The notes under the pieces: model-generated
What the model was told of the DNA's origin: nothing
What the model saw: only the letters and a program-made list of their open reading frames with translations
The model's database searches: none
Program-made: the position numbers and the translations under genes
Assembly: GCF_030156785.1 (NCBI RefSeq)
Contig: NZ_JASGLW010000006.1
Coordinates: 1-64,000, forward strand
DNA length: 64,000 nt
From: Methanohalophilus sp.
GTDB taxonomy: Archaea; Halobacteriota; Methanosarcinia; Methanosarcinales; Methanosarcinaceae
Reading direction: 5' to 3'
Part shown: in pieces, positions 1 through 64,000 of the stretch
Layout: each line of letters starts with the position of its first letter
How positions within the stretch are numbered: the first letter of the stretch is position 1

Positions 1-469
1 GGTCAAGAGATTCACCAACTCTGAGAGTGTACTTTTCATCGTCGTCAAACATCAGTTTAGCAAGCTTGTCAGGGGTAGAATCTGTCAGAGGCACGTATGG
101 TTCTGCAAAGAAACCTATGATGTTATAGTTACCTTCGAACCCCTCGTAAGCAGTCTCGTTGATGTAGGTAATATAAGTAAGACCGTACTCTTCTGCAAGT
201 TCTCTCCCATCTGTACTGCTAGCATTAGAGATTCTAAGTACTTCAGTAGAGTCGTTCTCATCAATATCATACCAGAATCCGGCAAAATTTGTTGCGGTTA
301 CTTCTACATAGTCACCATTGCCATAAGTGGCAACGATATTATCAATATCGCTACCGTTGTATATTGGGCCTCTGATTTCAACAGAGTCCACTGTTATTGC
401 AGCGCTTGCAGCACCAACAGCTGCCAGAACCATTAATGCGGCTACTGCGAATGTCAGTAATTTCTTCAT
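1..469 (-). CDS. S-layer protein, N-terminal part (gene runs off the left edge)
   Basis: The first 156 codons of a secreted surface protein are visible. It opens with MKKLLTF, a hydrophobic stretch rich in Ala/Val/Leu and an AAxAA-like cleavage region at about residues 18-23, which is a classical signal peptide. The mature part begins VDSVEIRGP and later has FAGFWYDID, patterns of the Methanosarcinales S-layer duplication domain (PF07752/DUF1608 family). Proteins of this family form the glycosylated paracrystalline cell wall. The start is set by a strong GGAGG ribosome site at 476-480. The promoter lies somewhere in the long gap upstream. Family assignment is from recognised motifs; the C-terminal part is not in the window. 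Confidence 0.8.
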   Translation of the reverse strand, partial: MKKLLTFAVAALMVLAAVGAASAAITVDSVEIRGPIYNGSDIDNIVATYGNGDYVEVTATNFAGFWYDIDENDSTEVLRISNASSTDGRELAEEYGLTYITYINETAYEGFEGNYNIIGFFAEPYVPLTDSTPDKLAKLMFDDDEKYTLRVGESLD

Positions 470-989
470 TATTTTCCTCCGTTCTAATTTATTAAGGTCA
501 AGGTAATAAGTGATTATTGGAATGAACATATGTTCAATCAATTCTTCCACCAACGGACAGAAAACGTCCATTGACGAAAGTCAACTCATCACCCTCTAAT
601 CCCGTCATATTGGTTAGCAACTTTGTAATAAGACAATTTCCTTTTAAATCTTTTGTGGTCTCTTAACCGAAAAATCGCTTTTTTTGATAGTGAATATCGA
701 CATTTACAACGACATGTGCCGAAAGGATTTTCCATTTATTAAATAGCTAAACGCAAATTTACGATGAAATATTCGTATATTGTCGATTTTACTATTTTTA
801 AGATTTAAAAGGGCAATTCAAATAAAAAATTCAATAAAATATAAATTCCTGAAGAAAGCTTAATGCTATCCTTGAATTTTGTTTTTGAATACCTTTATAT
901 GCAAGACTTTCCATAATCTTAATACGAAATAAATTTGATTTCATTATTAGGCAGAGACTTGCCTGTAAAACAAGGAGTGCTCTTATATT
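470..989. other. Divergent intergenic region, S-layer gene / KaiC-like gene
   Basis: This 520-base, AT-rich gap separates two divergent genes. It must hold both promoters. The plus-strand TATA box for the KaiC-like gene is clear near 893-900. For the S-layer gene no single TATA box stands out. AT-rich candidates lie around 770-810, which would give a leader of roughly 300 nt. I see no coding sequence or convincing repeat here. Confidence 0.5.
891..902 (+). promoter_or_regulatory. TATA box of the KaiC-like gene
   Basis: The sequence acctttatatgc is a good archaeal TATA box. Transcription would begin about 25 bases downstream, near 925. That leaves a leader of about 65 nt carrying AAGGAG at 972-977 before the ATG at 990. 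Confidence 0.5.
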
Positions 990-1757
990 ATGTCAGAGGA
1001 AATATCGGCAGAGGATGCCGCCAATCGGGTTAAAACCGGCATTCCTGGTTTTGACGAGCTTTGCGGTGGGGGACTCATTCGGGATAGGACCTACCTTGTC
1101 TCAGGCACCTCCGGTGCGGGGAAGACAATCTTTTCTATCCAGTTCATCTACAATGGTATCATAAACTACGGTGAAAACGGAATTATAGTAGCAACAGAAG
1201 AACGTCCCGAACAAATTCGGAAAAACATGCTTAATTTTGGATGGGATCTTCAGGCTCTTGAAGATAAAGGAAAGCTTGCTATTATAGATGCCTGCTCTAC
1301 AAAAATAGGAATTCCTTCCCAGGAAAAGTATGTTGATGTCAGACCTTGTGATACCCGTTCTCTGATGGACCAGATCATTGCAACCCAGGAAGAAATTGAT
1401 GCTAAAAGAGCACTCGTGGATTCCACAACTTCTATTAGTTTTTACCTGCAGGACCCGGCAAGAATAAGGATAGAGCTCCTTAGGCTCAGCACAACACTTG
1501 AAATCATAGGTTTGACATCCATGATGACCTGTGAGATTATTGATGAATCAAAACCCTCTCGGTTTGGGATTGAAAATTTTGTCACAGACGGCACCTTCGC
1601 ATTATACTATGACAGGCGTGACAACATCCGCTTCCGCAGTATGGAAGTCTACAAAATGCGAGGATCTGATCACAGTATGAAAGTGCACCCCTATGATATT
1701 ACAAAAGAAGGCATTGTAATCCACCCCCACGAAGAAATATATAATACCAATTTCTGA
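990..1757 (+). CDS. KaiC/RadA-like single-domain ATPase
   Basis: A 255-residue protein with one RecA/KaiC-type ATPase domain. Walker A is GTSGAGKT at residues 39-46, the paired acidic residues EE follow at 70-71, and a Walker B-like strand RALVD lies at about 140-144. The N-terminus (TGIPGFDELCGGG) is typical of archaeal KaiC-like proteins. Such single-domain proteins are abundant in methanogens and often act in signalling or motility, but the role here is not known. It is not RadA: it lacks the N-terminal helix-hairpin-helix domain and is shorter. The gene stands alone, divergent from the S-layer gene. Confidence 0.8.
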   Translation: MSEEISAEDAANRVKTGIPGFDELCGGGLIRDRTYLVSGTSGAGKTIFSIQFIYNGIINYGENGIIVATEERPEQIRKNMLNFGWDLQALEDKGKLAIIDACSTKIGIPSQEKYVDVRPCDTRSLMDQIIATQEEIDAKRALVDSTTSISFYLQDPARIRIELLRLSTTLEIIGLTSMMTCEIIDESKPSRFGIENFVTDGTFALYYDRRDNIRFRSMEVYKMRGSDHSMKVHPYDITKEGIVIHPHEEIYNTNF

Positions 1758-1762
1758 AGGAA

Positions 1763-1906
1763 TTAGATATCCGGAAATGCTTCTTCGTTGCCGCATTCCA
1801 CGCATTTGTAAATAACCAGAGTGCGGCCAAACTTATCATAGCGCTTAATTGGAGGATACTTCCAGCGATTCATCCTTCCATGACAGATAGAACATCTGTA
1901 GTTCAT
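1763..1906 (-). CDS. Small zinc-ribbon protein, 47 residues
   Basis: A short frame from an ATG at 1904-1906 to a TAA at 1763-1765 encodes 47 residues. It has two CxxC pairs (CSIC near the start, CVEC near the end) separated by about 30 residues with basic and aromatic character, the layout of a zinc ribbon. A GGTGAT ribosome site lies just upstream of the ATG. It ends 5 bases past the stop of the convergent KaiC-like gene. Small proteins of this kind are common in methanogens and most have no assigned function. No specific family is claimed. Confidence 0.7.
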   Translation of the reverse strand: MNYRCSICHGRMNRWKYPPIKRYDKFGRTLVIYKCVECGNEEAFPDI

Positions 1907-2033
1907 GCTTTATCACCTATACATATTTGATCTTGGGAAATATAGTTGTTCCGTTAGTCGGTAACCATTAGTTTAACCTTTAAATTCTGAGACTTCTGGT
2001 CAAGTCAAAAAGCAGATTAAACAGGAAAAAAGA

Positions 2034-3341
2034 TTACTGTGGATTTGCAATCGATACACTGATTGCAATTCCACTTCTGTTTATATACTCATTAATGCGA
2101 TTTAATGAATGAGGGATCATTCCTCCATTAGTCAGTATCATACATCTTTTACCGCACAGCGCCATGAGAATAGCCCTGTCTATTACACCAGAAGAAATAT
2201 TTACAGCAATGCAATGCTGTTCTGCAAGGGTTTTGCTGCGTTTACCCATGGCCCCGATAACATCTATCCCACCATCAAGAACAAAGTGTTTTAAACTTTC
2301 GGGATCGAATCTATCCATATCATAGATTATGATTCCTCCGGCTTTGAATCCATGCCTTGTAAGTTCCACAATTGCTTTCCCGTTGGAATGGATATGTAAA
2401 ACCTTCCCGTTCACAGCCTCATATGGGGAATCAAGGGCATATTCACCATACAGAACGCCAAGGTTTAGGACTTCTCCCACCTGTGTTTCCGGCGGAACTT
2501 CCACCCACATCAGATCTGGAGGTTTGAGAGCATTCACCAGATCCGGCACTGTTTTAGGGTTCCTACCGGAATGGGCAAGGTTCCGCCTTTCGATTTCGCG
2601 GTAGATATCAAACGTTATCGGAAGGCGCAGATGTGCTTTTTGCAATAGTTCAGTATCCCTGAAAACATCCACAGGCTTGCCTTCTCCTATGATCTCCCCT
2701 TTCACAAGGAAAAACACATAGTCAGCCCACCTGTATGCAAGATCCACATCATGAGTTGAAATGATAAGGGTCGTTCCCATATGATTGAGTTCATTGAGGA
2801 CATCCATTAACTCGTCAGCACCAACCGGGTCCAGATTTGCAAGAGGCTCGTCCAGAATAACAACCTGAGGTTCCATTGCAACAACGCCGGCAATTGCTAC
2901 TCTTTTCTTCTGACCGCCACTCAAATGATGAGGCGGACGACCCTTGAGATCTTCAATCCCGAAGTATTCCAGCATTTCGTTAACTTTTGCCTTGACTTTT
3001 TCCTTGCTGTGACCGAGGTTTGAAGGACCAAAAGCAATATCCTGGTACACTGTAGGGGCAAATATCTGATCATCTGAATTCTGGAAAATTATGCCTATTT
3101 TTTGGCGTATTTTCTTAAGTGATTTTGAGTCATATTGCAACTCTTCCCCATCAAATAATATTCTGCCCCCAGAAGGCTTTAAGGTACCGTTAAGCAGCAG
3201 GAAAAGAGTTGATTTCCCTGAACCGTTCTGACCGACAAAGGCTATTTTTTTTCCTTTTTCCAGTTTGATATCAACACCTTTGATAGCCTTTGTCCCATCG
3301 GGATATGAGAATTTAAGATCCTGAGTTTCCAGTATTATCAT
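2034..3341 (-). CDS. cbiO: Cobalt ECF transporter ATPase CbiO with C-terminal extension
   Basis: ATPase that energises cobalt uptake with CbiM, CbiN and CbiQ. Over residues 1-270 it is a standard ABC ATPase: Walker [10 protein letters not shown] at 37-45, signature LSGGQKKR at 140-147, Walker B VVILDEP at 160-166 and a switch His in STHD. Ordinary CbiO proteins end near 270-280 residues. This one continues to 435 with an extra domain of about 160 residues that I do not recognise. It is the last gene of a minus-strand cbiMNQO operon, 4 bases after cbiQ. Cobalt supply suits an organism that depends on corrinoid methyltransferases. Confidence 0.93.
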
Positions 3342-3345
3342 TTCT

Positions 3346-4131
3346 TCACCTCATCCAACCCGTTCCATTGGTAATATACCACACAAAGACAACTACAACC
3401 ACATAGAAAAGCGCCAAAATTGTCTCAGGAGCTCTCAGAGGTCTGGTCTCCTCGTAAAAAGCCATTTTCCCATCATAACATCTTGCATTCATTGAAATGA
3501 ATATTTTCTCACCCTGTTCCCATGATCTCAGGAACAATGTGGAAGCAAGCATTGCAAGAGAATTAAGAGAAGTTCGCAGATCCTTATAACCAAGGCGAAC
3601 AGTCTGTGCATATTTGATGCTTAGCGCCACTTCCAGAAAAACAAAAATGTAGCGATACATCATCATTGAAATTTCAATGAAAGAATCCGGAAGTTTTGAT
3701 TTTTTAAGCACTGCAAAAAGCTCTACCATTGGAGTTGTCAGTGCAAGGAAGAAAAGACACGTCATACCTCCCAATGTTCTGGAAAATACAAGAAAAGCCA
3801 TTTCAAGACCTTCTACATTAACTCCCAGATGATAGCTAAGAACGTTAAAACCAAAGAGTTCCTGTCCTCCACCAAAGAAAAAAGCGATAACAATGACACT
3901 CAGGATAACAAAAGAAGCTGGTCCGGAAAGTATTTTCAGATATTGCTTTAAAGGCATCTTTGAAATAACAACCGTTGCAGTCCCCATGCATAAAGCTATC
4001 AAAAAAGGAACTGCCGGGGAACCGGATGATACTCCCATAAGGATACCGAATAATACCAGACCGATCTTGAGCCAGTTATTGGTGTACCGTAAAGGACTCA
4101 TAAGAGCATAATCATCCAGCATTTTTGTCAT
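3346..4131 (-). CDS. cbiQ: Cobalt ECF transporter transmembrane protein CbiQ
   Basis: A 261-residue integral membrane protein, the T-component that couples the ATPase CbiO to the substrate-binding CbiM/CbiN. Hydrophobic segments occur around residues 22-60, 70-90, 105-130 and near the C-terminus ([12 protein letters not shown]). The cytoplasmic coupling region rich in Arg and Ala is present ([13 protein letters not shown] and [19 protein letters not shown], the latter carrying the usual Ala-Arg-Cys/Gly motif). It lies between cbiN and cbiO in the operon. Length and order match the family. Confidence 0.92.
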
Positions 4132-4229
4132 AATATTAACCTGAAATGTTTATCCTGTGCTTTTGAAACCAGTCTATTAAAAGCAGTCTATTAATATGTA
4201 TCGTAAATTTCAAAAAAGAAATATCAAGG

Positions 4230-4514
4230 TCAGTCAGACTGACCTTTTCCCCTGTAATATCCAAAGAAATAACCGATTACTACTGCACCGATTGCTGCCT
4301 GGAGGGCGAAGAGCAGGCTTTCGATTTCACCGCTGGGTGGTTCAAAACCTAGATTGCCTATCCAGGGTTCATAAGAAGGATTGATTTCAGCAATCACACC
4401 TTCAGCTTCACCATCCGCACCTCCAAATTCGGAATCAGGATGCATGGACATTGTATAAAAGAATGATGCCGCAAACAGCACCACAAGAGCAACAAAAATC
4501 AGTTCTCCTTTCAT
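4230..4514 (-). CDS. cbiN: Cobalt transport protein CbiN
   Basis: A 94-residue protein with two membrane helices (about residues 5-22 and 66-85) joined by an extracellular acidic loop containing the conserved-type stretch GADGEAEGVI. This is the standard CbiN layout. CbiN assists metal loading of CbiM. Its start codon overlaps the stop of cbiM by 4 bases, which indicates translational coupling. Confidence 0.92.
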   Translation of the reverse strand: MKGELIFVALVVLFAASFFYTMSMHPDSEFGGADGEAEGVIAEINPSYEPWIGNLGFEPPSGEIESLLFALQAAIGAVVIGYFFGYYRGKGQSD

Positions 4515-5206
4515 GCAACTACCCCCCTTAGCTTCTCTGCTGTTTCTGAGGTAATAACCTTAAGCTCCACAAGAGCATCACTCTTAACCTGTACAATGTA
4601 CTTAAAGACAAGGGCAGTAAGTGCACCTTCCATAATTGCCAGAGGTACTTGGGTCATGGCAAAAATTCCTGCAAACAACTGGAACGACGCCATTGCGCCG
4701 CCGGCTTCCGCCGGGAAAGCCAATGCAAGTTGTATCGACGTGACAACGTATGTAGCCCAGTCCGCAAAAGCGGTTGCAAGAAACACAACAACATAGAAAT
4801 TTATGTTGGCTTTCATTCCTGCCTTATAGATCACATAAGCAACTACGGGCCCGATAATACCCATTGAAGCCACATTGGCACCAAGGGTTGTGAATCCACC
4901 GTGGGCAAGGAAAAGAGCTTGATAAAGCAGCACAATTGTACCCAGTACGGCAGTTATTGCCGGACCGAAGAGAATTGCAGCCATTCCCGTACCTGTGGGG
5001 TGTGAACAACTTCCTGTCACAGAAGGCAGTTTCAGGGAAGAAAGCACGAATATAAATGCACCCGCAACTGCAAGCAGGGGCAGAAGTTCACGTCTTTCAC
5101 TGATGAGTTTGTTCATTCTGTACATACCAAAGAATATCACCGGGATGGAAATTGCGAACCAGATCCACCACCACGGCCCGGGTAAGAAACCTTCGGATAT
5201 ATGCAT
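4511..5206 (-). CDS. cbiM: Cobalt ECF transporter substrate-binding protein CbiM
   Basis: A 231-residue membrane protein that binds the metal ion for uptake. It begins MHISEGFLPG. The N-terminal Met-His pair is the metal-binding signature of CbiM/NikM and confirms the start. The conserved GSCSHPTGTG stretch follows at about residues 66-75. It is the first gene of the minus-strand operon cbiM-cbiN-cbiQ-cbiO. Upstream lie a TATA box and a short perfect inverted repeat that could be an operator. Nickel is a possible alternative substrate, but the neighbouring cbiD and cbiE genes favour cobalt. Confidence 0.93.
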   Translation of the reverse strand: MHISEGFLPGPWWWIWFAISIPVIFFGMYRMNKLISERRELLPLLAVAGAFIFVLSSLKLPSVTGSCSHPTGTGMAAILFGPAITAVLGTIVLLYQALFLAHGGFTTLGANVASMGIIGPVVAYVIYKAGMKANINFYVVVFLATAFADWATYVVTSIQLALAFPAEAGGAMASFQLFAGIFAMTQVPLAIMEGALTALVFKYIVQVKSDALVELKVITSETAEKLRGVVA

Positions 5207-5240
5207 TTCATCGCCTCTTTTTATAACAAATTATAACAAT

Positions 5241-5254
5241 TTCACTTTAGTGAA
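5241..5254. promoter_or_regulatory. Inverted repeat in the cbiM leader, candidate operator
   Basis: TTCACT-TT-AGTGAA is a perfect 6-base inverted repeat with a 2-base spacer. It lies just downstream of the likely cbiM transcription start and 35 bases before the ATG. The position is right for a repressor site. Identity of the regulator is unknown. Confidence 0.35.
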
Positions 5255-5288
5255 ATAAAGACTAATTGGCTTTTTAAAGAAGTTATTC

Positions 5289-5298
5289 TATAAATACC
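5289..5298 (-). promoter_or_regulatory. TATA box of the cbiMNQO operon
   Basis: On the minus strand this reads gtatttatag, a fair archaeal TATA box about 85 bases upstream of the cbiM ATG. Transcription would start near 5265. Confidence 0.4.
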
Positions 5299-5398
5299 TG
5301 TTCCTTAAATCAATTAAAGTTTATTAAATTATAACGAATGCCCCCTCCCCTCGAAAGTATGAAAAATGTTAAGAAACGTAAGACAAATGTATTGGATC

Positions 5399-5980
5399 TT
5401 AAAAAACAACTACCACACAGTGAAGAGAAGTTTCAGCTACCGGCGGATTGTTTACCGTTCCACGGGTAATACGTTCATCCGGATAGCCAAACTTCTCGCA
5501 TACATAAATGCTGGCATCAATTCCCCTGTCTTTCAGGATTTCGGCAACTTCAATTGATCCGAATGTGTCAGCAGGAAGAAGAAAAATATTTTTCCCCAGA
5601 TTGATTTGTTCCAGAAAATCTTTTTTTGCAGGAGTCGGATCCCTGCCATGCGCAGTTATGACTGCAAGCCCTGCCATATCCACACCGGTTTTTGCGCACG
5701 CGACCTGTAGGGAAGAAATTCCTGGAATAATACGATCACCTTCTCCAGCAAACTTGCCAAGACCAGAAAACATGGGATCGCCCGTAGAAAGCACCACAGC
5801 ATCTTCCGGAAGCTTATGCAGATTTTTGTAGTCTTTTATACGCTTACCCTCACCAGCTATGTACTTAGCTGCAAGCTCAAGGGATCTCGGTGAACCGTAA
5901 ACTTCAGAGGCAGTGCTTATGACTTCAATCGCCTCCTCCGTAAGCATGTTAGGTCCTACACCTACACCCACGATGATCAT
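5399..5980 (-). CDS. cbiE: Cobalt-precorrin-7 (C5)-methyltransferase CbiE
   Basis: A 193-residue SAM-dependent methyltransferase of the tetrapyrrole methylase family, acting in the anaerobic cobalamin pathway. The N-terminal [10 protein letters not shown] matches the conserved GxGPG-type loop, and the [12 protein letters not shown] segment at about residues 63-74 is the family's second motif. The length is right for stand-alone CbiE without the fused CbiT decarboxylase domain. Its ATG overlaps the stop of cbiD by 4 bases. The pair sits next to the cobalt uptake operon. Confidence 0.9.
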
Positions 5981-7005
5981 TCTACATCCTCACTGTCCAT
6001 CAAGACTGTCCCATCACGATCAACAATGACCACACGAGCACCTTTTGCTTTCTCAACAGTTTTCCTGAAAGCCTCTTTCAGGTGCTTGCCTTCAGGTTCC
6101 CTCTCTATCATTTCCGAAACCGTGGCAAAACCGGTGTCCTTGAGTATCTCCGGATCGCCCCACTTAAGAATGAGTCCCGGAAGACCGCAAATAGCCACGT
6201 CACCGCTTGCTGCCTCAAGTCCTTCGGAAATGCGACTGCCTGCAAGCACAACCGTGTAATCAGGGAATAACATTGTGGAATAGCGAATGCCAATACGCCC
6301 TGTGGTGAGAACAACTTTGCGGGAAGAACGGATTAAGTCACTCTTCATCTCCCCGAGGTGATCGTTCCAGGGTTCAACAAACCCTGTAGTACCAAGAATT
6401 GAAATGCCGCCTTCTACCCCAATTGTAGAGTTGAGGGTCTTTTTAGCTATTTCCACTCCTTTAGGCAGGGATATTTCCACTTTCACTCCGGCAAGTCCCA
6501 GCTCTTCAACCGCTTCCTCAACGGCAGCCCTGATCTGTGCCAGAGGTTTCGGGTTTATTGCAGGAAGGCCTTTCTTGACCTGTAAACCACCCCTTGTGAC
6601 AATACCCACACCTTCACCTGCAGTAATTAAAATCGTATCAGAAGGCTTTGCATGACCCACAAACTCAAGTCCCCTTGTTATATCTGACTCGTGATCATTC
6701 TGTATTTTGGCAACTTTCGCATAACCGTCCTTTGCCTCAACCACATTAAAATGGGCACGCACACCGGATGGTGTCGGCACCGAGATCTGGGAAACATCTT
6801 TCCCCATGGACAAGACAGCAGCCTTGGCAGCTGCTGCAGCTGTAGTTCCTGTAGTATAGCCTCGTCTGAGCACAGAACCATCACTCAGCACCACAAGCAG
6901 ACCGTTTTTGATGCCTTCTTCCAATTCATCTCTTGGAAAACTGGATTTTTCCAGCCATTCATCAGGGATTTTTGATTTGTTCACAGGGTCGATCATTGTC
7001 ATCAA
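5977..7005 (-). CDS. cbiD: Cobalt-precorrin-5B (C1)-methyltransferase CbiD
   Basis: A 342-residue enzyme that methylates C1 of the corrin precursor in the anaerobic cobalamin route. The diagnostic [15 protein letters not shown] segment lies near residues 48-62, and the family motifs [10 protein letters not shown] and [12 protein letters not shown] follow. The first codons are ATG ATG ACA ATG, so the exact start could be any of the three. A TATA-like tttataac lies at about 7016-7026. The gene is followed directly by cbiE and preceded, 44 bases away, by mutL on the same strand. Confidence 0.9.
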
Positions 7006-7049
7006 ATCACAGCTTTAAAGTTATAAAAGTACCGACTTGCTTTATACTA

Positions 7050-8819
7050 TCAACCTGTTCTCCTGAAAAGTCTTGCAAGTTCATCCATAGTCAGGCGAAT
7101 AACTGTTGGTCTCCCATGGGGGCAGGTAAACGGATTCTCAGCCATTTCAAGCTGCTCCAGCAAATTCCTCATCTGTGCAACTGTGCAAGAAGCCCCCGCC
7201 TTAATCGCAGCCCTGCAGGCCATTGTCTTGTACATATGATCATAAATACTACTTTTATCCTGTATCCTGCCGGTTGAGAGAATTTCAGAGACTAGATCAC
7301 GGATGCCAGAAGGATCCTGCACTTTTCCGAAAACATGCGGGACTGCTGTTATAATATAGGTACTGGGACCAAATTCCGAAATAGCAAAACCCATCTCTTC
7401 AAAATAGGGTATATATTCCTGCATTATTACTTTTTCCCGAGGCGTCAGATCAATAGTCACAGGCTCCAGAAGTTCCTGCCAACCCCCGGCTGCTTTTTTG
7501 CGTATTTGCTCATACATTATCCTTTCATGTGCAGCATGCTGATCAATTAGCATAATCCCGTCTTCGGTCTCCACAATTATGTAGAGATTATGCACCTGCC
7601 CCACTACCCTCATATCCTTCAAAACAAATGCGACATTGTCCGGAGATTTTCCTTCAAGTTCCCTTTCAGATCGTTTGAGGCGCCTCTCGGTGTCTTTTAA
7701 CGGTGCCCTGTATGCAGCTTTGCTTTCCTTTATGACAGGACTTCCAGCTTCATGCACAGGTTTTCCAGAATGCAGGGAAGTCTGGAAAGGTTGTTTTTTT
7801 GCCAGTTTCGCTTCAGGAACAAGTTCCTGATCAGCAAGAGTATTCTCCACCGCCCGGGTAAGATCATCCATTACATCGGATTCACGACTAAAACGAACCC
7901 TGCGTTTTGCAGGATGCACATTTACATCGACTTCCCTGAGGTTTACACGCACATCCAGAACAGCAAGAGGATATCTGCCCTTTGGGAGAAGCGTGTAGTA
8001 ACCAAGAAGTATGGCATTGCTCATGGCCACTGAAGCAATACTTCTTCCATTAACGAAAAAATACTGCATGTCTTTCCCGGTCCGGCTTATCTCGGGTTTG
8101 GAGATGTAACCTGAAACAGTTACCAGTTCCCCCTCATAGTTTACCGGAAGCATGGATTTTGCAATATCGCTTCCAAGCAACTGGATTATCCTGTCAAATA
8201 TGTCACCTGCAGGTGCACGAAGTGTCACCCGGCCTTCGCTTACGAGTGTAAATGACACCTGCGGATTGCCAAGTGCCAGACGCATTACCGTATCAGTTAT
8301 GTGGGAAAGTTCGGTTCTGGGACTTTTAAGATACTTGCGCCTTGCAGGAGTGTTGTAAAAAAGATCTTTCACTACAACTTTTGTCCCAGGAGATGAACCA
8401 ATTTCACTAACTTCCTCAACGATCCCGCCGTTTACATGCACCTTCACGGCAGATAGGGCATCATGTTTCCTGCTCACAAGTTCCACCCGGGAAACTGCAG
8501 CAATGGAGGAAAGAGCCTCACCTCTAAATCCCAGTGTCAGAACAGCTTGAATGTCTTCAATGTTTTTGATCTTGCTTGTTGCGTGCTTGGTGAATGCAAG
8601 TCTGGCATCCTCCCGGCTCATTCCCTCGCCATTATCCATGACCGAAATCATTTTAGAACCTGACCCCCTTATTTCCACTCGAATATCAGTAGCAGAAGCA
8701 TCAATGGAATTTTCAACAAGCTCCTTAACAACCGATGCCGGGCGCTCTATCACCTCCCCTGCTGCGATTTTATTGATGGTTTCTTCATCCAGCACATGTA
8801 TACGATGATTGTCATCCAT
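7050..8819 (-). CDS. mutL: DNA mismatch repair protein MutL
   Basis: A 589-residue protein. The N-terminal GHKL ATPase is complete: ENSIDA near residue 37, DNGEGM near 62, and a GFRGEALSSI lid. The C-terminal half carries the endonuclease metal site DQHAAHERIMYE near residue 430 and CPHGRP at 566-571. This is therefore a nicking MutL, as in organisms without MutH. The start overlaps the end of mutS by 8 bases, so the two are translated together. MutS1/MutL are bacterial in origin and occur in few archaea, mainly Methanosarcinales and haloarchaea. Confidence 0.95.
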   Translation of the reverse strand: MDDNHRIHVLDEETINKIAAGEVIERPASVVKELVENSIDASATDIRVEIRGSGSKMISVMDNGEGMSREDARLAFTKHATSKIKNIEDIQAVLTLGFRGEALSSIAAVSRVELVSRKHDALSAVKVHVNGGIVEEVSEIGSSPGTKVVVKDLFYNTPARRKYLKSPRTELSHITDTVMRLALGNPQVSFTLVSEGRVTLRAPAGDIFDRIIQLLGSDIAKSMLPVNYEGELVTVSGYISKPEISRTGKDMQYFFVNGRSIASVAMSNAILLGYYTLLPKGRYPLAVLDVRVNLREVDVNVHPAKRRVRFSRESDVMDDLTRAVENTLADQELVPEAKLAKKQPFQTSLHSGKPVHEAGSPVIKESKAAYRAPLKDTERRLKRSERELEGKSPDNVAFVLKDMRVVGQVHNLYIIVETEDGIMLIDQHAAHERIMYEQIRKKAAGGWQELLEPVTIDLTPREKVIMQEYIPYFEEMGFAISEFGPSTYIITAVPHVFGKVQDPSGIRDLVSEILSTGRIQDKSSIYDHMYKTMACRAAIKAGASCTVAQMRNLLEQLEMAENPFTCPHGRPTVIRLTMDELARLFRRTG

Positions 8820-11474
8820 TGAGTTCGTTCTCCTTTATCTTTTTCTGGAACTCATGAAGCTTATTAAATGATTCAATGGGAGTCATATTATTGAGATCAA
8901 GATCCCTGATTTCATTAAGTATCTCAGTGCCATAGTCATTGTCCTGTCCCGCATAGGGATCAAAAAGTAAAACCTGGGTATACTTTGCAGTAGAACTGCG
9001 TCTTCTCTCAGCAGTGTTTTCCTTGCTGATTATACTCTCATTTTCAATATCATTAAGGATTTCCTGAGAACGTTTTGTAACTTTGCGGGGCACCCCAGCA
9101 AGTCTTGCTACATGAATACCGTAGCTTTTATCTGTAGCCCCGGGAACAATCTTTCGCAGGAAAACAAGCTCATCGCCCTCTTCTTTCACGGCAATGTGGT
9201 AATTTTTCACCCTTTTGAGCTGATCTGCAATATCCGTAAGCTGGTGATAGTGGGTTGCAAAGAGTGATCTTACTCCCACACGCCCCTTATTATGAATATA
9301 CTCCACAACTGCTTTGGCAATGCTATAACCGTCATAGGTGCTTGTCCCTCTTCCGATTTCATCCAGCAGAATAAGACTGCGGGGAGTGGCATTGTTCAGG
9401 ATATTGGCAAGCTCCACCATTTCCACCATAAAAGTACTCTGCCCGCTTGCAAGATCGTCAAAGGCTCCAATCCTTGTGAAAACCCTGTCAACAATGCCGA
9501 TGCAAGCATGAGATGCAGGTACAAAAGAACCTGCCTGTGCCATGATTACTATCAAGGCCACCTGTCTCATATAGGTTGATTTTCCCGCCATATTGGGACC
9601 TGTTATGAGAAGGAACTGGCTGTCAGAGCAATCCATCTCAATATCATTTGGCACAAAGCTCCCTTCAACAGATTTCTCAACTACGGGATGCCTGCCCTCT
9701 CGAACAATTATCCTGCAATCGTTTGTAATATTTGGTCTCACATAGTTGTTATTGGCAGCTACCTCAGCAAGGCATCCCAGTACGTCCAGTCTTCCCAGGC
9801 AGGATGCGGTATCCTGTAATTCCCTGGAAAAAGAGGCAACATAAGAGGAGAGTTCCGTAAAAATACGGTGCTCAAGTGCAACTATTTTTTCATCAGCAGA
9901 TAGAATCTTACTCTCCCATTTCTTGAGTTGAGGAGTGAAAAACCTTTCAGCATTTGCCATAGTCTGCTTTCGAATATAGTCTTCCGGAATCTGTGGGATA
10001 TTGCTTTTTGTGATCTCGATATAGTAACCTATGACTTTGTTATAACCGACCTTCAGGGATTTAATTCCGGTCCTTTCTCTCTCCTGTTGCTGAAAAGATG
10101 CAATCCATGATTTTGCATTGCTGGATATTTCCCTTAATTCATCCAATTCGCTGTTGTAACCCGGCTTGATCATTCCCCCTTCCCGGACAGAAAGAGGCGG
10201 TTCTTCAACAATTGCACGGTCAATGCATCCAATAAGTTCCTCCCTTGCGGAAAAAGATTTCAGGATATCAATTGATTCCTGTAACAAGGAACTGTGATTC
10301 TCCTGGCTCATTGATTCAAGAATCGGACCTACAGACTGCAGGGAGTTTTTAAGGGCTACCAGATCCCGAGCATTACCGTTACCGTAAGCAACTCTTCCAA
10401 CCAGCCTTTCTATATCCCTGACATAGGAAAGATGTGAGCGTACATCAAAACGCATCATGGTATTCTTGTTGAACTCTTCCACAGCATCAAGACGCCTGTT
10501 GATATCGTCCACATTAAGCAGCGGCTTGGTGAGCCATTTAAGAAGAATCCTGCTACCCATGGGAGTGGAAGTTTCGTCCAGTACCTTGAGCAATGTCGCT
10601 TCCTTCCCGTCATCTCTCACATTTCTTACAACTTCAAGATTTCTCAGGGTGATTGAATCCAAAACCATGTATTCAGAATTTGAATAGGTCTTGAGAGTCT
10701 GGACATGTCCCAGCTCCCGCATCTGGGTCACTGTAGCGTATTCAAGAGCTGCCGCCGCCGATGAAATAGCCGCAGGAAGATTATCGCAACCCATGCCTTC
10801 CAATGTTCTGACGCCAAAGTGATCCATCAGTTTTTGTTTTGCTGCATGCGGATCAAAAGCCTCAGAAACAAACTCGTGCACAATGAGATCCATTTCCTCA
10901 AGTCTGCGGAGCAGCCTTGGTTCCTTCATGAGGTTTGTAGGAAGAATCAGTTCTGCCGGTTGCATGCGAGATATTTCCGCTGCAATCCCATCGTAAGGGA
11001 AGGCATCCTGTATGCACGTAGTCAGGAATTCCCCGGTTGATACATCTAAAAAAGAAATACCAAAGTTCTCCCCATACTGGGATAAGGACATAAGGTAATT
11101 ATTGGAAGCATCTGTAAGAATAGAGGAATCTATTGCAGTTCCCGGGGTTACAACCCGCACAACTCCCCGCTTTACAACACCCTTGGCTTTCTTTGGGTCC
11201 TCGAGTTGTTCACAAATTGCTACTTTATATCCTTTTTTCACAAGGCGGGGAAGATAATTATCAATTGCATGATAAGGGATACCTGCAAGAGGCATTTTTG
11301 AGCCGTCTTTCCCTTTTCCCCTGCTGGTAAGAGCTATCTCAAGTTCTCGGGAAATTATCTTTGCATCCTCACCGAAAGATTCGTAGAAATCGCCCATCCT
11401 GAAAAAATAAGGGCATCCGGATGTTCTTTTTTTGCACTGTAATACTGCTCCATAGCAGGTGTTAGTTTGCTCAT
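8812..11474 (-). CDS. mutS: DNA mismatch repair protein MutS, apparent 1-base frameshift near the 5' end
   Basis: MutS1 recognises mispairs. The body is intact: mismatch-binding GDFYESF, Walker A TGPNMAGKST, Walker B LILLDEIGRGTS and the C-terminal helix-turn-helix. The expected N-terminus, MSKLTPAMEQYYSAKKEHPDA, starts at an ATG at 11472-11474 but is in another frame from the body. The frames would join as ..DALIFFRMGDFYE if the run of six A (plus strand 11402-11407) had seven. The span is 2663 bases, one short of 888 codons. An ATG at 11395-11397 could start a shorter protein that still keeps FYE. The upstream extension of the body frame (MIYAYCFLTV..) is not family-like. Confidence 0.88.
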
Positions 11475-11680
11475 TCTTACTCCGCAGTGAATTGTCTGGT
11501 GGATTTATCTGTTTGTTGGTATTTTTGTGTTTGGATTGTAAAGTGCAAACAGTAAGAAAACAGTAAGCATAAATCAAAAAAGTAGAAAACCAGAATGCTG
11601 CTTCACAAACGGAGGAAGGAGGGGATGGAAAGACCTACTCTGAATACACCTGTCCCCATTTGCAGGTTAATTCCTCCTTT

Positions 11681-12463
11681 TCAGATGATGAGTCTTTTTT
11701 TCATAAGGTTTATTGAAAGCAGGAAAAAAAGTGCTGAAGCCACTACCAACCAGACAAGACTAAACAACAAAGAAACATCCAGGATGCCGGATGTCAGTGA
11801 GCGGATGACTATCACTATATGCGCCAGCGGCAAAGTTGCCAGAGCGAAATACTGGACCCCCTGTGGCAGCAATGAAAGAGGAAAAAAGGTTCCGCTGAAA
11901 AGGAACATGGGCATTATGAAAAGAATGGAAGGATAAGTCAGTGAGTTTATATTCGAGCTTACAGCTGTAAAACACATCGCAATGCAGGAAAACAGCATCC
12001 CTCCAAGAAATGCGAAGGGGATTATCAAAAGGGAATGTGGAAAAACCACAAGCCCGAATATCGCCATTACCGGAAGTACAATAATGGAGTTGATGACACT
12101 GCGGGTAGCACCCCAGAGTAATTCACCTGCTATCACTTCATCAATATTCAGAGGTGTTGCGATTATAGCATCAAAAGTTTTCTGGTAATACATCCTGACA
12201 TATGACCCAAACGTGCATTCGTAAAAAGCTGCGTACATCAAGGATACGGATATCAGTGCCGGAGCGATGAATTCCGCATAGGATACACCTTCTATATCCG
12301 AGATATAGTTCCCGAGCCCGAATCCCAGCGCAAAGAGATAAAGGATTGGTTCGACTAAGGGTGGCAGGAAATTTACCTTGAATGTACTCATGAACACATC
12401 GCGGTTGCGTAACCAGACCTTAAAGGATTTGCTTGTTATATCGGGGAGGCTAAAGTATCCCAT
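11681..12463 (-). CDS. ABC-2 type exporter permease
   Basis: A 260-residue protein of the ABC-2 family with about six membrane helices. It has the typical FSGTFFPLSLLP segment near residues 185-196 and the N-terminal cytoplasmic segment KVWLRNRDVFMSTFKVNFLPP. It is paired with the ATPase encoded 2 bases upstream on the same strand. Such pairs export drugs, lipids or polysaccharides (NodJ/DrrB-like). The substrate cannot be told from sequence. Confidence 0.88.
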   Translation of the reverse strand: MGYFSLPDITSKSFKVWLRNRDVFMSTFKVNFLPPLVEPILYLFALGFGLGNYISDIEGVSYAEFIAPALISVSLMYAAFYECTFGSYVRMYYQKTFDAIIATPLNIDEVIAGELLWGATRSVINSIIVLPVMAIFGLVVFPHSLLIIPFAFLGGMLFSCIAMCFTAVSSNINSLTYPSILFIMPMFLFSGTFFPLSLLPQGVQYFALATLPLAHIVIVIRSLTSGILDVSLLFSLVWLVVASALFFLLSINLMKKRLII

Positions 12464-12465
12464 AA

Positions 12466-13374
12466 TCAGTCCCTCAGTTTCCTGCCGGTAAGTTTCAGAA
12501 ACACATCTTCCAGCGTTGCCTTGCGAACAATGATTTTTTCGAGACTACACTGTTTCATCAGGTGATCAGTTATAATCTGGGGATTATTGCTATAGATCTG
12601 AATCATGTCCCCTATTACTTCATATCGGGCATTGTTTTTATCAAGGCAGATTCGTATTTCATCGGTATCCTTTGTTTCTATAATATCACTGCCAATATGC
12701 TCTTGGATTATTTCTTCAGGGGTTCCTTCTACAAGAATTTGGCCATTGTCCATTATCACAAGCCTGTCACATAACTGGGCTGCTTCCTCAAGATAATGAG
12801 TGGTCATCACAATAGTGGTCCCCTTTTTCTTGAGTTCTGTGAGCTTATCCCACACAATGTGCCTTGACTGGGGGTCCAGTCCCACAGTTGGCTCATCAAG
12901 CATCAGCAATCGGGGCTCATTTATGAGAGCACGTCCAAGGATGAGCCTTCTTTTCATCCCTCCCGACAGGGTATCTGCCAAAGTGTCCCTTTTCTCAGTC
13001 AGCTGGACAAAATCCAGTAGTTTTTCTATTCGCTTTTCTGCTTCCTTTCTGGGAATATCGAAGTAGCGTGAATAAACATAGAGGTTCTTGTAAACAGAAA
13101 AATCCGGATCCAGATTGTTTTCCTGCGGGACAACCCCCATGAAACTTTTGATCTCCCGGTGCTGTCTGGTGACATCCATTCCGAAAACAGTGAGTTTTCC
13201 ATTATCCAGTGGTGATACACATTGTATCATCTTCATAGTAGTGGTTTTTCCTGCTCCGTTAGGTCCGAGAAAACCGAAAAACTCTCCGCTGTATACGGTG
13301 AAACTTACATCATCAACAGCTACAAAACTGTTGAAATTCTTTTTTAGATGCTCTGCAACGATTACCGGTTTGAT
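12466..13374 (-). CDS. ABC-2 type exporter ATP-binding protein, start codon unclear
   Basis: ATPase partner of the downstream permease. An ATG-initiated frame begins only at 13236, after the Walker A motif, which cannot be the true start. Reading further upstream in the same frame gives a normal N-terminus: KPVIVAEHLKKNFNSF, then GFLGPNGAGKTTT (Walker A), and downstream LSGGMKRR and LLMLDEPTVGLDP. No ATG, GTG or TTG exists between the preceding in-frame TAG and Walker A. A GGTGGT ribosome-site-like motif precedes an ATC codon at 13372-13374, where ATG would be expected. I set the start there, giving 302 residues. A TATA box lies at 13431-13440. Confidence 0.82.
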   Translation of the reverse strand: MKPVIVAEHLKKNFNSFVAVDDVSFTVYSGEFFGFLGPNGAGKTTTMKMIQCVSPLDNGKLTVFGMDVTRQHREIKSFMGVVPQENNLDPDFSVYKNLYVYSRYFDIPRKEAEKRIEKLLDFVQLTEKRDTLADTLSGGMKRRLILGRALINEPRLLMLDEPTVGLDPQSRHIVWDKLTELKKKGTTIVMTTHYLEEAAQLCDRLVIMDNGQILVEGTPEEIIQEHIGSDIIETKDTDEIRICLDKNNARYEVIGDMIQIYSNNPQIITDHLMKQCSLEKIIVRKATLEDVFLKLTGRKLRD

Positions 13375-13430
13375 ATTATAACCACCACTGGATTTGATTA
13401 GTACAATAGAAACCGTTTCACAAAAATTTA

Positions 13431-13440
13431 ACTATATCGC
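13431..13440 (-). promoter_or_regulatory. TATA box of the ABC exporter operon
   Basis: On the minus strand this reads gcgatatagt, about 57 bases upstream of the inferred start at 13374. The spacing supports translation starting near 13374 and not at the internal ATG at 13236. Confidence 0.4.
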
Positions 13441-13867
13441 AAACTGGCTCTCTTGTTTAACATAAATTTGATGGTTTTGTTGTTTTTGGAGTGGAAATAA
13501 AGGGGTTTTCGATATCTGTCGCGAGGATTGTTTCATTGAACAGGAACAAATGGAAGACAACCTAACAGCACAAATGTACTTGTGGAAAGGATGAAGTCAG
13601 AATCGTAACCATCACAAATACGAATACAGGCGAAAAATCATAAACGAAAAGACTTCTGGTTTGTCTGATACGTTTGTCCCTCCAATGCACAAGTTTACTT
13701 GCTTAAAGGCGATGGATTCCCGCATGTGGAAGTTCAAGTGAAACTTGTAGTAGAAAAGCATCGAGTAAATTTGATAAAAAATGGATAAAACAAGCAAAGT
13801 TCCCTTGGCCAATGTCAAACGGCCTTACATTCCCAAAGCGAATTTTGGAAATTGAATATCGGGTTTT
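13441..13867. other. Intergenic region without a supported gene
   Basis: About 430 bases between the ABC exporter promoter and the tRNA gene. Short open stretches exist on both strands, including one of 68 codons on the minus strand at 13612-13818. None has a ribosome site plus a recognisable protein. On the plus strand fragments in different frames (for example GDGFPHVEVQVKLVVEKHRV around 13710-13770) hint at a decayed coding region, but I cannot name it. Confidence 0.35.
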
Positions 13868-13945
13868 TGGTGGGGCCGCTGAGATTTGAACTCAAGTCGC
13901 AAGACCCCCAGCCTTGCAGGATGGACCAGGCTACCCTACGGCCCC
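13868..13945 (-). tRNA. tRNA-Pro (anticodon GGG), CCA end encoded
   Basis: On the minus strand a complete cloverleaf can be folded. The acceptor stem is GGGGCCG/CGGCCCC. The D arm has AGCCTGGTCC. The anticodon stem CAAGG/TCTTG encloses the 7-base loop CTGGGGG, giving anticodon GGG. The T arm is TTGAG-TTCAAAT-CTCAG. A discriminator A and an encoded CCA follow. There is no intron. Confidence 0.95.
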
Positions 13946-13996
13946 ACGAGGTCTGAGCACCTAATACGAACTATATCTATATCACTTTTTCTGCTG

Positions 13997-14725
13997 TTAA
14001 ACAGATGAAAGTTTCCATAATTCGTAGGCTTCGGTAATCTCGGCTCCGCTGAGAAAAACGCAATCATGCCTCTCTGCATATGCTTTTGCATCAGCTTTTG
14101 CCAGAGCCTTGCCTGTTCTGTCATCCAGCATCTCGCAGACAACCATGGCCGGAGTAATGCCTGCCATCTCCGCCATGGCGATGGATAGCTCAGTCTGTCC
14201 ACTGCGGTTTTCCATGAGTCCGCGTGCTGCCCGAAGCAGGGCCACATGACCAGGTGCCCGGAATTCAGCTCCGAAATCCACGGCTGCAACATCACTATTG
14301 CGAGCTATTTCACTGATTTTTGCAAGCCTATTGATGGTCAGGGCACGCTCTTGGTCAGGAATGCCTGTTCTTGTCTCACGGTGGTTTACCCAGAGAGAAA
14401 ACGATGAACGATTATCGTATTTTAAATCCCCGTCCCTCTCAGCAATACTTTTTATGGCAGGCCAATCCGATTCAACATCATGCAGGATATCCGCCATGAA
14501 AGGGAGACCAAGCTTCTCACAAACGTCATCTGCAAGGGCAACACATATAAGTCCTCCACCATCAACACGCATCCACCTGATGTCATCAGGTGTAACCGCA
14601 AAAGCAGGAATTGTAAAATCTGTTTCCCCTTCCCTGCCATCCGAATCAAAAATAAAGATCATCTTACCTTCGCGGATAGCTTCAATTGCTTTTTGAATCC
14701 GTGAGTTAAAAACAGAATCTTTCAT
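13997..14725 (-). CDS. ribB: 3,4-dihydroxy-2-butanone 4-phosphate synthase
   Basis: A 242-residue enzyme converting ribulose 5-phosphate to the four-carbon riboflavin precursor. The acidic metal-binding motif FDSDGREGETDF lies at about residues 25-36, corresponding to the DDEDRENEGD-type site. The conserved TGIPDQERALTI segment and a C-terminal VVCEMLDD with CVFLSGAEI follow. It is a stand-alone RibB without the fused GTP cyclohydrolase domain. It lies 14 bases after ribK, so the two form an operon that should be under RibK/RbkR control. Confidence 0.92.
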   Translation of the reverse strand: MKDSVFNSRIQKAIEAIREGKMIFIFDSDGREGETDFTIPAFAVTPDDIRWMRVDGGGLICVALADDVCEKLGLPFMADILHDVESDWPAIKSIAERDGDLKYDNRSSFSLWVNHRETRTGIPDQERALTINRLAKISEIARNSDVAAVDFGAEFRAPGHVALLRAARGLMENRSGQTELSIAMAEMAGITPAMVVCEMLDDRTGKALAKADAKAYAERHDCVFLSGAEITEAYELWKLSSV

Positions 14726-14739
14726 AAATACACCTCCTC

Positions 14740-15405
14740 TTAATTACCATCAACAACAATACGAACTTCATCTCCATCTTTGAGTTTCAATTCCTTTCGC
14801 AATTCCACAGGGGAAACAATCTCAAGCAAGTCCTTTGGATAATGTGTCCTGTCAGGCACCACAACCGCAGCCTCAATCCCATTAATATAAACACGATAAC
14901 AACTAACACCCCCAAATGTCCGCTTCCCATCAGTAAAACCAGCCAGCGGTATCACTGCACCCTTCTCCACCTCTTCACGCAGCTTCATGCTGAAATCCGT
15001 CAAATGAATATTGAGGGTTCCTGGATAAGGGAAAAAACCCAGCTTTTCATGAAACTGTCTCTGGTAACCTTCCTGCCCGATGTAATATTGTCCTTCACCC
15101 AGACCCGTTACCACATGACCGTGGAGTTCAACACGCTCAAGTTTCCCATGATCACCAAAAATATGGCGGTAATCGGCATATTCTTTCTCAAGAATGGCTT
15201 TTCCACTAAGAGAAATCTGGACAATTTGTCCGCCTGCAACAATTCTCCTCTCAACAAAACCTTCTTCCTCCAGCATCTTGAGTATCCGTGCAGCGGTCTT
15301 CGAGCTTGTGTAAAGGTATTCTGCAAATTCTGTCGAAGAAAGTTTGATGGGACGATCAAGTGCACCCAGCAATCCCAGAATCTTGAGTGAAGAAATAGTA
15401 TGCAT
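14740..15405 (-). CDS. ribK: CTP-dependent riboflavin kinase with N-terminal winged helix (RbkR type)
   Basis: An archaeal fusion of a winged-helix DNA-binding domain (residues about 1-90, with LSSTEFAEYLYTSSKTAARI as recognition region) and a CTP-dependent riboflavin kinase domain (DUF120) from about residue 95. The kinase part shows GQYYIGQEGYQRQF, YPGTLNIHL and VVVPDRTHYPKDLLEI. It makes FMN and is known in archaea as a regulator of riboflavin genes. I place the start at the ATG at 15403-15405 with AGAGGT upstream. A longer frame starting at 15441 would begin inside the promoter palindrome. Confidence 0.9.
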   Translation of the reverse strand: MHTISSLKILGLLGALDRPIKLSSTEFAEYLYTSSKTAARILKMLEEEGFVERRIVAGGQIVQISLSGKAILEKEYADYRHIFGDHGKLERVELHGHVVTGLGEGQYYIGQEGYQRQFHEKLGFFPYPGTLNIHLTDFSMKLREEVEKGAVIPLAGFTDGKRTFGGVSCYRVYINGIEAAVVVPDRTHYPKDLLEIVSPVELRKELKLKDGDEVRIVVDGN

Positions 15406-15434
15406 AAATTTGTAACCTCTCAATTGTGAGATGT

Positions 15435-15450
15435 GTCTCATATATGAGAC
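15435..15450. promoter_or_regulatory. 16-base palindrome in the ribK-ribB promoter, candidate RbkR operator
   Basis: GTCTCATATATGAGAC is a perfect 16-base palindrome about 30-45 bases upstream of the ribK start. Its centre CATATATG can also act as the TATA box, so protein bound here would block transcription. A weaker CTCA-N4-TGAG element lies next to it at about 15419-15430. RbkR proteins are known to autoregulate; the match to this site is inferred. Confidence 0.6.
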
Positions 15451-15536
15451 TTCTTAATAGATAAATGTTTGGGGCTCACACTTCACGCAATATTATTATT
15501 CTGCCGATTATATAGTTGGAACAATCGGGGGATCAT

Positions 15537-16406
15537 GTGAAGAGCAAATACAAGTATGAAAACGCTCCTGAGAAAGGAAGCTGGAAAGAATCTATCTACA
15601 ATATTATTTTTGAAGCTGATACACCTGCAGGAAAATATTTTGATCTGCTACTCATACTTGTAATAGTAGCCAGTGTGCTGGTGGTAATGCTTGATAGTGT
15701 GCAATCTATAAGCACAACTTACCATGATAGATTCTATTTAATGGAGTGGGGATTCACCATCCTCTTTACAATGGAATACCTACTAAGAATAGCATGCGTT
15801 AGGGACAAAAAGAAATATGCTCTCAGTTTTTTCGGGATTATCGATCTTATAGCAGTGCTCCCAACATACCTGTCGATACTCCTTCCAGGAGGACAATACC
15901 TGCTGGTAATACGCAGCCTCAGGCTTTTGAGAATTTTCAGAATACTCAAGCTTGTACAGTATCTCACAGAAGCCGAACTGCTCATAGAAGCCTTACGTGA
16001 AAGTCAGCGCAAGATCGTGGTTTTTCTTTTTGCAGTTCTTAACCTTGTGATTATTCTTGGCTCATTTATGTATGTAGTTGAGAATGAAAATCCTGATTTC
16101 ACAAGTATTCCGGAAAGCATTTATTGGGCAATAACAACCATAACCACAGTTGGTTATGGTGACATTGTACCTACAACTCCACTTGGTCATCTGATAGCAT
16201 CGATTATTATGATCACAGGTTTTTCCATAATTGCAGTACCCACCGGTATTGTTACACATACCATAATAAAGGTTTCAAATCGAGAGACAGGAGCCCAGAT
16301 TTTTGAGCAGGAGGATAGCATTACTTCCAAAACCTGTTCCGACTGTGGTCTGGATACACATGATAACGATGCATCTTACTGCAAGCGTTGTGGCGCTAAA
16401 CTTTGA
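15537..16406 (+). CDS. Kv-like voltage-gated potassium channel with C-terminal zinc ribbon
   Basis: A six-helix ion channel of about 289 residues. S1-S3 span about residues 30-110. S4 is a row of spaced arginines ([13 protein letters not shown]), which makes it voltage-sensing. The selectivity filter TTVGYGD follows the pore helix. The last 25 residues form a zinc ribbon (CSDCG..YCKRCG). The open frame extends upstream to a TTG at 15516, but that lies directly on a TATA box (15507-15515). I choose the GTG at 15537, preceded by GGGGGAT. Transcription may begin almost at this codon. Divergent from ribK. Confidence 0.87.
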
Positions 16407-16495
16407 TTCACAGGATCACAAAACAATGTCGAAGAGTATTTGTATTGCAAAGGGTATCTAATCTGTACTTAAAACAACGTTTTAAAGGTGTTTTC

Positions 16496-17389
16496 ATGGA
16501 AATTAACGGAGTCGAAATCGAAGATACATTTGCAGAAGCGTTTCCAATTAAAATCGGAAGAGCCCTTATCACAGCAGTAAACGAGCGCTGGGCAAGAATC
16601 GCAGCCCAGGAAGCTACTGGTTTTGGTACTTCAGTTATCATGTGCCCTGCAGAAGCGGGCATTGAAAAGGTAGTCAGTGCAGACGAAACCCCTGATGGAA
16701 GGCCTGGTGTGTATGTCCAGTTTTGCACATTCGGTTACAAGTCCCTTGAAGAACAGCTTCTTGAAAGAATAGGCCAGTGTGTACTGACTGCGCCAACAAC
16801 TGCTGTTTTCAACGGTCTTCCAGATGCCGATAAGCAGTTTGATACCGGTTTTAAACTCAAGTTCTTTGCAGATGGCACTGAATCCGAAACAGAAGTTGGT
16901 GGAAGAAAAGCCTACAAGATACCGATGATGGAAGGCGATTTCATTGTAGAGCACTCCATTGGTGCAGTAGACGGTGTTGCAGGCGGTAACTTCTTTATCT
17001 TCGGAGACTGCCAGATGAGTGCCCTGAACGCTGCGGAAGCTGCTGTGGAAGCAATCGAAAAAGTTGAAGGAACCATAACACCGTTCCCCGGTGGTATTGT
17101 TGCCAGCGGTTCCAAACCCGGTGCCAATAAATACAAGTTCCTAAAAGCAACTGCCAATGAGAAATTCTGCCCTTCAATCCGGGATCAGATCGAAGGAACC
17201 GAGATTCCTGAAGATGTCGGTGCAGTGTATGAGATCGTTATCAATGGTATAAGCGAGGAAGCAGTGGCAAATGCAATGTCCGCAGGTATCAAGAGTGCCG
17301 TTAAGGTTCCGGGTGTCAAGAAAATCACAGCAGGAAACTATGGCGGAAACCTCGGTCCATACAAATTCAACCTTCACGACCTTGTATGA
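16496..17389 (+). CDS. ftr: Formylmethanofuran:tetrahydromethanopterin formyltransferase
   Basis: A 297-residue cytoplasmic enzyme that moves the formyl group from formylmethanofuran to tetrahydromethanopterin, the second step of CO2 reduction or, reversed, of methyl-group oxidation. The whole sequence from [16 protein letters not shown] to [12 protein letters not shown] is characteristic of Ftr and the length is typical. The start is the ATG at 16496 with AAAGGTG 6 bases upstream; a longer frame from 16403 has no ribosome site. This is a core methanogenesis gene on the plus strand, convergent with the TraB-family gene. Confidence 0.95.
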
Positions 17390-17456
17390 GGTCGTTTCTT
17401 CTTTTTTACTTTTTACTTGTACATCCTGTGCTTTCTTGCATTAAAGTTCGTCTTTC

Positions 17457-17561
17457 TCTAATTTTTAAAATTAGAATGCACCTAAAAAATAGCATTTTGC
17501 AAATCTATGTTAATTTTATCATATATCATACTAATTTTTTATGGGAAATCCAGAGATTTCC
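17457..17561. terminator. Two hairpins between convergent ftr and TraB-family genes
   Basis: TCTAATTTT-T-AAAATTAGA at 17457-17475 and GGAAATC-CAGA-GATTTCC at 17544-17561 are perfect inverted repeats within the 247-base convergent gap. Their place suggests transcript 3' ends. Archaeal termination depends mainly on T-runs, so this is tentative. Confidence 0.35.
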
Positions 17562-17636
17562 TGACTGCTACTTCTTGAAGAAAACTAAAACTGAAACACC
17601 CTAACAGATATCAAAAAAGTTAAAGGATTGAAATTC

Positions 17637-19019
17637 TTACAATCCAAACCTTATCATCAAATTGTTGAAACCAGCTTCAATAATATCTCTAGGATCAAGC
17701 CCTGTTGTGGTTACGACTATATAGAGACCAACTATGCTACCGATAACGCTTCCCAGATTTGCAAGGGCTGCCACCAGTATAACCCTGAAGAAATTGTTAT
17801 TCTGCATTTCACTGAATGTTTCAAGCTCGGTAATTTCCTTCAGATCGTCGGCTGTAGGACGTCGCTGTTTTGCCTCCATAAGTCCTGCAAACCAACCTGC
17901 AGCCATCATAGGATTCAGTGATGTGAGCCATGCAACTCCAAAAGCTGTAAGAATGGAATATGGATGGCCCTTTGCAAGCGCTGCGCCTGTGGCACTGAGC
18001 ACACCGTTGATGATAAACCACCAGCCAAAAGCCAGTAACAGCAATTTAAGAGGTGTACCTGAGAAAATCAGCAGTATGAAAGTCAACAATGCAAGGGCTA
18101 CTATTCCAAATCCGATTATCTTAACCAGACTAAATCGAGATTTGGGAATTTCCATAAGCGAAGAAAGAGGTGGAATGGTCGAAGGATTGGAAAGGTAGCG
18201 CTGGACTCCGGGTTTATGTCCTGCACCCACAACTGCCACAACCGTTTTTCCTCCTCCTGAAACCAAATTTAATAGGCTGCCTGCAATATAGGCATCTCTT
18301 TCATCAATCAGGACCTTGCCTGCATTTGGGGCTGTATTCCTGAGTTCTTCTGTGAGCATTGAGATGGATTCCTGACTTGTGATATTATCCATATCAATCT
18401 GCTGACCTCCACCAATGCCTACTGCTGCACTAATAAGGTCCCACATCATACGCAGTTTCTCAAAAAAGCCCATAGAACTCCAAAAACGCTGCATAGTAAC
18501 CTGTATATCTCTATCAATCAAGGCTATTTCATAACCTTCAGCCTTGGCGGCATCAATAGCAGCTATCATTTCGGAGCCGGGATCAACTCCCATCTCACTT
18601 CCGATTTTTTTCTGCACATAGGAAAGAAGGATCTGAACAAGAAGGAAATAGAACTTACCACCAGTGAGCATCTCTTTTATTGGTAACTCAGTGGAAGAAG
18701 ATTGATTCTGGTTTTGCAGTGCTTCATATCGTCCACGACAAAGTTCCACTGCAACAACATCAGGTTTTTCACGCTGGATTGTTTCTTTAACTTCTTCTAC
18801 ACTTTTTTCCGAGACGTGAGCTGTCCCGACTATCACAATCCGGGATTGGTGAGGTTCAATGACTTGCATGATCGTTGCAGCAGAGTCATTATATGAAGAT
18901 AAATATGAGTGACTTCCCGAAGAAGAAACATCTTCGTAAGAATAATCTATATCTTGACTGCTGGAATCACTTAATCGGGCTTCTCTTTCCATTCTAATCC
19001 TCTTGGGATGCACCTTCAC
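17637..19019 (-). CDS. TraB/PrgY-family membrane protein
   Basis: A 460-residue protein. Residues about 60-290 match the TraB/PrgY domain: IVIVGTAHVSEKSVEEV, VVAVELCRGRYEAL and a later VVAVVGAGHKPGV. Paired GTAHVS and GAGHK motifs occur throughout the family. The C-terminal third has four or more membrane helices. Bacterial relatives inhibit pheromone peptides, and a metallopeptidase-like activity has been proposed for the wider family. Its start overlaps the end of the M50 protease gene by 4 bases, so the two membrane proteins are probably made together. Confidence 0.85.
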   Translation of the reverse strand: MKVHPKRIRMEREARLSDSSSQDIDYSYEDVSSSGSHSYLSSYNDSAATIMQVIEPHQSRIVIVGTAHVSEKSVEEVKETIQREKPDVVAVELCRGRYEALQNQNQSSSTELPIKEMLTGGKFYFLLVQILLSYVQKKIGSEMGVDPGSEMIAAIDAAKAEGYEIALIDRDIQVTMQRFWSSMGFFEKLRMMWDLISAAVGIGGGQQIDMDNITSQESISMLTEELRNTAPNAGKVLIDERDAYIAGSLLNLVSGGGKTVVAVVGAGHKPGVQRYLSNPSTIPPLSSLMEIPKSRFSLVKIIGFGIVALALLTFILLIFSGTPLKLLLLAFGWWFIINGVLSATGAALAKGHPYSILTAFGVAWLTSLNPMMAAGWFAGLMEAKQRRPTADDLKEITELETFSEMQNNNFFRVILVAALANLGSVIGSIVGLYIVVTTTGLDPRDIIEAGFNNLMIRFGL

Positions 19020-20116
19020 TCATTTAACAACGCCATTGCATGCATCAAGTCTGTACGGGAAAGGATGCCAATGACTTCATCATTTTCCATAACCACGAGC
19101 CTTCCGATGTTTTTTGTGGTAAGAAGCTTAAAGGCATCCGTTGCCGATGCATCAGGAGATATAGAAACAACATCCCGTGTCATGACATCCGATACCAGAA
19201 TGGCAGGCCTATCTATGGGAGGCACATTGCGCACGTCCGTAAACGTAATGATTCCTTTTAAAACATTACCTTCCATAACAGGATAGCCCATATGCTTGTG
19301 TTTAAACATAAACTGCGTAAGTTCATCAATGCTCATATCAGGAGATACCGCAACCACGTCTTCAGACATTAGATCCCTGACAAGGACATTTTCAAGTGTT
19401 GTCGTTATAACAGTTGAACGTTCTTCAGATGACGCACCCATATAAACAAATACTGCAATCAGAAGTAGCCAGAGATTCCAAGGATTGGAAAGAAGACCCG
19501 CAAGAGCCATCAGCAACGCAAAAAATTTTCCGACGCCTGCAGCATTGTGGGTTGCTCGCACATAATTCATTTTCCTGGCAAACCACGCACGTAGAATACG
19601 ACCTCCATCCATAGGAAATGCAGGTATCAGATTGAAAACACCGAGTCCAATATTGATGGTAGCCAGTATCCCCACTAGTCTATAAAAAGGAGTGTCAGCG
19701 TATGAAGCCACTAGTAATGTAATACCAAAATTGAGTATAAAAAGCACAAAACCTATAAAGAAACTAACCATGGGACCTGCAAAAGCCATTTTGGCTTCCT
19801 GTGAAGGATTTCTTGGCATTTCTTCCATCGAGGAAACTCCTCCAATCAGGAAAAGGGTGATATTCTGGATTTTAACCCCGTAACGTTTTGCAAAATATGA
19901 ATGACCCAGCTCGTGTAGAAGCACACAGGCAAAAAGCAGGATAGTAGTAATAAATGAAAGAATATAGCTTAAAAAGACCGGCTGGACATCCTGGAAACCA
20001 TAGGGAACGGGAGCCGAGGCAAATATCAAAGCAAATAAAGGCAATACAATAAGAAACGAAATATGAATCAATATTGGGATACCCATTATTGTTCCAATCC
20101 TGAAAGAGCTAGCCAT
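19016..20116 (-). CDS. M50 (site-2-type) membrane metallopeptidase with two CBS domains
   Basis: An intramembrane zinc protease of 366 residues. The zinc motif HELGH lies in the second or third helix, and NLIPAFPMDGGRILRAW supplies the third ligand (Asp) typical of S2P/SpoIVFB-type proteases. Residues about 240-366 hold two CBS domains (RDLMSEDVVAVSPD and SDVMTRDVVSISPD), which usually bind adenine nucleotides and would regulate cleavage. I start at MASSFRIG (ATG 20114-20116), an AT-rich TATA-like stretch lying 25-30 bases upstream. The longer frame to 20248 is not family-like. Operon with the TraB-family gene. Confidence 0.88.
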   Translation of the reverse strand: MASSFRIGTIMGIPILIHISFLIVLPLFALIFASAPVPYGFQDVQPVFLSYILSFITTILLFACVLLHELGHSYFAKRYGVKIQNITLFLIGGVSSMEEMPRNPSQEAKMAFAGPMVSFFIGFVLFILNFGITLLVASYADTPFYRLVGILATINIGLGVFNLIPAFPMDGGRILRAWFARKMNYVRATHNAAGVGKFFALLMALAGLLSNPWNLWLLLIAVFVYMGASSEERSTVITTTLENVLVRDLMSEDVVAVSPDMSIDELTQFMFKHKHMGYPVMEGNVLKGIITFTDVRNVPPIDRPAILVSDVMTRDVVSISPDASATDAFKLLTTKNIGRLVVMENDEVIGILSRTDLMHAMALLNE

Positions 20117-20391
20117 GTTAATATTTTTAAATTTGATCTTATTTATCTCTATCCAAAAAAGAATTATGAATACTTTCATCCTGCTATCTTCAGAGATATA
20201 TAGGCAGAAGGCATAGTGTTGATCAGTCAAGGATTTTGAAGGGTACACGCCTTTACAAGCTTCAAGGCTAGGTGCCCTTTAATTTAATCCATTTAAGTGA
20301 TACTTTCATCCCCTCTTTATTTTTTTAATTAATAATGAAATTTTGATTTTGAGAAGTAGATAATGAAGTAAGGTCAGAGAAATACATTGAT

Positions 20392-21516
20392 TTACGCTAA
20401 AGATGCAAGATCATCAAGGAATTCAGAAATAATATCTTTGTTAAGATGAGGCATAACCACAAGTCTGAGGGACTGCGGATTATGAGTGACCGAGACTCTC
20501 CACCCATATTCTAAGAGCAGGCGTTTCTGTAATTCTACGGGTGAATCCATTTTCAGGCATACAATATTCATAACCGGATCAATTACAGTGGAAAAACCTC
20601 TTTCCTTTGCACCTGATACCAGATACCGTGTCATGTCCATACAATTATCAACTACTTTTTTGTAGCCATCCATTCCAAGATGCATCATGACAGCATAAGT
20701 TGCAGCCACAGCAGCCCCGCTTCTGGTACCTGTAAGGGAGCTCTGGGTCTTTACTGTAAGGTACGGAGTATGAACAGAAAGGGATTCAAGAAGCGATTTA
20801 TCTCTGAAAAGAAGACCACCCGAAGGAATTGTGCTTAAACCCATTTTATGCGGATCTATTGTAATGGAAGAAACACCTTCAACTTCAAAATCATACGAAT
20901 AATGCTTTTCCAAAAATGGAATTACAAAACCACCAAATGCTGCATCCACATGTAGGAACAAATCATTTTCTTCTGCAATTAAAGATAGTTGCTGGATATC
21001 ATCTATCTGGCCAAATTCAGTGGTACCCGCAATACCCACAAGTCCAATAGTATTCTCATCAATCAGGTTTTTTACTGAGTCAATATTAACGCGAAGATCA
21101 GGATCTAATCTGGCCCGTCTCATTTCAACTCCTGTGAGATTACCTGTTTTCTCAAACGAGAAATGAGCTGAAGAAGGCAAAACTACGTTTGGCTTTTTTG
21201 AAATGCTGCAGTTTTTCATGGCACGAATAGCTTGGATATTTGATTCTGTACCTCCTGTACTGAGATAGCCACAGGCATCTGGTTTGTGAAGCAATTTTCC
21301 AAGAAGATTTATGACTCTCTCTTCCAGAATTGTTGTACCTTTAAAAAGTCCAGGATCACCCATATTTGTTTCAAGAAAATCCTGATGGACTGATGCTGCT
21401 ATAGGATGAGGATAAGTACACATAGAACTAAGAACTCTTTCGTAAGGTGTATCAAGTAGTTTTATCTTAGCAAGATCAGCAAGTACATCTTCTTCAGAAA
21501 CTCCATTTTTGTTCAT
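20392..21516 (-). CDS. mfnA: L-tyrosine/L-aspartate decarboxylase MfnA
   Basis: A 374-residue pyridoxal-phosphate enzyme of the group II decarboxylase family. The PLP lysine lies in [11 protein letters not shown] near residue 229, with the upstream [10 protein letters not shown] motif. The N-terminal part ([22 protein letters not shown]) is typical of archaeal MfnA. The enzyme makes tyramine for methanofuran, and aspartate decarboxylation for coenzyme A is a second known role in archaea. Together with ftr it marks a methanogen. The gene's 5' end faces the replication origin. Confidence 0.9.
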
Positions 21517-21610
21517 CAGGATCGATGTAAAAATAGCATTACTTAGTTTAAATGATTTGTCTTTGCTTTTTGATCTAATTTAAAAAATAGGATTTAAAAA
21601 ATAGGAATAA

Positions 21611-21636
21611 GGGCACCCCATGATTTCTTCTGGAAA
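21611..21636 (-). other. Origin recognition box A (inverted)
   Basis: On the minus strand it reads TTTCCAGAAGAAATCATGGG followed by GTGCCC. It matches the boxes at 21897, 21935 and 22059, including the G-string that distinguishes archaeal ORB elements. It points away from the AT-rich segment to its right. Confidence 0.8.
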
Positions 21637-21654
21637 TTAAGTGATTTGGATATC

Positions 21655-21870
21655 ATTTTGGCATTATTAAATTTTAGGATAATCTGAATATATTAAATAA
21701 TAAAAATTGTACAAAAATGTTTTTCAAAAAACTTAAACATTTTTAAATAACAAAAATTTAATTATAATTAAATTTATTATAAAAGTGTTAATTTATATTA
21801 TTGATTTATAGTTAATTATAAATACTATTTTTCCTATATTTACACGACTATCTTTTTTTCATTTTTTATT
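21655..21870. other. AT-rich duplex-unwinding segment of the origin
   Basis: About 215 bases made almost entirely of A and T (for example aaatttaattataattaaat around 21755). It lies between an inverted origin recognition box on the left and three direct boxes on the right. This is the expected place and composition for initial strand opening. No coding sequence is present. Confidence 0.75.
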
Positions 21871-21890
21871 AAAGATGCTTTTGCATCTTT
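21871..21890. repeat. Hairpin inside the origin
   Basis: AAAGATGC-TTTT-GCATCTTT is a perfect 8-base stem with a 4-base loop, followed by further T residues. It sits at the edge of the unwinding segment, directly before box B. It may be structural or a transcript end. Confidence 0.55.
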
Positions 21891-21896
21891 TTTTAA

Positions 21897-21922
21897 TCTC
21901 CACACGAAATAATAGGGTGCCC
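21897..21922 (+). other. Origin recognition box B
   Basis: TCTCCACACGAAATAATAGG followed by GTGCCC. It is the most divergent of the four boxes, but shares the CGAAAT core, the G-string and the GTGCCC tail with box A in the opposite orientation. Confidence 0.7.
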
Positions 21923-21934
21923 TCTTTTTATATA

Positions 21935-21960
21935 GTTTCCAGTAGAAATTAAGGGGTTTT
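21935..21960 (+). other. Origin recognition box C
   Basis: GTTTCCAGTAGAAATTAAGG followed by GGTTTT. It has the dyad TTTCCAGTAGAAA and G-string of the archaeal ORB and shares TTTCCAGTAGAAAT with box D. Confidence 0.82.
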
Positions 21961-22058
21961 GGTTTAGCTCAATCTTAAAACCAGAAAAATTGGTTATCCA
22001 ATATTTTTCTGAAAATAATTACCTTTTAAACTATATGATTAAACTTTTATTATTTATA

Positions 22059-22084
22059 TTTCCAGTAGAAATGATGGGGTCTTC
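22059..22084 (+). other. Origin recognition box D
   Basis: TTTCCAGTAGAAATGATGGG followed by GTCTTC. It is a near-exact copy of box C, in the same orientation, about 120 bases closer to orc1/cdc6. Confidence 0.82.
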
Positions 22085-22138
22085 ACCATAAACATTAATA
22101 GGTTCAGTTTCCATTGCATTTGTTACAGCTTTATCACT

Positions 22139-22229
22139 ATACAAGACAAGAAACATACAAGACTTGATTATACAGAAAAACCAATATTATCGGGCTTTTC
22201 TGACTTATCAAATGAAACTTATCGAATGA
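22139..22229 (+). repeat. Short direct repeats in the orc1/cdc6 upstream region
   Basis: ATACAAGAC occurs at 22139-22147 and 22155-22163. ACTTATCAAATGA at 22203-22215 is followed by ACTTATCGAATGA at 22217-22229, just before the ribosome site. They could be regulator sites for the initiator gene. No binding protein is known to me. Confidence 0.4.
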
Positions 22230-22251
22230 ATTTTAATTGGAAGGTGTTTAC

Positions 22252-23496
22252 ATGGCTAACGAGTCATTAGAGTCATTAGACGGATTATTTCAGGAGTTAT
22301 TAGAATCCGAGTCGTTGTTTAAGAACAAGGAAGTATTGCGTCCTTCATATACTCCTGATACATTGCCTCACAGGAGTGATCAAATAAACAGTCTGGCAAT
22401 GATATTAGTTTCCGCTTTGAAGGGTGACACTCCTTCCAACATTCTAATTTATGGGAAGACCGGAACAGGCAAAACTGCTGTTGCGAGATATGTTGGAATC
22501 GAACTTGAAAAGAAAAGCGAAACTTTGCATGTACCATGTGTTGTGCTCTACATTAATTGTGAGGTAATAGATACTCAGTATAGGCTTCTGGCCAATCTTG
22601 CAAAACAGTTTGGTGAAGATGTACCAATGACAGGATGGCCTACTGATCAGGTTTTCTTCAAATTTAAGGAAGCAGTTGATGCAAACAAACAGGTTGTAAT
22701 TATTATTCTTGACGAGATTGACAAATTGATCAAGAAAGGTGATGATGTTCTTTATAATTTATCTAGGATCAACACTGAACTCCAAAATGCAAAAGTTAGT
22801 ATGATTGGAATTTCAAATGATCTTAAATTTACTGAATTTCTTGATCCAAGAGTGAAGAGTTCCCTTGGTGAAGAGGAAATTATTTTTCCGCCTTATGACG
22901 CCGAGCAGATAAGTGATATTCTCAGGCACAGGGCAGGGATCGCCTACAAAGAAGGATCACTGAGTGAGATGGTAATTCCATTGTGTGCGGCGTTTGCAGC
23001 TCAGGAACATGGTGATGCTCGCCGAGCTCTTGATCTCCTGAGAGTTGCAGGTGAGATTGCAGAAAGGGAGAAGAAAAATCAGGTTGAAGAAAGACATGTA
23101 AGGCAGGCTCAGGAGAAAATTGAAACAGATAGGATTATTGAAGTAGTTCGGACTCTTCCTACCCAATCCAAACTTTCTCTTTACAGTGTAATGCTACTTC
23201 GAAACCACGGTTACAGGAATGTCACTACAGGAGAGGTGTATAATGTCTACAGGCAACTCTGCAGGAATGTGGACATGGATGTACTGACCCAGCGCAGGGT
23301 AACAGATTTGATTTCCGAGCTGGACATGCTTGGTATTCTCAATGCAATTGTGGTGAGCAAGGGAAGATACGGGCGCACTAAGGAAATAGTCTTAAGTGTT
23401 CCCCTTGAAAGCACAAAAAAAGTTTTGCTTGAAGATTACCGCCTGAATATGCTGGCAGATTTCAAACCGGTAATTACTGCACAGATGCATCTATAA
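22252..23496 (+). CDS. orc1: Replication initiator Orc1/Cdc6
   Basis: A 414-residue initiator that binds origin boxes and loads the MCM helicase. The AAA+ ATPase has Walker A YGKTGTGKTAV near residue 75, Walker B VVIIILDEIDKL near 160, and sensor-2-type HGDARRALDLLR. The C-terminal third (from about 300) is the winged-helix DNA-binding domain. I start at the ATG at 22252 because GGAAGGTG lies 5 bases upstream. A TTG at 22237 further up lies within this ribosome site. It lies beside the four-box origin, the usual arrangement in euryarchaea. Confidence 0.95.
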   Translation: MANESLESLDGLFQELLESESLFKNKEVLRPSYTPDTLPHRSDQINSLAMILVSALKGDTPSNILIYGKTGTGKTAVARYVGIELEKKSETLHVPCVVLYINCEVIDTQYRLLANLAKQFGEDVPMTGWPTDQVFFKFKEAVDANKQVVIIILDEIDKLIKKGDDVLYNLSRINTELQNAKVSMIGISNDLKFTEFLDPRVKSSLGEEEIIFPPYDAEQISDILRHRAGIAYKEGSLSEMVIPLCAAFAAQEHGDARRALDLLRVAGEIAEREKKNQVEERHVRQAQEKIETDRIIEVVRTLPTQSKLSLYSVMLLRNHGYRNVTTGEVYNVYRQLCRNVDMDVLTQRRVTDLISELDMLGILNAIVVSKGRYGRTKEIVLSVPLESTKKVLLEDYRLNMLADFKPVITAQMHL

Positions 23497-23536
23497 CAAT
23501 AAGTCATAAGTGTTTTTCCGGACGGCAAACCTTTTT

Positions 23537-24091
23537 TCAGGAAAACAGCAATCTGACATAACCTAGATAGGGAATGCGATAACGTGCAACCCCTATTATC
23601 CATTCTTCTTTTATAGGAGTCATATAGCTGACCATTCCCTGTTGATCATAATACTTGTTTGTCTTTTCATTGTCACCCTTGGTAATATAACCGGAGTGAG
23701 GTGCGACAGGACCGTTTTCCCACATTGGTTCTCCTTCCTCAACATAATACATGGCTCTGTGAATTATTGGAGTAACACCTTCCTGTCCGTAGGGGCGATA
23801 CAGAATAACGTCACCTGGCATCCCAAAGGAAATATAATCTTGTGGTGCGGATCTATAGGTAATTACTTCAGTCCGGTCTATACTCTGTATGAAAATGATA
23901 TCTCCTATATTCATATGGGGCTCCATGCTGCTTGATTCCACGGCAACCATAGGTGTCCAGAGGCCGAATATTATCTGTGAAAGGATTGCAAATGCTGCCA
24001 GTATGGCTATTACTGAAATTATATCTCTGGCAAGGCTTATCCAAAAGTTCTCACTTTCTTTGAATTGCCTGATAGAATCTGGAAGTTCCAT
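23537..24091 (-). CDS. Signal peptidase I, archaeal type
   Basis: A 184-residue membrane protease that removes signal peptides. An N-terminal helix (about residues 18-45) is followed by the catalytic serine in VESSSMEPHMNIGD. The conserved IIHRA supplies a histidine in place of the bacterial lysine, as in archaeal and endoplasmic reticulum enzymes. The YITKGDNEKTN box follows. I start at the ATG at 24089-24091 because AAAGGAG lies 9 bases upstream of it. The longer frame from 24115 encodes that ribosome site. It is the only minus-strand gene between the origin and 31 kb. Confidence 0.9.
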   Translation of the reverse strand: MELPDSIRQFKESENFWISLARDIISVIAILAAFAILSQIIFGLWTPMVAVESSSMEPHMNIGDIIFIQSIDRTEVITYRSAPQDYISFGMPGDVILYRPYGQEGVTPIIHRAMYYVEEGEPMWENGPVAPHSGYITKGDNEKTNKYYDQQGMVSYMTPIKEEWIIGVARYRIPYLGYVRLLFS

Positions 24092-24208
24092 GTTGCTAAA
24101 ATCTCCTTTTACCAAAGGCTTTGAGAATGTTTCTGGATATGAGTAGTAATAGTTTAAATCTATTGGTATATATTATTGGCAAAACAAAAATAAATAAATT
24201 GATTCAAT

Positions 24209-25705
24209 ATGAGCGGTGAATCCGGGCAACAGGTTATATTCAGGCTAATGGAAGAAGGCTATCAGGTGAGTCCTGAAGCGGCCGAATTTATTAGCTCACA
24301 CTGCCAGTCCCCGAAACTTGCAGAACATATTCTTTCAAACCTCGAAGAAGATGTTTTTGTGATAGACATCCAGCATCTGGATCTTGATAGTTTTACAGGG
24401 AAAACTTCCAGTTTGGCAATTTCTGAAATTCAGGGTGAATTCAATAACGAAAAAACGGAACCACTTTTTAGTGATAATCCTGTGGAGGTTCTTTCCGACA
24501 TAACCGACAGTTCCACATGTGTCGGAGAATACATGGAGTTTGTCCAGTATTTCCGCAATCGCTATAGTAGACTGAGTGAATTCATACGTGGCAGGATTAA
24601 TGCCCGTCCACTTGAGAGCTTAAACATGGGAAGAAGAAGTGGTAATGGAGAGTATGAGGACATCTCTATAATCGGCATGGTTTCAGACATAAGGAGTACT
24701 TCAAACGGGCATCGTCTTATACAGTTTGAGGATCCTACGGGGTCTTTTCCGGTTTTGTTTACCACTTCCGAGAAGGATCTTTTTGAGCAGGCCAGCCATC
24801 TTGTGTTGGATGACGTTGTAGGTGTTAGCGGTAAATTGACCAATGACGGAAGACTTTTGATAGCTAATAAACTGATTTTTCCGGATGTTCCAAATGGTGT
24901 TTTCAGATCAGCTCCTTCGAGTGGAAAAGCAGTTTTCATTTCTGATGTACATATAGGAAGTACTACTTTTCTTGATGAGCAATGGGAAGCCTTCATATCT
25001 TTTCTTAAAGGAGAAAGTCCGGATGAAAACCTGAAAAAACTGGCACAGGAACTTCGCTACCTTGTGGTTGCCGGGGATATTGTGGATGGGGTCGGTATTT
25101 ATCCGGGGCAGGAAAATGAACTTGTTATTTCGGATGTTTACAAGCAGTATGAAAAGGCAGCTGAATATTTTAATCAGGTTCCAGAACATATCAGGGTAAT
25201 AATATGTCCTGGAAACCATGATGCTGTGAGGCAGGCAGAACCACAGCCTGCCCTGCCGAAGGACATTCAGGAAATGTTTGATGACAGGATTATCTTCGTG
25301 GGAAACCCTGCACTTGTAAATCTTGACGGTGCTTATGTGCTCATGTACCACGGCAGATCCATTGACGATTTTGTGGCGTCGGTTCCCGGAGTTTCCTATC
25401 AGGAACCAACAAAGGCGATGGTGGAAATGATAAAACGCAGGCATCTTTCTCCTATCTACGGAAGCAGGGTGCCAATAGCTCCTGAAAAAACTGATCATTT
25501 TGTAATTGATCGTATCCCTGATATTCTTCATTGCGGACATGTTCATACTGTAGGCGTGGAGCAATATCGTGGTGTTCTCCTGATTAATTCGGGAACGTGG
25601 CAATCCCAGACTGAGTTCCAGAAAAGGGTAAACGTGGTTCCTACTCCGGCACAGGTCCCAGTGGTAGATATGTGCAATTTCAAGACTATGCTGCTACAGT
25701 TTTGA
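24209..25705 (+). CDS. polB: DNA polymerase II (PolD) small subunit DP1
   Basis: A 498-residue small subunit of the archaeal replicative polymerase PolD, providing 3'-5' exonuclease activity. An OB fold spans about residues 145-225 (SIIGMVSDIRSTSNGHRLIQFED). The metallophosphoesterase domain has FISDVHIG near 247, VVAGDIVDG near 290, CPGNHDA near 335, and CGHVHT near 438. All metal ligands are visible. In euryarchaea this gene is often close to orc1/cdc6 and the origin, as here. Confidence 0.95.
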   Translation: MSGESGQQVIFRLMEEGYQVSPEAAEFISSHCQSPKLAEHILSNLEEDVFVIDIQHLDLDSFTGKTSSLAISEIQGEFNNEKTEPLFSDNPVEVLSDITDSSTCVGEYMEFVQYFRNRYSRLSEFIRGRINARPLESLNMGRRSGNGEYEDISIIGMVSDIRSTSNGHRLIQFEDPTGSFPVLFTTSEKDLFEQASHLVLDDVVGVSGKLTNDGRLLIANKLIFPDVPNGVFRSAPSSGKAVFISDVHIGSTTFLDEQWEAFISFLKGESPDENLKKLAQELRYLVVAGDIVDGVGIYPGQENELVISDVYKQYEKAAEYFNQVPEHIRVIICPGNHDAVRQAEPQPALPKDIQEMFDDRIIFVGNPALVNLDGAYVLMYHGRSIDDFVASVPGVSYQEPTKAMVEMIKRRHLSPIYGSRVPIAPEKTDHFVIDRIPDILHCGHVHTVGVEQYRGVLLINSGTWQSQTEFQKRVNVVPTPAQVPVVDMCNFKTMLLQF

Positions 25706-25756
25706 TTTTCTTGTGGCGAGCATTTTATATATAGCAAGCTAAAGTAACCCACCCAG

Positions 25757-26695
25757 ATGAAATTACTTGGCCTTCCTGAAAAAACAGGTTTAAATAGCCT
25801 TTTGAAAAAACAGGGTTACAGTCTTGCAGGCACTCATTCTGCCGTTAAGACCTGCCTGTGGCTCAAACACTCCCTTCGTGAAGAGGGGCAGTGTTACAAA
25901 TCACGGTTTTATGGTATTACTTCGCATAGATGCCTGCAGATGACACCTACGCTTCTCTGCAATCAGCGTTGTTTACATTGCTGGAGACCTGTTGAGGTGG
26001 ATGTCCCAGTGCCTGAAACATGGGATTCACCAATGGAAATTGTGATGTCTTCTATTAAGTCACAACAAAAACTGATATCGGGTTTTGGAGGCTCTGCTTC
26101 CCGTGACCTCTGGGAAGAGGCCAATGAGCCGGCACATGTGGCAATATCCCTTTCAGGCGAACCTACCATATATCCATATCTTCCGGAATTGGTGGAAGAA
26201 TTCAGGAATAAGGGTCTCAGTACTTTTGTAGTTACCAATGGGACAAATCCCCATATGATGGAAAGAATTTCCCCTTCCCAATTATACATAAGCCTTGATG
26301 CACCGGATGTTGAAACCTATGAAAAGGTTTGCAATCCAATGCTTCCAGGTTTATGGGAGAATATCAACAAATCTCTCGACATAGTCAGGAAAAAGGATTG
26401 CAGAACAGCTATCAGGATAACCTTGGTTAAAGGAGTGAATATGTTTAATCCTGAAGGTTATGCTTCCCTGATAAAAAAGGCAGAACCTGATTTTGTTGAG
26501 ATTAAGGCTTACATGCATCTTGGTTTTTCAAGAAGGAGACTTGAGAGGGATGCAATGCCAACGCATGATGAAGTGGAAGAATTCGCTTTGGAGGTAGCTC
26601 GTGTTCTTGGCTATACTGTAGCCGATTCTGTGCCTATAAGTCGTATTGTCCTCCTTTCAAAAGAAGCCGAATGCACAAAAATGCTTCCGCTTTGA
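25757..26695 (+). CDS. taw1: 4-demethylwyosine synthase (TYW1/Taw1)
   Basis: A 312-residue radical SAM enzyme that builds the tricyclic base 4-demethylwyosine at position 37 of tRNA-Phe, using pyruvate. The radical SAM cluster motif CNQRCLHC (CxxxCxxC) lies at about residues 71-78, followed by the family-typical WRP and the SLSGEPTIYPYLPEL segment. The N-terminal extra cysteine region (KTCLWLKHSLREEGQCYK) is that of the second cluster in TYW1. The archaeal form lacks the flavodoxin domain of the eukaryotic enzyme, consistent with the length. Confidence 0.93.
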   Translation: MKLLGLPEKTGLNSLLKKQGYSLAGTHSAVKTCLWLKHSLREEGQCYKSRFYGITSHRCLQMTPTLLCNQRCLHCWRPVEVDVPVPETWDSPMEIVMSSIKSQQKLISGFGGSASRDLWEEANEPAHVAISLSGEPTIYPYLPELVEEFRNKGLSTFVVTNGTNPHMMERISPSQLYISLDAPDVETYEKVCNPMLPGLWENINKSLDIVRKKDCRTAIRITLVKGVNMFNPEGYASLIKKAEPDFVEIKAYMHLGFSRRRLERDAMPTHDEVEEFALEVARVLGYTVADSVPISRIVLLSKEAECTKMLPL

Positions 26696-26710
26696 CAGGT
26701 TCTACATAAC

Positions 26711-26740
26711 CTATATTTATATCTACTGCGTAGTAACGCA
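26711..26740 (+). promoter_or_regulatory. Promoter of aRF1 with a small inverted repeat
   Basis: A TATA-like ctatatttatatc (26711-26723) is followed at once by TGCGT-AGTA-ACGCA (26727-26740), a perfect 5-base inverted repeat near the expected transcription start. It may be an operator; five bases is short enough to arise by chance. Confidence 0.3.
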
Positions 26741-26789
26741 AAATACTAATTTCCTTTAACCATCATTCTGATCACGGAGTATTTTCACA

Positions 26790-28034
26790 ATGTCTGAACA
26801 ATCTGCCCATGACAAATATGAATTCAAGAAAAAGCTCGAGAGCTTGAGGGAAAAAAAAGGGCGGGGTACGGAACTAATCTCCCTTTATATTCCTCCTGAC
26901 AAACAGATTTCTGATGTAACTTCTCAACTGAGGGAAGAACACAGCCAAGCTTCCAACATAAAGTCTAAAGTCACAAGAACTAATGTTCAGGGAGCAATAG
27001 ATTCTCTCCTTTCAAGGCTCAGGTATGCGGAAGTTCCAGAAAATGGTATTGTTTATTTTACCGGGGCTGTTGACGTCGGGGCTGACAAAACGAATATGGA
27101 AACGACTATTATTGTTCCTCCACAGCCCATTACAATTTACAAATACCATTGTGATTCGTCTTTTTTCCTTGAACCTCTTGAAGAGATGCTCAAGGACAGC
27201 AAAACCTACGGGCTTTTGGTTCTGGACAGGCGCGAGGCTACAGTTGGATTGCTGGTTGGAAAACATATCGAACCCTATCGCCATTTAACGTCCACTGTTC
27301 CTGGAAAACAGAGAAAGGGTGGTCAGAGTGCCCACCGTTTCCAGCAACTCAGACTTATTGCTATTCATGATTTTTACAAGAGGATTGGTGACGCTGCAAG
27401 CGAGGTTTTCCTGACAGTAGATCACAAGGATTTTGAGGGTGTCCTTATCGGCGGTCCATCACCAACAAAGGAAGAGTTTGAATCAGGTGGATTCCTGCAC
27501 CATGAATTACAGAAGAAAATCCTCGGTCTTTTTGATGTGGCATACACTGATGAATCCGGTCTCAGTGAACTTGTAAATGCTGCAAGTGAGAGGCTGGCGG
27601 ATCTTGACCTCATGGTTGAGAAGAAACTTATGCAGGAGTTCTTTAAGGAATTAGTATCTGATTCCGGGAAAGTTGCCTATGGTGTGGACGCAGTACACCA
27701 GAATCTTTTGATAGGAGCAGTTGATATTCTGTTGATTTCAGAGGATCTCAGGTTAGAGAAGTTCAGAATACGATGTGTTTCCTGTGGTGATGAAACTGAG
27801 ATCATAAAAGACATAAAGCCAAGCACTGAAGGTATACAACTGGGTAACTGTACTAAGTGTGGTTCTCCTCTGGAGATTACAGAGAGGGTGGATGTAGTTG
27901 ATGAATTGTCAGCCCTGAGCGACCAGATGGGAAGCACAGTCTCTTTTATTTCAACAGATTTTGAGGAAGGAGCTCAACTGATGAACGCTTTTGGAGGCAT
28001 TGTAGCAATATTGCGCTATAACACAGGCATTTAA
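26790..28034 (+). CDS. prf1: Peptide chain release factor aRF1
   Basis: A 414-residue class I release factor that reads all stop codons and releases the peptide. The NIKS motif (NIKSKVTR, residues about 57-64) contacts the stop codon. The GGQ motif lies in RKGGQSAHRF near residue 176, where it triggers hydrolysis. A C-terminal mini-zinc ribbon (CVSCG..CTKCG) is present as in archaeal and eukaryotic eRF1. It is co-directional with argS, which begins about 14 bases later. It is of interest here because UAG seems to be avoided as a stop in this genome. Confidence 0.95.
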   Translation: MSEQSAHDKYEFKKKLESLREKKGRGTELISLYIPPDKQISDVTSQLREEHSQASNIKSKVTRTNVQGAIDSLLSRLRYAEVPENGIVYFTGAVDVGADKTNMETTIIVPPQPITIYKYHCDSSFFLEPLEEMLKDSKTYGLLVLDRREATVGLLVGKHIEPYRHLTSTVPGKQRKGGQSAHRFQQLRLIAIHDFYKRIGDAASEVFLTVDHKDFEGVLIGGPSPTKEEFESGGFLHHELQKKILGLFDVAYTDESGLSELVNAASERLADLDLMVEKKLMQEFFKELVSDSGKVAYGVDAVHQNLLIGAVDILLISEDLRLEKFRIRCVSCGDETEIIKDIKPSTEGIQLGNCTKCGSPLEITERVDVVDELSALSDQMGSTVSFISTDFEEGAQLMNAFGGIVAILRYNTGI

Positions 28035-28048
28035 GGAAGGTGTTTTTC

Positions 28049-29752
28049 TTGTACTTCACATTTACAGAACAGGTAAAATCTATTCTATCAGATGCAATTG
28101 AAAAAGCAGAATTTGAAGCAGGGGAAATATCCCTTGAGCCTTCCCAGCATGCTGATCTTTCATCCAGGATTGCTTTTTTAATTGGGTCCCGCACAAAACA
28201 GAACCCTAAGGAAGTTGCCGACAGAATAGTAGCAGAAATTTCCATTCCAGCTGATTCCCTTGTTGGAAAAGTGGAGGCAACAGGTCCTTACATTAATTTC
28301 AGTGCAAGCGATGCTTATATTCAGAAAACATATTGGTCTATTCGCACTGAGAGGGAGAATTTCGGAGGGAATTTTGCCAGCGGTAAAATTCTTCTGGAAC
28401 ACACATCCGCAAACCCCAACGGACCGCTGCATGTGGGACATATAAGAAATTCCATTCTTGGGGATACCCTCTCACGCATTTTGAAAAGAGCCGGTTATGA
28501 TGTGGAAGTTCAGTACTATGTTAATGACATGGGCAGGCAAATTGCAATTGTTTCATGGGCTTTTGATCATTTTGAGTTTGATAAGACGAAAAAAGGCGAT
28601 CATGCAATTGCGGAGATTTACATAAAGGCTAATAGGGCATTGGAAGAAGATCCGTCTAAAGTTGCTGAAATTGATAGGTTCATGCAGCTTGTGGAAAGCG
28701 GTGATGAAGATACAATAAAACGTTTTGATGAAGCAGTTAATTATGCCTTGGAAGGCATCAAGAAAACCCTGCTTGAAATGAATGTCCATCACGATTCGTT
28801 TGTAACCGAATCAAGTTTTATCCGCTCAGGTGCAGTGAAGGATATTGTAGAGAGAATTAAGGCAACCGGGCGCACTGAACTTGATGATGGCGCAATTGTA
28901 GTTGATCTTTCAGATTATGGTTTTGAGAAATCACTTGTTATACAGCGTAGTGATGGCACATCCCTGTACACAACCCGTGACCTTGCCTATCACGAGTGGA
29001 AGGCAAGACATGCTGACAGGGTTATCGATATATTTGGTGCTGATCATAAACTCATTTCCGGGCAATTAAGGGCAACCCTGAATGCTATAGGGGTTAAGGA
29101 GCCGGAAGTTGTTATTTTTGAATTTGTATCCCTGCCTGAAGGTTCCATGAGTACTCGACAAGGTAAGTTCATCAGTGCTGATGAATTACTGGAACAGGTT
29201 GAAGCAAGGGCTCTGGAAGAAGTGACCATACGCAGACCGGAAATGGACGACTCATTCAAGAAAGAAGTCGCCCGGATGGTTGGTATAGGAGCTGTACGCT
29301 ATGATATCGTGAAGGTATCACCTGAAAAGTCCACTGTTTTTGACTGGAAAGAGGCATTGGATTTCGAAAAGCAGGGGGCGCCTTTTATTCAGTACTCCCA
29401 CGCCAGGGCTTGCAGCATTCTTAAAAAGGCAGAGGAAGAAGGCTTGTGGGATCCAGAAGCGCAAGCTAATCCGGCTCTTCTTGTAGACGATTCGGAAATT
29501 GCTTTTATAAAGAAAATGGCACTTTTTGATCAGGTTCTGGAAAAGTGCGCATCTGAACTCAAGCCTCATCATCTTGCTATTTACGGGCGGGAACTTGCAG
29601 ACGCTTTCAACCAGTTCTATCGTTTTTCCCCAGTACTTGCTGCTGAAGATGATAATATAAGGGCGGCTCGTTTGGGTCTTGTGGACTGTGCAAGGGTTGT
29701 TATTGCAAATGTTCTTGATACACTGGGAATCGATGCACCGCAATCAATGTGA
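28049..29752 (+). CDS. argS: Arginyl-tRNA synthetase
   Basis: A class I synthetase of 567 residues. The HIGH-type motif is in HTSANPNGPLHVGHIRNS near residue 115, and a degenerate KMSK (GSMSTRQGKF) lies near 373. The C-terminal anticodon-binding domain with YSHARACSILKKAE is typical. The start is decided by AAGGAAGGTG at 28033-28042, which places the TTG at 28049 at the proper spacing. The GTG at 28040 is part of the ribosome site itself. It is transcribed with prf1. Confidence 0.93.
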   Translation: MYFTFTEQVKSILSDAIEKAEFEAGEISLEPSQHADLSSRIAFLIGSRTKQNPKEVADRIVAEISIPADSLVGKVEATGPYINFSASDAYIQKTYWSIRTERENFGGNFASGKILLEHTSANPNGPLHVGHIRNSILGDTLSRILKRAGYDVEVQYYVNDMGRQIAIVSWAFDHFEFDKTKKGDHAIAEIYIKANRALEEDPSKVAEIDRFMQLVESGDEDTIKRFDEAVNYALEGIKKTLLEMNVHHDSFVTESSFIRSGAVKDIVERIKATGRTELDDGAIVVDLSDYGFEKSLVIQRSDGTSLYTTRDLAYHEWKARHADRVIDIFGADHKLISGQLRATLNAIGVKEPEVVIFEFVSLPEGSMSTRQGKFISADELLEQVEARALEEVTIRRPEMDDSFKKEVARMVGIGAVRYDIVKVSPEKSTVFDWKEALDFEKQGAPFIQYSHARACSILKKAEEEGLWDPEAQANPALLVDDSEIAFIKKMALFDQVLEKCASELKPHHLAIYGRELADAFNQFYRFSPVLAAEDDNIRAARLGLVDCARVVIANVLDTLGIDAPQSM

Positions 29753-29810
29753 TTTCGATGATCCTTTTTAAAAAGCTCCTGCTTTCATATCTGCTTGTTC
29801 AATGTCGGTG

Positions 29811-29868
29811 CCCTGCTGATTATGTGGCGGGATAAGAGGAAAAGCCCGCAGGGGTGCTTATCGCATCC
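29811..29868 (+). ncRNA. Candidate structured leader or small RNA upstream of the MetE-like gene
   Basis: Several helices can form here and compete. CCCTGC (29811-29816) pairs with GCAGGG (29848-29853). GCGGG (29827-29831) pairs with CCCGC (29845-29849). GATAAG (29831-29836) pairs with CTTATC (29857-29862). GGGTGC (29852-29857) pairs with GCATCC (29863-29868). A TATA-like tttttaaaaag lies at about 29765-29775. Mutually exclusive pairings resemble a switch, but no known riboswitch class is recognised. The whole 330-base gap (29753-30081) holds no supported protein gene. Confidence 0.3.
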
Positions 29869-30049
29869 TTGAAAAAACACTTTTCATTGGGTGCTGGCAG
29901 GCGGTGGCAGAAGCCTTTTTTGGGATGTACCTTTTTCTCCACAAACAAGGCATGCAAAATTCAGGATTGGCTTTCCATTGATTCTTTTTGTTTATTTCAT
30001 AATAGTTGCCATATTGCTCTGGCACATTCGCTTGTCGTGAAATCGTTAG

Positions 30050-30057
30050 CTATAAAT
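30050..30057 (+). promoter_or_regulatory. TATA box near the MetE-like gene
   Basis: ctataaat lies about 28 bases before the ATG at 30082, so this promoter would give a nearly leaderless mRNA. It is separate from the upstream candidate structured element. Confidence 0.4.
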
Positions 30058-30081
30058 CATCATGTATGGATAACTGAAGGC

Positions 30082-31098
30082 ATGGTAGAGTTCATATTTG
30101 ACGATATTGGAAGTTATCCCCTTCCTGAAGGCGTTTCCAGGGAGTGGATCGAAGCGTCCTTTGAGGAAGAGAAAGACAAAGTCTCAGAAATAATAGGCTC
30201 TGCCTTTTTACAAAAACTGCAGGCAGGGGTTACCGTTCCCACATACCCCCAGTTTCAGGATATGAACAAACAATTTCTCTCAATTCTCAATGATCCTGAA
30301 TGCACGGTTAGTCCTTTTAGTCTCAAACCGGAATGTGCGAAAATTGTGGAACTCGAAATGCTTGAGAATTTTGCAAAACAATACTGTGAAGAAACCGGTA
30401 GCAAACCCAATTTAAGGGTATGTGTCACAGGTCCCCTTGAACTTTACCTGCAGCAGTTTGGTTCTGCATCTTATCCTGATATTCTCAATCTCATTGCTTC
30501 AAGCATTAACCTGTTTATCAAAAATGCCATAGAGGATGCGAAAAATTTCAATGTTCACACGATATCCATCGATGAACCCAGCCTCGGCATAAATCCTGAA
30601 GTATCATTCGACAGTGCTGCACTTATCGAGGCTTTTGAATTGGCAAGCAGTTATGCTCACAAAAAAGGACTGGATGTGGAAGTTCATCTTCATTCACCGC
30701 TTTATTACGAAGTTGCCTGCCGTACTAAAGGTATCAATGTAATTGGTGTTGAGTCGGCGTCTAATCCGGGATACCTCGATCTTATTGACATGGCAATACT
30801 GGATGAAACCAAATCTTATCTGCGTGCAGGAATTGCCCGAACGGATGTTTTCAACCTTGTTGGAGGTTTAAACGAAGAATACAATACCAACGCATGGAAA
30901 GAGCCTAAACTGCTTGAAAAGCTTGTTACCGATCTGGAAACACCCGAAGTAATTGAAGCACGTCTGCGGGATATCTACGATAGGTTTGGTGATCGTGTAT
31001 TGTATGTGGGACCGGATTGCGGTTTGGGTTCGTGGCCTTCGCAGGCTATTGCAAGAAAGCTCCTGGAGAATGTTGCAATTGCTCTTGAGAGGTTTTAA
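30082..31098 (+). CDS. MetE-like methionine synthase (archaeal short form)
   Basis: A 338-residue protein corresponding to the catalytic C-terminal barrel of cobalamin-independent methionine synthase. DDIGSYPLP lies at the N-terminus. HLHSPLYYE near residue 205 supplies the zinc-ligand position, and VGPDCGLGSWP near 315 carries the conserved zinc cysteine. Archaeal short forms lack the N-terminal folate domain and are thought to take the methyl group from a methylcorrinoid. I choose the ATG at 30082 with GAAGG upstream. The longer frame from 29854 is not family-like. Exact methyl donor is inferred. Confidence 0.85.
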   Translation: MVEFIFDDIGSYPLPEGVSREWIEASFEEEKDKVSEIIGSAFLQKLQAGVTVPTYPQFQDMNKQFLSILNDPECTVSPFSLKPECAKIVELEMLENFAKQYCEETGSKPNLRVCVTGPLELYLQQFGSASYPDILNLIASSINLFIKNAIEDAKNFNVHTISIDEPSLGINPEVSFDSAALIEAFELASSYAHKKGLDVEVHLHSPLYYEVACRTKGINVIGVESASNPGYLDLIDMAILDETKSYLRAGIARTDVFNLVGGLNEEYNTNAWKEPKLLEKLVTDLETPEVIEARLRDIYDRFGDRVLYVGPDCGLGSWPSQAIARKLLENVAIALERF

Positions 31099-31167
31099 TA
31101 GCAGAAATTTTTTTAGTTGAGATCTTCCAGCACAAAACCAAAGATAGCAGTCCCGGATTTTTGGTGT

Positions 31168-31207
31168 AATCCCCTGCTTTTAAATAGGATGATGCAAAGC
31201 AGGGATT
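31168..31207. terminator. Long hairpin between convergent MetE-like and hisG genes
   Basis: AATCCCCTGCTTT and AAAGCAGGGATT pair over 12 bases with one bulged C, around a loop of about 15 bases. It lies in the 312-base convergent gap (31099-31410), which otherwise shows no supported gene. A bidirectional 3'-end element is the simplest reading. Confidence 0.4.
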
Positions 31208-31410
31208 TCAATTATGCCGTGTGGAAATAAAAGCCATAAAATACACCAGTCCGGACATTGCACTTGTAAATATTCAGTTCGTAGAGTTGCAGCCCCTCAA
31301 GCGAGCTATTTGTGATATACCATTACCATGTTTTTTATGTAAATCCAAATCAGAAAAACCCTTTTTTAATTTCATTGTTGTCTTCATGATGCCTTCATTG
31401 GATTACTATC

Positions 31411-32283
31411 TCAATGGACGATTTTTGAAATATCCAGCTCAAGGATATCCTCGGCTCCAAGGGCTTTGAGTTTTGGAATTAGTATGTTGACATCACTTTT
31501 ATTGACGACCGTCTCCACTGCGTAATAATCGGCACCGTAAAGCTTGGATACAGTAGGCCTTTTCAGGGAAGGCAACACACTGATAACATCTTCCAGCTTA
31601 GCCATCGGCACATTCATATCAATCAATACTTTCCCGCGGGCTTCGATAACTGACAGGAGCAATGTCCTTATTTCCTCTATCTCCTTGCGTTTCTCCGGGT
31701 TTTCCCAGCTTTCCTTATTTGCCACAAGTTTTGTGGAAGATTCCAGCATCACGTCAACAATTTTCAGCCCGTTTTTCCTGAGGGTTGAACCTGTTTCGGT
31801 AAGATCAACAACGACATCCATAAGATCAGGTACCTTAGCTTCGGTTGCACCGTAGGAATAATGTATATCAACAGGAATTCCGAGCTTCTCAAAATGCTTT
31901 CTGGTGATGTTTGGGTATTCTGTAGTTACCCTGCTGTTAGGCTTGATGTCTGAAGATGTCTGTATGTCACTGTCTTGTGGGACGGCAATGACTATTTTTA
32001 CATTACCTGAACCAGTTTTACTGTAAGGCAGATCGGCAATTTCGACGACATCGGAATCAGATTCAATAACCCAGTCCCTTCCGGAAATCCCTATATCAAA
32101 ATAGCCTTCTTCAACGTATTTTGGGATCTCCTGCGGGCGAAGTATTTTTACCTTGTCAATTCGGGGGTCTTCGATTTTCGGATTGTATTCACGGGATGTT
32201 TTTGTTATTTGGAGATCTGCCTGTTTGAACAGCAAAAGTGTTTGTTCTTCAAGACTTCCTTTTGGAATGGCGATGTTAATCAT
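31411..32283 (-). CDS. hisG: ATP phosphoribosyltransferase, long form
   Basis: First enzyme of histidine synthesis, joining ATP and PRPP. The 290-residue length and C-terminal ACT-like regulatory domain (from about 215: LIDMNVPMAKLEDVISVLPSLKRPTV) identify the long, HisZ-independent form that histidine inhibits. MINIAIPKGSL at the N-terminus and DVVVDLTETGSTLRKNGL near residue 155 (PRPP-binding loop) are characteristic. A TATA box on the minus strand is visible at about 32310-32325. It stands apart from other his genes. Confidence 0.94.
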   Translation of the reverse strand: MINIAIPKGSLEEQTLLLFKQADLQITKTSREYNPKIEDPRIDKVKILRPQEIPKYVEEGYFDIGISGRDWVIESDSDVVEIADLPYSKTGSGNVKIVIAVPQDSDIQTSSDIKPNSRVTTEYPNITRKHFEKLGIPVDIHYSYGATEAKVPDLMDVVVDLTETGSTLRKNGLKIVDVMLESSTKLVANKESWENPEKRKEIEEIRTLLLSVIEARGKVLIDMNVPMAKLEDVISVLPSLKRPTVSKLYGADYYAVETVVNKSDVNILIPKLKALGAEDILELDISKIVH

Positions 32284-32550
32284 TTTTCTTCCTCAAATTT
32301 ACGTGCAATTTTAATATATAAATGGTATAATTTTATAAATAGCAGCTTTACAAATATAGTATGCTTCCTTTATAGTTTATTGTTCGGGATGGGTATAAAA
32401 ATGGAAGCTTTGATGAAGATAAAAAAAATCGGTTTTCGGATTGTATGGGGATATGGAATCATGAAAATCCGTGGCTCTAAACATAGCTTTGAAAAAGTTC
32501 CATTTAGCTTTGGGGATCAGAGCATAACACTTGATAAGTAATTAACTTTA

Positions 32551-33597
32551 TCAATCATCTGTTTCCGCAAACCCGTAGCCCACAAATCTCTGTTTTGCAT
32601 CAAGGTTTGAGAGAATAAACCTGTCTGGAGAGCTGAAAGCAATTTCATGTGAACCTCTCAGGTAGAGAACACATTCATCACCTGGATTTACCATGTCAAC
32701 AGCTTCTCCGTCAATTTCAATTTTCTCCAGTCTAACAGGTGTGGACTGGAGACCCACAAAGAGGTGGAGAACATTTGAAACTGCCAGAGGAGCAGAATAT
32801 GGGGAAATCCTAGATTTGAGAGTAAAGGATTCAGCCACATTTTCTCTTTCAGAAAGAACAAAACCGCGTTCTATATCCTTTGATTGTATTCCCTTAAGAG
32901 CAAGGCCAACTCTCGAACCTGTTGACGCGCTTTTCACGTCTACGTCATGCATCTGGATTGAACGAACTTCGAGAGGTTTTGCCGTAGGATAGGCAGTGAG
33001 TTTGTCTTTTGCATTGAGAGTACCCTGGGTGACAACACCAAGTACCACGCAACCAATACCGGTTACGTTGAAAGACTGGTCAACCATCACACGTACAGGT
33101 TTTTCATCCAGTTTTCTGTTTTCTTCGGATACCTTTTTGTCAATCTCAAGTATCCTTTCCTTAAGTTTGTCAAGTCCCTCAAAGGATTGTGTGGAGACAT
33201 TGATGAATTCCCAGTTTTGCATGCATGTTCCTGAGATTATTTTTCTGATCTTCTTTTCGAGTTCTTCCTGTGCATAGGCGTAGCTTGTGTCAGCCTTTGT
33301 AAGTACAATCATTCCATGTTTGTATTGCAGAAGCTCCAATGCAACAAGGCATTCACCGGTAGCAACATCAGGTCCTTCAGGGGGTATACAGAGAAGTGCA
33401 ATGTCAGATAAATTCAGAGCGGTAATGAGGGATTTGAGGGATTTGGGATAACCATTTGCGTCTATTGTGGTCATCACAATGTCATTTTTTGAAAAATCAT
33501 ACATTGTAATGTCAGCCACGTTCCCCTTTTTACCAAGCTTTGTAGCCAGAGAAGTCCTGCCGCTTTGTTCACTTCCGATAATAGCAACTTTTGTCAT
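32551..33597 (-). CDS. EF-Tu/SelB-like GTPase homologue with altered G motifs
   Basis: A 348-residue protein with a translational-GTPase layout: G domain (1-150), then an EF-Tu domain-2-like barrel (about 165-250, VRVMVDQSFNVTGIGCVVLGVV) and a third barrel. The P-loop reads GSEQSGRTSL, with Arg where Lys is universal. The DxxGH switch motif is replaced by DANGYP. TKAD stands for NKxD. It may therefore bind GTP weakly or not hydrolyse it. Such paralogues occur in methanogens, but I know no assigned function. It precedes hisG and follows the RNA ligase gene on the minus strand. Confidence 0.78.
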   Translation of the reverse strand: MTKVAIIGSEQSGRTSLATKLGKKGNVADITMYDFSKNDIVMTTIDANGYPKSLKSLITALNLSDIALLCIPPEGPDVATGECLVALELLQYKHGMIVLTKADTSYAYAQEELEKKIRKIISGTCMQNWEFINVSTQSFEGLDKLKERILEIDKKVSEENRKLDEKPVRVMVDQSFNVTGIGCVVLGVVTQGTLNAKDKLTAYPTAKPLEVRSIQMHDVDVKSASTGSRVGLALKGIQSKDIERGFVLSERENVAESFTLKSRISPYSAPLAVSNVLHLFVGLQSTPVRLEKIEIDGEAVDMVNPGDECVLYLRGSHEIAFSSPDRFILSNLDAKQRFVGYGFAETDD

Positions 33598-33657
33598 GGT
33601 TAAATCCCTGAATCCTTACAGAGCTTCACAACATAAAAAGGCTACTGTTAATCCCAA

Positions 33658-34827
33658 TTACCAAAGATCGCCATTCCACATGGCTTTGGTTTTGTCACTG
33701 GTACTCCGATTAATCTTGTGTATGCTGACCAGGTATTCGTCACCGACCTTTTTCGGTTTACTGAAAATAGCTTCAAGCCCGAGCATCCTTGAGTAATCCT
33801 CAAATTCTTCAAGGGTTTCCAGATTCTTGACACGGATGAGAACATCATCAAAGATTTTTTCATTCTTTTGGACTTTCAGCACAGTCTCAATCATAGGGTT
33901 GAGAATGCTCTCACCAAGCCTGAGACAGCGGGCACGCCGTTCTTCTTCACTTTCTTTCCATTCGGCACTCTGGAATCCTTCCCGAACCACGCGGGAAAAA
34001 AGGTAGTCTCTACCAACATCATTGTAGAATTTGAATGCATGCAGTAGATCTGAGCAATTGCTCTGTGAACATGTGTATTTTATGGGAGGTATAATCATGT
34101 CGGGATCCTTGATAACCACTCCTTCATGTCCAATTTTGCCCAGTTCTTTTATATGTTTAAAGATGGCTTCAGTTGCCTCTTCTATTTTATACTCGCCAAG
34201 CAGAGGAACCTGAAAAAACCCATATTTTTCTGCAAGCTGGCGCCGTCTGGAAGTTGGTATAGGTTTTCCAGTATTCTTTTTCCGGATATCAAACACAAAA
34301 AAGGCAAGTGATTTAATTCCATAGATATCCTTTGGAACATAAGGATTTTCCGGACCTACCATCTCCCCGTGTAGTACATAATCAGGATGATCCCTGAAAA
34401 AATCAATATTTAGCAACAGGTTTACTTTTTCAGTGGAATACGGGCAGACATTACCGCCACGGGTGAGTGCAATAAGTTTATCCTGAAAAAGAATAACACG
34501 GACATTGTAACCGTTCATTTTCTCTTCGACGCAAAGAATTTCGGTGTTTATAAAATGCTTTTTGATAGCGGGCTCAAGTAACATTGCCCTGCGGATTTTA
34601 GGAAATCCGTGTATTAGTTCAAACTTACCGTTTCCTTTCTGGTAAAGTACACTTCCGCGTTCGATGCTGGAAACGGAAGTTTCAAAATGGAAAAGTTGCT
34701 GGTATTTCCCTTTATTTGGGACCAGCAGTCTGCGTTCAATAAGATCTTCAAGTCTTTTCTCAGGAATATCAAGATATCCCGCAGCCTTTGGGATATCCAG
34801 TATTCCTTCATCTGCTCTTTTTAACAT
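33658..34827 (-). CDS. ATP-dependent RNA ligase, Rnl3 family
   Basis: A 389-residue member of the archaeal Rnl3 nucleotidyltransferases (relatives of the Pyrococcus Pab1020 ligase). The adenylated lysine lies in [10 protein letters not shown] near residue 101. Other nucleotidyltransferase motifs follow: [14 protein letters not shown] (motif III region), FFVFDIR, and HEGVVIKDP (motif IV). A C-terminal dimerisation region follows. These enzymes circularise or join RNA ends. Its start overlaps the end of a CBS-domain gene by 7 bases, so the ligase is probably the last gene of the CBS operon. Confidence 0.87.
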
Positions 34828-35627
34828 GTTATGTCAGCATTTTTCAGAAGATTGCATGCCAGCATTTTAAGGAGATTCCTCCTTGTAATAAATCCCACCA
34901 TCTCATTTTCAAGGTTCATTACAGGAACACCTCCAATATTCTTTTCCAGCATAATCCTGATCACTTCGGAAACAGGAGTGTTTGTTTTCACAGATTGTAC
35001 ACCTGTTTTCATGATATCCTCAACGATCAGGTTCTTGATCCTGGAATCCTGCTGGTTTTCCGGAACAAGCTCCCTGAATGCTTTCATGGCTTGTGCAATA
35101 TCTTTTTCAGTAACTATTCCTATTAAAGTTCCGTTTTCAACTACAGGGAATCTTCCCATATCTTTTTCAAGAATAAGCCGTCTCACATGGCTGACCCTGT
35201 CGGCAGGTGATACAATCACAGGTTCCTTGTGCATGATTTCTCCTGCATAGCCGTCAAATTCCATATTTTCCATGATTTGCTGTGGTGTGACCCATCCCAG
35301 AACATTCTCATTGTCTGTGACAATTACAATGCCACCGTTTTTTGCCATCAGGATAATTACATCGTCTACTTCTGTGTCAGGCAACAGCTTGATGAAGTTA
35401 TCTGAAACCGCAGTAGCCACATGCAAAGAAGATGCAGGTTTTGCTCCTTTTTTACGGGTTCCAAGCTCCTTGGTAAGATTTCTCATAGTCAGTATTCCAA
35501 GAAGATTGTTGTCATGAGTTACCAGAAGTCTTCTGGTATTGTTTTTTTCCATCAGATCCAATGCATGGGAAAGTGTATCCCCTTTATCGACTTCTATTGG
35601 CTGTACCATTATGTCCTGTACTTGCAT
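34821..35627 (-). CDS. Four-CBS-domain protein (CBS array, gene 5 of 5)
   Basis: A soluble 268-residue protein made of four CBS repeats and nothing else. Each begins with an xxDIM-type motif or variant ([42 protein letters not shown]) and ends with a GI(V/L)T..D/N strand. CBS pairs usually bind AMP, ATP or SAM and regulate partners. It is the last of five tandem CBS genes and overlaps the RNA ligase start by 7 bases, tying the two in translation. Confidence 0.9.
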
Positions 35628-35657
35628 TTCAAATCCCTCTCTGGAAACTAATATTTT

Positions 35658-36500
35658 TTATGCATTACGTATTACATCGGTTCTACTCAGTATTCCAATG
35701 ATATTTCCTTCCTTCTCAACAGGAACACCGGTAAGATTCTCTTCAACCATCAGTTTTGCTGCCACAGGAAGTGTATCTTCAACATTTACAGTTCGATCTG
35801 GTTCCACCATAATATCTTCAGCCACCAGCGGAACATTCTTTATATACCTGTATGTTTTCTCACCTCCAGGTGTTGGCCGACGTGCCATTTTAATACTCTT
35901 TCCTGGTAATTTTCCTTCGTAATCATTGAACATAGTCAGGGCCAGATCCCTTGTAGAGATCATACCTACAATTTTTCCGGCATCGTTTTCTACGAGGATT
36001 TTGCTCACTTTATTTGCTTCAAGTTCATCTATTACATGATTGATTGTATGATGACGATGAACAATCACTGGCTCACTGTCAAGAACTTCACCAATTTTAA
36101 CTCCGTCAGTTTTTTCCCCGATGTATCTAAGTATGTCTCCGATGGTTACAATTCCAAGAAGATCGTCGCCATTGACTACAGGCAGATTATTGATGTTGTT
36201 TTCAAGGAGTAGCTCAATTGCCTGTTCAATTGAAGCATTCGGGTAAATAGTTACCAGAGGCTCTTCAGTCATCACTAGACGGATGGGTATTTTTCCGATT
36301 GGGCGCCTTCTCCACATTGGCTCTGCCTGAGCAAGTCTCCTTGCAATATCGCTTTTTGTTACAATTCCGACCATTTTTTCTTCTTCTGCAACTATAAGAG
36401 TACTAATCTTGTGCCTCAGCATAAGGTTTCTGGCGTGCGATATCGGTTCATCAGGCCCAATAGCATATACTGGAGAGCTCATTATGTCGGCAATTTTCAA
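35658..36500 (-). CDS. Four-CBS-domain protein (CBS array, gene 4 of 5)
   Basis: A 280-residue protein of four CBS repeats (ADIMSSPVYAI, LVMTEEPLVTI, GEVLDSEPVIV, EDIMVEPDRTV). I place the start at a TTG at 36498-36500 because TGGAGGA lies 6 bases upstream. The longer frame from 36545 would overlap the previous gene and has no ribosome site. A linker of about 25 basic residues (LPGKSIKMARRPTPGGEKTYR) separates repeats 3 and 4. Confidence 0.88.
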   Translation of the reverse strand: MKIADIMSSPVYAIGPDEPISHARNLMLRHKISTLIVAEEEKMVGIVTKSDIARRLAQAEPMWRRRPIGKIPIRLVMTEEPLVTIYPNASIEQAIELLLENNINNLPVVNGDDLLGIVTIGDILRYIGEKTDGVKIGEVLDSEPVIVHRHHTINHVIDELEANKVSKILVENDAGKIVGMISTRDLALTMFNDYEGKLPGKSIKMARRPTPGGEKTYRYIKNVPLVAEDIMVEPDRTVNVEDTLPVAAKLMVEENLTGVPVEKEGNIIGILSRTDVIRNA

Positions 36501-36522
36501 AATAAATCCTCCATTGTAAAAT

Positions 36523-37473
36523 TTATGTGTGTTTTGCAAGTGCAATAAGAATGTCCTTTTCGGTTATTATCCCTTTCAGTTTCCCGTTTTTAATAACAGG
36601 TAGAGAACTGATCCCCTTTTCATCCATTATTTCTGCTGCTTTGCCGAGATCAGTTTCGGGTTCAGTCCAGACTACATCCTTTGCGATCAGTGAACCTACA
36701 GGTTCGTCAAAAGCTTCATGTACATTTCCGGTTATCAGTTTTTCAAAGGCTTCACCACCTCCAACATACTTCACAATGTCAAAGGCGGTGATAATCCCAA
36801 CGAAAATACCTTCTTTAACTACAGGCAGGCGCTTGAAATGTCCTCCTACCATTATCTTTGCTGCATCCCACAGGCTTGTGTTATAATCTGCTGTTTTGAC
36901 CCCCTCTTTCATAAGTTGTCTGACTTTAATACCTGTTTTAATACTGCTAATTAAACCCAGAAAGTCCTTTTCTGTGCAAATTGCTACAAGCTGGTCATCC
37001 TGATCAACGATTGGCAGGCTTCCAATATTGTTTTTTGTCATCAATTCAAAGGCGCGGTTAATGCTTGATGTCATTGGAAGGGAATAAACATCATGTTGCA
37101 TTATCTCCCGGATTTCAGCGTTTATCGAAGCGAGCAAATTTCCTTTAAATTTCTTTTCAACAAAAAGACTTTTAGCCCCTCCTCCAAAAAGATCAAGTAT
37201 ATCAAAGGATGAAATGATTCCTTCAAGCCGATTTGTCCCGGCATCTGTTACAGGCACATGACGAATTTTTCCTTTTGTCATGGTTTTCAGGGCATCAATA
37301 ATAGGAGTGGTGGGTTGAACTGTTACAACGTTTCTTGTTGCAATGGACATAATATCTCCCTCATGTTGTGCAATGCGATCGTGGAACTGCACAGGCCCCA
37401 CATCCATTATACTCTCAGAACTAAAGGCATGAGGGTTCTTTCTGGGGCTATCCCGTATTGAAACATCTTTCAT
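36523..37473 (-). CDS. Four-CBS-domain protein (CBS array, gene 3 of 5)
   Basis: A 316-residue protein with four CBS repeats preceded by a short polar N-terminus (MKDVSIRDSPRKNPHAFSS). The repeats start near HEGDIMSIATRNVV, REIMQHDVYSL, RQLMKEGVKTA and AKDVVWTEPET. A strong GGAGGT ribosome site precedes the ATG at 37471-37473. The first pair contains an insertion with IISSFDILDLFGGGAKSLF, which is shared in type with the third repeat's ITAFDIVKYVGGG. Confidence 0.9.
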   Translation of the reverse strand: MKDVSIRDSPRKNPHAFSSESIMDVGPVQFHDRIAQHEGDIMSIATRNVVTVQPTTPIIDALKTMTKGKIRHVPVTDAGTNRLEGIISSFDILDLFGGGAKSLFVEKKFKGNLLASINAEIREIMQHDVYSLPMTSSINRAFELMTKNNIGSLPIVDQDDQLVAICTEKDFLGLISSIKTGIKVRQLMKEGVKTADYNTSLWDAAKIMVGGHFKRLPVVKEGIFVGIITAFDIVKYVGGGEAFEKLITGNVHEAFDEPVGSLIAKDVVWTEPETDLGKAAEIMDEKGISSLPVIKNGKLKGIITEKDILIALAKHT

Positions 37474-37592
37474 GTTTTACCTCCATCTTTATATCTTCAA
37501 TATCTTTTGTGTGTGCTTTGCGCTCAATCAGACAATCAAAAATTGATGTCACGGTTTTAGGCAAAATTTATTCCTGAAAAGTCACAAACCAC

Positions 37593-38360
37593 TCAGGAAT
37601 TATCTATACATGCCCGTAACAGGTCATTGCGATCTATAATCCCAACAATTTTGGAATCATCGACCACAGTAATCCTCCCCACATCTTTACGCAGAATAAT
37701 ATCCCTGCATTCTTCAAGGGATGTCTGGGGGTTCACTGTATATGCAGGCGTTGACATAATACGCTCTACCGGAGGCAGATTTTTGGGTTTACTCTTATGA
37801 CTATCGCTAAGTCCCACCCTCACAAAACCAGCCTTTATGATGTCCCTTCTTGTTACCATTCCAACTAATTGTTTCTTTTTGGAAAGCACTGGTATTCCAG
37901 TATAATCGTGGTTGAGCATGGTAGCCCATACCTTTGAAACGCTATCTTCAGGTTCGCAAGTCACAACTTTCTTGCTCATGATAGCCGAAGCATTCAGTCT
38001 ATTTTTTGAAGGGAAACTGATGTTGCGAAGTAAATCGGAATTGCTTACGATCCCTTCGAGATGTCTTTCATTTTCAGATCTGATGACAGGACATCTCTCA
38101 ATATTTGCTTCAAGCATCATTTTTGCAGCCGCTATTATGTCACATTCAGGATAAATAAGTGGACATTCCCTGATAAATCCACTAACGGTTACATCAGATC
38201 GTGTCGAAGTGATGTTTAACACGTCTTGATCCGTGATAATTCCCCTGACGTTCTCATCATGGTTAACCACAGGAATGCCCCTTAAAAAGTGGTCTCTCAT
38301 AAGCTGGCGTGCATGTGTTACAGTACTGTCTTCGTAAACGTAGACTACATCCTTTGACAT
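37593..38360 (-). CDS. Four-CBS-domain protein (CBS array, gene 2 of 5), start uncertain
   Basis: A 255-residue protein with four CBS repeats. The first ATG (38358-38360) lies inside the first conserved motif: reading upstream in frame gives QIKDI before MSKDVVYV, exactly where related proteins read M-Q-x-x-D-I-M. A GGGGGA ribosome site at about 38385-38390 is spaced for a start at 38376-38378, but that codon is ACG. Either translation begins at a non-standard codon or the ATG has been altered. Coordinates here use the canonical ATG. Confidence 0.85.
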   Translation of the reverse strand: MSKDVVYVYEDSTVTHARQLMRDHFLRGIPVVNHDENVRGIITDQDVLNITSTRSDVTVSGFIRECPLIYPECDIIAAAKMMLEANIERCPVIRSENERHLEGIVSNSDLLRNISFPSKNRLNASAIMSKKVVTCEPEDSVSKVWATMLNHDYTGIPVLSKKKQLVGMVTRRDIIKAGFVRVGLSDSHKSKPKNLPPVERIMSTPAYTVNPQTSLEECRDIILRKDVGRITVVDDSKIVGIIDRNDLLRACIDNS

Positions 38361-38430
38361 AATGTCTTTTATCTGCGTATTAGATCCCCCTTTATTTGCA
38401 GATGCAATTCGTTATTTTAGATTTAGGTCC

Positions 38431-39033
38431 TCAATCGAAATATCCTTCATCATCCATGCAGTCTTCACAAAGCATTAGTCCCCCGGTTTCGGTCAAGACA
38501 TCTACATAGGCACCACAGCGCTGGCATATTCCCCTTCCTGTTTCCCCTACTTCAGGAAAACTGGTTTCTTCGTTCATCTCAATGAGATTTTCAAGGATAG
38601 TATTGAGAACAGGTGAGATGGAGAGAATATCCCTATCCGTGATGATACCTATTATGTCACCCCCTTTTGAAACTGCAAGTCTTCTGATATTCGATTTGAC
38701 CATTATTTTGGATGCGTCAATAATACTTGTGGATGGTTCTGCCGATATTATTGGGGAGGACATTATCTCCCCGGCCTTTACAGTACTTGGGATCGCATCC
38801 TTTGTAGTAACCTTCCCAACTATATCTCGTTCGGTTATTATTCCTACGGCTTCATCACCCTTTGTCAAAATAATGCTTCCAACACCTTTTTTCATCATTG
38901 TGTTAGCAACTTCAAGGACAGTACTGGAAACGTCCAGTTCTATAACAGATTGGTTCATAATTTCACTAATAGGAACCTCACTTTCGATGCCTTGAAAAGA
39001 TGAGTTTTTGCCTTGCAGGACCAATGGTCTCAC
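38431..39033 (-). CDS. CBS-pair protein with C-terminal zinc ribbon (CBS array, gene 1 of 5)
   Basis: A 200-residue protein: two CBS repeats (SEIMNQSVIEL and GEIMSSPIISA) then a zinc ribbon (CQRCG..LCEDC) in the last 35 residues. CBS plus zinc-ribbon proteins are an archaeal type and the ribbon may bind nucleic acid or a partner. It is first in the minus-strand array. A TATA box (atatatatgc on the minus strand) lies at 39061-39072, about 30 bases before the ATG, so the message should be almost leaderless. Confidence 0.88.
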   Translation of the reverse strand: MRPLVLQGKNSSFQGIESEVPISEIMNQSVIELDVSSTVLEVANTMMKKGVGSIILTKGDEAVGIITERDIVGKVTTKDAIPSTVKAGEIMSSPIISAEPSTSIIDASKIMVKSNIRRLAVSKGGDIIGIITDRDILSISPVLNTILENLIEMNEETSFPEVGETGRGICQRCGAYVDVLTETGGLMLCEDCMDDEGYFD

Positions 39034-39060
39034 ACTCCATACATTACTATCTTCCCAATA

Positions 39061-39072
39061 GCATATATATCT
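39061..39072 (-). promoter_or_regulatory. TATA box of the CBS array
   Basis: On the minus strand agatatatatgc is a near-ideal TATA box about 30 bases upstream of the first CBS gene. It lies just 3' of the RPA gene and would allow the array to be transcribed independently of it. Confidence 0.55.
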
Positions 39073-39084
39073 ATCTGATTGTAG

Positions 39085-40212
39085 TTACAGAATAACAATA
39101 CGGCTCTGTCTTCCTGCATTTAATTCTACCTCATCATTAAACCCTGTTTTAGCATATGCATCTATTATTTCCATCTCCGTATCGATGTCAACCTTTTCCA
39201 CAATTTCCGCCATATCGTCCCAGAGGGTCACACGTATGCGTCCGGTTTCATCTGAAATATAGACATTGGAGACTCTTCCTATACTGCCATCCTTTCTGGA
39301 AAACTCTCGAACCTCTCCGATGCCTGAAACAAATCCCTTTACAGAGTAACTTTCCCCCGGGATTATATCAGAAATGGGAGTAAAATCTTCCTGATACAAA
39401 ATTTCAGAATCTGTTTTTCTGATTACACCGTGTTTTCCAATCTGGATTTCAACTTCATCATTGAAGTTATTCAGACGTGCATAACCATTGATAATTTCTA
39501 TGGGAATACCTTCATGCAGGCTACTGTCAAGTTCTGCTTTTTCATCCCACAATGTAACTCTGATTTTTCCGGTCTCGTCCCCTACCAGAATATTGCGAAC
39601 TTTTCCTTCCCCACCTGTTTTCTTTGAAAAAGTCCGAATATCCGAGATCTGCAGGATAACAGCATTAATGTTGATGTCGGAATCGTTTTCTTTTATATCG
39701 GCTATTTTCATGGAAGGTAATTCAACCTGTATATCTTCGTCAATTTCTTCAATTCCACCATATCGTCCCACGTTGATTTCCAACCCGGAATAACCTTCTT
39801 TAACATATCCGCTGATCCGGTATGATTTTCCTGCTTTAATTGTTCCGTTGGTAATCTGATCTGCCAGTTCATCCCAGACGGTTACACGGATAGATCCGCT
39901 GTTGTCTGCAATTATGAAGTTCCCAACTTTTCCGGTAGTCCCATCATTTCTGGAAAATTCGCGTGTATCAAAAAGAGAGATAATTTTTCCCACAACATAG
40001 ACATTGGAGCTGTTCTCATTAATGTCAGCTATTTTTGTAGGCTCATGAGTAGCATCTGTTATTCCCAGATCACTTGCAACAAGCAAAGCGATGGTTTTCT
40101 TATCACAAAGGGGTCCCATTTTTTCAGTTTTTTCATTAATCCTTTGAAGGAACTCTTCTTCGGAAACGATGCTTGATAATTTCTCATAAATAGGGGCTAT
40201 CTCGTTATCCAT
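39085..40212 (-). CDS. Replication protein A (single-stranded DNA binding), three OB folds
   Basis: A 375-residue protein with an N-terminal helical region (1-60) and three repeated OB folds at about 70-160, 165-260 and 275-370. Each repeat carries the same signature of an xFS(R/K)xxGxxGK/RVxN strand and IRVT(V/L)WD (FDTREFSRND, SDIRTFSKKT, GEVREFSRKD). There is no zinc finger, which distinguishes it from the two-OB zinc-containing paralogues of Methanosarcina. I start at the ATG at 40210-40212 with AGGTG 6 bases upstream. It coats single-stranded DNA in replication and repair. Confidence 0.88.
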   Translation of the reverse strand: MDNEIAPIYEKLSSIVSEEEFLQRINEKTEKMGPLCDKKTIALLVASDLGITDATHEPTKIADINENSSNVYVVGKIISLFDTREFSRNDGTTGKVGNFIIADNSGSIRVTVWDELADQITNGTIKAGKSYRISGYVKEGYSGLEINVGRYGGIEEIDEDIQVELPSMKIADIKENDSDININAVILQISDIRTFSKKTGGEGKVRNILVGDETGKIRVTLWDEKAELDSSLHEGIPIEIINGYARLNNFNDEVEIQIGKHGVIRKTDSEILYQEDFTPISDIIPGESYSVKGFVSGIGEVREFSRKDGSIGRVSNVYISDETGRIRVTLWDDMAEIVEKVDIDTEMEIIDAYAKTGFNDEVELNAGRQSRIVIL

Positions 40213-40368
40213 TATAAACACCTGAAAGATTTGCAGATCATTGTCTTTAATCGGGCTTTTTAGGGGAGAAGTTTTGTAGAGAAGGTGATAAAGTTAACGA
40301 GAGATTGAAGATCAAGGACCAAGAGTTTTCCGATAAGGTAATTAAGTATAAGGACTCTCAGTGTTAGC

Positions 40369-40998
40369 ATGATTCGCAGTTGTCAAGAACATGGTTATTT
40401 CCGGGGGGGAAATTGCCCGGAATGTGGTGAAAAGGGGCGTTTCTTATTGGATGATGTAAGGGAGCAAAAACTTGGTCGTTTTGTTTCTGGCGCTCTACGC
40501 CATTTTCCTGATGATCTGGGACTCCAGATGGATTTACAGGGTTGGGTTGATCTTGACAGGTTTTGTGGCGTCATGAAAAAACGTTACCCATGGAGTAGTG
40601 AAGATCGTCTGATTGGTCTTGTGGAATCTGATACTAAGAATAGGTATGAGATTAACGGCAGATACATAAGGGCACGATATGGTCACTCAGTGGACGTAGA
40701 TCTAGATTATCCTCCCTGCGATGCCGAATTTTTGTATTACGGTGTTAGCCAGGAAGAGGTTGAAATGCTTCTGGATCAGGGTATTTCTCCAATCAGGCAG
40801 ACTTATGTACATTTGAGCACTTCAAAGCAAAGGGCAAATGAGGCTGCTTCTGTTCATACAGATAACCCGGTGGTTTTACAGGTGAATGCACTGGAAGCTT
40901 CTGAAGCAGGAATTGATTTCATTAGTGCTAATGAGGATATAGCTCTTACAGATTACGTTCCACCGGAGTTTATTTCCATTGCCGGGGAAGACAATTAA
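40369..40998 (+). CDS. kptA: RNA 2'-phosphotransferase KptA/Tpt1
   Basis: A 209-residue enzyme that removes a 2'-phosphate from RNA using NAD+. An N-terminal zinc-binding segment (CQEHGYFRGGNCPECG) is followed by the two-lobed Tpt1 fold: GRFVSGALRHFPDDLGL, RYEINGRYIRARYGHS (catalytic Arg-His) and later YVHLSTSKQRANEA. In eukaryotes it finishes tRNA splicing. Most archaea splice with RtcB, so its RNA substrate here is open. It is divergent from the RPA gene and lies 5.5 kb from the RNA ligase gene. Confidence 0.92.
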   Translation: MIRSCQEHGYFRGGNCPECGEKGRFLLDDVREQKLGRFVSGALRHFPDDLGLQMDLQGWVDLDRFCGVMKKRYPWSSEDRLIGLVESDTKNRYEINGRYIRARYGHSVDVDLDYPPCDAEFLYYGVSQEEVEMLLDQGISPIRQTYVHLSTSKQRANEAASVHTDNPVVLQVNALEASEAGIDFISANEDIALTDYVPPEFISIAGEDN

Positions 40999-41103
40999 TG
41001 CAAGAGAATTAAATTCCCCTGCATTTACGAGGCACTACATAGTTAATTATCTTTAGGAGGTACCACAAAGTTCTTAAACCCTAACGATAATTAGATGTTA
41101 GCT

Positions 41104-41383
41104 AGTCAAATAATGACTATTTATACATATCATCATGATACCCATTGGGTTTTTGCTATAGATCCAATGGGCTAAAATCCGACATAAATAATTAGAATCA
41201 TCATCGTTGGTTATCAGAAGGTAGCCAATAATCATAAAGAAGCAGAATTTCAGGTTTCATTGCCTCATAGAATGTGTAATTCCAATTTACAATCTTAACT
41301 TGCATGTGCTGTAACAAAACAGAATATGTTGCAAATAGATCACCCAACAAAAGTTGGGTGTAATCAAGTTTATTTGTAAACTT
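41104..41383 (+). ncRNA. Hairpin-rich intergenic region upstream of dnaG, candidate RNA
   Basis: Within the 541-base gap 40999-41539 five inverted repeats follow each other. TAGTCA/TGACTA is at 41104-41120. CCCATTGG/CCAATGGG is at 41141-41171. TTGGTTA/TAGCCAA (one G-U) is at about 41206-41227. CACCCAAC-AAAA-GTTGGGTG is at 41341-41360. AAGTTTA-TTTG-TAAACTT is at 41366-41383. A TATA-like tatttatacat lies near 41117-41127. No protein frame is convincing. A small RNA or long structured dnaG leader is possible; known RNA families were not recognised. Confidence 0.3.
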
Positions 41384-41539
41384 CTAGGGCTCCTGTAACC
41401 AGAGGAGATTTGCCAAATGTCTCTTGGAGAGAGGCATTGAGGCTGAGTTCAGGGGGTATGAAAAACCGTTAGGATATTTTTTGCTTCTTTTGCCTAATTT
41501 TGATTCTATTATTTTGTCTGGTAAAAAGGAGAACTTATC

Positions 41540-42850
41540 ATGCAAAGCAGTGATACAACAAAATACATTATCCATTGCAAACTTAATGCTGACGGGGTTA
41601 TTGAACGTCCTGATATAGTAGGTGCGATTTTCGGTCAGACTGAAGGTCTTCTGGGATCTGATCTGGATCTGAGGGATTTGCAGAAAACAGGTCGAATTGG
41701 ACGCATTGAAGTTATTGTCAATACAAAAGGCGGAAAAACAAAAGGAAATATCCACATTCCTTCAAGCCTTGACAGGATCGAGACATCTATTCTGGCTGCT
41801 TCACTTGAGACCATCGACAGGGTAGGTCCATGTACCGCAAAGATCGAGGTAAGCCAGATAGAAGATGTCCGTGCTACTAAAAGGAAGCAAATCGTTGATA
41901 GGGCAAAAATAATTCTAACTGAAATGTTTGATGAAAACCTCCCGGAATCACAGGAAATTGCGGAGGAAGTCAGGCAGTCTGTTCGAATTGAGGAAATGGA
42001 GTATTATGGGAAAAACAAGATTCCCTGTGGCCCGAATGTATTGGACTCCGATGCAATTATTGTTGTGGAAGGCCGTGCCGATGTCCTGAACCTTCTGAGA
42101 TATGGTATTAAGAACACCATCTGTGTGGGTGGTACAAATGTTCCTCCAGAAGTTGCGGAACTCACAAAGAAGAAAACAGTAACCGCATTTACCGATGGTG
42201 ACAGGGGAGGCAAGCTCATCATCAAGGAACTTATGCAGGTTGCAGACATCGATTATGTCGCTCGTGCACCTGATGGTAAGAGCGTTGAAGATCTGGTCCA
42301 GCGTGAAATTGTGAGGGCGCTCAGGCAAAAAGTTCCTGTTGAACAGGTAATTGATGCTTATTCCATTGAAGGTAGTGCCAAAAGTGCAACTCCTGTAGCC
42401 AAAAAAAGCAGGATAACTCGTGTCCCTAAACGCAAGGAAAGGGCTAAGCCTGAAGTTGCCCGCCAGACATCAAAACTGATAAAACTGGCTGAACCAATAG
42501 AGAGAAAAGAATCACGCCACAGACCCGAGAGAAGATCTCAGTCACGAAGATCTTATCCTCCGGAGGCAAGTCGCTTTAATCAACATTCTGAAGAACTTAC
42601 CGGAACACTTTCCGCTAGGCTTTTGGATGATAAAGATAAGGTAATAAGTGAGACTTCTGTCCGGGATCTTGTTAATACACTTAAGAATTCCGAGGATAAG
42701 ATTAAAAGTGTGGTATTTGACGGTGTAATTACCCAGAGGATTCTTGATATTGCTTCAAGCAAGGGAATCGAAAACCTTGTTGGAGTGAAAAGGGGTAATA
42801 TAGTAAAGAATCCAACTTCTGTAAAAGTTTATACGGCACAAGGAGCATGA
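41540..42850 (+). CDS. dnaG: Archaeal DnaG primase-like protein
   Basis: A 436-residue TOPRIM protein. The domain sits at about residues 170-260 with [12 protein letters not shown] (catalytic Glu) and [10 protein letters not shown] (DxD). The N-terminal domain (1-165) is that of archaeal DnaG, which associates with the RNA exosome and has been reported to have primase activity. A charged linker (about 280-345, many Arg/Lys/Ser) joins a conserved C-terminal segment with [17 protein letters not shown]. The start is firm: AAAAGGAGAA lies 8 bases before the ATG. Confidence 0.93.
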
Positions 42851-43056
42851 ATCTCCTTGTCTTTTTTAGTCTTTATATTGGTTCTTCGGAATAATTCTAT
42901 GAAGAAAACCTCTATTTTTTGTTCTTTTCATACTGATTTATATCCATGGATGTTAAGGTAGAGGAGAACACAATTAAAATCAAATAAAGATAAATACATA
43001 AAGTAAAGCTTCTAAAGATTGCCCATCTCTTGTTGAATCTGTTTCCTAACTCATTC

Positions 43057-44988
43057 TTATTTTTTTCCAGCATAACATGAAACAGATACATCTGTAGGTA
43101 TGGTAAATGAGAAGGTACTGCCTTTTCCGGGTTTGCTTTCAACCCAGACTTCTCCTCCATGCATCTCGACATACTTTTTAACAAGCGCAAGCCCTAATCC
43201 GGTTCCCTCATATTTGCGGTTAGATGCTGATTCAACTTGTTTGAAGGGTTCAAAAATCATTTCTTGATCCTTTTTAGAGATTCCAATACCAGTATCAGAT
43301 ACAGACACTTGAAGTTTGTTATTAATCTGTTTAACATTGATTTCTACGGTACCGTATTCAGGTGTAAACTTAATTGCATTGTTGACAAGATTATACATAA
43401 TCTGTTTTATTTTTGTCTTGTCAGCATATATTTCTCTATCTTCAGTTTCCAAGTTGGTTTTGAGATTAATAGATTTTTTGTTTGCAAGAGGCTGCATCAA
43501 TGTTTTAATTTCATTGCAACATTCAGGCAAACTGATTTTTTCAGGGGATAATTCAAAATCATTTGATTCAACTTTTGCTAAATCAAGAATATCATTGATA
43601 ATATTGAGCAAATGCTTACCACTATTTAATATATTAGACACGTAGCGTTCCTGTTTTTCATTCAAATCACCAAAAGCCTTCTCTTTCAACACCTGGGAAA
43701 ATCCAATAATTGAATTGAGTGGTGTGCGCAATTCATGACTCATATTGGCAAGGAACATCGATTTAGCCTGATTTGCTTCTTCAGCAGCAATTTTTGCATC
43801 ATATATATTTTTCTCTATACGCTTTCTATCAGTTATGTCTTTCCCCATGCTGGCAATAGTCTCTATCATGCCATTATTATCTCTAAAAGGTATATTATCC
43901 CATGCAATAAGTCTACGTGTACCGTTTTTTGTAACTATTTCATTTTCATTATACTTCGGATATTCTTTTTCATTAAATATTTTGAATAATAGGTTCTTAA
44001 GATCAGAGCTAATCTCCGGAGGTATGAATATATCAAAATAGTTTTTACCAATAATCTCTTCCCGCTTCCAGCCAACCAGATCGAGGAAGAAATCATTGCA
44101 GTATAAAATATTCCCCTTTTTATCTAGAATAATCCCGATAAGGTGCATATTTTCGAAAATACTAAAAATACGCTTTTCAGATAAAGCCAAATTTTGTTCA
44201 AGTTGCTTCAGTTTAGTAATATCCTTAAAGAGGGAATAAATAGTTTTGGAACAATTTTGTTGATGATGTGTGATAATAAAGTCAAATAAAGCATCCAAGT
44301 AATGTCCATCTTTTTTTCTGATTTTAAGTTGGACATCATTCATTTTCTCCTTCTTCTTAAGCTCACATAATGTCTTCTCAATATGTGGTTTACATTCAGG
44401 ATGCAGAAAATCTGTAATACATTTACCAATAACTTCTTCTTTTGCAAAACCAAGCTCTTTTAACCAGGTTGAATTTACATCGATAAAACAGCCGTTTTCA
44501 TCTAATATCTGGTAAGGCAAAGGAGCATTATAATAAAGAGCGCAATATTTCTCTTCATTCTCTTTTATTGTCTCTTGTGTTTCTATTCGATAAGTTATAT
44601 CTACTTGCTTCAAAAGAACACTTGTCGGATAAGTTTTTGAAAGTGGTCTTATTTTCAGCAAAAACCAGTGTTTTTTATCAGAGCTGCAGTAAGGATATTC
44701 AATTTGAAACACATTTGTAGTTCCATTTATTACCTCTCTTAGCCCTTTTGCTACAGCAGGACTCACAGCTGAATTATCATCAGCTGATTCGTCACATAAC
44801 TTAAGATAATTTGCTCCTTCACAAAATTGCTTTGGATCCAGACCATTATCTTCAGCAAACTGCTTCCAGCTTTTATTTGTATACTGTATGATTCCATCAG
44901 GAGATATTATTGCAATACGATCTTCCCATAGATCAAATATGTTCTAATCAAGAAAATTCTGCACAGAATCACTTTTTTTGGAATGCAT
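43057..44988 (-). CDS. Multi-PAS sensor histidine kinase with an in-frame TAG (possible pyrrolysine)
   Basis: A soluble kinase with an N-terminal PAS-like domain, two further PAS domains, HisKA (MSHELRTPLNSI) and HATPase_c (NLVNNAIKF, VSDTGIGIS, GTGLGLALVK). Without reading through TAG, the first usable start is a GTG at 44764-44766, which cuts the first PAS-like domain. The frame actually continues upstream (WEDRIAIISPDGIIQYTNKS) to a TAG at 44944-44946, then FLDNVQ in reverse order back to an ATG at 44986-44988. That ATG lies about 29 bases from the centre of a TATA box, as expected for a leaderless message. Total 643 residues if codon 15 is decoded. Confidence 0.85.
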
Positions 44989-45011
44989 AGTACAATAGAC
45001 ATTTCTGCGTA

Positions 45012-45021
45012 GCTATATATA
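45012..45021 (-). promoter_or_regulatory. TATA box of the sensor kinase
   Basis: On the minus strand ttatatatag is a strong TATA box. Its spacing predicts transcription starting at or within a few bases of the ATG at 44988, which supports that codon as start and hence the in-frame TAG 14 codons later. Confidence 0.6.
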
Positions 45022-45182
45022 ACTTAATCCTTTATCCGGCAAATGTTTATTTTAGTAATTAAATTTCAAGAAAAACTGGTCAATCTATCTAAATCTTCTC
45101 CTTTCAGGAAAAGAGCTCAAAAGCATATTATATTAATTTTCTGAGCAAACTATATATAGGATACTGCCATTCATGGGCTCCA

Positions 45183-45278
45183 GTTGAGGAATACGATATT
45201 AGTACCCCCTCCCAAATCCCCCTGTGATTTTAGTACTGATCCTCCAAAACTCATCCCCAGTTATCAGTATTCCTCAAC
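45183..45278. repeat. Inverted-repeat element downstream of purP
   Basis: GTTGAGGAATAC (45183-45194) and GTATTCCTCAAC (45267-45278) form a perfect 12-base inverted repeat around 72 bases. Inside, TACTGAT (45234-45240) pairs with ATCAGTA (45264-45270). The element lies in the 311-base gap between purP and the kinase gene (44989-45299), in which I see no protein gene. It may be the 3' end of the purP message or a small mobile-element remnant. Confidence 0.45.
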
Positions 45279-45299
45279 CACTCCTTTTGGAATTGTTTT

Positions 45300-46367
45300 T
45301 CAGGAGACTATTTCTTCAAGCTTATTGAGTTTTGCTCCCATTTTGATTTCCTGCGCAATCCTGCGACCCGTTGACAGATTCTCTTCAATCAGATCCGAGT
45401 ATGGGGACCCGTTTGTGTAAATATTGGTACCGGCAACGATACGTGCAGAAATCTCAAAAACCTTGATTTCCAGCTGGTCGGTAAAAACGGTTTCAAGACA
45501 GAATGGACCAATCATGCCTCCAAATCTGGAAAGTGATTCTTCGACTACCATTTCCCCGAGAGCAAATATCTTGGGCAGCAAGGATTCCCTTGCTACCAGC
45601 GGGACGTTTCCTGTTACAACATATGTGGGATAAACACCTGCTTCTTCAAGTTCTTTTGGAGAGCCAAGGCGGAAAATTTCGTCTGCATTGGATTCCACCC
45701 TCCTGTCCATGCTAAGCATTTCAAGAGTACCTTTGCTCAGCTTGTACCCTTCGGTTTTGAGCGGAGAGTAAAAATAGTGAAGATAATAGCGGGTTCCAAC
45801 AATAAATTCCTGTATGGTGTACTTCTGACTCCTATCAATATTAGCAAGAAATTCCTCGTAATTCTTTGCAACAAAGAATCCTCTTCCTCCCTTGGCACCA
45901 TGATATTTCACCATAACAGGACCATTGATATCCTCAGGCTCAACAAGGCGAGGCATATGGATACCCGCACTTTCGAGCCATTCCCTCTCCTTTACACGGT
46001 CTGATTCCCAATCCAGAACCGCACGGTTTCCAAAGGTGGGCACAGCAAATTCAAGGAATCTGTCAGCACCCATATATTCAACAAAGGAACCATGGGGGAT
46101 TACAATTGCGTTTTTCTCCTGCAACAGTGGGGCAATATCAATTATCTCTTCGTAGTTGTCAACGACAATAAACTCATCAGGTTTTGCTTTTGGGAAAGCG
46201 TCGTAGAACCGCGGAGGTTTCCCAATGCAAATCCCGATGGTTTTGAAACCTTCCTTGCGTGCTCCGTCAAAAATCTGGAGGCTAGAGTGTGAACAGACCG
46301 TTGCAATAGAAAGCTCATCGGTATTGTACGAAGTAAGAATATCAGCTATTTGCCGCTTTGTAATCAT
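45300..46367 (-). CDS. purP: 5-formaminoimidazole-4-carboxamide ribonucleotide synthetase
   Basis: PurP is the archaeal ATP-dependent, formate-using enzyme for the penultimate purine step, replacing folate-dependent PurH. The protein has 355 residues and an ATP-grasp fold. Conserved parts include ATVCSHSSLQIFDGARKEGF, IPHGSFVEYMG, VMVKYHGAKGGRGFF (ATP-binding glycine loop) and the metal-binding ISARIVAGTNIYTNGSPY near the C-terminus. The length is typical. It stands alone on the minus strand. Confidence 0.94.
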   Translation of the reverse strand: MITKRQIADILTSYNTDELSIATVCSHSSLQIFDGARKEGFKTIGICIGKPPRFYDAFPKAKPDEFIVVDNYEEIIDIAPLLQEKNAIVIPHGSFVEYMGADRFLEFAVPTFGNRAVLDWESDRVKEREWLESAGIHMPRLVEPEDINGPVMVKYHGAKGGRGFFVAKNYEEFLANIDRSQKYTIQEFIVGTRYYLHYFYSPLKTEGYKLSKGTLEMLSMDRRVESNADEIFRLGSPKELEEAGVYPTYVVTGNVPLVARESLLPKIFALGEMVVEESLSRFGGMIGPFCLETVFTDQLEIKVFEISARIVAGTNIYTNGSPYSDLIEENLSTGRRIAQEIKMGAKLNKLEEIVS

Positions 46368-46502
46368 GATAGTGCCTCAAAAGTTATAACAAATTGTTTA
46401 ATCTGCTATTTAAGTTTACGGATAGCAAAAAGTGAAAACTAAGACTTCGAATAAATTCGAACATTACGGTATGTTTATTATTTCCTGAAACTATTTTCTT
46501 TC

Positions 46503-47276
46503 ATGGAACAGGATCGGCAGGAAGACAATACAAAAAAAGTATTGATTCTTCCCCTCAGCGAAGAATCGCGCCATATTACCCAGACCCTTTCAAATGAAAA
46601 GGCACTGAAAATCCTGGAATTGCTGGCGCAGGAACCCATGTCTGCAACATCGATTGCTGACTCCCTCGACCTGCCACTGACAACTATCAAGTATCATCTC
46701 GACAGCCTGATAGATGCAGATCTCATACAGATCAGGAATACGCGGTGGAGCCGGAAGGGACGTGAAATCAAAATCTACGAGCCTGTCCAGAAAATGATTG
46801 TTGTCATGCCGGGTACCAATTGCCCGGACAAGTCCAGTGTTCTCGATATGCTAAAGAAATACCTTGCTCTTGCAGCAGGTGCTATCTTTGCGGCAGCTGG
46901 GATTGAGTCACTAGAGGGCTTTTACAGCAAACCTCCTGTGACATCGGAAATGCGGGCAATGGAGGAGCCATTGCCTGAAATGACTTTTATGGCAAATGAA
47001 AGTGGTAATATGGTTGCCTCCATGTCTGATGCATCCGGTTATAATGTGACCATGGATTCACCTGCTGAAAGAATGTTTGAAGCGTCTAAGGCAATTGATG
47101 ACAATATCTCTTCAATTCAAGCGACTGATTCGATTACAGACACCGGTTTTCAATTAGCTCCGGATTTGTTTTCCCATGTCAGTATCTGGTTTTTGGCAGG
47201 TTGCCTGTCTGTATTGACAATTCTTGCAGTATGGGAAATATATAAGAAGAAAAAGCGTGTAGATGGGCAGAAGTGA
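46503..47276 (+). CDS. Membrane-anchored ArsR-type winged-helix regulator
   Basis: A 257-residue protein. Residues about 20-100 form an ArsR-like winged helix (LSNEKALKILELLAQEPMSATSIADSLDLPLTTIKYHLDSL). A hydrophobic segment at 118-135 (YLALAAGAIFAAAGIESL) and a second at about 226-245 (SIWFLAGCLSVLTILAVW) bracket a low-complexity, Met-rich acidic region. This is the archaeal type of regulator tethered to the membrane; the loop between helices may sense an external signal. Target genes are unknown. truA begins immediately after its stop codon. Confidence 0.83.
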   Translation: MEQDRQEDNTKKVLILPLSEESRHITQTLSNEKALKILELLAQEPMSATSIADSLDLPLTTIKYHLDSLIDADLIQIRNTRWSRKGREIKIYEPVQKMIVVMPGTNCPDKSSVLDMLKKYLALAAGAIFAAAGIESLEGFYSKPPVTSEMRAMEEPLPEMTFMANESGNMVASMSDASGYNVTMDSPAERMFEASKAIDDNISSIQATDSITDTGFQLAPDLFSHVSIWFLAGCLSVLTILAVWEIYKKKKRVDGQK

Positions 47277-48107
47277 ATGCACATGAGAGTTGCTCTCAAA
47301 ATTGCCTACATTGGTTCTGCTTATCACGGGTTTCAGGTTCAGCCGGATGTTCCTACAATAGAAGGAAAAATCTTTGAGGCGCTTGAGGCTCTTGAGATTA
47401 TTGAAGATCCGAGCTCTGCCAATTTTTCCAGTGCAGGTCGGACGGATGCCGGCGTAAATGCCATCGGGCAGGTAATAGCCTTTGATACTGAGCGGTCAAA
47501 TCTTGCTATTCCCAGAGTCATTAATTCAAAGCTTCCTAAGGATATTTGGGCATGGGCACATGCGGAGGTCCCAGCAGATTTCCATCCGCGCCGATATGCG
47601 AGATCAAGGACATATCGTTACATTGTACCTGTTGAAGATCATGACATTTCCCTTATCAGATCCGCTTCACAAATTTTGCTTGGCACGCATGATTTTGCAA
47701 ATTTCTGTGTACATGAGGAAGGAAAGTGTACCACAAGAACAATTAAAAAAATAGACGTCAGGCTAACTGACAATCTCCTGAAAATTGATGTTGAAGCCAA
47801 CAGTTTCCTATGGAAGATGGTTCGGAAGATGGTTACTGCCATGATGCTAGTGGGTAGTGGTGAGCGAGATATGGAATGGCTGAAGCAAATGTTGCAGCCG
47901 GAAGTTTATGAAGAAGGGCTGAAACCCTCATTTCCGTATGGACTTATCCTCATGGATGTCAATTACGGTGACTCAGTTGAATGGATATCTGACGGATACG
48001 CTATCAAACGTTCAAGTGAGAAAGTTCAGGAATATCTCCGGTATCATATGGTAATGGCAGAAGTAATGAAACAATTTTTCCCAAAGGAGCATCAGGAACT
48101 GGATTAA
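47277..48107 (+). CDS. truA: tRNA pseudouridine synthase A
   Basis: A 276-residue enzyme that makes pseudouridine at positions 38-40 of tRNA. The catalytic aspartate lies in SSAGRTDAGVNAIGQV near residue 56. The N-terminal VALKIAYIGSAYHGFQVQP is typical, as is NSFLWKMVRKMVTAM near residue 170. It starts 1 base after the regulator's stop codon (TGA then ATG), so it is probably cotranscribed with it. Confidence 0.93.
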   Translation: MHMRVALKIAYIGSAYHGFQVQPDVPTIEGKIFEALEALEIIEDPSSANFSSAGRTDAGVNAIGQVIAFDTERSNLAIPRVINSKLPKDIWAWAHAEVPADFHPRRYARSRTYRYIVPVEDHDISLIRSASQILLGTHDFANFCVHEEGKCTTRTIKKIDVRLTDNLLKIDVEANSFLWKMVRKMVTAMMLVGSGERDMEWLKQMLQPEVYEEGLKPSFPYGLILMDVNYGDSVEWISDGYAIKRSSEKVQEYLRYHMVMAEVMKQFFPKEHQELD

Positions 48108-48108
48108 T

Positions 48109-49143
48109 TCATTTTTGGAGCACAATGATATTGCGGGTAAGGCTTCGGTGTACTCTTTGCTGGTATTGCGAAAGAACGGTAAAACCTGCATCCTCTGCAA
48201 TTTCGTTGGCCGGGATTTCAGAAACAATTACAGCTTTTCTCCCTTTTTTGAGTACCCTGAACATTTCCCGGAATGATTCATGGTATAATTTTTCCAGGGA
48301 TTCTGCCTTTATCATTGCTGATCTTCCGTAGGGTGGGTCTGTAACAATAGCATCAAATGAATTATCCGCAAAAGGGAGGTTGGAGGCATCACCTTGCACC
48401 AGTGAAAAATCTGATTTGAACCATTCAAGGTTGAGTTTTGCACCTTGGATTATGTTGTAGCGCACTTCAATACCAACCACCTTAACTCCCAGCAGTCCTG
48501 CTTCTGTAAGTATACCGGCAGTTCCGCAGAAAGGATCAAGTAATTTCATGCCTTTTTTTACACAGGTCAGATTCACAATTGCCCTTCCCATGATAGGCAT
48601 CAGAACGCCCGGATAAAAGAACGGTTTCTTGTGGGGGGCACGATCATGGAAGGCTTTCCTGTCTACAGAGGCTATTATTGAACCAAATATGGCTTTTTCA
48701 CTCATTACAATCCTGAAAGTAACATCCGGATTTTTTAGGTCTGCATGGAATCCCTTCCTGAAGATGGCTCCGCCAACACGACCTTCCAGCTGGGCGCAAT
48801 TGATATCGGTATTGTGTTTTACTCTTCGGGCTCTGACTACAAAAGTTTGACCCGGATTAATATGAGTTGAAATGTTGCTGTCTTCTGCTGCTTTACGTAT
48901 GGATTCAGGGTTGTTTTTAGTTATTGCTATAACTTTCAGTATGTTGTGACACATGGCAATCCTGTGGGCAACCGCTTTGAGGGAGGCTTCTATGTCTGAC
49001 TCTTCCCCGGGAATGTCTGCTACAATGCAGTGATCAAACTGCATGTGGGCTTTTGGATGGATCCCTTCGGTTTCCAGACAGGCAAATACTTCGGCTGCAG
49101 CGATTTCTTCGTGATCGCCTGAAAGTTCAAAAGCGTAAAGCAT
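48109..49143 (-). CDS. trmG10: tRNA (guanine10-N2)-dimethyltransferase
   Basis: A 344-residue SAM-dependent enzyme that methylates G10 of tRNA, an archaeal Trm11 relative. The N-terminal half is a THUMP-type RNA-binding region. The methyltransferase has DPFCGTAGILTEAGLLG near residue 205 (SAM loop) and the catalytic TDPPYGRS near 270. It is convergent with truA, with only one base between the stops, and begins a minus-strand run continuing through the M24 genes upstream. Confidence 0.9.
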   Translation of the reverse strand: MLYAFELSGDHEEIAAAEVFACLETEGIHPKAHMQFDHCIVADIPGEESDIEASLKAVAHRIAMCHNILKVIAITKNNPESIRKAAEDSNISTHINPGQTFVVRARRVKHNTDINCAQLEGRVGGAIFRKGFHADLKNPDVTFRIVMSEKAIFGSIIASVDRKAFHDRAPHKKPFFYPGVLMPIMGRAIVNLTCVKKGMKLLDPFCGTAGILTEAGLLGVKVVGIEVRYNIIQGAKLNLEWFKSDFSLVQGDASNLPFADNSFDAIVTDPPYGRSAMIKAESLEKLYHESFREMFRVLKKGRKAVIVSEIPANEIAEDAGFTVLSQYQQRVHRSLTRNIIVLQK

Positions 49144-49162
49144 GCAACTGTTTAGTAGCTTT

Positions 49163-49459
49163 TTAGTACATCAATTCGAGGGCTTCTTTTCCGGTAATCC
49201 CTTCTTTAATTCCGAGTTTTTGTGCATTTTCACTTACCGCTTTTAGCGGTGCTTTCAGAACATCGTCAAAGGTACTGACTCCGCTTACAACGGCTGCAAC
49301 ATCCCCAAGTTTGTTGGCGGTTTCGATATTCAGATAGCCACACATAACAAAGCCTTTATCCGCTTTGATGATAAGCAGGGATGCATTTCCCATTTCCCAC
49401 TGGAGACCAACTGCGGTTTTATTTCCAATCCTGATTTGTTCGATGATCATTTGCTTCAC
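49163..49459 (-). CDS. DUF1805 domain protein
   Basis: A compact 98-residue protein matching the DUF1805 (YunC-like) family: IRIGNKTAVGLQWEMGNASLLIIKADKGFVMCGYL followed by ETANKLGDVAAVVSGV. The MCGYLN segment with its cysteine is the most conserved feature. The fold is known but the function is not. It is followed 19 bases later by trmG10. Confidence 0.85.
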   Translation of the reverse strand: MKQMIIEQIRIGNKTAVGLQWEMGNASLLIIKADKGFVMCGYLNIETANKLGDVAAVVSGVSTFDDVLKAPLKAVSENAQKLGIKEGITGKEALELMY

Positions 49460-49562
49460 CTTTCCTGATTTTGTACTTTAATTATACAGTACCGGGGTGT
49501 TTTGGGCTAAATGAATATGAGAAAATGTATTGCAACCACTCCAAGACTACTCTCTCTGTTTG

Positions 49563-50453
49563 TCAGATAGTAGTTACCTCACAGCCATCTTCTGTGACTA
49601 TCACAGTGTGTTCGGACTGGGAGACAAGTCCTCCTCTCACTTCCTTGAGAACCGGGAAGGATGTTATTAAGCCTGTTCTTTCAAGTTGCATAAGTGAGAG
49701 GTCCAGTTTAGGTGAAGTGAGCCAGCGTTTTGCAAACGGAAGAGTTTTGTACTCCTGTAATTCCTTCATAAGTTTTCGAGCAGCAGGCATACGTATTGGT
49801 TTGTTCTGGACCACCTGGAATATTTCCGTAAGTGTTCCATCGGAAACTTTGCCGGCGCCGTCTGTTGCAAAAGGTTCTATTGCTATAATCTGACCCGGTT
49901 CCAGTTCAACTCCATGTCCCATATGTCTGTTGGGAATGCTTGGAGGTGTATGTGCAAGATAACGTGCAACCCCGTGTCCGGTAAGGTTGGCAATCGGCTT
50001 GAATCCGTACCCGCGGATCGTTTCTTCAATTACTTCACCAATTTCAGCAGTGTTTACTCCTGCCTTTATGATATCAATAGCTGTAGCAAGTGCTTCTTCT
50101 GAAGCTTTCACAAGATCCGGATTTCCTGAAAGATCAACTGTAACAGCAGAATCGGCGATATAACCATCCACATGAACTCCGAGATCCAGTTTCACCATGT
50201 CTTTCCCGAAAACGTCTTCATCACCTGTCCGGGGTGTGGCGTGGGCTGCTTCATCGTTGCGTGAAATGTTGCATGGGAAGGCTGGTTTTCCGCCTAACTC
50301 GATGGTCCTTTGCTCGACAAACTCTGCAACGTCAAGCAGACGTGCACCTACTTTGATTTTCTCTTTTGCTTCTTCTCTTACCGTTGAAAGTATCTCTCCT
50401 GCGGTCAGGTAATTAGCGAGAATCTCTTCTACTTCCTGAACTTTGTCTGCCAT
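49563..50453 (-). CDS. map: Methionine aminopeptidase, type II
   Basis: A 296-residue metallopeptidase that removes N-terminal methionine. The five metal ligands are visible: VKLDLGVHVDGYIADSAVTVDL (two Asp), GHGVARYLAH (His), EPFATDG (Glu) and the C-terminal VSQSEHTVIV (Glu). The helical insert between the last two (NKPIRMPAARKLMKELQEY) makes it type II, as in all archaea. It lies 31 bases downstream of another M24 gene. Confidence 0.94.
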   Translation of the reverse strand: MADKVQEVEEILANYLTAGEILSTVREEAKEKIKVGARLLDVAEFVEQRTIELGGKPAFPCNISRNDEAAHATPRTGDEDVFGKDMVKLDLGVHVDGYIADSAVTVDLSGNPDLVKASEEALATAIDIIKAGVNTAEIGEVIEETIRGYGFKPIANLTGHGVARYLAHTPPSIPNRHMGHGVELEPGQIIAIEPFATDGAGKVSDGTLTEIFQVVQNKPIRMPAARKLMKELQEYKTLPFAKRWLTSPKLDLSLMQLERTGLITSFPVLKEVRGGLVSQSEHTVIVTEDGCEVTTI

Positions 50454-50484
50454 TATTCAACACCTGCAGACATTAAGAAAGATG

Positions 50485-51651
50485 TTATACTACAAATTGC
50501 TTTGGAAAACGTGTGAGGTTTTCGTATCCGGTTTCTGTTATAACAACCATATCTTCAAGTCTGACCCCTCCAATGCCGGGGTAATAAAGGCCAGGTTCGA
50601 TTGTAATGACATTCCCGGTTTCAAGTGCCATGTCCATGTTGCTGACAGCAGGCAATTCATGAATTTCGAGTCCTACGCCGTGGCCTGTGGAATGCATGAA
50701 TCCTTTTGTAGTACCTACATCATATCCGCGGGTTTTGAACTCATCACAAACCGCAGAATGAACCTCACTTGCCAGCACTCCATCTTTTAGTATTTTAAAG
50801 GCAGCTTCCTGGGCAGCTTTTACTGCTTCGTACATATCGGCAAGTTTTTCACTCGCTTCACCTTTCAAAACAGTGCGTGTCATGTCAGCATAGTATCTGT
50901 GTATTTTGTGTCGAGGGAAAATATCAATGACAATGGGTTCATTTAATAGCAGTGCACCCTCTCCTGCCCAATGAGGATTCGAAGATCCTTTTCCACACGC
51001 AACAATAGTACTGTCTGCCTCACAACCATGTTCTAGCAGTGTCTTTTCAATTATATATCTCACAGTTTCAGATGTCAGGATTTTGTCGCCGCTGTAGAGG
51101 ACATCATCCCTTACTTCGGCATTCCGGATTGTTTCAATGGCAGTTTCCATGGCTTTTTCACAGGCTTTCTGTACCCCGCGAATCAATGAAACTTCTTCTT
51201 TTGCTTTAACAGCCCTTATTCTTTCGAAGGGACTTTTTGTAGTGGTGACCGAGAAGCCGTTTTCCTTGAGAACCTGTGCAGTATAGTATGGGAAATCATA
51301 GGGTACACAAACCGTCCTCACTCCTTCTTTCTGGAGAACCTGACCTAAACATTCTGCATATGTGCGTGCAGAGTCACCTGTTTCTTTCATTCTCTCGCGA
51401 AAATTGCAATCTTCCAGCGTCAGAATATTTGCAATCCGGGACTCGTTTCTGGCTCTTCCGAGTTCCATACTGGAAACAAGCAATATTTCCTTTGTCTGCT
51501 TTGTCTGTATGTAGGAGAACTGATCAAAAGCCAGGAACTCAGTGGTAAAATAGAGGTCTGCATCATTGGAATTGCCGATTATTAAATATGCATCCGCCTT
51601 TTCTCTTAAAAGGGTATCAAGAATGTTTGTGGTTTTGTCAATATGAGGCAT
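50485..51651 (-). CDS. M24-family aminopeptidase (Xaa-Pro peptidase-like)
   Basis: A 388-residue pita-bread-fold peptidase. An N-terminal creatinase-like domain (1-150) precedes the catalytic domain with IDIFPRHKIHRYYADMTRTV (metal Asp), HSTGHGVGLEIHELP (His) and ITIEPGLYYPGIGGVRLEDMVV (two Glu). This layout is that of prolidase/Xaa-Pro aminopeptidases. It is adjacent to map, so two M24 enzymes acting on peptide N-termini are encoded together. Confidence 0.9.
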   Translation of the reverse strand: MPHIDKTTNILDTLLREKADAYLIIGNSNDADLYFTTEFLAFDQFSYIQTKQTKEILLVSSMELGRARNESRIANILTLEDCNFRERMKETGDSARTYAECLGQVLQKEGVRTVCVPYDFPYYTAQVLKENGFSVTTTKSPFERIRAVKAKEEVSLIRGVQKACEKAMETAIETIRNAEVRDDVLYSGDKILTSETVRYIIEKTLLEHGCEADSTIVACGKGSSNPHWAGEGALLLNEPIVIDIFPRHKIHRYYADMTRTVLKGEASEKLADMYEAVKAAQEAAFKILKDGVLASEVHSAVCDEFKTRGYDVGTTKGFMHSTGHGVGLEIHELPAVSNMDMALETGNVITIEPGLYYPGIGGVRLEDMVVITETGYENLTRFPKQFVV

Positions 51652-51843
51652 GTAATTTGTTTTTGTTCTGCTGGTACATAAGTTTAGCAGGATCAGAAGT
51701 CGGAAGTATCGTATACAAATCGGCTAATAGGGGGTTGGGGTAATATGAACTAAAATGTTTCTTAAGGAGATGCCTGTCCAAATCCAAATGTTTAATATTA
51801 GTTGTGGTTTATATGAGACAGGTAATCTTTGATAAGGTAATCT

Positions 51844-52434
51844 TTGATAATATCACAGGGAGTTGAAGGTATAAAATCGATCATACTTGCAGGAGGATCG
51901 GGCACAAGATTGTGGCCTTTAAGCAGACAGCAATATCCAAAGCAGTTCCTGAAATTCGGGAATACATCGCTTTTTCAGGATACTTTTTTAAGATGCCTTA
52001 AGATTTCAGAAGAATCCGATATTTTTGTGGTTACCAGCAAGTCCCAGAAATTTCTTGTGAAAGGGCAAATTCAGGAACTTGGATATGATCTTCCTGAATC
52101 AAATCTGTTGATTGAACCAGAAGGTAAGAACACGCTTCCTGCAATCTGCTATGGGATGAAGGTCATTGAAAAGATTCATGGCAGGAGCACGGTGGGTATT
52201 TTTGCAGCAGATCACATCCTGGATGCCGAAGCAATGAAAACAATCGAAGAATCCGCAAGTCTTGCACAGGATTACTTGATAACATTTGGTATTACTCCGA
52301 CTTCTCCGAATACTGGCTATGGATATGTACAATCCGGATTCCTGTGGATCAGTGGGATATTTGTATTTGATACGGATCTGTTTTTTGAAGAATTGAATAA
52401 ATTTGAGCTTTGTAGAAATCCTCCCTTAAACTAA
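51844..52434 (+). pseudogene. Decayed mannose-1-phosphate guanylyltransferase (manC) copy
   Basis: The N-terminal half resembles the complete ManC at 54378-55745 (SIILAGGSGTRLWPLSR, LLIEPEGKNTLPAIC). It is damaged in three ways. The expected ATG before KSIILAGG is ATA (51871-51873). About 30 residues are deleted between GYGYVQ and GFLWISG. After FFEEL the homology stops and the frame ends 12 codons later, leaving out the rest of the nucleotidyltransferase and the isomerase domain. It is an old copy, since its DNA differs widely from the intact gene. It marks the left edge of the polysaccharide island. Confidence 0.8.
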
Positions 52435-52547
52435 AAACACAATCTTGACAAATCAGTTAAGGTTGTGCAATATCACTTTTAATTTCACTTCTTTTACCTG
52501 ATTTCTATACTTCCTTGCTCGCAAATTCTCCTCATATTTTCTTTTTG

Positions 52548-52597
52548 CCATTAAATCAGAGATTTAATGGGAGTTCCAGATTTTCAATCTCTGGAAC
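52548..52597. repeat. Two adjacent perfect hairpins
   Basis: CCATTAAATC-AGA-GATTTAATGG (52548-52570) and GTTCCAGA-N9-TCTGGAAC (52573-52597) stand side by side in the 321-base gap 52435-52755. Apart from these I see no gene there. They may be remnants of a mobile element that broke the manC copy, or transcript 3' ends. Confidence 0.45.
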
Positions 52598-52755
52598 AAG
52601 TACAGTTATATTATTGTGGTTTTGTTGGCAAAAAGTCACAGGGTGACGTCTTCTTATAAAAAATGTAGTGACTCAGTTGGGGTTAGAGAAGAGGATTTCT
52701 ACAGAGCCAATTTTCCTATAAGTTTTTAAACAGATATGCTATAGTTCACTCGGCC

Positions 52756-54231
52756 ATGTTCCTTGATAAGATATTCTCGCGTATCATGTCAGTAGGGGAG
52801 GTGAAGAGGCAGAGCATAGCCACCTTTGTAAGCCAGATCGCATTCACTTTTATCGGTTTCCTGAGTACCATGTACTTTGCCCATACCGTTGGATCCAGTG
52901 TACTTGGTGCCTATTTTCTTTTCATCGCCTATTTCGGGATCATCAACCTGGTGACAGATGGTGGGTTAGGTGGTGCCGCCATCAAGCGGATCAGTGAGGG
53001 AGAGGAGCAGGATGAATATTTCACCGCGTATTTCCTTCTCAGGTTCGCACTCACCGTCCTGATCATACTGGGAATGATAGTCATGCGCCCCGATTTTGTG
53101 GATTTTGACCGTTCAGGAGTGTTTGAATGGCTCCTGCTGGCCCTGGTGATCTCCTTTCTGAATGGGTCCATTTCCAGCGGGATTGCCGGCCGGGGAAAGA
53201 TGGGTATACAGGCTGCCGGAAATTTCATCACCAATGTGTCCAGAATAATTATCCAGGTACTGGCAATTTTTCTGGGATTCGGTGTGGCGGGGCTGGTCGG
53301 TGGATTTATTGCCGGACTGCTGATAGGTGCACTGCTAAAACTTCGGTTCTTCGACTTAAAATTGGTCGATTTTGAATGGAGACACATCAAAAGTCTTTCA
53401 TCCTTTTCCTTCTGGCTGTTCCTGACCTCTGCTGGAGTGGTGCTCTATTCCCATGCGGACAGTATAATGATCGGATATTTCCTGAGTAACTCGGAGGTGG
53501 GCATCTACCAGGTGGTTTTCCAGTTCACCTCTCTGGCAACCATTGCCACGGTTGCCATACGCACCACCCTATGGCCAAAGGTCAGCAGGTGGGGCAAGAG
53601 TGGAGATATGAGATCGGTTGAAACGTCACTTTCCAAAGCCTTCACCTTCTCTCTGGTCCTTGCTGTGCCCCTGTTTGCAGGTGGAGCTGTGATTGGGGAC
53701 AGGTTGCTGTATTTCTTCTATGGTGCAGGTTTTGCCACTGGATACTATGTCCTGATAATACTCTTCTTCACCCAGATAATCAATGTGTTCCAGTATTTCC
53801 TGACCATGTACCTAGGTGCACTGGACAGGCAAAAGGAATCTTTCCAGGCTACCGGGTCTGCAACCGTTGCCAATCTGATCCTGAACTTTATTCTGATTCC
53901 CCTGATGGGAATCGAAGGTGCAGCAATTGCCACCCTCATTACCATGGGAATGAATGCATTCCTGGCCTGGAGATTTTTATCACGCAGAATTCGGGTCAGA
54001 TTGGAGAGGAATAGCCTGATCAGCATCTCCAAGGCAACCATATTGATGCTGGTATTTGTTGGAGTCTATCGCTTTCTGGTACCGTTGTCCAGTATATGGC
54101 TGACCCTGATCCCTGTTGCCATTGGTGCCATGATCTACATAATCGTGATCCTCAGGACCGACCGGACCATCTATGATGAGTTCAGGGATGTGGCTTTGAA
54201 GATGGGGATTACATGGCCGCCTTTGTTGTGA
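52756..54231 (+). CDS. Polysaccharide flippase (Wzx/MATE-like), GC-rich
   Basis: A 491-residue protein with about 14 membrane helices of the polysaccharide transporter family, which flips lipid-linked sugar units across the membrane. The N-terminal QSIATFVSQIAFTFIGFLSTMYFAHTVG is typical. Its codons strongly prefer CTG, GGG and ATC, and its GC content is visibly higher than that of all neighbours, so it looks like a later arrival. It lies between the decayed and intact manC genes. A TATA-like tatgctatagtt lies 20-30 bases upstream. Confidence 0.88.
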   Translation: MFLDKIFSRIMSVGEVKRQSIATFVSQIAFTFIGFLSTMYFAHTVGSSVLGAYFLFIAYFGIINLVTDGGLGGAAIKRISEGEEQDEYFTAYFLLRFALTVLIILGMIVMRPDFVDFDRSGVFEWLLLALVISFLNGSISSGIAGRGKMGIQAAGNFITNVSRIIIQVLAIFLGFGVAGLVGGFIAGLLIGALLKLRFFDLKLVDFEWRHIKSLSSFSFWLFLTSAGVVLYSHADSIMIGYFLSNSEVGIYQVVFQFTSLATIATVAIRTTLWPKVSRWGKSGDMRSVETSLSKAFTFSLVLAVPLFAGGAVIGDRLLYFFYGAGFATGYYVLIILFFTQIINVFQYFLTMYLGALDRQKESFQATGSATVANLILNFILIPLMGIEGAAIATLITMGMNAFLAWRFLSRRIRVRLERNSLISISKATILMLVFVGVYRFLVPLSSIWLTLIPVAIGAMIYIIVILRTDRTIYDEFRDVALKMGITWPPLL

Positions 54232-54377
54232 TCTTAAATTTCACAAAATTAAGGAAATTTTATGCAAATTTATAAAAAGAATTAAAATGGCTTTCCAAGC
54301 GATTCATATATAATAATTTAAACAATATACCATCCGTACTCAATTGATAAAAGACTTAGATTAAGGAAACCAAAAAA

Positions 54378-55745
54378 ATGAAGTCCATTATCCTTGCCGG
54401 TGGTTCTGGTACACGTCTATGGCCATTGAGCCGAGAAAAATATCCCAAGCAGTTTTTGAAATTGAAAGAAACTTCCCTGTTTCAGGATACAGTATCAAGG
54501 TGTCTGGAAGTATCCGATATCACAGAGATCTTTGTGGTGACCAATGAAGCCCAGAAATTCTTTGTTCTGGGTCAGATTGAGGAACTGGGATATGACTTCC
54601 CTGCTGAAAATTTGCTACTTGAACCAGAAGGAAAGAATACCTTACCTGCAATATGTTTTGGAATGCGTGAGATCGAAAAGAAATTTGGGAGATCAAATGT
54701 TGGCGTATTTTCCTCGGACCATGTACTTGATGGAAAGGCCATGGCAACCATTGCAAAAGCAGGGGAACTGGCATCCGATCATCTGGTCACATTTGGAATT
54801 GTACCGGTGTCTCCACAGACGGGATACGGATACATTAAACCGGCAGAATCACTTGGGATGGGACATAGAGTTTCTGAGTTCAGGGAAAAACCCGATCTTG
54901 AAAAGGCTCAACAATATATCAAGGAGGGTTGTCTCTGGAATAGTGGAATGTTTTTGATGAATAGTGAACTGTTCTTCGAAGAACTTAGGCGTCATTCACC
55001 AGAGGTATTTGAAGCCTTTGAGTCTTCAGATGATATAAATGAAATTTACTCTAAAACTCCAGATATTTCCATTGATTATGGTATTATGGAAAAATCTGAT
55101 CGAGTAGCGGTTGTGCGGCTGGATCATAAGTGGAATGATCTCGGCAACTTTGATGCACTTTACGAGGAATTTGTCAAGGATGCAAATGCAAACGTTGTGG
55201 ATGAGACTGAAGGGATACTAATAAATTCTTCAGGTAACCTCGTTCACTCCAGACCTGACAAGCTTGTTTGTCTGGTAGATATTGAAGACACTGTGGTGGT
55301 GGACACGCCTGATGCCCTGCTTGTTTGTCCCAGGAAAAGCAGCGGCAAGATTCGGGAAGTTGTGCAGCGACTCAAAGAACAAAAAGATGAGCGTGCAGTT
55401 CTTCATCAGACCGTTTATCGTCCATGGGGAACATATACTGTGATGGAAAGTTCCCCGACCCATAAGATCAAAAATATCATAGTCCTTCCTGGAAAGAGCC
55501 TGAGTTTACAATTGCATCACCACAGGAGTGAGCACTGGGTGGTGGTGACCGGAATGGCTTGTGTGCAGGTGGAGAAGGAGCGTTTTTTCCTGCGACAGGG
55601 TGAAAGCACTTTCATAAAAGCAGGTATGAAGCACCGTCTTTCAAATCCGGGAAAAATTCCTCTGGAGATAATTGAGGTCCAGCTCGGGGAACGTGTGGAT
55701 GAAGATGATATTGTTCGCTTTGATGATGAATATGGGAGAGAATAA
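54378..55745 (+). CDS. manC: Mannose-1-phosphate guanylyltransferase / mannose-6-phosphate isomerase
   Basis: A 455-residue bifunctional enzyme that makes GDP-mannose. The N-terminal nucleotidyltransferase (1-345) has LAGGSGTRLWPLSREKYPKQF and FREKPDLEKA. The C-terminal cupin isomerase (from about 345) has VYRPWGTYTVME, LSLQLHHHRSEHWVVV and HRLSNPGKIPLEIIEVQ with metal-binding His and Glu residues. GDP-mannose then feeds gmd in the same island. The ATG directly follows the leader and fits the family N-terminus MKSIILAGG. Confidence 0.94.
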   Translation: MKSIILAGGSGTRLWPLSREKYPKQFLKLKETSLFQDTVSRCLEVSDITEIFVVTNEAQKFFVLGQIEELGYDFPAENLLLEPEGKNTLPAICFGMREIEKKFGRSNVGVFSSDHVLDGKAMATIAKAGELASDHLVTFGIVPVSPQTGYGYIKPAESLGMGHRVSEFREKPDLEKAQQYIKEGCLWNSGMFLMNSELFFEELRRHSPEVFEAFESSDDINEIYSKTPDISIDYGIMEKSDRVAVVRLDHKWNDLGNFDALYEEFVKDANANVVDETEGILINSSGNLVHSRPDKLVCLVDIEDTVVVDTPDALLVCPRKSSGKIREVVQRLKEQKDERAVLHQTVYRPWGTYTVMESSPTHKIKNIIVLPGKSLSLQLHHHRSEHWVVVTGMACVQVEKERFFLRQGESTFIKAGMKHRLSNPGKIPLEIIEVQLGERVDEDDIVRFDDEYGRE

Positions 55746-55800
55746 TAGTGAAAAGCCCCTTTCTGGGTAATTGAAAATTACACATATTTCAATGATTGTC

Positions 55801-56766
55801 ATGAACGCAAAAACTGAAAATAGGGTGAAAAAGATACTTGTCACAGGCGGTGCAGGTTTTATTGGAAGCCATATTGTAGACAGGTTGATGGAAACAGTAA
55901 ATGAGGTGATTGTGTTCGATAACTTCAGTTCAGGGAACATGGAATTTATAGAACACCATGTGGGTAAATCCAAATTTAAACTCATAAAAGGGGACCTGCT
56001 TAACACTGAAGATATCAATAAGGCATGCGAAAGTGTTGATCTTGTATACCATGTAGCTGCAAATCCCGATGTAAAACTTGGTGCTGTGGATACAAGAGTA
56101 CATTTTGACCAGAACATCACAGCAACCTACAATCTGCTTGAAGCAATGCGAAAGAACAATGTTTCAAATATTGCATTCACTTCCACATCCACTGTTTATG
56201 GAGAAGCTGAAATTATCCCTACTCCTGAAGATTATGGTCCGCTTGTACCGATCTCATTGTATGGGGCATCCAAACTTGCATGTGAAGCTCTTATTATGTC
56301 CTATTCACATACATTTGACATGAAGTCCTGGATATTCAGGTTTGCAAACATCGTAGGTGATCGAAGTACACATGGAATAATTGTTGATTTCATCAAGAAG
56401 CTCAGAGATGATCCAGAGCAACTTGAGATCCTTGGTGACGGAAAGCAATCAAAATCATATCTTCATGTCGAAGAATGTGTTAAAGCGATAATGTTTGCTG
56501 TAGATAAAAGCAACGAAGCTGTTAATATCTTTAATGTCGGTTCTGAAGATATAATCAATGCAACCGAAATAGGTAAGGTTGTGGTTGAAGAAATGGGACT
56601 TAAGAACGTTCAGTTTACATACACTGGTGGCAATCGTGGTTGGAAAGGCGATGTTCCACGAATGCTGCTTGGGATTGATAAGTTGAAAAAGCTTGGATGG
56701 AATCCTGTTTACTCGTCTAAGAGAAGTGTTAGAGAAACAGCACATTGTTTGATAAATCAAATATAA
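55801..56766 (+). CDS. NAD-dependent nucleotide-sugar epimerase/dehydratase
   Basis: A roughly 321-residue short-chain dehydrogenase of the extended class. The NAD loop [16 protein letters not shown] lies near the N-terminus. The catalytic Ser-Tyr-Lys set is [10 protein letters not shown] followed by YGASKLACE. Relatives include UDP-glucose 4-epimerases, and the precise sugar cannot be decided. The start is uncertain: ATG at 55801 (used), ATG at 55792, TTG at 55771 or GTG at 55825 are all in frame. It lies between manC and gmd. Confidence 0.85.
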
Positions 56767-56839
56767 CCTTTCTTCAAGAAATTGTCAAGCTACTACCAAT
56801 TTGAAATATTTGAAATTACAGTATTGTAGGTGTAATAAA

Positions 56840-57886
56840 ATGACAAAAACAGCGTTGATCACCGGTGTTACAGGTCAGGATGGTGCATATCTTGCTGAGT
56901 TTCTATTAAACAAGGGATATATTGTACACGGAATAAAAAGAAGGTCTTCTTCCTTTAATACCGCACGTATCGATCACCTCTATAAAGATCCACATGAGAG
57001 AAATGTGAATTTCTTCATGCATTATGGTGATCTGACTGATTCTACAAACCTTATCAGGATAATACAGGAAACACAACCTGATGAGATTTACAACCTCGCT
57101 GCCCAGAGCCATGTGCAGGTTTCGTTCGAAACTCCGGAATATACTGCAAACTCAGATGCACTTGGAACTCTTCGTTTGCTGGAAGCTATACGGATACTAG
57201 GTCTGGAAAAGAAAACAAAGTTCTATCAGGCCTCAACAAGTGAACTTTATGGGTTGGTTCAGGAGATACCTCAGAAGGAAACAACCCCGTTTTACCCAAG
57301 GAGCCCTTACGCAGCAGCGAAGCTATATGCATACTGGATAACTGTGAATTACCGCGAAGCCTATGATATGTTCGCATGTAATGGTATTCTCTTCAACCAT
57401 GAATCACCGATCCGCGGTGAGACATTTGTCACACGAAAGATCACAATGGCAGTTGCAAGTATTAAAAAAGGTCTTCAGGACAAACTTTACCTTGGAAATC
57501 TTGATGCAAAGAGAGACTGGGGATTTGCAGGGGATTATGTAGAAGCCATGTGGTTAATGCTTCAGCAGGATGAGCCGGATGATTATGTAATTGCCACAGG
57601 AGAGACTCATTCTGTCAGGGAATTTGTGGAACTTGCATTCAGGGAAGTTGGTATTGAGATTGAGTGGAAAGGTGAAGGTGTGGATGAGGTTGGTGTGAAT
57701 AGTGAGACTGGAAAAGTTCTGATTGAAATCGATCCAAGATATTACAGGCCAACTGAGGTGGATATATTGATTGGGGATCCTACGAAAGCCAAGGAGAAGC
57801 TGGGATGGGAGGCTAATGTTGGGCTGCAAGAATTAGTTCGGATAATGGTTGAAGGGGATATGAAGAAAACCATACTACATGAATAA
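56840..57886 (+). CDS. gmd: GDP-mannose 4,6-dehydratase
   Basis: A 348-residue enzyme converting GDP-mannose to GDP-4-keto-6-deoxymannose, precursor of fucose, rhamnose or perosamine. [19 protein letters not shown] is the NADP loop. The catalytic residues are in [16 protein letters not shown] and [12 protein letters not shown], and [17 protein letters not shown] is diagnostic for Gmd. I use the ATG at 56840 with AGGTG upstream; the longer frame from 56801 adds non-conserved residues. It directly follows the epimerase gene and uses the product of manC. Confidence 0.94.
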
Positions 57887-57963
57887 TTACTTACTTGGAA
57901 CAAATCCCAAACGCATCATATTAATGCATTTTATTTTTGTATAAATATCTTTGAAAAGGGAGC

Positions 57964-59285
57964 ATGATGTTTCATTCTGAAGTCTTCAAAAAGTATTTTT
58001 TCAATACTTCTTGGCTTTTTTTTGAACATATTGTGAGGCTTGTAGTTGCACTTTTTGTCGGTGTTTATGTTGCACGTTATCTGGGTCCTGATCAATATGG
58101 TTTGCTTAGATATTCAATTAGTTTTGTAGCTCTTTTTTCAGCTCTTGCGACCCTTGGCCTTGATCAGATTGTGATCAGAGAATTGGTCAAAGATAAAACT
58201 AAAAGAGATTTGCTCCTCGGAACTGCTTTTTATCTCAAGATTTTAGGTGCATTGCTAGTTTTGGTAATACTGGCAATAGGTGTCCAATTTACTTCAAATG
58301 ATTCTTTTACAAATCTTCTCATATTTATCATTGCTGCCGGAACTTTATTTCAATCTATGAATGTAGTGGATTTTTATTTTCAGGCAAGAGTGCAATCAAA
58401 ATTTTCAGTACAGGTAAAGTTCTGGTCAATTATGGGTATATCAATATTAAAACTGTATTTTATTAATATTGGAGCTCCCCTGCTATGGTTTGCCTTCCTT
58501 GTTTTATTGGAAAGTATTGTTTTAGCTTCTGGTTTTTCTTGATTTATAACTTAAAAGATCTATCCGTTTTTTCTTGGAAATTTGATTTTGGCTTGGCAAA
58601 ATTATTGCTCAAAAATTCATGGCCACTGATCTTTTCAGGTATTGTTGTTAGTTTATATATGAAAATTGACCAAGTCATGATCAAAGAAATGCTAGACAGC
58701 CAGGCTGTTGGTATATATGCTTCTGCTGTGAACTTGAGTGAAGCATGGTATTTTGTTCCAGTAATGATAAGCAGTTCGTTATTCCCTGCAATAATCGAAT
58801 CCAAAAAAATATCAGAAGAATTATATTATGAAAGGTTGCAAAAATTGTACGACTTTTTGTATATAATTGCTCTCGCTATTATTTTTCCAACTACATTTTT
58901 ATCTGATTTTGTTATAGATCTCCTTTATGGCCAAGATTATTTTGGTGCAGGAACAGTTCTTTCAATTCATATTTGGGCGGGATTGTTTGTATTTTTAGGA
59001 GTAGCTAGAGGAAAATGGATCTTAACAGAAAATTTACAAAAATATACTCTGATATATACTTCTGCGGGTAGCATTTGCAACATTGTCTTAAATTTATATC
59101 TTATTCCGTTATATGGAATTAATGGTGCAGCTTTTGCAACTTTAATCTCACAATTTACTTCTGTTATATTGGCACCATTATGCATTAAAGAAACAAGAAT
59201 TTCTGTTATCATGCTCCTGAAATCAATCTTTTTCATTACTATATTAAAAGATATGTTGAAATTTCTGAGATTGCGTATGCATTGA
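57964..59285 (+). CDS. Polysaccharide flippase, apparent 1-base frameshift
   Basis: A second Wzx-like transporter, about 440 residues, very AT-rich and unlike the first in composition. The first frame ends ..FLVLLESIVLASGFS at a TGA. The next frame carries on ..FFLIYNLKDLSVFSWKFDFG to 59285. The join is at a run of five T (58533-58537); six would restore one frame, and the span (1322 bases) is one short of a multiple of three. Membrane helices continue normally across the join, so the lesion is recent or a sequencing error. Confidence 0.82.
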
Positions 59286-59315
59286 TTTTAGTATGTTAAA
59301 CTTACAGAAGCAATT

Positions 59316-59750
59316 TTAAGAGTATATTGGAGTTCTTTCACTTTCTTTCTTTAGCCCTCTCGGTTTTGCAATCAAGTCTAAATGATAAATGCCTTTAAAG
59401 TTTTGTTTATCAAATATAGTGCCATCTGTGTAAAAATATTGTAATTTACACGATTAAAGAAATCATATAGTTCTCCCCCATCTCTACCTATGCTTTTCAA
59501 TGGTACTTCAGATATTTCAAAAGCTACAATCCGATTTTACGATTTCGAAATAAATTATTTGGCCCAACGTCAAACACAGGATTTGAATTTTTTATTTGAT
59601 TATCTAATTCCAACATCCTCGGAATCGCATCGCATGAGTTTTGCGTATTAAATATGTATTCAAAGTTATCGTTATGATTTCTTATTGTTAATATTCCTAT
59701 ATCTTTATAATAAAAATCAACATTGTTTTTTAGATATGAGAGAATGTCTT
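59316..59750 (-). pseudogene. Decayed FkbM-like methyltransferase
   Basis: On the minus strand, fragments in different frames read in order. First comes DFYYKDIGILTIRNHNDNF with NPVFDVGPNN (the SAM-loop region, normally VFDVGANIG). Next is VAFEISEVPLKSIGRDGGEL (normally AFEP.. later in the domain). Last is YTDGTIFDKQNFKGIYHLDL at the C-terminus. Stops, frame changes and a deletion separate them. This fits a small sugar or FkbM methyltransferase that has decayed. The assignment rests on short motifs only. Confidence 0.5.
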
Positions 59751-60065
59751 ATATTGTATTTTAGTGTCCATCAATTTAAAAAGGATCTTAAATTTATATC
59801 ATCAATTATTTTTACCATCGCCTTTATTATTTATGTAAAGAATTAAAAAGTTACTTAATTTTAAATTCTAATGAAAATCATTTTGTATTTCTCTTGGTTA
59901 TTGAATCTAGATAGGAAGTTTTTGAGTGTTGTAGATGAACAAATAGAGAATTAATATCAACTGAACTAAACCGTAACTGGTAGAGCCAAATAGAATTTGA
60001 ATATTATGCTTGTTAATAAAGAATATGATGTTATTTTTGAAGTGCAGAACTCCGTGCATAATAAT
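59751..60065. other. AT-rich spacer without a supported gene
   Basis: About 315 bases between the decayed methyltransferase and the convergent-facing 3' end of a glycosyltransferase. All frames are broken by stops and I see no repeat or RNA signal. It is probably eroded island sequence. Confidence 0.5.
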
Positions 60066-60977
60066 TTAATGTACTAAATCCCAAATTTTCTTTTTTATCA
60101 ATCCTCGAATACTTCTTTTGTATATATTTCTGAAATTTTCAATAATCATTTTATCAATTTCGATATTATTTTGGAATTTAATATTTTCAGGTGCTTTTGA
60201 GAGATCATTTTCATAGCGTTTTGTATTGCCACAATGTTGTCCCGAACCATCGTGGCCAATATTATTCACATAGGAGTATACAGGGCATACTGAAAGGGCA
60301 TCATATTTAAAGTGAGCATATGAAAAACGTATAGCCCACGAATCGATTTTTCCTTCCATTTGTGCAATAAGCATATTACTTAGGTCATCTCCACCACGAT
60401 TGAATCTTTTTTGGAGGAGCTTACTATTTTTGAACTCGTCAAAATCTTGAACTTTCCAATCAACCAGCTCCCATCTATCTTTCCATGTACCCCACCCCCA
60501 AGAAGAGTTTCTGTAATTGAAATATACTTGTTCATTGTAATCAGCAGGAAATTTCATTATGGAAGGGGGGCGATTGTAGCCACTAATTGACATGATTTTT
60601 TTTTGATCTCTATAATAATCTAGTGCTTTGTTCATATACTTTAAAAAATAAGGTGAAGTAACAAGATCATCTTCCATTACTATAATTTTCTCATGGGAAG
60701 ATAGAATCTCGGTTACACCATGAATTATATTTTGTGAAAGGCCCGTGTTTTGTTCCCTTTCCACAATTGTTATTTTTTTAAATCCACTTATGGTTCTGAT
60801 ATATTCTCTAATTCCTTGGACTAAAATAACATCTTTATTTGATTTAGGCCCATCGGAATAAATAAATAATTCAGTATCTTTGGCCAACAAATTCTTTTGT
60901 AGGGCTTTTATTGTCTTACTAGTATGTAATGGACGATTATAGACAAATAAAACTATTGGGGCAAGGTTAGATGTCAT
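60066..60977 (-). CDS. Glycosyltransferase, family 2-like (GT-A fold)
   Basis: A 303-residue sugar transferase. The N-terminal PIVLFVYNRPLHTSKTIKAL and the stretch IIVMEDDLVTSPYFLKYMN near residue 97 (the EDD metal/nucleotide site) are typical. YFNYRNSSWGWGTWKDRW near 150 is found in a subgroup that works in surface polysaccharide and glycan synthesis. Donor and acceptor are unknown. It is the only minus-strand intact gene of the island, between the decayed methyltransferase and the second glycosyltransferase. Confidence 0.85.
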   Translation of the reverse strand: MTSNLAPIVLFVYNRPLHTSKTIKALQKNLLAKDTELFIYSDGPKSNKDVILVQGIREYIRTISGFKKITIVEREQNTGLSQNIIHGVTEILSSHEKIIVMEDDLVTSPYFLKYMNKALDYYRDQKKIMSISGYNRPPSIMKFPADYNEQVYFNYRNSSWGWGTWKDRWELVDWKVQDFDEFKNSKLLQKRFNRGGDDLSNMLIAQMEGKIDSWAIRFSYAHFKYDALSVCPVYSYVNNIGHDGSGQHCGNTKRYENDLSKAPENIKFQNNIEIDKMIIENFRNIYKRSIRGLIKKKIWDLVH

Positions 60978-61106
60978 TAACCATGTATCAAAAGGTACTA
61001 CATTATATGTTTTTCTTACTAAATGGCCTTAGGTAACCAAGGAATATATATCATTTAAATGATTCATGTGCTAATAATCAAAAATTAATCATTTAATGGG
61101 GCACTT

Positions 61107-62325
61107 ATGAAACCTCTTCTCCTCAACACATCAGATATTCAAGGCGGTGCTGCAAGGGCAGCTTACAGGTTACATAAGGGACTGCAGCAAATTAATATTG
61201 ACTCTAAGATGCTTGTACAACAAAAAAAGTGATGATCCATCTGTAATTGGTCCCAAATCTTATTTCGGCAATAAAATAGGTGGTTTCCGATACCATGTCG
61301 ATAGATTGCCTCTTAAATTATATAGCAACTTAAAGGACACATTCTGGAGTTCCCAATGGCTTCCCCACAATATACATGGAAAAATTGACCATATAGCTCC
61401 GGATGTCGTACATCTTCATTGGATTTGTGGGGGTTTTGTTCCTGTTCAGGAAATCGCTAAAATAAAGCAACCTACTGTGTGGACTCTGCATGACATGTGG
61501 GCTTTTACCGGTGGTTGTCATTATAGTGGCAATTGTGATAAATATAAATATGAATGTGGTAGCTGCCCGGTGCTGGGTTCGGTGAAAGATGGGGATTTAA
61601 GCAACTGGGTCTGGAAGCGCAAAAAAGAATATTGGGCTGATCTAGATTTTACTGTTGTCACACCCAGTCGTTGGCTTGCAGATTGTGCACATTCCAGTTC
61701 TTTATTTGAGGATAAGAAAATAGAAGTGATCCCAAACGGCCTTGATCTTGAAAAATACAAACCGGTTTCAAAAGATGAAGCCAGAATGGCTTTAAATTTA
61801 CCTTTGGATAAGAATCTTGTTCTTTTTGGGGCAATGAACTCCACGGGAGATAAAAGAAAAGGTTTTCAATATTTAAGATCTGCAATCAATATGCTTTCGG
61901 AGAATTTAGATTTTGAAGCTATAGTATTCGGAAATGCAGGCGTAGGAGATCAATTGGAAATTCCTGTTAATTATATGGGAAGATTGCCGGATAACATGTT
62001 AAATTCCATTTATTCTTCAGCTGATGTTTTTGTAGCTCCGTCGCTACAGGACAATTTGCCAAATACTGTTATGGAATCGCTTGCATGTGGAACTCCTTCG
62101 GTAGCTTTTAATATTGGCGGAATGTCGGATATGATCGTTCATAAACAAAATGGATATCTGGCAAAACCATTCAATGTGGAGGATCTGGCGCAAGGTATAA
62201 AGTGGGTAGTTGAGCAGGCTCAAAGAAAGAAACACTTAAGTGCGTCTTCCAGAAAATATGTGGAAACTAATTATGAAATAAAGGCAATTGCTAAAAAATA
62301 CTCTGATTTATATTCAATATTATGA
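61107..62325 (+). CDS. Glycosyltransferase family 4-like, apparent 1-base frameshift
   Basis: The true N-terminus is MKPLLLNTSDIQGGAARAAY from an ATG at 61107. That frame stops after ..SKMLVQQKK at TGA TGA, while the body continues in another frame from SDDPSVIG. The lesion is in a run of seven A (61222-61228); six would join the frames as VQQKSDDPS. The 1219-base span is one more than a multiple of three. The body has the GT4 features: PTVWTLHDMWAFTGGCHYSGNC, an EVIPNGLDLEKYKP linker and the donor-site Glu in PNTVMESLACGTPSVAFNIGG. About 405 residues if repaired. Confidence 0.85.
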
Positions 62326-62521
62326 CTAACATTGATTTGAAATAAACGTTCCACCTTAATGCTAAAGATGTTTGAGATTCCTAAACAATTTAAATGTATC
62401 CATGATTGATAGAATTCAAAAAATATTATTTATTTAAGATACATGAATCTCTTTTTTATGATCACAAATCAATTCTACTTCTTACTTTAACAAAAGAATA
62501 ATGGATTTAAAGAGGCCTATA

Positions 62522-64000
62522 ATGAATCGAATCGTTTCTTTTTTGGTAATGGTCAACACTAGCAATCTTTTAGAAAGAAAAAAGGATTTATTTCATAAAC
62601 TACATAGCCAATTTCCAGTTAGTATCAAATCCTTTTATCTAGATAAATTCACTATTTTTTTAGCATATCATGGTGATCTCGATTCATTATTAACATGGGA
62701 TCAGGATGAACTCCACTTCTGTCTAGGACAACCATGCAAAAATATTTTTGATGATTTCGTATTTAAAGATCGTTTTTTAAGGGTGTCCATTAAAAATGAA
62801 AATTCAGTAATTGAAAATGATTGGTTAGGTTCAATTCCTGTTTTTTATAACTCTGATGATCAAATTGTTTCCAATCTTTCTTTGCTTACGCTTACAGATA
62901 AAAAAATAGATTATGAGGGCCTAACTAATTATTTTGAGTTTGGTTATTCAGTTTTTGAACATACTCCTTTTGAAAAAGTGAAATTCATGAGGTATTACTC
63001 CAAACTCATTTTTGATGAAAATGGAATTGATATATCATATAAAGACGACTTAATTTCATTAGAACTATTGGACACAGAAACTGATGAAAATGAAGTCTTG
63101 AAAATGATAGAAGGGTACATTCATCATCATGAGGACCTTTATGGTGGAGATGTGGTTCTTCCAATATCAGGGGGATACGATTCAAGATTACTTAATTATT
63201 TCATCAAAGATAAAAAAAGAATTCGATCTTTTACTTATGGTATCAGTAAAAAACAAGAAGAAAGTTTTGAAGTTGTCAAGGCCAAAAAGCTTTCGGAAAT
63301 CCTTGGTACCAAATGGAGACAAATTGAATTAACTGAATTCCATAAATATATACCCGAATGGTATTCAATATATGGTTTTTCTACACATTTACATGGGATG
63401 TATCATATTGAGTTCTACAAAAGGATGATTGAAAATAATAAAATATCCAATAATAGGTCTTTTCTAAGTGGTATTTTTGGAGATGTGTGGGCTGGTAGTA
63501 TCAAATACAAAAAAATTAACTCTTTTAAAGATGTTTTTTATTTAGGTTATTCACACGGGATGTGTTTGAACTCAAAATATTTTGTTAACACTAAAAATAA
63601 AACAATGAGTGATTTTTTTGATGAAACATCTGACAGACTTAACAATGATAAATTCAAAACAATCGCCACTATTCGAATGAAAATAATACTAATTTCTTAT
63701 CTTATAACTATCCCCGAATTCTTTGGGTTAAATCCATGGACTCCATTTTTGAATTTTGATATAGCTACATCGATGCTCAGAATCCCTGAAAATCGGAGAA
63801 AAGATCGTCTCTGGCAAAAGGATTTTTTTTCAGAGGTTGGTCTGGATTTGGAAAGTATGAATCTAAAATCAGTTAGATCTAATGACTTAAATTTTGAAGT
63901 ATCTAAAAACACTAAATTTGAACCAATTAATGCTGAATTGATGGAAGATTTTGTTGATTCAGATTATGTCAAGGAAATTAATTTACACCTCAAAAATTGT
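62522..64000 (+). CDS. Asparagine synthase-like protein (runs off the right edge)
   Basis: An open frame from an ATG at 62522 to the window end, 493 codons. The ATP-pyrophosphatase loop ISGGYDSRLLNYF lies near residue 214, matching the SGGxDS motif of asparagine synthase-type amidotransferases. The N-terminal 200 residues resemble a degenerate glutaminase domain. The protein begins MNRI, without the Cys2 nucleophile. Such genes are common in surface polysaccharide islands, where they may amidate sugars or peptides. Very AT-rich, like the preceding gene. Confidence 0.8.
   Translation, partial: MNRIVSFLVMVNTSNLLERKKDLFHKLHSQFPVSIKSFYLDKFTIFLAYHGDLDSLLTWDQDELHFCLGQPCKNIFDDFVFKDRFLRVSIKNENSVIENDWLGSIPVFYNSDDQIVSNLSLLTLTDKKIDYEGLTNYFEFGYSVFEHTPFEKVKFMRYYSKLIFDENGIDISYKDDLISLELLDTETDENEVLKMIEGYIHHHEDLYGGDVVLPISGGYDSRLLNYFIKDKKRIRSFTYGISKKQEESFEVVKAKKLSEILGTKWRQIELTEFHKYIPEWYSIYGFSTHLHGMYHIEFYKRMIENNKISNNRSFLSGIFGDVWAGSIKYKKINSFKDVFYLGYSHGMCLNSKYFVNTKNKTMSDFFDETSDRLNNDKFKTIATIRMKIILISYLITIPEFFGLNPWTPFLNFDIATSMLRIPENRRKDRLWQKDFFSEVGLDLESMNLKSVRSNDLNFEVSKNTKFEPINAELMEDFVDSDYVKEINLHLKNC

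Follow-up and report, generated by a model that had tools for sequence, protein, structure and literature searches.

A probable oriC1-type replication origin beside orc1/cdc6 in a Methanohalophilus-group archaeon, and putative Orc1 outposts in the Methanosarcinaceae

ORBs upstream of orc1/cdc6

The region directly upstream of orc1/cdc6 in this Methanohalophilus-group archaeon is very probably its chromosomal replication origin, of the oriC1 type. A sequence-only reading of the 64-kb window (the whole stretch of DNA analysed, 64,000 nucleotides) had proposed an origin here. Our analysis supports that proposal through the origin recognition boxes (ORBs) themselves, an inverted pair of boxes around an AT-rich element, the adjoining orc1 gene, the rarity of the boxes, and a layout found throughout the order.

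All four proposed boxes are present, with A on the minus strand and B, C, and D on the plus strand. Inner box A (21611–21636), inner box B (21897–21922), and orc1-proximal box D (22059–22084) lie where they had been placed, while outer box C (21936–21961) starts one base later than the 21935 given for it. The pattern said to be shared by the four is exact in A and D and holds in C with one mismatch, but it fits B poorly (4 mismatches). A, C, and D score 32.4, 31.1, and 33.8 bits, respectively, with an order-wide box matrix; these scores are partly circular, as the matrix was built from 256 boxes of the order, drawn from the same orc1-upstream regions and including this genome's own A, C, and D. 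Judged by its sequence, box B is a real box despite its mismatches, because it scores 27.5 bits with this matrix, which was trained without it, lies at an exact 39-bp pitch to C, and forms an inverted repeat with A. The arms of this 31-nt repeat, A and B, are 84% complementary. The TCCA-n-GAAA dyad and G-string are present in the boxes, with a loose fit in B.

The initiator gene (22252–23496, plus strand) encodes a protein of 414 amino acids that matches NF001625 at 709 bits and carries a Cdc6_C winged helix. By sequence, its nearest solved structure is Sulfolobus solfataricus Orc1-1 (2qby_A, E 1.9e-113). It is 88% identical to Orc1 of named Methanohalophilus species and 93% identical to that of G005, a member of the same genus and the nearest relative searched. 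The gene had been said to start 170 bases after box D; the exact figure is 167 nt, taking the ATG at 22252 as the start. An alternative start is possible at a TTG (22237). The draft genome (1.55 Mb in 19 contigs, 94.55% complete) also has a second cdc6-like gene (C9:68426–69517, L017), which is of the NF001624/NF001626 type, 30% identical to the first, and located beside tRNA-Lys. Some 12–20 kb downstream of orc1, the window holds a block (34821–42850) of five CBS-domain genes in a row, followed by genes for an RPA-like OB-fold protein, kptA, and dnaG. Linkage of cdc6 to DP1 in Methanosarcinales, close to predicted origins, has been published (PMC2643942).

Rarity of the boxes and GC skew

A genome-wide scan for the box core TTCCAGNNGAAANNNNGGGG returned four exact matches, three being A, C, and D and the fourth at C10:35477. 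The many equally good copies that would speak against an origin were not found across the genome; the one equal box elsewhere lies upstream of pan. With up to two mismatches, TTCCAGNNGAAANNNNGGGG occurs 19 times in the whole draft, as compared with 10 times for a reversed-pattern control. A sequence-only profile (R1) gave seven matches at E ≤1 in the whole draft, comprising the four boxes, C10:35475, a word in mutL, and a word at 13490; the scores of A, B, D, and the pan box are partly circular, as these are among the 51 words from which R1 was made. No second box cluster occurs among the seven matches in this draft, which is 94.6% complete.

Coding frames such as those of mutL, tyw1, and rtcA do contain chance ORB-like words, and the four boxes could in principle be such words in AT-rich intergenic DNA. 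The likelihood of this is practically negligible. At up to three mismatches, the claimed pattern has three matches in the 64-kb window (A, C, and D; B is missed), against a mean of 0.04 in shuffled windows, and none of 100 shuffles reached three. Furthermore, both the layout and the 39-bp distance recur through the order, and the reversed matrix reached at most 17.7 bits in 1.2 Mb sampled from a complete relative (G006; 2,022,959 bp).

Three sets of coding words were rejected as ORBs and attributed to coding coincidence. The mutL word (8660–8686, 28.5 bits) encodes VEIRGS, and the mutL words of relatives fall at the same motif; the tyw1 words, which score up to 37.5 bits, encode SPVEIMGS; and the rtcA word, the seventh word found at dnaG loci, falls inside that gene. 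An intergenic ORB-like word (23.7 bits) is also present in the window at 13483–13509, between tRNA-Pro (13868–13945) and an ABC-transporter ATPase gene. It has no counterpart place among the matches listed in G005 (seven of eight).

The 1.2 Mb sampled from G006, which left out its pan and tyw1 places, contained seven matrix matches of at least 24 bits: the four origin boxes, one box each upstream of dnaG and hcp, and one word in a coding frame. Within the window, cumulative GC skew is lowest at 21,157, at a distance of ~450 bp from box A. For G006, skew was calculated from 60 samples of 20 kb. Its range is matched in size by none of 10,000 shuffles, and the curve peaks 52 kb away from the position opposite orc1. 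Because the G006 minimum (~559 kb) falls some 154 kb off the boxes and the curve climbs gently between the two, skew supports the region and not the exact spot.

The offset of the G006 minimum from the boxes, together with the ORB clusters of Haloarcula that lack origin activity (PMC3936714), lends something to the notion that the cluster serves mainly to titrate Orc1, in the manner of Haloarcula oriC2D, and that the working origin is another locus. We consider this exceedingly unlikely. There are only four boxes, inverted around an AT-rich element, rather than a dense extra cluster. The draft (94.6% complete), moreover, holds no second cluster, and the second cdc6-like gene at C9:68426 has no match to the R1 profile nearby in a search of the whole draft.

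The AT-rich element

As had been proposed, A on the minus strand and B on the plus strand bracket an AT-rich element (21637–21896), a putative DNA unwinding element (DUE). The A–B interval is 255 nt. "Nearly pure A/T" overstates its composition, which is 85% AT (21640–21894), although the richest 215 nt do reach 87.9% AT. No 215-nt window outside 21400–22300 equals this value in the 64 kb, making these the most AT-rich 215 nt of the window.

The hairpin reported within the element was located at 21871–21890. It has an 8-bp stem and a TTTT loop, is followed by a T-run in the manner of a terminator, and folds with a z score of -4.7. Judged by folding scores against shuffles, the hairpin recurs among relatives, with z < -1 in 40 of 70 regions versus 11 of 70 control windows. 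It is absent by folding from the 18 rows of L103–L126 (0/18 with z below -1), and most families outside the Methanosarcinaceae are without it. Rfam gave nothing at gathering thresholds for 20–24 kb of the window.

The hairpin sits between two T-tracts on the plus strand. The distal tract (21853–21859) is 42 nt before B, and the T-runs of relatives cluster 40–44 nt before B; the proximal tract (21888–21894) is 7 nt before B, with those of relatives clustering at 5–14 nt. Across 70 regions, the 70 nt preceding B contain 92 runs of at least six T (mononucleotide shuffle: mean 19.5, maximum 33 in 500). Orc1 of Aeropyrum prefers T-rich single strands of its own AT-rich region (PMC8287685), which suggests that the T-tracts beside B may serve binding of Orc1 to a T-rich single strand.

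Order-wide anatomy

We compared 110 orc1-upstream regions including this one, 30 from whole genomes and 80 from named contigs, with overlap in species between the two sets. Among the 103 regions of at least 450 bp, 81 have the arrangement A(-)–B(+)–C(+), B–C distances of 33–42 bp having been accepted. The distance is exactly 39 bp in 71 of these 81 (60 of 70 distinct sequences), and the A–B gap ranges from 110 to 535. The recognised A–B–C trio is absent in 22 of the 103 regions, eight of which were examined over 5 kb. At least two loci (L039 and L070) carry three plus-strand boxes 39 bp apart, the second and third of which were scored as B and C. Read in order, the design runs from A through AT-rich DNA that closes with phased T-tracts to B, then a TATA-like spacer, C, and a separable D. 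Spacing, T-tracts, TATA-like word, and D extension all lie outside the training of the matrix and the profile. Helical phasing of C and D was considered and rejected, as their distances scatter.

Inner (A and B) and outer (C and D) boxes are, by their sequences, different types, distinguished by a single base. A T precedes the G-run in most inner boxes (A, 49/70; B, 60/70) but in few outer ones (C, 6/70; D, 4/65). In the present genome, A has this T, and box D carries it as well, contrary to the rule for C and D. The B–C spacer here contains the TATA-like word TTTATATA (21927–21934); TATA-like words are common in the spacers of relatives: 43 of the 53 distinct 39-bp spacers have one, versus 19% of 18-nt windows in AT-rich elements.

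Box D is followed on the plus strand by an extension (22085–22119) consisting of ACCATAA, ATTAATA, and then TTTCCATTGCAT, which we take as a putative orc1 promoter with a half-ORB. The extension is conserved: ACCANAA follows D in 56 of 59 distinct D extensions and TTAAT or TTAAG is present in 55 of 59, with a TTCCATTG-like half-box coming next. At loci of the Methanosarcina type, D is ~0.6–1.4 kb from orc1, and A–B–C is 1.5–4.9 kb upstream, within the 5 kb examined. A sodium:solute symporter gene (identified through PF00474 for L087 and G017) separates A–B–C from D in L081, L087, L096, and G017. From this arrangement we infer that D and its extension form a putative orc1 promoter/operator and that A–B–C is the probable origin core. 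This refines the four-box proposal into two predicted modules, an A–B–C core and D near the orc1 promoter.

The same data bear on whether the boxes might be no more than the orc1 control region, a set of autoregulatory operators, with replication beginning elsewhere. D and its extension do resemble a promoter-operator, and they remain close to orc1 at loci that have A–B–C kilobases off. This separation shows equally that A–B–C is kept even when far from orc1. In addition, the inverted pair surrounds the most AT-rich stretch of the window and lies near a local skew minimum, and the seven R1 matches (E ≤1) include no other box cluster in the genome. A role confined to orc1 control is therefore very unlikely, and we favor a replication origin with a separable D module.

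Binding, melting, MCM loading, and autoregulation at this origin are modelled on other archaea. Orc1 from the adjoining gene would occupy A to one side of the AT-rich element and both B and C to its other side, and this element, set between the opposed A and B, would melt. Orc1 would probably engage the T-rich strand beside B, with its two T-tracts, in single-stranded form, and MCM would load there. The fixed 39-bp pitch of the B–C spacer would hold two Orc1 molecules at a set distance. D and its conserved extension would form the other module and most probably serve as orc1 promoter/operator, with Orc1 controlling its own level.

ORBs away from the origin

The exact ORB outside the window (C10:35477–35496; L004, L127) lies in front of pan, the gene for the proteasome ATPase (NF003069, 554.6 bits), and starts 226 nt from its start codon. 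A pan match at threshold was found in 28 of the 36 genomes searched. Fifteen of the 28 have a box upstream of pan (15 of 23 genomes of the family, 8 of 8 of the genus, and 7 of 14 family genera), scoring 27.0–34.7 bits with the matrix, whose training included no pan boxes, and lying 190–413 nt before the matched pan start. The other 13 genomes have no box above 20 bits upstream of pan. Across eight groups, the 13 core positions of the pan boxes are 97% identical, as compared with 33% for the left flank and 33–47% for the right; the core value is inflated, the boxes having been picked by score, whereas recurrence at one place is not. A short word near ACTGT, ~20 nt past the pan box, looks common to relatives by eye.

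At all 15 box-bearing pan loci, the other side is occupied by a divergent gene encoding a protein of 207–309 residues. This protein (L127 3266–3886 and 13 relatives) has a short N-terminal domain, a long Q/P-rich linker, and a predicted C-terminal winged helix. In the structural model, the winged helix has a pLDDT near 90 and the Q/P-rich middle is unordered (mean pLDDT 65). The protein of the present genome has no Pfam match at E 0.001, and for 14 aligned members of the family (alignment A2) no NCBIfam match is better than 0.017. Foldseek yielded weak matches, led by PerR, Fur, and RosR (lowest E 0.0065). In G011 and G012, which belong to other genera, the divergent gene is present without the box.

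Boxes also occur downstream of the gene for ADH synthase, before glyS where that gene is present. A single box was found in 5 of 30 loci, those of all three genomes of genus g5 and both of g14. Three Methanosarcina-like genomes have three same-strand boxes there: G017 (L181 1707–2391) and G030 (L329), both of g11, and G027 (g8; L332). Besides these, the ADH-synthase box loci are L185, L186, L188, L189, and L198, and none were present in the stretches examined of G008 and G021. These boxes are possibly a titration site or a second origin. Of 30 dnaG loci, six have an ORB upstream, and of 24 hcp loci, four do; every one of these belongs to this genus, in which 6 of 8 genomes carry the dnaG box. 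The dnaG box is absent in the present genome and G005, and the hcp box is likewise not in the present genome. As they belong to part of the genus only and are missing here, the hcp and dnaG boxes were set aside as support for outposts in this genome.

We read the pan box and its like as conserved Orc1 outposts that may serve to regulate genes or to titrate the initiator. The strongest example lies in the intergenic DNA shared by pan and the divergent winged-helix gene. Outposts appear to turn over between genera, as at ADH synthase–glyS, dnaG, and hcp. More generally, we propose tentatively, and with slightly less than even confidence, that the Methanosarcinaceae keep a small set of outposts off the origin, by which Orc1 would reach other genes or be titrated. 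DnaA boxes outside oriC in bacteria offer a comparable reach to other genes or titration. If the pan outpost is genuine, the start of replication would be tied through it to regulated proteolysis or to a new regulator. If outposts are bound, an ordinary origin-binding archaeal initiator would also act at set chromosomal places elsewhere.

Comparison with known origins

Origins of the Orc1 type with inverted ORBs around a DUE are already established (PMC12141716, PMC4010727, PMC5333045), and the origin described here is ordinary in kind, a new member of known origins with a well-conserved anatomy. The single origin of Methanosarcina was listed in a 2017 review as an in silico prediction only (PMC5333045), and that of Methanocella has been predicted through cdc6 and a mini-ORB-like repeat (PMC3146512). 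The order-wide anatomy (two box types, 39-bp distance, T-tracts, and D module) tells exactly which positions could be mutated in Methanosarcina. Of the findings, it is the outposts that merit further work. Precedents include isolated ORBs downstream of ftsZ and of a nifH/nifE gene in one Methanomassiliicoccales genome (PMC4153887) and extra Cdc6-bound regions in Pyrococcus abyssi, with gene regulation by Orc1/Cdc6 put forward as a suggestion (PMC5333045). Our partial coverage of the literature yielded nothing on ORBs at pan or on a Methanohalophilus origin, which is weak evidence of absence.

The locus resembles the Methanomicrobia oriC predicted with Ori-Finder 2/DoriC in its AT-rich element, adjoining initiator gene, and GGGGT consensus, the ORB consensus for that group being TCCA[GC]T[GT]GAAA[CT][AG]A[AT]GGGGT (PMC4164010). 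In comparison with that description, inner (ATRGGG) and outer (mostly AAGGGG) box types are resolved here, as are the 39-bp B–C distance, TATA-like spacer, phased T-tracts, and separable D. In Sulfolobus oriC1, the inverted Orc1-1 boxes ORB2 and ORB3 similarly flank an AT-rich DUE near orc1-1 and are needed (PMC12141716). Sulfolobus, however, has three origins and, in the DUE, a ucm motif and the protein UBP (PMC12141716), whereas T-tracts and a hairpin lie beside box B here.

Haloarcula hispanica is alike in having, at oriC1 and oriC2/oriC2D, inverted ORBs around an internal repeat and extra ORBs off the origin, the extra cluster reportedly exerting negative control (PMC3936714). That cluster, oriC2D, consists of 11 ORBs in 722 bp directly after cdc6E (PMC3936714), whereas each outpost here comprises one box, or three in Methanosarcina-like genomes, at distances that reach hundreds of kb. 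Sulfolobus Orc1-2, a damage-response regulator, likewise represents an Orc1-family protein at promoters, a role that is putative here (PMC9738581). Unlike the initiator considered here, Orc1-2 is a non-initiator and uses an ANTTTC element rather than ORBs (PMC9738581).
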